A stretch of DNA of 30,189 nucleotides, taken from IMG/VR virus record IMGVR_UViG_3300034106_000164, positions 1-30,189 of that record. The stretch is one strand, 5' to 3'. This DNA comes from a virus. The notes under the pieces were generated by a model that made no database searches, had not been told where the DNA came from, and saw only the letters and a list, made by a program, of their open reading frames with translations. A program made the position numbers and the translations under genes. This document shows positions 1 to 30,189 of the stretch, one piece after another. Position 1 is the first letter of the stretch. Every line of letters starts with the position of its first letter.

Positions 1-2
1 GG

Positions 3-173
3 GAGTTGTATCACTTTGGTCCGTCGTATGACGATATACGGTTTGTGTTACTTCAGGATAGTAAGAGTAATGTGCATAGGCTTGTGAAGAGTTTGTGTAA
101 GCAGGGGTATTTGAAGAGGACGCCTGGGAAGAGTAGGAGTGTTAGGGTTGTGAGGAAGAAGGATGGATCTTAG
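3..173 (+). CDS. LexA-like winged-helix DNA-binding protein, C-terminal part
   Basis: The gene enters from the left edge in frame 3; 56 residues are visible before the TAG at 171-173. The fragment (GPSYDDIRFVLL, then SNVHRLVKSLCKQGYLKR, then SRSVRVV) follows the pattern of the LexA N-terminal DNA-binding domain: a conserved G/P-P-S opening, a recognition helix with S-x-V-H-R-x-L-x-x-L, a K-G-Y/L-I/L turn and a basic wing. There is no room for the LexA peptidase domain after it, so the visible protein ends with the winged helix. It overlaps the terminase gene by 11 bases, which suggests translational coupling. It could be a late-gene regulator, or it could do the DNA-recognition job of a small terminase subunit; the sequence does not decide. 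Five of its six Arg codons are AGG. Confidence 0.6.
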   Translation, partial: ELYHFGPSYDDIRFVLLQDSKSNVHRLVKSLCKQGYLKRTPGKSRSVRVVRKKDGS

Positions 174-2688
174 GCAGTTGGCTAAGGCGGCCGCGGGTAA
201 GTTGCATCTTCTGACTGAAGAGGAGAAGCGGTTACTGCTTAAAGAGATAGAGGAATTAGAAGCTGAGGATGCTAAGGCGCATGCTCAGGGTGATTTCATG
301 GGGTTTGTGAAGCGCATGTGGCCGGGGTTTATACCGGGTAGGCACCATGAGGTAGTGGCTAAAGCGTTTGAAGATGTAGTGAATGGCCACAACAAGCGGT
401 TGATTATTAACATGGCGCCGCGTCATGCTATAATGACTAGCATGATGATACCTACAACTAAGGGCTGGAAAAGCATGTTGGATCTCCAAGTTGGAGATTT
501 CGTCTTTGGCCCAGACGGCAAGCCAACACAAGTTCTTGGCAAATCAGAGGTATTTGTAGGCCGAGATTTGTACGAAGTAAAGACCGACGACGGTGCAACG
601 CTTACGGTTGATGGTGAGCATCTATGGACTGTTAGGCTTAATAGGCGCGTCAATGTTTACCGTGATTACACAACTGAACAGTTGTGGAGGCGTCAAAACG
701 GCGAAGTATTACGGACAAAGCGTTCCGGCGAGGTTGAGTTTGTAGCTGGGAAAACGCAAAAAAACACTCGTTTGCCAAGACTCCCTGATGTAAGCCCGGT
801 TGAATACGAACGAAAAGAATTTTTGATAGATCCGTATGTCTTTGGTGTTTGGCTTGGGGACGGGCATTCATCTCAAGCTGTTATTACCATGGAAGACGAA
901 GATGCAAAAATCGTAAGAGCAGAAATTGAAAAACGTGGGTATAAAACCACTGATCAATCCACCAAAATGACTTTCGGGGTTATTGGGCTTAAGGTTAAAT
1001 TGCGTGAGCTGGGCGTATTGGGCGATAAACACATACCAAGCCACTATCTGGAAGGATCGCCAGACCAGCGCCGAGATTTATTAAAAGGGCTCATGGACAC
1101 AGATGGTTGCGTTAGCAAAGCTGGACAGTGTACGTTTTCACAGAGCAACAGATTTATTATTGACGATGTTCGGCAATTGCTTGCTAGCCTAGGTATTAAA
1201 AACAGTCTATCGGTTACTGAAGCAAAAATAGGTCAAAAAAGCTACGGCCCAACATACAGGATATCGTTTTACGCAAAAGATATTGCGATACTGCCGCGCA
1301 AAGAAAAACGTACTAAGCAAGTAAAAGAAACATTTGGCCGATATATAAGCATAAAACGCCTAGAACAAACAGGAAATACTCAGTGCATTAAAGTGGCGCG
1401 AGAAGATGGTTTGTTCTTGGCTGAAACTGGTTATATATGCACGCACAACACCAAGAGCGAGTTTGCTAGTTACTTGCTGCCGGCTTGGTTTCTTGGAAAG
1501 AACCCACAGAAGAAGGTTATTCAGACGTCGCATACGGCTGAGTTGGCCGTGGGTTTTGGCCGGAAGGTCAGGAACTTAATTGATTCAGAGGAGTACCACG
1601 CCGTCTTTGATGATGTGAAGTTGAAAGCGGATAACAAGAGTGCTGGTCGTTGGGCGACGAATAAGGGTGGTGAGTATTTTTCAATTGGGGTTGGTGGATC
1701 GGTAACGGGTAAGGGTGCTGATCTATTGATTATTGATGACCCGCATTCAGAGCAAGAAGCAAAACTGGCGGCGCATAAACCGGATATATTTGATGCGGTG
1801 TATGAGTGGTATACGTCTGGACCGCGGCAGCGTCTGCAACCTGGCGGGGCCATAATCATCGTCATGACCAGATGGTCGTTGAGAGACCTTACTGGGCAGG
1901 TGATTAAGGCGAGTCAGACTAGGGGTGGTGATGAGTGGGAGGTGATTGAGTTGCCCGCCATCATGCCGTCTGGTAAACCGGTGTGGCCAGAGTTTTGGAA
2001 GTTAGAAGAATTGATGGCGCTGAAGGAGGAGCTTCCGGTTGGTAAGTGGAATGCTCAGTATCAGCAGCAGCCGACGGCAGAAGAAGGTGCGATTGTAAAG
2101 AGAGAGTGGTGGATGCGATGGGAGCATGACAGGCCGCCACCGGTGGATTTTATTATTCAGAGCTGGGATACTGCTTTTTTGAAGAGTACGCGGGCGGACT
2201 TTTCGGCTTGTACGACATGGGGTGTGTGGACAACCGAAGAGGGTGATACCAATATTATTTTGCTAGATGCATTTAAGGATCGGTATGAGTTCCCAGAGCT
2301 TAAGCAGAAGGCTTATGAAACCTACAAAGAGTGGGAGCCAGATGTATTTCTGGTTGAAGCAAAAGCAGCAGGAAGTCCCCTCATCTTTGAACTCAGGCGT
2401 ATGGGGATCCCTGTCAGTGAGTACAGCCCCACGAAAGGAAACGACAAAGTCGTCCGCCTGAATGCGGTGTCTGATCTATTTGCCTCGGGGCGGATATGGG
2501 TGCCTGAGCGTAAATTTGCTGATGAGCTAATTGAAGAGGTTGCTGCTTTTCCTGCTGGTGAGCATGATGACCTGGTGGATTCGATGACCCAAGCTTTATT
2601 GAGATTTAGGACGGGCGGGTTCTTGAGCCTACAATCTGATGACGAAGACCGAGAGCCGATGTATCGTCGCAAGGTCGCTTATTACTAG
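163..2688 (+). CDS. terL: Terminase large subunit (TerL) interrupted by an intein
   Basis: This is the DNA-packaging motor: an ATPase that pumps DNA through the portal, plus a nuclease that cuts the concatemer. The 841-residue product is 500 residues of terminase and a 341-residue intein (residues 89-429). Removing the intein joins NMAPRH to TKSEFASYL, restoring a PRH-TKS Walker A loop. Walker B is LLIIDDPH (521-528), followed by the VMTRW motif at 567-571. The RNase H-like nuclease has candidate metal ligands D669 (QSWDTAF), E732 (LVEAKAAG) and D802/D803/D806 (HDDLVDSM). All are intact, so the spliced protein should be active. The ATG at 163 overlaps the preceding gene by 11 bases. Lys codons in the C-terminal extein favour AAG about 2:1. 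The active protein depends on correct splicing. Confidence 0.95.
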   Translation: MDLRQLAKAAAGKLHLLTEEEKRLLLKEIEELEAEDAKAHAQGDFMGFVKRMWPGFIPGRHHEVVAKAFEDVVNGHNKRLIINMAPRHAIMTSMMIPTTKGWKSMLDLQVGDFVFGPDGKPTQVLGKSEVFVGRDLYEVKTDDGATLTVDGEHLWTVRLNRRVNVYRDYTTEQLWRRQNGEVLRTKRSGEVEFVAGKTQKNTRLPRLPDVSPVEYERKEFLIDPYVFGVWLGDGHSSQAVITMEDEDAKIVRAEIEKRGYKTTDQSTKMTFGVIGLKVKLRELGVLGDKHIPSHYLEGSPDQRRDLLKGLMDTDGCVSKAGQCTFSQSNRFIIDDVRQLLASLGIKNSLSVTEAKIGQKSYGPTYRISFYAKDIAILPRKEKRTKQVKETFGRYISIKRLEQTGNTQCIKVAREDGLFLAETGYICTHNTKSEFASYLLPAWFLGKNPQKKVIQTSHTAELAVGFGRKVRNLIDSEEYHAVFDDVKLKADNKSAGRWATNKGGEYFSIGVGGSVTGKGADLLIIDDPHSEQEAKLAAHKPDIFDAVYEWYTSGPRQRLQPGGAIIIVMTRWSLRDLTGQVIKASQTRGGDEWEVIELPAIMPSGKPVWPEFWKLEELMALKEELPVGKWNAQYQQQPTAEEGAIVKREWWMRWEHDRPPPVDFIIQSWDTAFLKSTRADFSACTTWGVWTTEEGDTNIILLDAFKDRYEFPELKQKAYETYKEWEPDVFLVEAKAAGSPLIFELRRMGIPVSEYSPTKGNDKVVRLNAVSDLFASGRIWVPERKFADELIEEVAAFPAGEHDDLVDSMTQALLRFRTGGFLSLQSDDEDREPMYRRKVAYY
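427..1449 (+). mobile_element. Class 3 intein with LAGLIDADG homing endonuclease, in TerL Walker A
   Basis: This is an in-frame protein-splicing element of 341 residues, A89 to N429 of the precursor. The first residue is Ala rather than Cys/Ser. The N-terminal block reads PTTKGWKSMLDLQVGDFVFG, the usual intein start. The class 3 WCT signature is present: W155 in block B (GEHLW), C408 in block F (TQCIKV) and T427 directly before the terminal H428-N429, with Thr430 as the +1 residue. Two LAGLIDADG motifs are intact: GVWLGDG (228-234) and LKGLMDTDG (307-315), with acidic residues D233 and D314. Lys codons are about four AAA to one AAG, the reverse of the host gene, which fits horizontal arrival. 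Exact splice points are inferred from how well the joined extein matches terminases. Confidence 0.9.
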
Positions 2689-2696
2689 GAGCCAAG

Positions 2697-5078
2697 ATGG
2701 AACCTGCACTTTATCCTGCGCCGTTAGGTTTAGACGCCGCCATGGATGCGCCCACTGAAATTGAAATTGAGATTGAAGACCCAGAGTCAGTTGCTATATC
2801 GACGGATGGCGTAGAGATTATCTTTGAGCCAGAACGTGAACAGCCCGAAGATCATGACGCTAATCTTGCTGAATATATTGATGACCGAGAGTTATCAACG
2901 ATAGCCAGTGATTTGCTTGAAGACTTTGAGACCGATCAGTCCTCAAGGAAAGAATGGGTTGATACCTATGTCGATGGGCTAAAGCTTCTTGGTATGAAGT
3001 ATGAGGATAGGACAGAACCATGGCCTGGTGCTTGTGGTGTGTTCTATCCATTGCTATCAGAAGCGGCGGTTAGGTTTCAGGCTGAGTCCATCATGGAGAC
3101 TTTCCCTGCGTCGGGCCCTGTTAAGACTCAGATTGTTGGAAAGCTGACCAAGGAAAAGGAAGATGCAGCGGAGCGAGTAAAGGATGATATGAATTGGCGT
3201 CTGACAGAGCAGATGCCAGAGTATCGCCCTGAGCACGAAAAGATGTTGTGGTCGTTATCCTTGGCGGGATCTGCTTTTAAGAAGGTTTACTACGATCCAG
3301 CACTGGGCAGACAGGTGTCTATGTTTGTGCCGGCCGAGGATATTGTGGTTCCTTATGGCGCAAGTGATCTTAGATCTTCACCGCGTATCGCACAGATCAT
3401 GCGTAAGACTAAGAATGAGGTCAAAAAGCTCCAGCACGCAGGGTTTTATCGAGATATTGATCTAGGCGAACCGTCTGGTGTGCTCGATGACATTGAAAAA
3501 CGCAAGGCGGAAGAGCAGGGCATGTCCGCCACCATGGATGATCGGTACCGAATCATCGAAATGTGCGTGGATTTAGACCTTGCAGGGTTTGAAGATAGCG
3601 ACAAAGAGGGCCCCACGGGTATTGCTTTGCCCTATATCGTGACTATTGATAAGGGTACAAGCCAGATTTTGGCCATCAGACGCAACTGGTATGCCGATGA
3701 TCCGTTGAAATTAAAGCGGATGCACTATACCCACTACATTTACATCCCAGGTTTTGGGTTTTATGGGTTCGGTTTGATCCACTTAGTGGGTGGTTTTGCT
3801 AAATCCGGCACCTCGTTGATCCGCCAACTGGTGGATGCGGGTACGTTATCCAACCTGCCAGGTGGTTTGAAGTCCCGCGGCCTGCGAGTTAAGGGTGATG
3901 ACACGCCAATTGCCCCCGGTGAGTTCCGCGATGTGGACGTTCCATCAGGATCCATCAGGGATAACATCCTTCCGCTACCCTATAAAGAGCCAAGCCAGGT
4001 TCTATACCAGTTATTACAGACTATTGTTGATGAAGGCAGGCGTTTTGCTGCTACTGCTGATATGCAAATCAGCGATTTATCAGCAAATACCCCAGTTGGT
4101 ACGACGTTAGCAGTATTAGAACGTACATTAAAGGTAATGTCTGCGGTTCAGGCGCGTTTGCATTATTCAATGCGCCAAGAATTCAAATTATTATCTGCGA
4201 TTATCAGAGATTATCTACCGACTGAATATAATTATGATGTTGATTCGCCAATTGGCAGGGCAATTAAACAATCTGATTATGATAATGTCGATGTAATTCC
4301 TGTATCAGATCCAAATGCTACAACATTAGCGCAGCGCGTTACGCAATATCAAGCAGTATTGCAATTAGCTGCACAATCGCCGCAAATATATGATATTCCA
4401 GAGCTTCATAAACGAATGCTTGGCGTATTAGGTATTAAAGATATTGATAAATTAATACCTGTTACAAAACAATTAGAGCCACGTGATCCAGTTTCTGAGA
4501 ATATGGATATATTGGTTATGAAACCAGTAAAAGCATTTATATATCAGGATCACGAAGCGCATATTGCTGTGCATATGGCTGCATTAAATGACCCATTATT
4601 AAGACAGCAGATGCAACAAAATCCGATGGCAGGTCAAATGATGGCCTCCGCGCAGGCTCATATTAATGAGCACTTAGCATTCCTGTATCGCAGGAAGATT
4701 GAAGAGCAATTAGGTGTACCGTTACCGGCACCTAATACAACGCTTCCAGAAGACTTTGAAGTTCAGTTGTCACGCCTTACAGCGCAGGCTGCACAGCAAT
4801 TGTTGGCACAGAATAGCCAGCAGGCTCAGATGATGCAGAACATGCAGGCCCAGCAAGATCCGGTTGTGCAGATGCAGCAGGCTGAGTTGCAGATTAAGGC
4901 GCAGCGTGAGCAGCGTGAGGCCGCCATGGATGCTGCTGAGTTGCAGTTGAAGCAGCAGGCACAGGCGCAGAAGGTGATGTTAGAGCAGGAAAGAATCGCT
5001 TCTCAGGAGCGCATGAACAATCAAAACAACCAAGTCAAGATGATTGACAAGGCTGCTGATATTCAACGAGGTGGGTAA
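2697..5078 (+). CDS. Portal protein
   Basis: The portal forms the ring at one head vertex through which DNA is packaged and released. It comes directly after the terminase, with TAGGAG at 2686-2691 overlapping the terL stop and serving the ATG at 2697. At 793 residues it is in the range of large P22-type portals. Visible parts are an acidic N-terminus (20-55), a core starting near EWVDTYVDGLKLLGMKYEDR (86-105) with EPWPGACGVFYPLLSEAAVR (107-126), a helical segment GTTLAVLERTLKVMSAVQAR typical of the portal stem and crown, and a Gln/Met-rich coiled coil from about 690 to the end. Recognition rests on gene order and these patterns. Codon usage changes sharply between about 4010 and 4640, where Leu is mostly TTA, although the reading frame stays open. 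The stop overlaps the next start (TAATG). Confidence 0.85.
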   Translation: MEPALYPAPLGLDAAMDAPTEIEIEIEDPESVAISTDGVEIIFEPEREQPEDHDANLAEYIDDRELSTIASDLLEDFETDQSSRKEWVDTYVDGLKLLGMKYEDRTEPWPGACGVFYPLLSEAAVRFQAESIMETFPASGPVKTQIVGKLTKEKEDAAERVKDDMNWRLTEQMPEYRPEHEKMLWSLSLAGSAFKKVYYDPALGRQVSMFVPAEDIVVPYGASDLRSSPRIAQIMRKTKNEVKKLQHAGFYRDIDLGEPSGVLDDIEKRKAEEQGMSATMDDRYRIIEMCVDLDLAGFEDSDKEGPTGIALPYIVTIDKGTSQILAIRRNWYADDPLKLKRMHYTHYIYIPGFGFYGFGLIHLVGGFAKSGTSLIRQLVDAGTLSNLPGGLKSRGLRVKGDDTPIAPGEFRDVDVPSGSIRDNILPLPYKEPSQVLYQLLQTIVDEGRRFAATADMQISDLSANTPVGTTLAVLERTLKVMSAVQARLHYSMRQEFKLLSAIIRDYLPTEYNYDVDSPIGRAIKQSDYDNVDVIPVSDPNATTLAQRVTQYQAVLQLAAQSPQIYDIPELHKRMLGVLGIKDIDKLIPVTKQLEPRDPVSENMDILVMKPVKAFIYQDHEAHIAVHMAALNDPLLRQQMQQNPMAGQMMASAQAHINEHLAFLYRRKIEEQLGVPLPAPNTTLPEDFEVQLSRLTAQAAQQLLAQNSQQAQMMQNMQAQQDPVVQMQQAELQIKAQREQREAAMDAAELQLKQQAQAQKVMLEQERIASQERMNNQNNQVKMIDKAADIQRGG

Positions 5079-5266
5079 TGGATTTCCCCGAGGCGGTAAG
5101 CCTGGAGATAAACAAGCAAATCCGCTATGCGGAGGAACAGCTTGCCCAAGGAAGTATCAAGTCCTTTGAGGACTACAAGTACGTCTGCGGTCAGATTCAA
5201 GGTCTGTTGATCGCAAGACGCATAAACGAAGACCTTGCAAACAGAGTGAAGGATTACGATGACTGA
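5078..5266 (+). CDS. Small helical protein of unknown function, after portal
   Basis: The 62-residue product is predicted to be mostly helical, with no signal peptide or membrane segment and a neutral to acidic charge (ends VKDYDD). Its start overlaps the portal stop by one base and its stop overlaps the next gene by eight bases, so it lies between portal and co-chaperonin in a tightly coupled operon. I do not recognise the family. Small proteins at this place between portal and scaffold are common in aquatic phage genomes and may be minor head components or assembly factors, but nothing in the sequence proves this. The coding call rests on the coupled start and stop. Confidence 0.7.
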   Translation: MDFPEAVSLEINKQIRYAEEQLAQGSIKSFEDYKYVCGQIQGLLIARRINEDLANRVKDYDD

Positions 5267-5630
5267 TATGTCAGAGGCAGTAAACGAGGAAGAGCAGGCC
5301 ACGCAACTTCCAACGCCCACGGGCTATAGGATGTTATGCGCTTTACCGGAAGTAGAGGACAAGTTCTCCAACGGCATTTTGAAGCCTGACGCACTGACTA
5401 AGCTGGAAGAGTTCAGTACGGTTGTTTTATTTGTCATCAAGCAAGGTCCTGATTGTTACAAGGACGCAGCTAAGTTCCCCACGGGGCCATGGTGCAAGGA
5501 AGGTGACTTTGTGTTGGTACGTGCTTACTCGGGCACGCGATTCAAGATTCACGGAAGAGAGTTCCGCTTAATCAATGACGACACGATAGAAGGTGTCGTG
5601 GAAGATCCACGTGGCTATAGCCGCGCATAA
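5259..5630 (+). CDS. GroES-like co-chaperonin
   Basis: The 123-residue protein has the outline of the Cpn10/GroES fold after a roughly 18-residue acidic leader. GYRMLCALPEVED (22-34) matches the first beta strands. SNGILKPDALTKLEEFS (37-53) sits where GroES has its mobile loop, with NGIL in place of the conserved GGI(V/L). CKEGDFVLVRAYSG (79-92) matches the V-GD-V/I strand, and the closing FRLINDDTIEGVVED (102-116) matches the GroES C-terminus. The family caps GroEL and enlarges the folding chamber; phage versions such as T4 gp31 are needed to fold capsid proteins. Its place ahead of scaffold and capsid genes fits that role. AAGGA at 5249-5253 supports the ATG at 5259. No GroEL gene is seen, so it would use the host chaperonin. 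Confidence 0.75.
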   Translation: MTDMSEAVNEEEQATQLPTPTGYRMLCALPEVEDKFSNGILKPDALTKLEEFSTVVLFVIKQGPDCYKDAAKFPTGPWCKEGDFVLVRAYSGTRFKIHGREFRLINDDTIEGVVEDPRGYSRA

Positions 5631-5641
5631 GGGAGTTGAAG

Positions 5642-6568
5642 ATGGAAAATGAAGGAAAGATTGAGGTCGAAGTAGAAGGCGACCAAGTAGAAGTTGAGAT
5701 TGAAAATGATGCGCCGCCAGAGGATCGTAATGCGACGCCATTGAAATCAGATCCTGCTGATATTCCTGATGATGAGATTCGTCAGTATTCAGATAACGTC
5801 AAGAAACGCATCCAGCAATTAACCCATGCAAGGCATGATGAGCGCCGGACCAAGGAAGAGGCGATAAGGGAGCGTGAGGCTGCATTAGCTTACGCAAAAC
5901 AAATTGCTGATGAGAATGCACAGCTAAAAGCTAAGCTCAGTAGCGGCGAAACGACATTGATTAAAACAATGCAGATCGCCACGGAGAAGGAGCTTGATGA
6001 AGCAAAGCGTAAATACAAGGAAGCCTTATATACGGGCGATGCGGACAAGATTGCCACTGCCCAAGAGGAGTTTAGTAAGGCTGTTATTAAGGCTGAGAAG
6101 GTCAAGGGATTTAAGCCGGCTGCACAAGAGAATTTGCAACCTGTTGAAAATCAATCATATAATCAACCCACTCAATACATCGACGCTAAGGCGGACCGAT
6201 GGAAACGGCAAAACTCATGGTTTGGCCAGCCCGGTGAACCTGGTGTTGATGACGAAATGACTTACTTTGCAATGGGTCTTCACAAGAAGCTGACCCGTGA
6301 ACATGGTGAGCAGTTTGCTGCATCAGATGAGTATTACGAGCGGATAGACGCTCGCATGAAAGAGAAGTTCCCTGAGTACTTTGGCAAACAGGCCGAGCCA
6401 GAGGTTCCAAGAAGGCCTGCTACGGTGGTTGCCCCGGCATCGCGCAGCTCTCCACCTAAAAAAATAAAGCTGACAGCGTCTGAAGCCAGTATGGCCAAGC
6501 GCATTGGTGTGCCGCTAGAGGAATATGCCAAATCCATGGCAAAACTACGTATGGAAGGAAAGATATGA
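5642..6568 (+). CDS. Capsid scaffolding protein (predicted)
   Basis: The product is about 308 residues, highly charged and mostly coiled coil. It has an acidic N-terminus with repeated E-V-E-(V/I)-E segments (IEVEVEGDQVEVEIEND), then long helical heptad-like stretches (roughly residues 45-150), and a basic C-terminal end (PPKKIKLTASEASMAKRIGV). An acidic front, helical middle and basic tail that binds the capsid protein is the usual scaffold layout, and the gene lies between portal and major capsid gene. The reading frame could start at TTG 5636, but that codon touches the GGGAG at 5631-5635; the ATG at 5642 has a proper six-base spacing and is preferred. The stop overlaps the next start (ATGA). 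No protease motif is visible. The call is by context and composition. Confidence 0.7.
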   Translation: MENEGKIEVEVEGDQVEVEIENDAPPEDRNATPLKSDPADIPDDEIRQYSDNVKKRIQQLTHARHDERRTKEEAIREREAALAYAKQIADENAQLKAKLSSGETTLIKTMQIATEKELDEAKRKYKEALYTGDADKIATAQEEFSKAVIKAEKVKGFKPAAQENLQPVENQSYNQPTQYIDAKADRWKRQNSWFGQPGEPGVDDEMTYFAMGLHKKLTREHGEQFAASDEYYERIDARMKEKFPEYFGKQAEPEVPRRPATVVAPASRSSPPKKIKLTASEASMAKRIGVPLEEYAKSMAKLRMEGKI

Positions 6569-7005
6569 GCCGCGAATCCCGTGAAGTACAGACCCGTGAT
6601 AACACGGAACGTCCGAAGCAGTGGAAGCCGCCCAGCTCATTGCCTGACCCTCTGCCACGCGACGGATGGAAACATCGTTGGGTACGCACATCCATTCTTG
6701 GACAGGCAGACCCACGTAATGTAGCAACCCGGCATCAAGATGGTTTTGAACCATGCAAGTGGGAAGACTATCCAGAAGTCGCACGAGCCATGCTCGCATC
6801 CGGAACTCAAACCGGCAATATTGAGATTGGTGGATTAATGCTGTGCCGCGCCCCTGTAGAGATGGTTGATCAGCGCAACGGGTTTTACCTGAAGCAGGCC
6901 AACGATTGGATGCAGAGTGTGGATAGCAATTTCATGCGCGAAAACGACCCAAGGATGCCGCTGTTTAATGACAGACGATCTGAGGTCCGATTCGGTAAGA
7001 GATAA
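6565..7005 (+). CDS. Small virion-associated protein of unknown function, scaffold-linked
   Basis: The product is 146 residues, soluble, rich in Arg, Asp, Trp and Pro, with no signal peptide or membrane segment. The start ATG overlaps the scaffold stop as ATGA, so it is translated together with it. Notable patches are WKPPSSLPDPLPRDGWKHRW (21-40), a Trp/Pro-rich segment, and PRNVATRHQDGFEPCKWEDY, which looks like a small conserved core. I do not recognise a domain. A gene of this size between scaffold and capsid genes is often a minor head protein or assembly factor, which is inference from position only. It is followed by a short gap with the ribosome binding site TTTGGAG of the next gene. 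Confidence 0.65.
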   Translation: MSRESREVQTRDNTERPKQWKPPSSLPDPLPRDGWKHRWVRTSILGQADPRNVATRHQDGFEPCKWEDYPEVARAMLASGTQTGNIEIGGLMLCRAPVEMVDQRNGFYLKQANDWMQSVDSNFMRENDPRMPLFNDRRSEVRFGKR

Positions 7006-7026
7006 ACCTCATTTGGAGTAACTTAA

Positions 7027-7686
7027 ATGGCTTACCCGACTGTATCAGCCCCTTATGGGCTAAAGCCGATCAATTTGATCGGTGGTCAGGTGTTTGCCGG
7101 AGCCACTCGCCAGCGTCGTATCGCATCTGGTGCTTCAAGCATTGGATTCGGAGACCCTGTTAAGTTTGCCTCGGACGGCACCATTGTTGTAACCACGGAA
7201 ACCACAACCGGCCCAGCCACTGGCTTTGCTGGCGTTTTCCTTGGATGCCAGTTTGTTTCTTCTGTAACTGGCCAACCCACATGGTCTCAATCGTGGATTA
7301 GCGGTACATCGGTAAAGGCAAATACCTTTATCTACGCTTATGTCTGCGAAGACCCTGATCAGTTGTTCCAAGTTGCCGTAGTGACTGGCACCACGGTTGT
7401 TTCGACGACCTCGGGCCTGACCTACACCAACATCAACAACAACGTGGCATTGGTAGCTAACACGCTCAATACCACGACTGGCGATTCACAGCAGGGCATC
7501 CTGTTGAGTTCGGCAGCAGTAACGGCAACGCTGCCCTTACGTATTGTTGACTTGGTGCCTGATACGGCATTTACCTACAGTGGCACGGTTTACTTCCCCG
7601 AGGCAATCGTTAAGTTCAATGCACCGAACGTAACGGGATCCGTCGTGGATGGTGGCCATGCTTACTACAACCCGACCGGACTGTAA
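7027..7686 (+). CDS. Predicted head decoration or structural protein
   Basis: The product is 219 residues, rich in Thr, Val, Gly and Ala, and almost entirely predicted beta strand, with very few charged residues. That composition is usual for capsid surface or fibre proteins. It opens with AYPTVSAPYGLKPINLIGG, an extended N-terminal arm, and continues with alternating Val/Thr/Gly strands. GGAG lies at 7015-7018, nine bases before the ATG. It sits directly upstream of the major capsid gene, and both genes share the start context ACTTAAATGGCT. Decoration proteins are often placed next to the capsid gene, so this is the best guess; a second structural protein of the head is the alternative. No specific family recognised. 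Confidence 0.6.
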   Translation: MAYPTVSAPYGLKPINLIGGQVFAGATRQRRIASGASSIGFGDPVKFASDGTIVVTTETTTGPATGFAGVFLGCQFVSSVTGQPTWSQSWISGTSVKANTFIYAYVCEDPDQLFQVAVVTGTTVVSTTSGLTYTNINNNVALVANTLNTTTGDSQQGILLSSAAVTATLPLRIVDLVPDTAFTYSGTVYFPEAIVKFNAPNVTGSVVDGGHAYYNPTGL

Positions 7687-7698
7687 GGGGAAACTTAA

Positions 7699-8607
7699 AT
7701 GGCTATTTCACGCGCACAACTACTGAAAGAGCTGCTCCCCGGCCTGAACGCATTGTTCGGTCTTGAGTACGCTCGCTATGGCGAAGAACACAAAGAGATC
7801 TACGAAACCGAGACCTCTGAGCGTTCGTTTGAAGAGGAAACCAAGCTGTCTGGATTCTCGGCCGCACCGGTCAAGAACGAAGGCTCTGCGATTGCTTATG
7901 ACAACGCACAGGAAGCTTGGACGGCTCGCTACACCCATGAGACGATCGCTATGGGCTTTTCGATTACCGAAGAGGCAATCGAAGACAACCTGTACGATTC
8001 GCTCAGCTCGCGTTATACCAAGGCACTTGCACGCGCCATGGCATACACCAAGCAGGTGAAAGCAGCAGCCGTGTTGAACAATGGATGGGCAACTACCGTT
8101 ACATACGGTGACGGCCAGTCCCTGTTCTCCACATCACATCCTCTTGTATCCGGCGGCACAAACAGCAACACGCCAGCTACCCAGGCTGACTTGAATGAAA
8201 CTTCGTTGGAAAACGCAGTCATTCAAATCGCAGGGTGGACGGACGAACGTGGTCTGTTGATCGCAGCTCGCCCACGCAAGCTCATCGTTCCTCCGAACCT
8301 CCAGTTCGTGGCAACTCGTCTGTTGGAAACCGAACTACGCGTCGGCACCAACAACAACGATATCAACGCCATCAAGAACAATGGTTCGATCCCCGAGGGA
8401 TATACCATCAACCACTTCTTGACTGACACCAACGGCTGGTTCCTTACCACCGACGTGCCCAATGGATTGAAGCACTTTGTGCGGACACCCATGCAGACTG
8501 GAATGGACGGTGACTTTGACACGGGGAACGTGCGTTACAAGGCCCGTGAGCGTTATTCCTTTGGCGTATCAGATCCGTTAGGCATCTTCGGCTCACAAGG
8601 CGCTTAA
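7699..8607 (+). CDS. Major capsid protein, Mu gpT-like
   Basis: This is the shell protein of the head. The 302-residue product resembles the Mu gpT major head subunit family: an N-terminal helix (ISRAQLLKELLPGLNALFG, residues 3-21), the segment SERSFEEETKLSGFSAAPVK, then GFSITEEAIEDNLYDSL and a helix with KALARAMAYTKQVKAAAVLN, and the family-like signature YGDGQSLFSTSHPL followed by a Gly/Ser/Asn loop. The C-terminal part (NGWFLTTDVPNGLKHFVRTP, then YKARERYSFGVSDPLGIFG) is typical of the strand-rich core ending with a conserved closing region. AGGGGA precedes the ATG at 7699. It ends the first transcription block, 28 bases ahead of a strong terminator. Encoded processing by a protease is not apparent. 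Confidence 0.85.
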   Translation: MAISRAQLLKELLPGLNALFGLEYARYGEEHKEIYETETSERSFEEETKLSGFSAAPVKNEGSAIAYDNAQEAWTARYTHETIAMGFSITEEAIEDNLYDSLSSRYTKALARAMAYTKQVKAAAVLNNGWATTVTYGDGQSLFSTSHPLVSGGTNSNTPATQADLNETSLENAVIQIAGWTDERGLLIAARPRKLIVPPNLQFVATRLLETELRVGTNNNDINAIKNNGSIPEGYTINHFLTDTNGWFLTTDVPNGLKHFVRTPMQTGMDGDFDTGNVRYKARERYSFGVSDPLGIFGSQGA

Positions 8608-8635
8608 TCCTTATAGATCAAGCACTTAGAGTCAC

Positions 8636-8664
8636 AAGCCCGCCCTAAAAAGCGGGCTTTTTTG
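8636..8664 (+). terminator. Rho-independent terminator after the capsid gene
   Basis: An eight-base perfect stem AAGCCCGC / GCGGGCTT encloses an eight-base loop (CCTAAAAA) and runs into six T residues (8658-8663). It lies 28 bases beyond the capsid stop and ahead of the homing endonuclease, so head-gene transcription probably ends or is reduced here. Confidence 0.9.
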
Positions 8665-8721
8665 TTGCCATGTAGTACCAAAAGTTATATTACAAAGCGG
8701 CTTTATATTGTTACCTGTATC

Positions 8722-8748
8722 GCAAGATTTCGAAGATTTGCATCTTGC
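8722..8748. repeat. Inverted repeat upstream of the homing endonuclease gene
   Basis: A seven-base perfect inverted repeat GCAAGAT / ATCTTGC with a 13-base loop lies in the 184-base gap between the capsid terminator region and the GIY-YIG gene. There is no following T-run, so it is not a terminator. A TATTAT box at 8760-8765 with a weak TTGCAT at 8738 (16-base spacing) could be a promoter for the endonuclease, and the repeat would then overlap its -35 region as an operator. Both ideas are weak. Confidence 0.35.
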
Positions 8749-8791
8749 CGTCCATATGGTATTATTAGCTCACACTAACCAAGGAGCTAAT

Positions 8792-9535
8792 ATGTATTAC
8801 GTCTACATCTACAAAGACCCACGTCCTACCAAGAACCAGCAGGTGGTGTACGTTGGAAAAGGGACTGGCGATCGGGACCTTTCTCATTGGTCACGCGGGT
8901 CGCACAATAAGCCATTGCAAGATTTTCTTTCGCATCTACGTCAAAGAGGCTTGGAGCCTATACGCCAGAGGGTTTTGGAAACAGATGATGAGCAAGAAGC
9001 TTTCAAAAAAGAGATAGAGCTGATTGCTTTGTACGGAAGAAGAAACATTGGCACCGGCACGCTCTTTAATCTGACGGATGGCGGGGAAGGTATTTCAGGA
9101 GCAAAAAAGACTGAGGAGCATAAAGAGATTATTAAGGCTAACTCATTAAAAAATTGGGCTGATCCTGCTTACAGAGAAAAGGTTGTTGCAGCGCAAAAGC
9201 AAGTGCAGGGCACAGAAGAAGCTCGCAGCATGAAGTCAGAAGCTAGTAAGCGGACATGGGCTGACACCGCCGTACGTAACAAAAGAACCGATGGCATAAA
9301 GCGTTCAAGGAGCACCAATCAGTCCAAACAAAAGACCAGCGATAGCGCAAAAGCCATGTGGTCCGATCCTAATTACCACGCCATGCAAGCCGCCAATAAC
9401 AAAGAGATTGCTAATCGTGAAGAAGTAAAAGCTGCCAAAAAAGCTGCTGCCAAGGCTCTTTGGGCCGATCCCGTGTGGCGGGAGAAAATGATGGCTGCAC
9501 GCAAGAAACGGATTGACTCACACCCCAATAACTGA
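8792..9535 (+). CDS. Free-standing GIY-YIG homing endonuclease
   Basis: The product is 247 residues. The GIY-YIG nuclease domain is at the N-terminus: YYVYIY (2-7) stands for GIY and VYVGKGTG (19-26) for YIG. Downstream are R28, E74 (KEIELIALYGR) as the candidate metal ligand, and FNLTDGGEG (92-100), a closing motif common in phage homing enzymes. Residues 110-247 carry four Trp-(A/S)-Asp-(P/T) units at W122, W156, W190 and W224, exactly 34 residues apart, rich in Lys/Ala and likely DNA-binding. A frame upstream to 8708 is open, but AAGGAG at 8781-8786 points to ATG 8792. It nicks or cuts DNA at a recognition site to spread itself. It sits alone between the capsid terminator and the next structural gene, typical of a free-standing mobile gene. 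The 92 bases after it hold no gene. Confidence 0.9.
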   Translation: MYYVYIYKDPRPTKNQQVVYVGKGTGDRDLSHWSRGSHNKPLQDFLSHLRQRGLEPIRQRVLETDDEQEAFKKEIELIALYGRRNIGTGTLFNLTDGGEGISGAKKTEEHKEIIKANSLKNWADPAYREKVVAAQKQVQGTEEARSMKSEASKRTWADTAVRNKRTDGIKRSRSTNQSKQKTSDSAKAMWSDPNYHAMQAANNKEIANREEVKAAKKAAAKALWADPVWREKMMAARKKRIDSHPNN

Positions 9536-9627
9536 TACAAACACATCACTAGGGTTCCCACCCATATCGACTGACCTAGCAGACTTTGTAGAGACGGTAT
9601 GGGGATGCGCTACAACGCGGAGTTATC

Positions 9628-10167
9628 ATGGCTATTTCTACCTTTGACGGTCCAGTCCGTTCGCTTGGCGGTATCTATCAGCAGGGTCCGTCTACCATTG
9701 TTGAGATCACTTCCAGTACGACACTGAATCCAGTGGCTCATGCTGGTCGCATCATTTCCGTTGGCGGCACGCTTGCTGCTGACGTAACACTTACCCTTCC
9801 TTCAATTAATACGTCTGCCAATGCGTCGTCGTCCGGTCCGGGCAATGACCCCAATACGGCAAACAACGAAGGTGTGGTTTACACCATTTGGGTCCCCACA
9901 ACCATCGCCACCTCTTCGTTGAAGATTGGTACGGATGGCACTGACAAGTTTGTCGGTACGATCCTTGGCGTGGATACTGACTCTTCCAATGCGCTTGTGG
10001 CTTACACGGCTGGTGCAAGCGATGACTTCATTAACTTTAATGGCGGAACGACCGGTGGCGTTGCAGGCTCATGGGTCCAGATCGTTGCGATCGCAGCCAA
10101 TAAGTACATGGTCAACGGTATTGCGCTTGGCTCTGGTTCTGTTGCTACTCCATTCGCAACCGCCTAA
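9628..10167 (+). CDS. Beta-rich structural protein of unknown function
   Basis: The product is 179 residues, rich in Thr, Ser, Gly, Ala and Val, low in charge and without Cys, typical of a virion surface or fibre-related protein. The N-terminus ISTFDGPVRSLGGIYQQGPS is followed by strand-rich repeats of Thr/Val/Leu and flexible Ser/Asn/Gly segments (INTSANASSSGPGNDPNTAN). There is no signal peptide or membrane segment. A GGAG (9618-9621) precedes the ATG by six bases. It opens the second structural block after the mobile endonuclease gene. No family assigned; a capsid decoration or minor structural role is the likely one, by composition and context only. Confidence 0.6.
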   Translation: MAISTFDGPVRSLGGIYQQGPSTIVEITSSTTLNPVAHAGRIISVGGTLAADVTLTLPSINTSANASSSGPGNDPNTANNEGVVYTIWVPTTIATSSLKIGTDGTDKFVGTILGVDTDSSNALVAYTAGASDDFINFNGGTTGGVAGSWVQIVAIAANKYMVNGIALGSGSVATPFATA

Positions 10168-10179
10168 TAGGAGTGTCTT

Positions 10180-10452
10180 ATGGACACAGACGTTCTAGGC
10201 ATATCGCTTGCTGCGTCTGGCGCTGTCTCTGCCACACCGACCCGTGTCCGCGGGTTGGTTATTGAGCCGGGAACATCGACAGGCAGCGTAGAGATCAAGG
10301 ATGGTGGGTCAGGTGGTACAAGCAAGTTCATTATCAACACAGTGGCTAACGGTGAGACCTTTGCCGTGCTTATTCCAGCCAACGGTGTTTGGTGTAAAAC
10401 GAGTGCTTATGCCACATTGACAAACGCCAAGGCTACGGTGTTTTATGGCTAA
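10180..10452 (+). CDS. Small beta-rich virion protein, unknown
   Basis: The product is 90 residues, strand-rich, with alternating Val/Ile/Thr and a flexible Gly-rich loop (KDGGSGGTSKF). It reads like a single small beta-sandwich or capping domain, which in phages often forms minor head or tail proteins. AGGAG sits at 10170-10174, upstream of the ATG. Its stop lies inside the start of the next gene (ATGGCTAA, an eight-base overlap), so the two are translationally coupled. I do not recognise a family. Confidence 0.6.
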   Translation: MDTDVLGISLAASGAVSATPTRVRGLVIEPGTSTGSVEIKDGGSGGTSKFIINTVANGETFAVLIPANGVWCKTSAYATLTNAKATVFYG

Positions 10453-10699
10453 GACGCCAGCATGGCAGCGTAAAGAAGGAAAAAGCCCGTCTGGAGGCTT
10501 GAATGCCAAAGGGCGGGCTTCATACAACGCAGCCAATCCCGGCAAGCCAGGCTTGAAGGCGCCACAACCAGAAGGTGGTGCGCGTAAGAAATCGTTTTGT
10601 AGCAGGATGGAAGGGATGAAAAAGAAGCTTACATCCGCCAAAACTGCCAACGATCCAGATAGCCGTATCAATAAAAGCCTAAGGAAGTGGAAGTGCTGA
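10445..10699 (+). CDS. Small basic protein (DUF6321-like)
   Basis: The product is 84 residues, very rich in Lys, Gly, Ala and Ser, and predicted to be mostly unstructured. The core KSPSGGLNAKGRASYNAANP (13-32) followed by KSFCSRMEGMKKK matches my memory of a short family found in many aquatic phages (DUF6321); its role is not known to me. Two Cys residues (C52 and C84) are present. The basic charge suggests nucleic acid binding. It starts eight bases inside the previous gene and its TGA is followed directly by the ATG of the next gene. A domain search would settle the family name. Confidence 0.65.
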   Translation: MAKTPAWQRKEGKSPSGGLNAKGRASYNAANPGKPGLKAPQPEGGARKKSFCSRMEGMKKKLTSAKTANDPDSRINKSLRKWKC

Positions 10700-10951
10700 A
10701 TGGATACCGGTGCTCTGATTTGGAATCTAATCACATCGTTCTTTGTGGGCTTGGTGATGTTCATGCTTAAGCAAGCATCGGATGAGCAAAAGCGCATCCA
10801 GATACTACTTAACAGAACCCGGGAGGAGATTGCCCGTGATCACATCACTCGCGCAGAAGTTCGTGCTGACATGGAAAAGATTATCGAACGCTTTGACTCA
10901 GGCTTTGCAAGGCTTGAAGCAAAAATTGATGCCCTCGCTGAAAGGAAATGA
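10700..10951 (+). CDS. Single-membrane-span coiled-coil protein, possible holin
   Basis: The product is 83 residues. Residues 6-24 (LIWNLITSFFVGLVMFMLK) form one hydrophobic helix, followed by about 55 residues of charged coiled coil (KRIQILLNRTREEIARDHIT and on). This gives a membrane anchor near the N-terminus with a soluble helical arm. Small phage membrane proteins of this type include holins and spanin-like lysis proteins; no lysozyme gene lies beside it, so a lysis role is only a guess. It starts one base after the preceding TGA, and its stop overlaps the next start cluster. Confidence 0.6.
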   Translation: MDTGALIWNLITSFFVGLVMFMLKQASDEQKRIQILLNRTREEIARDHITRAEVRADMEKIIERFDSGFARLEAKIDALAERK

Positions 10952-10953
10952 TG

Positions 10954-11199
10954 ATGCAAAATGATCCCCGTAAAGGCCGTGGGCGCCATGGCGACACGAA
11001 CTACAACCCTAACTACGATCTTGTACCCACCCAGAAAGAGAAGGGTGCTATGCAGCAAGAGCTAGAGGATGAGAAGCTAAGGAAGATGGACAAGCGTCCT
11101 AATCTTGGCAAGATGTTCAAGAACGGTGGCTACGTCAAAGCAGCCGATGGCTGTGCCAAACGTGGCAAGACCAAGGGAACAATGGTCGTCATGAAATAA
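10954..11199 (+). CDS. Small basic protein with C-terminal DG-x-A-x-RGKTKG motif
   Basis: The product is about 81 residues, highly charged and largely disordered. Three ATGs lie in frame (10948, 10951, 10954); AAAGGA at 10941-10946 spaces best to the third, and the first would only touch the Shine-Dalgarno site. In the long form's numbering, KNGGYVK (58-64) is a Lys-x-Gly-Gly unit, and ADGCAKRGKTKGTMV (66-80) is the C-terminal motif shared with the two proteins that follow. The gene overlaps the membrane-protein stop. It ends at a perfect palindrome that may act as a terminator. No known domain is assigned. A virion or DNA-binding role fits the charge but is not shown. Confidence 0.7.
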   Translation: MQNDPRKGRGRHGDTNYNPNYDLVPTQKEKGAMQQELEDEKLRKMDKRPNLGKMFKNGGYVKAADGCAKRGKTKGTMVVMK

Positions 11200-11221
11200 C
11201 TCCGCCACGTGGCGGAGTTTT
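11198..11221 (+). terminator. Palindrome and likely intrinsic terminator
   Basis: A 22-base perfect palindrome spans 11198-11219 (stem CTCCGCC with loop ACGT and its complement GGCGGAG), followed by only four T residues. It overlaps the last codon of the preceding gene. The short T-run makes termination weaker than at 8636, and a protein-binding operator is an alternative. The next gene's Shine-Dalgarno site (TGGAG, 11222-11226) is just downstream. Confidence 0.6.
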
Positions 11222-11234
11222 CTGGAGTAGGCGT

Positions 11235-12248
11235 ATGAAACGCAAAGTCCGTAAGTATGTAGAAGGCGGTTACGGGGATGTAAGCTCAGAAGATTACGGG
11301 ATGGGATCTCGTGAGGAAATGATTGAGCGCAACATCGAGGAGAATGAACGGCGGCGCCAGATGGCGGAGTCATCGCCGGTACGCTCTCCAGAAGTCATAC
11401 GTGCCACGACGGTTGAAGAGTTTGCCGAGCCTGGTACTGCTGGATTTTCAAGGACCGCTCTCAAATCAGCCGCCAAATCAGCCGCCAAGCCATCTCCTAA
11501 GCCTGCAACAAAACCCACTAGTCAGACTGCCAAACCCATGGGTCGTACAGCCATGGGCAAGACTGCTGAGCAAGAAATGGCTGCTATTGAAGCCGGGAAG
11601 AAACTTGCCGGCAAAGCAGATCTTGAGCGCAGAATGGCATATGACAAACCGTTAGAGCGCGTGACACCAGAGGCCAATCTTATTGGCGGGCCTGGATTGC
11701 GTGCATTACGTGCAGCAGGCGCAGGACTTGCAAGCAAAATAGCCCCGCAAGCAGCTAAGCCTCGTGTAGAACCAAAGATCCCGCAAGAAGCAGCAAAAGC
11801 AGCACCAAAGAAACCTGATGCCGATTATTACTACGGCGCTAAATCACCAAAAATGGCAGAGAAGCCTGGCGCTATGACAGCCAAACCGCCAAGTGGCGGA
11901 GAGGTAGCTAAAGGTAGTGAGACCAAAAGCGGTCAGCTTGCAAGGCGTGGCAAAGAGCTAGAGCAGCTTGAAATGCCAAAGCGCCGGTTGCCATATGAGA
12001 AGTATATGGGTGAAGCTGAGGTGGTAAAAAAACCTGTACAAAAGCTCACCGATCAAAGCCCCAAGCGGTTATCCAGTCCGCCACGAGGCGGCGGCAAGGA
12101 TCCAAACGCACGTCGCCCGACTAGGGATGAATTAGATGAAATGCGTATGGGGTCAGATTACATGCGTAAGGGCGGGAAAGTAGGATCTGCATCTAGGCGT
12201 GCCGACGGTATTGCATCACGTGGCAAGACTCGCGGAAGATACATATGA
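11235..12248 (+). CDS. Lys/Ala/Pro-rich disordered protein with C-terminal DG-x-A-x-RGKTRG motif
   Basis: The product is 337 residues and low in complexity: long stretches rich in Lys, Ala, Pro, Ser and Glu, such as SAAKSAAKPSPKPATKP, with only short helical parts (MIERNIEENERRRQMAES, near residue 30). The C-terminus (320-337) carries RRADGIASRGKTRGRYI, the motif of the gene before and the gene after, preceded by MRKGGKVG, a Lys-x-Gly-Gly unit. The N-terminus MKRKVRKYVEGG also has a Gly-Gly after a basic stretch. There is no signal or membrane segment. The start has TGGAG at 11222-11226 with eight-base spacing; the stop overlaps the next start (ATGA). Function unknown: a DNA- or scaffold-associated virion protein is the best guess. 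Confidence 0.65.
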   Translation: MKRKVRKYVEGGYGDVSSEDYGMGSREEMIERNIEENERRRQMAESSPVRSPEVIRATTVEEFAEPGTAGFSRTALKSAAKSAAKPSPKPATKPTSQTAKPMGRTAMGKTAEQEMAAIEAGKKLAGKADLERRMAYDKPLERVTPEANLIGGPGLRALRAAGAGLASKIAPQAAKPRVEPKIPQEAAKAAPKKPDADYYYGAKSPKMAEKPGAMTAKPPSGGEVAKGSETKSGQLARRGKELEQLEMPKRRLPYEKYMGEAEVVKKPVQKLTDQSPKRLSSPPRGGGKDPNARRPTRDELDEMRMGSDYMRKGGKVGSASRRADGIASRGKTRGRYI

Positions 12249-12613
12249 AAGATAAAATTCGCACCGTCATGAAAGAGTTCAAGGAAGGTAAACTCAAGTC
12301 TTCCTCGGGCCAGAAAGTTACCAACCCCAAGCAAGCAATTGCAATCGGACTATCGGAGCAGAGAGCTATGAAAGGTTACAAAGCAGGCGGTGAGCCTAAA
12401 GCCATGGTCAAGAAAGAGGTCGCATTTATGAAATCTAAGGGCGCACCCAAGTCTATGGTCAAGCATGAAATGGCCGAGATGAAGGGAATGAAAGCTGGCG
12501 GCATGACCAAGATGGGCGCCGTTAAAACAGCCGCACCAAGCCGTGATGGCGTTGCATCAAAGGGCAAAACCAAAGGCAAGATGATTAAGATGGCCAAGGG
12601 CGGTTGCTACTGA
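12245..12613 (+). CDS. Small basic protein, DUF6496-like, with DG-x-A-x-KGKTKG motif
   Basis: The product is 122 residues. The N-terminal TVMKEFKEGKLKSSSGQKVT (7-26) plus NPKQAIAIGLSEQRA matches my memory of the DUF6496 core (V-M-x-E-F-K-x-G-K-L with S-x-S-G-x-K-V-T and K-Q-A-I-A-I-A-L-S-E). The middle has an imperfect tandem pair, PKAMVKKEVAFMKSKGAP and PKSMVKHEMAEMKGMKAG, and the C-terminus has RDGVASKGKTKGK (100-112) followed by AKGGCY. It is strongly basic. It overlaps the previous stop by four bases (ATGA). It is the third of three adjacent genes with the shared C-terminal motif; its role is unknown. Confidence 0.7.
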   Translation: MKDKIRTVMKEFKEGKLKSSSGQKVTNPKQAIAIGLSEQRAMKGYKAGGEPKAMVKKEVAFMKSKGAPKSMVKHEMAEMKGMKAGGMTKMGAVKTAAPSRDGVASKGKTKGKMIKMAKGGCY

Positions 12614-12622
12614 TAAGCAACT

Positions 12623-15600
12623 ATGGCGCTGCCCGCACTCCCTTCGGACTGGGGCAGTTATGATGCTGCCCGGAAGATTAAGTGGTTCAACGATAAGGTT
12701 GTAACCATAGATGATCTTGTAGCAGCAGGCGTACCAAGGCCCGATGTGGATTGGCTGATCCAGAATGGATTGCAGCCTCTTTACCAGTTCTTTAGCATCA
12801 AGTGGAATCCAAATGCATCACTTGCTGAAAAGCAGGGTTACATCAAAACAGTCCTTGGCCAAGGCATAACCACTGATGCAATAAAAACCAGGCTCGGGGA
12901 GGTAGATCCTGTTAATGCAACGCAGGAAGTTTATGACCTGCTTGGCATACCAAAAACAACGGGCCCGACGCAGCAGGAAATAGACGCTGCATGGTATTAC
13001 GATAGTGAATCCAAGCTTTGGGGTAATTATTTAACCGGCGAGACATCGTCAACCAAGCCCGCTGCACTTACAACAACGCAGACAACAACGGCACCCCCAA
13101 CTACTACTTCCGTAACCACAACGCCACCGCCGACGACAACAGCCGGGGTATTTAAGCCATTAGGCTTAGATCTAAAAGAAGGATGGATATACGAGCCTGA
13201 GTTTGATAAACCGTTCCAAAATCCACAGACCGGTCAGAAACTAACGGCGCAAGAATACGAAGCAAACATTATCCATCCCGGTGAAACCAAGTGGGAGGGT
13301 AAGTGGCTTAACGATCAAACTATTAGTTTCCTAAAGGGTCAGATTAATAGCGGTAAATCGCTATACAACCTGAACTTTCAAACACCAGGAAACTCAGATG
13401 CTTGGCATACAGACGATATTGCCAAGCGCCTAACTGCTTTAGGTATAACAAACCTAGATCAGATTGGTGTTGATCAAACAAAAGGGATTTACAACAAAGC
13501 AACCGGTAATCCTCTCAATACGTCAATCGTAGGCGGCAAGGGTGGAAACATCATTGGCTCCACAGGGGCTGGAGCCGGTTACTCTAACTACACCATTCAG
13601 ACAGATGCTTTTGGTAGTCCAATAATTGTTCCCGAGTGGAACCAATCAAACTTTCTAGCCAAGAACCCGTTGTTAACCCAAGTGCTTGCCATGGGGGCAT
13701 CGCTCTTGGTTCCAGGGATTGGCCAGGCTATAGCCCCTTATGTAAGTAGCGTTGTAGGAGCGGCGGCCGCACCGGCTGTATCAAACTTCTTGGTACGCAC
13801 AGCAGTAAACACCATCTTTAATGGTGGCGATTTATCTAAAGCATTTTTAGGCGCCGCCACGGGTACAGCCCTGAATATGGTTACCGATGTGGTGGCCAAT
13901 GAGTTAGCTAATAGCGGAATCATCAGCGGGGCCACGGCGGCAGAAAAGCTTGCAACGGCTAGGCTTTTTGCAGGTCCAATGACCAATGCAATTTATGCCA
14001 TAGCGCAAGGTCAGGACCCATTACCAACATTGCTTGGCGGCGCGGTTAACGCTGCGATATCAACAGGCATTAATGAAGTAGCAAACGCACAGAAGCTGGA
14101 CCCAACATCAAAAGCGTTGCTACAGATTGGCGTATCGCAAGCGATTAATACGGCGCGTACAGGTAAATTCAACCCGGTAAGCCTGTTTAATCAGTTATTA
14201 AATCTTGGGTTTAACCAAGCGCAAGCAGGAAAAATGGCTGGTGGTGCAGCACCAGATTCAGCCAAATCCAATACAGCCATAGGCGCAGTGGCTGTAGATA
14301 AGAACGGTGAGCTATACACAATTGATGATGACGGCAATCGTTTGATGCTGTCTGGCAATTCTGCCGGTCGTGTGTACACACCTACCGAATGGAACTCAAT
14401 CCAAACGGCATTGAGCGCAGGTCAAGCTCAGTACGTCAATGGTCTTATCAATGCCATGAACAGTGGCACGATGAAGCCAGAAGACGTTACATCAGATCTT
14501 AAGAACGCCGGATATTCAGACGCCAAAGTAGCCGAGATATTTGCTGCAAATCAGCAGTTCGTAGACCGAGCAAAAAACACGCAACAGGTAGTAACGGACT
14601 ACACGGCGGTAGGAAGCGATCTATCCAGAGAGGGCGCTCTATCAAGGCTGAAGTCGCTTGGTTACGATGATACTGACGCCAACGCATACCTATCCAATAT
14701 TGATAAGCAAGTCACTGCTAGAAACAACTACGTTAATGTTTCTAGGGACTACATCAATGGTTCCGCCACGGAGTCGCAGTTGCAATCCGCCATGGATGCG
14801 GCTGGGCTTACTGGCGATAAGGCAGACAACACACTACTGACGCTTCGTGCAATACGAGAGGGCGGCAACCTTACATCATCTGAGTTAACGAATGCTGCTG
14901 TGGCCAACCTTAACCAGTGGTTCAACATTGGTAACGGGCGCCAAGTTGTATTCAAAACCAATACTGAAGATGGCGGGTTGTATGTAGCCAGCGCAAGGGA
15001 CGCATCGGGCAAAGACATCACCAATGACTTTTATGGTCTTAACCCACAGGGACTAAAGAACTTCATTGATGCCCAGCAGGTCATTCAAAAAACTGCGCCT
15101 ACGATCAAAGCAGGCGAAGCGACGGTGCCACAAGAGCTGGCAACGCAGGGTGCAAACCTTGGCCTTGGTGGTCAGACAGGCCTTATCAAAAACAATTTTG
15201 CTACGGTTCAAAAGAGTTACTTTGACAATCTGTTGAGAGCGTATAGCGCCATGAGCCCAGAGGATCGGGCAAAGATTGCCTCGGCGCAGGCGGCAACAAC
15301 GGATATGAAGATACTGAAGGACATAGATTCTCAGTACAAATCCATAGATCAGCAAAGGCAGGCGGCTCTCAATAACGGGCAGAAAGCCATAGCTGATTTC
15401 TTGCTAGGTGCAGATACAAGGGTAGAGAACAAAGCTTCTCATTACTACCTCACCAAAGGCGTCCAGCCAAGTACAGCCATGGGTCTTGCATTGGAAGACA
15501 TCCAGGCTGGCAATCTATACAACCGTATCAACCTATCAGAAGCCAAAGACTCTACGTTTCCATTTGCAACCCAACAATTTATTAATCAGTTCCGCGGGAC

Positions 15601-18600
15601 GCCTGCTGGCGATACGCTAGCTAATGTTCTTTCAACGGCGTATGCAGTAACAGGAAGTGCAGTAGCTAATTCTCTTAACGGTGCTTTGGGCATTAACCTG
15701 CATATAGCAGAAGCCTTGGGATTAGATTCATTCGCTAACGATTTTCGCAAACTAGCGGCCGGGATTAAAACAGCGGGTGATGATGCAATTGCTATTGCTA
15801 ATGCGAGTACAGATGCCCATAAAAACCTAATCGGCGGGCTATCAAATGCAGTAAGCGCCATTCCTTGGCTGGTAACAGGATTGGCTCCAGGTCTAATTGC
15901 CGGCGCCATGGCCACGACCTATGGCAATGAGTACATACAAGGGCGCCTAGCCGGCCTAAGCATAGAAGATGCAGGGAAGCGTGCAACGCTCATGGCGGTT
16001 GCTGAGGGTATTGGTGAGCGGATTGGTGCGGATCAGCTAGTTGGGATGCTCAAGCCATTATGGCGAAATACACCAACAGACCAGCTTGGCAAAGTTATTG
16101 GCGATTCATTAGTTACTCAGATGGCCAAATACGGAACCAAAGAGCAAATTGGTGAATTGTTGTCCTATTCATTGCAAGCTGCTGTAGACAAATCACCTGA
16201 AATAGGTCTAGCCCAAAACATGACGGGCATGGATTTTTTGAAAGGCGCTCTCGATACAATGCAACAAACGTTTGTTGCTGCTGGAGCGAACACAGGATTG
16301 GCTGTCGGCCTGCGTGGCAATATGACACCAGACAATAGCGGCTCCATAAAAGTCATATCGCCAGACGGATCCCAAGGTCTTGTTGAACTTGGAAACGGTT
16401 CTGTTATTAGAGTAGATCTACCGGATGATCTTGGGCTAAAGGTTGGTGAGCAAGTCAATGTAAACGCATTGCAAAACGATGTTGTTTACGTACCAGACAA
16501 CGTCAATGAAAAGTTTGCAAACCTACAGCAACAGGTAAATAACGCCTACCTAAACGAACTCAATAGAGCACCGACATTTGAAGAGCTTGATTTCAACGTC
16601 AAGCGATTGGCAAACGGCGTAACCCTAGATAGCGTAATTACTGAATTAAACAATACGCCACAGGGTAAGTTGCTTGACGACCAAAGAGCGTTTACATCAC
16701 AGACGGACGCTCAGATCGCAGCCAACGCAAAGTCATTACTAGACCAAGGAAAGACAACTTACGCAGACTTCAAGACTTTTATGGATAGCATGGGTCTTGC
16801 TTCTGACCGCCAGCTAAACGTACTGGACACGATCACACCAAGATCAAATGTTGCGGGGACTGTTACGTCCATTATTGGTGACAATGCAGTAGTGACTGGC
16901 ACCGATGGCCAGATGTACACCATGCTCCGTGTGGCGCCTAACAACTACCTTATGCAGGTTGGCGACCAGGTTAAGCTAGGTGTTTCCACGGTAAAGCCGA
17001 CTGCAACGCCCACGGTTGAGGTCACCACAAAGATTGCGGACGTAATTGCTGCTAGCGTATCTAAGTCAACAAGCATCAGTCTTAGCCAGTCTGTATCAGA
17101 GGCCGCGGTAAGTACATCTATATCAAAGAGTCAGAGCCTATCTGTCTCTTACTCTCAGTCTCAGTCGTTATCTGCATCAACCTCGGTATCGGTATCCGAA
17201 TCTCAATCAAAAAGCATCTCTCTTTCGCAGTCGGTATCAACGGTTGAGCTTGAAAAATCCATATCATTGAGCAAGAGCGTATCGACGTCAGTGTCCACTT
17301 CTGCGTCGCTATCGACATCCACGAGCCTATCTCAATCGGTAAGCGCATCTACGTCTACGTCTCAAAGCGTATCGACTTCAATTAGCAAAGCGGTATCGAT
17401 ATCAGAAGCTGTTTCTTTGTCTGCAAGCGTTAGTGAGCAGATGGAGAAAGACAGGCTGAAAGGCTTATCAATATCTGCGTCCTTATCGGAATCAATATCA
17501 AAAGCTGTAAGCGTTTCTGAGTCAATAAGCAAAGCAGTGTCAATATCTGAAAGCACATCAGCGTCAATAAGCACCTCACAATCAATATCCAAAGCAACTT
17601 CCATTTCGCAAAGCCTGAGCGCCTCTATTTCTCAAAGCGAGTCTGTATCTAAGGCAACGAGCATTTCCGCATCTGTTAGCGCGTCTACATCGGCATCGCT
17701 TTCTGCTTCAACATCGCAGAGTATTAGCTTGTCGCAGGAAGTAAGCAAACAGGTATCCATATCACAGAGCACATCGCAAAGCATTGCCTTGTCGCAAAGC
17801 CTCTCTCAATCGCAGGCGGTATCGGTTTCTGCGTCCGTTTCAGAGTCTGTATCTAAGTCAGTCAGCACATCGCTTTCACTCAGCCAGTCAACATCTGCTG
17901 CGCTAAGCACATCGGTATCCCAAAGCCTTAGCCTCAGTCAAAAAATGAGCGAAGATATTGTTCGTGGCCTATCAATATCCGCATCGCTAAGCGCGTCCCA
18001 ATCAGTCTCTCAATCGGTATCGAGGTTGGTTTCTGCTTCTATTAGTACAAGCCAATCCGCTTCAACGTCGCTATCTCTTTCCGAGTCAATTTCAAAAGCA
18101 ACGCAACTATCTATCTCTAATAGCTTGAGTGCTTCTGCTTCTGTCAGTCAGTCACAGTCATTATCTGCTTCACAGTCTGTGTCAAAAGCTCTATCTCAAA
18201 GCGTAAGTCAATCGCTTTCTTTAAGCGAGTCAGTCGCTCAAAGCATTAGCCAGTCATTATCACTATCAGCTCTCCAGTCACAGTCATTAAGTGTTAGCGA
18301 ACAAATTGAGAGAGATAGGGCGGTTGGTATATCAATTTCTAATTCATTAAGTCAGTCAGTATCGTTAGAGGCTAGCAAGTCACAGTCAATTTCAATTAGC
18401 ACATCGACCCAGCAGTCAATCAGCAACTCGGTGTCTTTGTCAGAAAGCGTTTCAATATCAACATATTTAAGCCAAGAAGTTTCAAGGCAGACATCGCTTA
18501 GTCAATCTCTTAGCACGGCAAATAGCTTGTCATTGAGCCTGTCACAAAGCCAATCGCTAAGCCAAAGCCTGTCTCAAACACAGACTGTTTCTATTACCCC

Positions 18601-19420
18601 TTCAATTACACAGACGGTTTCGGTTACGGAAACCATTGCGCCAACGGCAACGGTAGCCCCATCAGTCACTGAATCAATCACTCAGACGGTTACGCAATCG
18701 GTCACTGAATCAATTACTGAGGTAGTCACACAAAGCCTTACTGAGACACTGACGCCAAGCATCACCGCAACGATCACTCAGTTACCAACATTAGCGCCAA
18801 CAATTACAGCTTCAGCAACCATTACTCCAAGTATTTCTGTAACGGAGACATTTACACAAACGCCATCGCTAACGATGGTTATCACGACCACATCGTTGCC
18901 GCCTGTAACGACAACGATTACCATCCCTCCGGTAACGACTACGGAGCCTGTAACCACGGAGCAAGTAACGACGATTACCATTCCGCCGGTTACGCCTCCT
19001 CCGACTTCAGGAACGATACCCCCTGTAACGACGCCAACGATTAGCATTCCAGAGCAAACAACAACCGCGCCAGTGACCACATTGCCAGTCACAACGGCGC
19101 CGGTTACATCAGCAACAACAACATCAAAGCCACCGACGACTACAGCAAAGCCTGGTGGTTTACCTTTCCCAATATTTGGTATTCCAGCCGCCACGGGGCA
19201 GCAGAAAACTTACGTTGATTACGCACAGCCCAACGTGCCAGCACCAGAGTTTGGGCCATTTGATTTATTCAAGGCGCCCAGCTACTTGCGTCCTTTGCAA
19301 GATACTGGCAACTTTGGGTTAGCCGCACTATTAGGAGCCGCAAATGCGAAGCAGTCGGGGGATGGGAATAATCAATCCCAGCAAAATGCCGAAGGCCAAG
19401 GTCAAGCCCCGAAGGGATGA
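12623..19420 (+). CDS. Giant 2265-residue virion protein with serine-rich repeats
   Basis: This is the longest gene in the window and is not assigned to a known family. From the N-terminus: a mixed region (1-140), a Thr/Pro-rich linker (about 143-172), an Ala/Gly-rich hydrophobic segment (349-396, NPLLTQVLAMGASLLVPGIG and on), a long helical middle, a second hydrophobic stretch (about 1073-1102), a beta unit GLVELGNGSVIRVDLPDDLG with VGEQVNV (about 1240-1285), a DUF4214-like helical unit (1305-1355, NELNRAPTFEELDFNVKRLA), a similar beta unit ending VGDQVKL (about 1412-1458), 508 residues of alternating Ser-x (1478-1985), a Thr/Pro/Val stalk (1986-2178) and a short C-terminal part. Position and hydrophobic segments suggest a large internal or ejection-type virion protein; the Ser/Thr stretches look adhesin-like. 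No Shine-Dalgarno is clear at 12623. Confidence 0.75.
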   Translation: MALPALPSDWGSYDAARKIKWFNDKVVTIDDLVAAGVPRPDVDWLIQNGLQPLYQFFSIKWNPNASLAEKQGYIKTVLGQGITTDAIKTRLGEVDPVNATQEVYDLLGIPKTTGPTQQEIDAAWYYDSESKLWGNYLTGETSSTKPAALTTTQTTTAPPTTTSVTTTPPPTTTAGVFKPLGLDLKEGWIYEPEFDKPFQNPQTGQKLTAQEYEANIIHPGETKWEGKWLNDQTISFLKGQINSGKSLYNLNFQTPGNSDAWHTDDIAKRLTALGITNLDQIGVDQTKGIYNKATGNPLNTSIVGGKGGNIIGSTGAGAGYSNYTIQTDAFGSPIIVPEWNQSNFLAKNPLLTQVLAMGASLLVPGIGQAIAPYVSSVVGAAAAPAVSNFLVRTAVNTIFNGGDLSKAFLGAATGTALNMVTDVVANELANSGIISGATAAEKLATARLFAGPMTNAIYAIAQGQDPLPTLLGGAVNAAISTGINEVANAQKLDPTSKALLQIGVSQAINTARTGKFNPVSLFNQLLNLGFNQAQAGKMAGGAAPDSAKSNTAIGAVAVDKNGELYTIDDDGNRLMLSGNSAGRVYTPTEWNSIQTALSAGQAQYVNGLINAMNSGTMKPEDVTSDLKNAGYSDAKVAEIFAANQQFVDRAKNTQQVVTDYTAVGSDLSREGALSRLKSLGYDDTDANAYLSNIDKQVTARNNYVNVSRDYINGSATESQLQSAMDAAGLTGDKADNTLLTLRAIREGGNLTSSELTNAAVANLNQWFNIGNGRQVVFKTNTEDGGLYVASARDASGKDITNDFYGLNPQGLKNFIDAQQVIQKTAPTIKAGEATVPQELATQGANLGLGGQTGLIKNNFATVQKSYFDNLLRAYSAMSPEDRAKIASAQAATTDMKILKDIDSQYKSIDQQRQAALNNGQKAIADFLLGADTRVENKASHYYLTKGVQPSTAMGLALEDIQAGNLYNRINLSEAKDSTFPFATQQFINQFRGTPAGDTLANVLSTAYAVTGSAVANSLNGALGINLHIAEALGLDSFANDFRKLAAGIKTAGDDAIAIANASTDAHKNLIGGLSNAVSAIPWLVTGLAPGLIAGAMATTYGNEYIQGRLAGLSIEDAGKRATLMAVAEGIGERIGADQLVGMLKPLWRNTPTDQLGKVIGDSLVTQMAKYGTKEQIGELLSYSLQAAVDKSPEIGLAQNMTGMDFLKGALDTMQQTFVAAGANTGLAVGLRGNMTPDNSGSIKVISPDGSQGLVELGNGSVIRVDLPDDLGLKVGEQVNVNALQNDVVYVPDNVNEKFANLQQQVNNAYLNELNRAPTFEELDFNVKRLANGVTLDSVITELNNTPQGKLLDDQRAFTSQTDAQIAANAKSLLDQGKTTYADFKTFMDSMGLASDRQLNVLDTITPRSNVAGTVTSIIGDNAVVTGTDGQMYTMLRVAPNNYLMQVGDQVKLGVSTVKPTATPTVEVTTKIADVIAASVSKSTSISLSQSVSEAAVSTSISKSQSLSVSYSQSQSLSASTSVSVSESQSKSISLSQSVSTVELEKSISLSKSVSTSVSTSASLSTSTSLSQSVSASTSTSQSVSTSISKAVSISEAVSLSASVSEQMEKDRLKGLSISASLSESISKAVSVSESISKAVSISESTSASISTSQSISKATSISQSLSASISQSESVSKATSISASVSASTSASLSASTSQSISLSQEVSKQVSISQSTSQSIALSQSLSQSQAVSVSASVSESVSKSVSTSLSLSQSTSAALSTSVSQSLSLSQKMSEDIVRGLSISASLSASQSVSQSVSRLVSASISTSQSASTSLSLSESISKATQLSISNSLSASASVSQSQSLSASQSVSKALSQSVSQSLSLSESVAQSISQSLSLSALQSQSLSVSEQIERDRAVGISISNSLSQSVSLEASKSQSISISTSTQQSISNSVSLSESVSISTYLSQEVSRQTSLSQSLSTANSLSLSLSQSQSLSQSLSQTQTVSITPSITQTVSVTETIAPTATVAPSVTESITQTVTQSVTESITEVVTQSLTETLTPSITATITQLPTLAPTITASATITPSISVTETFTQTPSLTMVITTTSLPPVTTTITIPPVTTTEPVTTEQVTTITIPPVTPPPTSGTIPPVTTPTISIPEQTTTAPVTTLPVTTAPVTSATTTSKPPTTTAKPGGLPFPIFGIPAATGQQKTYVDYAQPNVPAPEFGPFDLFKAPSYLRPLQDTGNFGLAALLGAANAKQSGDGNNQSQQNAEGQGQAPKG
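17054..18577 (+). repeat. Coding serine-rich repeat, 508 residues of alternating Ser-x
   Basis: Every second residue is Ser for most of residues 1478-1985 of the giant protein, with Ile, Leu, Val, Ala, Thr, Gln, Lys or Glu in between (SISLSQSVS, SASTSVSVSESQSKS). All six Ser codons are used, so the DNA is far less repetitive than the protein. Three charged interruptions break the pattern, EQMEKDRLKG (1605-1614), QKMSEDIVRG (1773-1782) and EQIERDRAVG (1893-1902), each followed by a Ser-Ile-Ser run. Strict alternation fits an extended strand with one Ser face. It resembles serine-rich bacterial adhesins in composition. Confidence 0.85.
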
Positions 19421-19601
19421 CACGGACTTTACTCAATACGCAAAAGGTGGAGAGGTATGGGATAAACCAAGACCAAAAAAGCTTGGTAAATCAAAGCCCA
19501 TGGATGCCGCAAAAAAAGCCAAGGCAAAGGCTATGGCTAAAGCTGCTGGTAGACCTTACCCAAATTTGGTGGATAATATGCGTGCTGCAAGGAGCAAGTG
19601 A
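19344..19601 (+). CDS. Small basic protein, starting inside the giant gene
   Basis: The product is 85 residues, strongly Lys/Arg-rich, and opens RSSRGMGIINPSKMPKAKVK. It includes YAKGGEVWDKP (32-42), a basic-Gly-Gly unit like the other small basic proteins, and ends in an Ala/Lys helix (DAAKKAKAKAMAKAAGRP). Its start is supported by AGGAG at 19331-19335 with eight-base spacing; this start lies 77 bases inside the giant gene in another frame. The giant's C-terminal end in this overlap is low-complexity (Gln, Gly, Asn, Ser), which fits overprinting. Its stop overlaps the next ATG (TGATG). Function unknown; a DNA-binding or internal virion role is a guess from charge. Confidence 0.75.
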   Translation: MRSSRGMGIINPSKMPKAKVKPRRDDTDFTQYAKGGEVWDKPRPKKLGKSKPMDAAKKAKAKAMAKAAGRPYPNLVDNMRAARSK

Positions 19602-20575
19602 TGGCCTACACATCCGGCACGACATCGTTCGACCCTAACTTAAATGAGCTTGTCGAAGAGGCATACGAAAGGTGTGGCCGTGAATTACGTTCGGGCTACG
19701 ATCTGAGGACCGCCCGTCGGTCGCTTAATCTTCTACTCACGGAATGGTCTAACCGCGGGGTAAATTTATGGACCATGGAGCAGGGTGCAATACAGCTCTA
19801 TGCCAATCAAATTACTTACCCTTTGCCGATTAATACGGTTGACCTGGTGGAAACCATCATCCGCACAGGAGAGGGCCAGAACCAGACGGATATTAATATC
19901 AGCCGGATCTCGGTTAGCACATACTCCACCATACCAAATAAGCTAGCCACGGGCCGGCCTATTCAAATTTACATAGACCGACAGGGTGGACAGACCTATG
20001 TTTTCACAGGCACGTTGGCCGCTAATATCACATCCTTTGCTACGACAATACCGATGTCTAGCCTCGCAGGGATACCATATGCAGGATATGCAAACATTGG
20101 ATCGGAGACGGTTTATTACTACGGTACTTCAACCCAAGCCGAGAATGTGGCAACGGGCACTTCAGCTTATGCAACGTTAGACAATGTTGTCCGCGGGCAG
20201 AACAACACAACGGCTGCGGCTCATTCTTCAGGCGCAACGGTAAGCAATACCAAGTTTCCTAACGTCACGGTATGGCCGGCGCCGGATCAGGGTTCTATCT
20301 CTACGCCTTATTACACACTGGTTTACTGGCGGATGCGTAGGATGCAGGACGCAGGGAATGGTGTGAACGTGGAGGACATTCCCTATCGATTCCAAGAGGC
20401 GCTTATATCAGGGCTTGCATACAAGCTGTCCATGAAAGTTGAAGGCGGATTGGAGAGGATGGCCATGCTTAAGGCTCAGTATGATGAGTCATGGGACTTG
20501 GCGGCGGGCGAAGATCGTGAGAAAGCGCCGATCAGGTTTGTACCAAGGCAGTCATTCTTAGGCGTGAACTTCTAA
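19601..20575 (+). CDS. Head-tail adaptor or tail accessory protein, P22 gp4-like
   Basis: The product is 324 residues. The N-terminal part, NLNELVEEAYERCGRELRSG, then LRTARRSLNLLLTEWSNRGV and MEQGAIQLYANQITYPLP, is a helix-then-strand pattern that I associate with podovirus tail accessory and head-completion proteins. A beta insertion in the middle has LDNVVRGQNNTTAAAHSSGA, a stretch common in tail or baseplate proteins. The C-terminal part (IPYRFQEALISGLAYKLSMK) is helical. These proteins bind under the portal and close the filled head. AGGAG at 19590-19594 suits the ATG at 19601 (six-base spacing) better than the in-frame GTG at 19598. The 14-base leader AGGAGCAAGTGATG recurs at 21000. Family membership is inferred. 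Confidence 0.7.
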   Translation: MAYTSGTTSFDPNLNELVEEAYERCGRELRSGYDLRTARRSLNLLLTEWSNRGVNLWTMEQGAIQLYANQITYPLPINTVDLVETIIRTGEGQNQTDINISRISVSTYSTIPNKLATGRPIQIYIDRQGGQTYVFTGTLAANITSFATTIPMSSLAGIPYAGYANIGSETVYYYGTSTQAENVATGTSAYATLDNVVRGQNNTTAAAHSSGATVSNTKFPNVTVWPAPDQGSISTPYYTLVYWRMRRMQDAGNGVNVEDIPYRFQEALISGLAYKLSMKVEGGLERMAMLKAQYDESWDLAAGEDREKAPIRFVPRQSFLGVNF

Positions 20576-21001
20576 ATGCCTAATCAGTTTGCATCAGGCA
20601 AGTGGGCTATAGCGCAGTGCGACCGCTGCGGGTTCCGCTATAAGCTCAAGCAATTGAAGCCGCTGACAATTAAGACAAAAAATGTCAATATACTGGTATG
20701 CTCTACATGCTGGGAACCTGATCAGCCGCAATTGCAACTTGGTATGTTTCCCGTTTCGGATCCGCAGGCCGTTAGGAATCCACGTCCCGATTCCAACTCG
20801 TATTACCAGTCAGGCTATAACGGGATGCAGACCAACTATACGATAGGGACAGACCCTTTATATACGGGTGTTCCGCTTGAAGGAAGCCGGGTTATAGAAT
20901 GGGGCTTCAATCCAGTTGGTGGCGCAAGATCTTTTGATTATGGCATGACCCCCAATCACTTGGTGGGGCAGGCCCTGTTAAACAGTGTATCAGCCTCCTA
21001 G
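20576..21001 (+). CDS. Zinc-ribbon structural protein, unknown function
   Basis: The product is 141 residues. Two CxxC pairs, CDRC at 15-18 and CSTC at 42-45, form a classic four-cysteine zinc-ribbon site. The intervening FRYKLKQLKPLTIKTKNVNI supplies the basic strands. After residue 50 the chain is Tyr/Pro/Gly/Asn-rich and predicted to be extended. The gene lies between two adaptor-like genes, so it may be a small head-neck or tail protein. Start and stop abut the neighbours: the ATG follows the TAA directly, without a clear Shine-Dalgarno site. No known family is assigned. Confidence 0.7.
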   Translation: MPNQFASGKWAIAQCDRCGFRYKLKQLKPLTIKTKNVNILVCSTCWEPDQPQLQLGMFPVSDPQAVRNPRPDSNSYYQSGYNGMQTNYTIGTDPLYTGVPLEGSRVIEWGFNPVGGARSFDYGMTPNHLVGQALLNSVSAS

Positions 21002-21010
21002 GAGCAAGTG

Positions 21011-21181
21011 ATGAAAGATGATATCAAGCAAGACAAAAAGACAGCCGCTGCTGCTGTGCATAAGCATGAAAAAGCAATGCACCCTGGCAAGCCATTGACT
21101 AAGATGCGTAAGGGCGGCCCTACATCAGAAATGATGAAGAAGATGGGACGCAATCTTGCACGCGCACGTAACCAGGGGTAA
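21011..21181 (+). CDS. Small Lys-rich protein of 56 residues
   Basis: The product is 56 residues: basic, with His, Met and Lys in a helical layout. Core pieces are VHKHEKAMHPGKPLTKMRKG (16-35) followed by GPTSEMMKKMGRNLARARNQ. RKGGPT carries a basic-Gly-Gly unit as in the other small basic proteins. The start is well supported: AGGAG at 21000-21004 with six-base spacing, in the same 14-base leader used at 19590. The gene fits exactly between two neighbours, leaving only three bases before the next start. It is too short for a confident family call; a virion or DNA-binding role is possible. Confidence 0.7.
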   Translation: MKDDIKQDKKTAAAAVHKHEKAMHPGKPLTKMRKGGPTSEMMKKMGRNLARARNQG

Positions 21182-21184
21182 GTT

Positions 21185-21445
21185 ATGGCCAAGTATTCAA
21201 TGAAGCAGGGCGGCAAAGAAGTCGGTCCTGCATCGGTATACGCTGAACCGCATACCATGGCGGGCGCAAAAGTTGTTGCATCACCAAACCCTGGTAAGGA
21301 GATGCCCTATAACATGGTGAAGGATTGGAAACCGACCCATGGTGTAGCCATGAACCCCAATAGCCAAGTGAAGACTTCTGGCATTAAGATGCGTGGTGCC
21401 GGGGCTGCGACCAAAGGTACAATGTGCCGGGGTCCAATGGCTTAA
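21185..21445 (+). CDS. Small basic protein with GAGAATKGT C-terminal motif
   Basis: The product is 86 residues. It opens MAKYSMKQGGKEVGPASVYA, another basic-Gly-Gly unit, and has the segment KEMPYNMVKDWKPTHGVAMN in the middle. The C-terminus IKMRGAGAATKGTMCRGPMA (67-86) resembles, but is not identical to, the DG-x-A-x-RGKTKG motif of the genes at 10954-12613: G-A-x-K-G-T aligns with A-x-R-G-K-T. One Cys (C81) is present. It lies three bases after the 56-residue gene and ahead of an adaptor gene with its own strong Shine-Dalgarno site. No function is known to me. Confidence 0.7.
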   Translation: MAKYSMKQGGKEVGPASVYAEPHTMAGAKVVASPNPGKEMPYNMVKDWKPTHGVAMNPNSQVKTSGIKMRGAGAATKGTMCRGPMA

Positions 21446-21454
21446 GGAGCCAAC

Positions 21455-22126
21455 ATGAACTGGGGCCAGCTTAAGACTGCGATACAAGATTATTGCGAAA
21501 CGACGTTTGAGACGGGAACGCTTCAGACGTTTGCCAAGCAGGCAGAGCAACGAATCTTTAATTCCATTCAGTTTCCGTCGCTACGCAAAAACGTAGTCGG
21601 AACCTGCACGATTAATAATCGGTATCTTCAGGCGCCCACGGATTTTCTTGCACCCTATTCACTAGCGGTTATTGATGCAGGCGGCGCTTACAAATACCTG
21701 CTTAACAAAGATGTGAACTTTATACGTGAGGCATTTCCAGCGCCCACGGGTTCTGGCAATACGGGTGAGCCATATTGCTATGCAATCTTTGGACCTGATT
21801 CGACCGACGAGAAAGAGTGGGTGTTTTTACTTGGCCCTACGCCTGATGCTGCATACAGTGTAGAGCTGCATTACTTCTACTATCCAACATCGATTGCGGC
21901 AACAGATACAGATGCCAATACGACGTGGCTTAGTGATAACTTTGATTCAGTGCTTTTGTATGGCTGCCTGGTAGAGGCTTACACTTTCCTCAAGGGTGAG
22001 CCAGATATGATTCAAAACATCACTGGCAGATACAAAGAAGCACTTGCTCTTGCTAAGCGTCTTGGTGACGGCCTTGATCGCCAGGATGCATACCGCTCTG
22101 GGCAGGTTCGGGATAAGGTGGTGTAA
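21455..22126 (+). CDS. Head-tail adaptor-like protein (SU10 adaptor type)
   Basis: The product is 223 residues. The N-terminal helices TFAKQAEQRIFNSIQFPSLR follow the pattern x-x-x-A-E-x-R-I-x-x-x-I/L-x-x-P-x-L-R of phage adaptor proteins that bind portal and tail. The central part is strand-rich (YLQAPTDFLAPYSLAVIDAG), and the C-terminal helix SDNFDSVLLYGCLVEAYTFL with EPDMIQNITGRYKEALALAK resembles the closing helix of SU10-type adaptors. AAGGAG precedes the ATG by six bases. Its stop overlaps the next start by one base (TAATG). A DNA-filled-head completion role fits its place after the gp4-like protein. Assignment is from pattern recall. Confidence 0.7.
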   Translation: MNWGQLKTAIQDYCETTFETGTLQTFAKQAEQRIFNSIQFPSLRKNVVGTCTINNRYLQAPTDFLAPYSLAVIDAGGAYKYLLNKDVNFIREAFPAPTGSGNTGEPYCYAIFGPDSTDEKEWVFLLGPTPDAAYSVELHYFYYPTSIAATDTDANTTWLSDNFDSVLLYGCLVEAYTFLKGEPDMIQNITGRYKEALALAKRLGDGLDRQDAYRSGQVRDKVV

Positions 22127-22554
22127 TGGCAATCATTCAAACCCTGACAACAAGCTTCAAAGTAGAGCTGGCTCAGGGCTTGCATAACTTCACTGCGAGT
22201 ACTGGCGATGTCTTTAAGATGGCCCTCTACACAGCCAACGCCGATCTTGGTGCCTCGACGACTGCTTACACAGCAGCGGGTGAATCCAGTGGAACCAATT
22301 ACTCGGCCGGCGGGATTGCACTCACAAACATCACGCCAACCTTTCAAGGAACTACTGCTTACTGGACGTTTGATACCGCCACATTCACCAACGTGACTTT
22401 GACGACAAATGGTGCTCTGATATATAACTCGACCAATGGAAATCGATCGGTTGCCGTATTAAACTTCGGTGTCAACATTACGAAGTCTGGGCAAAATCTG
22501 GTAATTACATTTCCAGCGGCAGATGCAACCAATGCGGTTTTAAGGATTGCTTGA
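22126..22554 (+). CDS. Small beta-rich tail-associated protein
   Basis: The product is 142 residues, rich in Thr, Asn, Ala and Gly with almost no charge. KVELAQGLHNFTASTGDVFK (12-31) and MALYTANADLG look like a compact beta-sandwich edge; the second half (TFDTATFTNVTLTTNGALIY) consists of alternating strands. Similar small proteins next to fibre genes in aquatic phages are thought to be tail or fibre-base proteins; I do not recognise a named family. Its start is coupled to the adaptor stop (TAATG) and its stop lies one base from the minigene that follows. Confidence 0.65.
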   Translation: MAIIQTLTTSFKVELAQGLHNFTASTGDVFKMALYTANADLGASTTAYTAAGESSGTNYSAGGIALTNITPTFQGTTAYWTFDTATFTNVTLTTNGALIYNSTNGNRSVAVLNFGVNITKSGQNLVITFPAADATNAVLRIA

Positions 22555-22555
22555 T

Positions 22556-22648
22556 ATGTGGACGCAAATTACCACGACGCAGGTAGCTAGCTGGGGCGGT
22601 ATCACACCCGGTGTTACGACAACTTGGACGCAGGTGGTAACGACATGA
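22556..22648 (+). CDS. Thirty-residue minigene with Trp-Thr-Gln repeat
   Basis: The product is 30 residues (opens [19 protein letters not shown]). Two units, WTQITTTQ and WTQVVTT, form an imperfect repeat. The ATG follows the previous TGA by one base and the TGA overlaps the next ATG (ATGA), so the minigene bridges two structural genes exactly. That precise fit, and the repeated Trp pattern, argue that it is real. Function unknown; it may be a small virion protein, or its translation may serve to pass ribosomes to the fibre gene. Without a homologue search this is uncertain. Confidence 0.5.
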
Positions 22649-25600
22649 CCGTTAATTACACAACCCTACTTAAGCTAGCCCAGCCCGTAAACGGGACGGA
22701 AGATGGTACGTGGGGTACCACAATCAATGACGCTCTTACGTCTCCTGTTGATTTAGCTATTGCTGGTTCAGTAACCCTTGATGTCACATCAGGAAACATC
22801 ACGCTTACAAATGGCGATGGTTCGGCCAGCAATCAATCACGATATGCCATATTGAATGTCACGGGAACGCCTGGCACAACAAGAAGTGTTATCGGCCCTG
22901 GTACTAGCAAAATATATTTAGTTAACAATGCTTCAAATGGAAGTGTTGTTATCAAAGCCTCGGCAACGACGGGCGTTACGATTGCGGCTGGTGCCGCTTC
23001 TGTTGTTTACTGGAATGGATCGGATTACGCTTTTGCTGGGATGAACGGCCCTGCATCTGCAACCGATAACGCAATTGCAAGATTTGATGGCACAAGCGGT
23101 AAATTAATACAGAACTCGGCCGCGACCATCGATGATACGACCGGTGATATCACAGCCGGTAAGTACAACAAAGTAACGGTAACGCCACCCGCCACCGGTT
23201 CTACACTTACGATTGCAGATGGTAAAACCCTAACAGCAAGCAATACGCTAACGTTTAGTGGTACAGATGGATCAACGGCTGCGTTTGGCGCTGGTGGTAC
23301 GGTTGCTTACAGGCAAGACAATTTATCTGTCTTTGCATCGACAACATCAGATCAGTTGCGTGGCGTTATATCTGATGACACCGGCACGGGGTCGCTTGTT
23401 TTTGCAACAAGCCCGACACTGGTAACTCCTAACTTAGGCACTCCTTCTACTGCTGTTCTTACGAATGCAACAGGGCTGCCACTTACAACAGGGGTAACCG
23501 GAACGCTTCCTACGGCAAACGGCGGGACAGGGTTAGGTTCTATTGGATCGGCCGGTCAGGTGCTACGTGTAAATACGGGCGCAACAGGCTTGGAGTATGC
23601 GTCGGTAGGTTCTGGCACGGTTACTTCAGTAGATGTGTCTGGCGGTGCCACAGGGCTTACGGCTACAGGCGGCCCAATTACGGGATCAGGAACGATCACG
23701 CTTGGCGGTACGCTATCAATAACTTCTGGCGGAACGGGCCAGAGCGACAAGACATCGGCTTTTGATGCGCTTGCGCCATCGACTAACAAGGGTGACCTTA
23801 TCGTATACACAGGGACGGACAATGTTCGCCTCCCTGTGGGCGTCGATACCCAAGTATTAATTGCAGATTCAACGCAACCTTATGGCGTTAAGTGGGGTAC
23901 TGTTGCTGGCTCAGGGACCGTAACATCGGTATCTCTTGCTGCACCCGCATTTTTAACCGTATCTGGGTCTCCGGTTACAGGGGCTGGGACGTTATCGCTA
24001 TCGTTGTCGGGGTCGGCGCTGCCTATTAGTTCTGGCGGAACAGGGCTTACGGCGGTCGGTACAGCGGGCCAGGTTCTTAAGGTCAATGCTGGCGGAACCG
24101 CCTTAGAGTATGGAACTGCCACGGGAACCGGTGATGTAACCGGTCCTGCATCGGCAACCGCCGGGCAGTTGACTGTGTTTAGCAATACAACCGGCAAGGT
24201 CATAGCGACATCTGTACTGACTGGCTTGCTTAAGGGCACCTCTGGTGTGGTAAGTGCTGCCACGGCTGGATCAGATTATGTTGCCCCTGGTGGAGCTTTA
24301 GGTACACCAAGCTCAGGGAATCTTGTAAACACAACGGGCTATGTTGCAAGCAATCTTTCAGGTCTTGGAACAGGCGTTGCTAGCGCCCTTGGGCAAACGA
24401 TTGGAACGGCTGGTGCAGTAGTAACGTATAACGGCGCACTAGGCACGCCTTCGAGTGCAACGCTGACTAATGCAACGGGCCTTCCAATAAGCACAGGTGT
24501 ATCAGGGTTAGGTTCTGGCGTCGCAACAGCGTTAGGCATTACGACAGGATTGACCGGTAGTGTTGTCACCTATAACGGTAACGCAGGAACACCTTCGTCG
24601 ATAGGGCTAGCAAATGGTACGGGTCTGCCGCTATCAACAGGGGTTACGGGCACGCTCAGTTATAGCAACGGTGGTACGGGCTTAACGGCACTTGGAACGG
24701 CAAATCAATATATACGTGTCAATAGTTCTGCCACGGGATTAGAGTACGCAACACTTGCGGCTGGCGGTGACGTTACCGGGCCGGCAAGTTCAACAGACAA
24801 TGCTATTGCCAGGTTTGATAGCACAACTGGAAAGGTTATACAGAACTCATCCGCGACTATTACGGATACGGGGCAGGCTGCTTTTGTAGGCTACGTACAG
24901 GTAGCGCCAAACACAGGTTCTGGTACTAGCGGATACTTAGAGTTACAGTCAAACGATGCCGGATCTGGAAGCAAAACGCTGCGTTTTCAGCCAAGCAATA
25001 CGGCATCAACATCAACACAAACGTATACATTCCCTGGTAATTACGGTACATCGGGGCAGTTCTTATCAACGGACGGCACTGGTAATTTAACTTGGACAAC
25101 TGGTGGCGGCGGTAGCGCAAGCACGCCGTATGCAACATTTACGTTTACGGGCGATGGAACGACGACGACGTTTAACACAAGCCTTTCTTGGATAAACGTA
25201 AACAATGTCTTGGTGCTTGAGAATGGTGTGGCTCAAACGCCAACGACTGATTACACCGTTTCAACAACCAATGTTGTCTTCAACACAGCGCCTGCGAGCG
25301 GTGTGAATATCCAGATTCGTGCGCTTGCTGGCGGTGGTAGTGGTGATGTTGTTGGCCCTGTATCTGCGACGGACGGCCAGATTACTCTTTTTGATGGCGC
25401 ATCAGGTGAGCTAGTTAAGGCGGCTACAACGACCGGTTTATTGAAAGCAACCACTGGAGTACTTTCGGCTGCGACGGCAGGGACAGACTATCAGGCGCCT
25501 ATTACGCTTACCACCACAGGAACATCGGGCGCAGCAACTTTCGTTGGTAACACCTTAAATATCCCCCAATACTCAGGTGGCGGCGGATCGGGTACAGTTA

Positions 25601-26331
25601 CTTCAGTAGCACAGACATTTACCGGTGGTATTGTTAGCGTAGCAGGCTCCCCGATTACAACATCGGGAACCTTAGCCCTCACAGTTGCCGGTACGTCAGG
25701 CGGTATTCCTTACTTCTCAAGCGGAACAACTTGGGCAAGCTCTAGTGCGTTAACAGCAAATGCGCTGATGGTGGGTGGCGGAGCGGGAGCTGCGCCAAGC
25801 ACTGTAACAACAGGAACGGGCGTTGTCACAGCGTTAGGTGTAAACACTGGATCCGCGGGTGCTTTTGTTGTTAATGGTGGCGCTTTAGGCACGCCAAGTT
25901 CAGGCACATTAACAAACGCCACGGGGCTTCCACTATCTACTGGCGTCACTGGCAACTTACCAGTTACTAACCTTAACTCAGGAACATCGGCCTCATCGAC
26001 GACATTTTGGCGGGGTGATGGGACTTGGGCAACGCCAACCGCAGCGGCTACTATCCCTGTTAGTGATGAAGGTACGCAAATTACGGCTGCCGTATCATCA
26101 TTCAACTTTACTGGTGCCGGCGTAACAGCCACGGCTGTCGGATCAGCGGTAACCGTGAATGTTTCTGGCGGCGGTGGTGGTGCAGCAACTATACTTGAAA
26201 GCGCGATCACAATTTCAAGCAACTACAGTCTTTCAGCTGGGTATAACGGCTCAAGTGTTGGCCCTGTCACGATCAATACAGGTGTTGCGGTGACTGTTGG
26301 CACAGACCAGCGTTGGTTAATTTTTGGTTAA
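22645..26331 (+). CDS. Large repetitive tail fibre protein
   Basis: The product is 1228 residues from ATG 22645; an in-frame TTG at 22624 is less likely because the ATG is coupled to the minigene stop. The N-terminus [20 protein letters not shown] is a probable attachment domain. The rest is Gly/Thr/Ser/Ala-rich, low in charge and strand-rich. Modules of the form LGTP-S-(S/T) with L-x-N-A-T-G-L-P occur at residues 265, 553, 600, 648 and 1082; the middle three are a 47-48-residue tandem repeat. DNAIARFD(G/S)T-(S/T)-GK appears twice, near 140 and 718. The C-terminus ends [10 protein letters not shown], a possible receptor-binding tip. It probably contacts the host surface. Confidence 0.85.
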
Positions 26332-26340
26332 GGATTTGAC

Positions 26341-26790
26341 ATGAGCAATCTTAAAGTTCAGGGTAATGCTTCTGGAGCTGGTACAACCACGCTACAAAGC
26401 GCCAACACGTCGGTATCAGCGACCCTTACGCTACCTGATTCAACGTCAGCAGACACGCTTGGCTACTTAAACGCGCCAATCAATGAGCAGTCTGCCGCTT
26501 ATACGGCGGTTGCTGCTGATGCCGGGAAGGTTATCTTCCATCCCTCGACAGACGCTAACGCAAGAACGTTCACGATCCCTGCTAATGCTTCGGTGGCTTA
26601 TGCGACGGGAACGGTGTTGACCTTTATTAACATGACTTCGCAGGTTGTCACGATTTCCATTACGAGCGATACGCTTTACCAAGCAGGTACGGGATCTACG
26701 GGATCACGGAGTCTTGCTCAGTATGGTATTGCCACGGCGGTCAAGATGACTTCCACGACTTGGCTGATTTCCGGCAACGGTTTGACCTAA
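26341..26790 (+). CDS. Small fibre-associated or receptor-binding structural protein
   Basis: The product is 149 residues, Thr/Ser/Ala-rich and beta-dominated. The opening SNLKVQGNASGAGTTTLQSA followed by TLTLPDSTSADTLGYL resembles a small head-of-fibre module I have seen repeated in aquatic phage fibre regions. The core (VVTISITSDTLYQAGTGSTG) is a typical strand-loop-strand with a flexible Gly/Ser tail. AAGGA at 26331-26335 overlaps the fibre stop and precedes the ATG. It sits between the fibre and the Gly-rich adhesin, so it is likely part of the same host-binding assembly. Confidence 0.65.
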   Translation: MSNLKVQGNASGAGTTTLQSANTSVSATLTLPDSTSADTLGYLNAPINEQSAAYTAVAADAGKVIFHPSTDANARTFTIPANASVAYATGTVLTFINMTSQVVTISITSDTLYQAGTGSTGSRSLAQYGIATAVKMTSTTWLISGNGLT

Positions 26791-26800
26791 AGGAAGAGCC

Positions 26801-28456
26801 ATGACTGGCATTCTTAATTTGATTATTGGATCGCTGGGTTCTAGATACACCGTAGTCCAAACCTTCACAGCGACATCAACTTGGACTTGCCCTACTGGTG
26901 TTACAGAGGTTGAGTATTTGGTTGTCGCTGGTGGTGGTGGAGGTGGAAGCGCGGTTGGAAGTTCTTATAACGGCGGTGGTGGAGGAGCCGGAGGGTTTAG
27001 GGTTGCTTCAGGGTTTTCGGTTACAGCAGGCACGGATTACACCATAACCATAGGCGCAGGAGGGGCGGCTGCTACAAATGGTCAAAATAGTGTTTTTAGT
27101 ACAGTTACCTCTAACGGCGGCGGCGCAGGTGGCGACACCCCAAGTGGATTAGCCGGAAAAAACGGTGGTTCGGGAGGAGGGGCTGGTGTAAACGGAGTTA
27201 CTATTTTTTCTGGAGGAACTGGCAATACACCATCAACAAGTCCTTCTCAAGGAAATAACGGAGGTAGTGGCGTTGGAGCTGGACCTCCTAATTATGGTGC
27301 TGGCGGTGGCGGTGGCGGCGGTGGTGCTGGTGGTAATGGAACAACAACCACAGGCGGCGCAGGAGGTACGGCTTCTTTTTCATCCATTACAGGGACATCT
27401 GTAAGTTACGCTGGCGGTGGTGGCGGGTCTGCTGTATTTGGTGGCACTGCTGGATTGGGTGGCGGGACGTCAACTACAGCAGATAAAGGAGGTGGCGGTG
27501 ATGCGTCTAATTCAGGGGCCGGAACTGCTGGTGCACCTAACACGGGAGGTGGCGGTGGTGGCGCTGCCGGTACTGCAACAGGCGGTGCAGGCGGCTCCGG
27601 CATTGTCATCCTGAAATACCAAGCACCAACACAAACCGTATTCACCTTCAAAGGTTCTGGTCAGTGGAAATGCCCGACAGGTGTGACCAGCGTTGACTAT
27701 CTTGTGGTTGCTGGCGGGGGTTCTGGCGGCGCGGGAATTGGTGGTACGGGCGGCGGGGGTGGTGGCGGTGCAGGTGGATTTAGACAGGCGTCAGGTTTTT
27801 CTGTAACCGCTGGAACTGAGTACACAATAACTGTCGGTGCTGGTGGATCTGGCCCCGCATCTGGTGCTTCTGGGAGCAATGGCTCAGATTCTACTTTTAG
27901 TTCAATTACTTCTACAGGTGGTGGGAAAGGTGGAAGCTCGTCATCATCTGGTGTATCTATGTCAGGTTCAAATGGTGGAAGCGGTGGTGGAGGGCAGTGG
28001 GGTAATACAACAACTCCTAATGGATTCGCTGGCGGAACAGGTAATACACCAAGTACTTCACCTGCACAAGGTAGTAATGGTGGAGCATCAGCAAACAGTT
28101 TAGGCCCGTCTTATGGCGGGGGTGGTGGAGGCGGTGCGTCAGCTACTGGTGCAACTGGTACTGGTTCTGTAGGAGGTAACGGAGGAAACGGAACAGTAAG
28201 TTCAATAAGCGGATCTTCAGTTACATACTCAGGCGGAGGTGGTGGCGGAACTTATAACAATAACGGAACAGGCGGTACAGGCGGAACAGGTGGTGGCGGA
28301 GCTGGAAGTAATTCGACTGGAACAAGCGGATCAAGTGGAACAGTCAACACCGGAGGTGGCGGTGGAGGTGGGTGTTCACAAGCCAGTAATGGGCAATCCG
28401 GAAGTAATGGCGGATCTGGCGGCTCCGGTATCGTAATTATCAAAATCAATCAATAA
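26801..28456 (+). CDS. Glycine-rich adhesin with two copies of one domain
   Basis: The product is 551 residues. A short N-terminal arm (1-16) is followed by two copies of one roughly 260-residue domain, near 17-277 and 279-551. Each has (T/K)-x-x-x-x-W-x-CPTGVT, then (V/D)-Y-L-V-V-A-G-G-G, then GGFR-x-ASGFSVTAGT-(D/E)-YTI and poly-Gly loops. Both carry a GGTGNTPSTSP unit and close with GGSGIVI-(L/I)-K. The pattern is the Gly-rich domain found in phage adhesins; poly-Gly sandwiches are known in T-even-type receptor adhesins. A duplication inside the gene is obvious from the matching order of motifs. AAGGA (26791-26795) starts the gene. It is the most likely receptor-contact protein besides the large fibre. 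Confidence 0.8.
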   Translation: MTGILNLIIGSLGSRYTVVQTFTATSTWTCPTGVTEVEYLVVAGGGGGGSAVGSSYNGGGGGAGGFRVASGFSVTAGTDYTITIGAGGAAATNGQNSVFSTVTSNGGGAGGDTPSGLAGKNGGSGGGAGVNGVTIFSGGTGNTPSTSPSQGNNGGSGVGAGPPNYGAGGGGGGGGAGGNGTTTTGGAGGTASFSSITGTSVSYAGGGGGSAVFGGTAGLGGGTSTTADKGGGGDASNSGAGTAGAPNTGGGGGGAAGTATGGAGGSGIVILKYQAPTQTVFTFKGSGQWKCPTGVTSVDYLVVAGGGSGGAGIGGTGGGGGGGAGGFRQASGFSVTAGTEYTITVGAGGSGPASGASGSNGSDSTFSSITSTGGGKGGSSSSSGVSMSGSNGGSGGGGQWGNTTTPNGFAGGTGNTPSTSPAQGSNGGASANSLGPSYGGGGGGGASATGATGTGSVGGNGGNGTVSSISGSSVTYSGGGGGGTYNNNGTGGTGGTGGGGAGSNSTGTSGSSGTVNTGGGGGGGCSQASNGQSGSNGGSGGSGIVIIKINQ

Positions 28457-28457
28457 C

Positions 28458-28712
28458 ATGACTACAAAGACATATCGCTTTCTAGGCATTGATACAGCCA
28501 TGCACTTACTTCGTCCAGGTGCGAAGTGGGAAATATCAAACAACGTCTTTACTCGGTGGGATGATCCACGGCCATGCCCTTCCATAGAAGAAGTGTATTG
28601 GGTCATTGACAAGATCAGAGAGTTTGAGGACAGCATCCCAACGATCTATACCGACGAGCAGTTAAAAGAGATGGGCATAGCCAAAGAGGAATTTGAACGT
28701 GCAGTTGCATAA
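28458..28712 (+). CDS. Small protein, possible tail-fibre assembly factor
   Basis: The product is 84 residues and acidic. The layout, an N-terminal strand then LRPGAKWEISNNVFTRWDDP and PCPSIEEVYWVIDKIREFED, recalls XkdW-like and fibre-assembly proteins, where a P-(S/T)-x-E-(E)-(V/I) segment follows a W-x-D turn. Similar small proteins sit directly after fibre and adhesin genes in many phages. It starts one base after the adhesin stop, with no Shine-Dalgarno visible, and overlaps the next gene by 14 bases. The match is weak; a chaperone for the neighbouring adhesin is the best guess. Confidence 0.45.
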   Translation: MTTKTYRFLGIDTAMHLLRPGAKWEISNNVFTRWDDPRPCPSIEEVYWVIDKIREFEDSIPTIYTDEQLKEMGIAKEEFERAVA

Positions 28713-29301
28713 CCTATTCCCCATACCTGTAGGCTTTGCAGAGCTTGGCAGACCCTTGAGCGATGAGGAGTTGTTCTTCATCCGTGAGTTGCCAACAAGA
28801 CCCAACATGGGTAACACTACAAGCACGAACAACTTTGTGCTGCGTGATCCTGCGCTGACCTCACTGCGTTCGTTTGTAGAAGATGCAGTGTCGGATTACT
28901 TCAAAAGCACAGTCAATCCCAAGCACAACGTAAGCCTACGAGTCACGCAAAGTTGGTGTAACTACTCGGAACCTGGGCAATACCATCACAAACACGCACA
29001 TCCAAACAGCTACATCTCAGGCGTGTTTTATGTGCAGACTAACGCTGATGACAGGATTTACTTCTACCGTGATGGCTGGCAGCAGATCAAGTTTCCCACC
29101 GATAACTGGAATGCGTATAACTCAGAGTCCTGGTGGTTTGAAGTATTCACTGGCCGATTGATTCTTTTCCCCTCATCCTTGACGCACATGGTTCCGACCA
29201 TTCAGGGTGAGCAGACACGCATATCGCTATCGTTTAACACGTTTCCCGTTGGCACAGTTGGCGAGGAAATGGATTTAACTGGTCTTAAGCTGGAGGCATA
29301 G
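28699..29301 (+). CDS. Putative 2OG-Fe(II) oxygenase family protein
   Basis: The product is 200 residues from GTG 28699; a TTG at 28693 is also in frame, but AGAGG at 28685-28689 spaces better to the GTG. Features of the 2-oxoglutarate-Fe(II) oxygenase family (PF13759-like) are YHHKHAHPNSYISGVFYV with candidate iron ligands H99 and H101, the distal FPSSLTHMV with H163, and R174 in QTRISLSFN, which would hold 2-oxoglutarate. The N-terminus LHNLFPIPVG also fits. It sits among fibre genes, where such proteins are common in marine phages; the substrate is unknown, and a modification of virion protein or a structural use of the fold are both possible. Confidence 0.75.
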   Translation: MQLHNLFPIPVGFAELGRPLSDEELFFIRELPTRPNMGNTTSTNNFVLRDPALTSLRSFVEDAVSDYFKSTVNPKHNVSLRVTQSWCNYSEPGQYHHKHAHPNSYISGVFYVQTNADDRIYFYRDGWQQIKFPTDNWNAYNSESWWFEVFTGRLILFPSSLTHMVPTIQGEQTRISLSFNTFPVGTVGEEMDLTGLKLEA

Positions 29302-29616
29302 ATGGCCCATTTCGCAAAGATTGAAAACGACGTTGTTGTGCAAGTTATCGTTGTTGATAACAAAGACACAGCAGACGCAAGCGGTGTTGAGAAGGAATAC
29401 ATCGGCGCAGCCTTCTGCGAACGACTGCTTGGCGGTACTTGGAAGCAGACTTCGTATAACGGCAACTTCCGCAAGAATTACGCTGGGCTAGGTTATACCT
29501 ACGACGCAGCGCGTGATGCTTTCATCCCGCCCAAGCCAAGCGCAGATGCAACGCTTGATGAAGCGACATGCCAGTGGATAGTTCCTACTGATTCGATTGG
29601 AGCCGATTCGTTATGA
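29302..29616 (+). CDS. Small fibre-associated protein, cyanophage-like
   Basis: The product is 104 residues. It opens MAHFAKIENDVVVQVIVVDN and contains GGTWKQTSYNGNFRKNYAGL (44-63), then YTYDAARDAFIPPKP and a closing L-D-E-A-T-C-Q-W. I recognise this pattern from small proteins in T4-like cyanophage and other aquatic phage fibre regions, but I do not know its function. GGAGG (29292-29296) lies five bases before the ATG, overlapping the oxygenase stop region. Its stop overlaps the next start (ATGA). A virion role fits the context. Confidence 0.75.
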   Translation: MAHFAKIENDVVVQVIVVDNKDTADASGVEKEYIGAAFCERLLGGTWKQTSYNGNFRKNYAGLGYTYDAARDAFIPPKPSADATLDEATCQWIVPTDSIGADSL

Positions 29617-30077
29617 CTACGAAAATCACGGGCGCAAACGTCAACACGCTATCGCTTGGCGTTGTTAGCGGTGTCGTACAAACAACCTTGGCGGCTGCGC
29701 TTGAAAAGGTGACAATCAGCGCAACGGCAGCAACAGGAACGATCAATTACGATCTATCAACACAATCAATTTTGTATTACACCAGTAATGCAACAGGAAA
29801 CTGGACGCTAAATATCAGAGGCAATTCAAGTACTACGCTGAACTCAATGATGGCAACAGGCCAGAGCATGACGTTAGCATTCTTGGCTACCCAGGGCAGT
29901 ACCGCTTACTACAACTCAGCAGTAACTATTGACGGATCTTCTGTTACGCCGAAATGGTTTGGCGGATCAGCTCCATCTGCTGGCAATGCGAACGGGATTG
30001 ATGTTTATACTTACACGATCATTAAAACCGGTAGCGCTACTTTTACTGCGCTTGCTAGCCTATCAAGGTTCGCGTAA
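29613..30077 (+). CDS. Beta-rich fibre-region structural protein
   Basis: The product is 154 residues, uncharged and Thr/Ser/Ala-rich, opening TTKITGANVNTLSLGVVSGV. The middle INYDLSTQSILYYTSNATGN and TLNIRGNSSTTLNSMMATGQ form a strand-loop pattern, followed by MTLAFLATQGSTAYYNSAVT and VTPKWFGGSAPSAGNANGID. The pattern recurs in aquatic phage fibre regions, where a copy can be part of a longer fibre. It is coupled to both neighbours (ATGA start, TAATG stop). No enzymatic residues are visible. Confidence 0.65.
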   Translation: MTTKITGANVNTLSLGVVSGVVQTTLAAALEKVTISATAATGTINYDLSTQSILYYTSNATGNWTLNIRGNSSTTLNSMMATGQSMTLAFLATQGSTAYYNSAVTIDGSSVTPKWFGGSAPSAGNANGIDVYTYTIIKTGSATFTALASLSRFA

Positions 30078-30189
30078 TGCCCATCATTGCTTCGCTAGCG
30101 TCTGCCTCTAAAAGAGGATTTGAGGGGCTCGGGTCAGCCGTTTACTACAGCAATTTATTTGTAAGCTCACAAACTGATTACATATCAAT
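30077..30189 (+). CDS. Start of a further structural gene, cut by the window edge
   Basis: The first 37 codons are visible (MPIIASLASASKRGFEGLGS and on), starting in the TAATG overlap with the preceding stop. The Ser/Ala/Gly-rich beginning is in the style of the other fibre-region proteins. No stop is reached before the edge, so length and function cannot be judged. Confidence 0.55.
   Translation, partial: MPIIASLASASKRGFEGLGSAVYYSNLFVSSQTDYIS

Follow-up and report, generated by a model that had tools for sequence, protein, structure and literature searches.

The window analysed here, the whole stretch of DNA under study, is a virus record of 30,189 bases. An open reading frame at positions 5259-5630 (plus strand, as for every gene of the block described here) encodes a 123-residue protein of the GroES (Cpn10) co-chaperonin family, and lies between the portal gene and the major capsid gene. 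The portal (head-tail connecting) protein of 793 amino acids (2697-5078; phrog_1216, E = 4.8e-31) forms the upstream border of the block and is homologous to the portals of HTVC023P, Pag-Yong1 and other phages. A small conserved protein of 62 amino acids follows (5078-5266), and its stop codon overlaps the start of groES. Downstream of groES is a scaffold-like protein (5636-6568; phrog_28737, E = 4.5e-38) of 310 amino acids if read from a TTG, with an ATG two codons in; its position and acidic composition suggest a role as scaffold. Two conserved module proteins of 146 and 219 amino acids come next, both matching families of unknown function (6565-7005, phrog_36003, E = 5.5e-34; 7027-7686, phrog_37556, E = 1.5e-6). 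The block ends with a Mu gpT-like major capsid protein of 302 amino acids at 7699-8607. A capsid gene had been placed there by the initial annotation, and matches to Pfam Phage_capsid_4 (E = 5.3e-15), Mu-like_gpT (E = 1.7e-12) and the major head protein family phrog_371 (E = 7.3e-26) bear this out.

Several other features of the window lie outside this block. The large terminase gene (163-2688) contains an intein of 341 residues (427-1449) that sits inside the ATPase motif, between PRH and TKSE, and matches a LAGLIDADG homing endonuclease. Uninterrupted sites of the PRHTKSE type number 74 among the loci that we fetched, near-identical loci included. Directly downstream of the capsid gene, 8708-9535 encodes a homing-endonuclease-like protein (phrog_314, E = 3.9e-17, with a weak GIY-YIG match). 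Farther along are an open reading frame of 2265 amino acids that contains a long run of serine-rich repeats and whose end is rich in threonine (12623-19420) and a putative 2OG-Fe(II) oxygenase (28693-29301; PF13759, E = 5.3e-22).

Membership of the 5259-5630 product in the GroES/Cpn10 family, claimed in the initial annotation, is confirmed by homology and by the predicted fold. Residues 19-115 match phrog_3188 ('co-chaperonin GroES', E = 3.4e-10), as do all 82 representative relatives. The match to Pfam Cpn10 (PF00166, E = 3.7e-4) is borderline, with 20.9 bits against a cut-off of 21.1, and reaches 21.2 bits when the frame is read together with its neighbours. A single-sequence search of the Protein Data Bank already listed co-chaperonin chains (best E = 4.7e-5), and a profile made from 20 relatives found Cpn20 (chloroplast-type) best at 2e-18, Thermus GroES at 1.2e-12 and E. 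coli GroES at 1.5e-4; the gp31 chain of phage T4 was absent from the 18 matches of this profile, which extended to E values of 10. An AlphaFold model built with the 82 relatives (mean pLDDT 87, pTM 0.76) resembled both of the proteins with which a structural comparison had been proposed. The best solved structures were GroES/Cpn10 chains (Z up to 9.8), and gp31 was matched both in its complex with GroEL (2cgt; Z 8.1, rmsd 2.1 over 71 residues) and free (1g31; Z 7.5). Foldseek concurred with a GroES-type fold, and models named co-chaperonin GroES headed the matches in the viral library.

We find it hardly credible that the likeness to GroES arose by chance, or that the protein is a barrel of the alcohol-dehydrogenase type and no co-chaperonin. 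The Pfam score does lie right at the cut-off, and dehydrogenase domains are present in the list of structure matches. However, these barrels rank below the co-chaperonins, with Z of 6.1 or less compared to 7.3-9.8, and both the matches of phrog_3188 to every one of the 82 members and the reach of the family profile to Cpn20, Thermus GroES and E. coli GroES argue against chance. As far as sequence and predicted fold allow, chance and a dehydrogenase barrel are ruled out. We file the protein as a member of the family on homology and fold, and as no more than a possible functional equivalent of a canonical GroEL lid.

The start of groES is closely tied to the small gene before it. groES opens with an ATG that is preceded, with five bases between, by AAGGA at 5249-5253, and this arrangement together with the overlap with the upstream stop codon indicates that the two genes are probably coupled in translation. 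The 62-residue protein is predicted to form a two-helix hairpin (helices 3-23 and 30-61, mean pLDDT 94.7), and family and profile searches, Pfam and PHROGs among them, returned no confident known family for it. Of the 226 plus-strand loci whose upstream sequence exceeds 330 nt, 222 have a homologue immediately before groES; the count covers plus-strand loci, and the homologue was missed in L150, L003, L170 and L168. Together these loci represent 188 different GroES sequences, counting that of the window, and many of them were gathered with GroES as bait.

The aquatic tailed phages related to HTVC023P and Pag-Yong1 form a large lineage, and GroES is part of their capsid module. The overall order of genes from portal to capsid is shared with Pag-Yong1, HTVC023P, DSL-LC04, Caulobacter phage RW, Alcaligenes phage QDWS535 and three Manatee Spring phages, MW202785, MW202796 and MW202545. 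HTVC023P, DSL-LC04 and RW have additional small genes between portal and GroES, and QDWS535 has no small ORF annotated there. The order is also that of MinM2, where it runs across the two ends of the record; in the part compared, MinM2 and Pag-Yong1 are identical. The portal gene lies about 9-10 kb off in CRP-902 and MW202675, both of which keep the small ORF beside groES and these two genes together with the capsid block. In two records of more distant phages the Cpn10 gene is elsewhere, near a gene for single-stranded DNA-binding protein in MW202601 and upstream of the terminase in vir526, and these two genes may be independent acquisitions.

Some of this was known. GroES is part of the 13-gene core of HTVC023P-type genomes (n = 82; PMC9599517), it is annotated in Roseobacter phages CRP-901 and CRP-902, and it appears in a figure legend of PMC10149686. 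Thus, a phage GroES in a capsid module, as first stated for this window, is already known in kind. HTVC023P-type pelagiphages and the Planktothrix phage Pag-Yong1 carry proteins of the same GroES family (33-50% identity) and, like the window, have a homologous capsid protein and a GroES gene ahead of a scaffold-like gene.

Named phages that share the capsid protein also carry a Cpn10 gene. All 13 such records searched (28-75% identity in the capsid protein; MinM2 and Pag-Yong1, identical in the part compared, count as one) have a Cpn10 match above the Pfam cut-off, and in 11 of the 13 the gene lies ahead of the capsid block. The same search found Cpn10 in none of 11 control phages that have a related terminase and no match to the capsid protein of the window, these controls having been selected manually among 40 rows spread across the 2434 terminase matches. 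Counted over all 22 capsid-sharing phage records, GroES was shown in 20, the search having covered all but MW202604 and MT836833 (a 10.8-kb fragment).

Viral contigs gathered with the capsid protein as bait have the same arrangement. We took the best 80 of at least 598 matches, all with at least 84% identity to the capsid protein of the window, and these contigs are close relatives and not independent of one another. In 62 of them the portal is found upstream, and GroES lies between portal and capsid in all 62. The 18 contigs with no portal detected upstream were left uncounted; seven of them have GroES and 11 do not. In ten of these 11 contigs the sequence before the capsid gene is at most 2116 nt long; in the last, L239, it is 2675 nt long. 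On that contig, a frame resembling an HNH endonuclease (1-540) just ahead of the scaffold-like gene fills the stretch up to the contig end, so L239 counts neither for nor against GroES. This frame, situated at the expected groES end, is another sign of homing elements that target the capsid module.

The initial proposal that a phage protein of the GroES family is tied to the capsid genes is upheld by family and fold, by the contrast between capsid-sharing records and controls, and by the contigs. These results also bear on what the protein does. It could be a plain substitute for GroES that raises the supply of co-chaperonin during infection and helps folding generally without favouring the capsid protein. 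A GroES-family fold and family matches are what such a substitute would show, the capsid protein fits a normal cage, and two records keep Cpn10 away from the capsid block. Nonetheless, we think this explanation unlikely. That the gene precedes the capsid block in 11 of the 13 named records and in all 62 contigs, and that Cpn10 is absent from the 11 controls, points to a role specific to the module, and the lysine in the mobile loop (described below) would weaken a plain substitute.

Any lid needs a chamber, and the phage records searched do not appear to supply one. Each of 15 long viral contigs (47-67 kb) has one Cpn10 match, above the cut-off in nine. A search for Cpn60/GroEL found none in the 13 capsid-sharing phage records and none in these 15 contigs, which are possibly fragments. 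On these records we rejected a groEL partner gene carried by the phage, and GroEL of the host is thus the likely partner of the lid.

The part of GroES that touches GroEL is one place where the lineage departs from its cellular counterparts. The mobile-loop segment of the window protein, residues 35-52 (5361-5414; KFSNGILKPDALTKLEEF), is about four residues longer than that of cellular GroES. From residue 35 to residue 63 there are 28 positions in 55 of the 82 relatives and 29-31 in the other 27, compared to 24 in 60 of 61 cellular GroES sequences; a span of 28 is also found in 7 of 12 outgroup phage sequences. The codon at 5382-5384 specifies K42, which aligns with L27 of E. coli GroES, the third of the residues that contact GroEL. 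In E. coli GroES, according to PMC5575113, I25, V26 and L27 make contact with GroEL, residues 25 and 27 are mostly Ile and Leu and sometimes Met, and either L27A or L27D abolishes GroEL binding, the Kd rising from 3.8 nM to above 5 µM with the change to Ala. In the window protein, I40 and L41 fit this hydrophobic pattern and K42 departs from it, so that the contact tripeptide is not that of a canonical lid.

The lysine is a property of the lineage and not of this one protein. Site 42 is K in 73 of the 82 representatives, with M in three, R in three, L in two and I in one. It is never K in the 61 cellular sequences (I in 53, L in 8), a set that consists of the best-scoring loci of two phyla and so favours canonical GroES, and from which 5 of 68 loci (L266-L270; two with K, three with M) were removed by eye as phage-type, two duplicate rows were merged, and L271 was retained though atypical and long-branched. 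Nor is it K in any of the 12 outgroup phage sequences (L in 8, I in 3, R in 1), two of which are Cpn10 genes outside the capsid block and one of which, from the Alcaligenes phage, has a poorly aligning loop. The third loop residue is L in HTVC023P, R in Pag-Yong1 and K in the lineage of the window. Five of the 13 named or cultured phage GroES records were aligned, and none has lysine at the third site. On a tree built without the loop columns, site 42 requires at least six changes among K, R and hydrophobic residues. Residue 40 is I, L or V in all 82 representatives and residue 41 is hydrophobic or aromatic in 79. The retention of these two residues, together with lysine in 73 of 82, suggests selection and not decay.

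The initial annotation had also called the loop diverged, on the grounds of an NGIL motif. This motif is near normal: at the corresponding sites most of the 61 cellular rows show G or S followed by G and by I or L. The loop has indeed diverged, in K42 and in its four or so extra residues. Searches of the open-licence literature turned up no published statement about lysine in phage GroES loops, and within that scope the lysine at the third contact site of this lineage may be undescribed. Nor did we find an experiment on any member of the lineage.

The two ends of the protein differ in how well they are conserved. The acidic leader noted at first is present in the window protein, and it is not a conserved feature: across the 82 representatives, with start codons chosen by script, the leader varies from 8 to 55 residues in length and from -7 to +3 in net charge. 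At the other end is a motif, D116-PRG-xx-R122 (5604-5624), that lies past the end of E. coli GroES, which aligns structurally only up to residue 116 of the window protein. DPRGxxR is nearly invariant, with P117 in 82 of 82 representatives, R118 in 79, G119 in 80 and R122 in 80. HTVC023P GroES is without the PRGxxR motif that is kept in the lineage of the window. Overall, the window protein is like cellular GroES in fold, domain layout, roof segment and the hydrophobic residues at the first two contact sites, and its lineage differs from cellular GroES in the longer loop, the lysine, the extra C-terminal motif and the lack of groEL in the same record.

The sequences do not point to a recent origin from a host. 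In a tree of GroES proteins, a branch with an SH-aLRT support of 87 separates the 82 lineage sequences from the 61 cellular rows. The alignment behind it is short and weakly resolved and the branches are long, and to the extent that such a tree can, this split argues against a recent capture of a host groES. At least 20 of 61 Bacteroidota-phylum genomes have a second, divergent Cpn10-like protein besides GroES (L332-L351). This paralogue was considered as the source and rejected: of the 20 fetched, 19 matched and 18 had a legible loop, and all 18 have L at the third site.

The phages that carry the module infect a variety of hosts. Recorded hosts include cyanobacteria, Pelagibacter, Roseobacter, Caulobacter and Alcaligenes, and relatives were also found on four genome-collection contigs whose MAG labels are Chitinophagales, Rhodocyclaceae, Cytophagaceae and Porticoccaceae. 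The Chitinophagales contig (83.8 kb; L088, L353-L357) holds its GroES relative among phage genes and passes from these into genes of Bacteroidota type, PorP/SprF among them. A tyrosine integrase was looked for on this contig and not found; the contig could be a prophage or the product of chimeric assembly. On the contig labelled Porticoccaceae the two ends match over 2.6 kb, a pattern that a circular or redundant phage genome would give. A phage record whose stated host is Methanomicrobiales (L174) has an annotated 10 kDa chaperonin upstream of the terminase (12827-13183, minus strand), and archaeal viruses may therefore carry such lids too. No cultured member of the lysine lineage was met among the phage records matched.

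Most of what is known in detail about phage-encoded lids of GroEL comes from T4. The window protein shares with gp31 its fold, its being encoded by a phage and its tie to capsid production, and gp31 is the functional precedent for a phage co-chaperonin in the making of capsids (PMC6318259). The same paper describes a lengthened mobile loop in gp31 as well, 22 residues compared to 16. The analogy, which was drawn in the initial annotation, holds for fold and lengthened loop and fails for the roof and the cage. gp31 is described there as lacking roof loops, and its client gp23 as a protein of about 56 kDa. In contrast, the roof segment of the window protein is full length (20 positions in 81 of 82 members; in cellular GroES, 19 in 49 of 61 and 18 in 10 of 61) and the capsid protein has 302 amino acids. 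With the roof kept and a smaller capsid protein, the enlarged-cage argument made for gp31 does not transfer. The need for a dedicated lid is not obvious, since the capsid protein is small enough for the ordinary GroEL-GroES cage. As general background, head assembly of phage Mu depends on host GroEL and GroES; a literature search that joined the Mu head and gpT with GroEL found no paper.

Since L27A and L27D destroy binding to GroEL in E. coli, a lysine at this site could mean that there is no normal GroEL binding. One possibility is that the protein has kept the GroES fold and does not use GroEL at all, acting instead as a direct assembly chaperone or as a ring in the head, perhaps together with the 62-residue helical protein. 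The replacement of a residue that E. coli GroES needs for binding, the conserved C-terminal motif past the end of E. coli GroES, and the tight linkage to a small protein of unknown function would all be consistent with this. However, the loop is still GroES-like, with a hydrophobic pair before the lysine, the third site in the outgroup phages holds L or I in 11 of 12 and R in the remaining one, and a conserved mobile loop is not expected in a protein with no GroEL partner. We consider a GroEL-free role very unlikely. A more general statement is doubtful, though worth keeping in view: that the co-chaperonin of this lineage has lost the standard grip on GroEL and evolved a charged one, and either pairs only with a matching host GroEL, on which it cycles fast and weakly, or forms a GroEL-free, capsid-specific chaperone ring with the 62-residue protein.

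Based on these comparisons, we favour with fair confidence a lid for host GroEL that is encoded by the phage and dedicated to the capsid module as the best explanation for the gene. The protein would assemble into a seven-fold lid, dock on GroEL of the host through its mobile loop, and close the folding chamber over one of the module's proteins, with the major capsid protein as the likeliest candidate client. The lysine gives a specific reason to doubt that the window protein would bind GroEL. We postulate that K42 probably tunes the grip: its aliphatic arm would keep part of the contact, and its charge would pair with an acidic residue in the apical domain of host GroEL or would speed release. 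Perhaps the extra loop residues make up for the lysine.

The lysine lineage is a natural counter-example to the rule that the mutants of E. coli GroES suggest. Either contact with GroEL can be made through a lysine, or these lids work differently. Because the lid is found in the capsid module across phages of diverse hosts, dependence on GroEL can be tested in cultured relatives.
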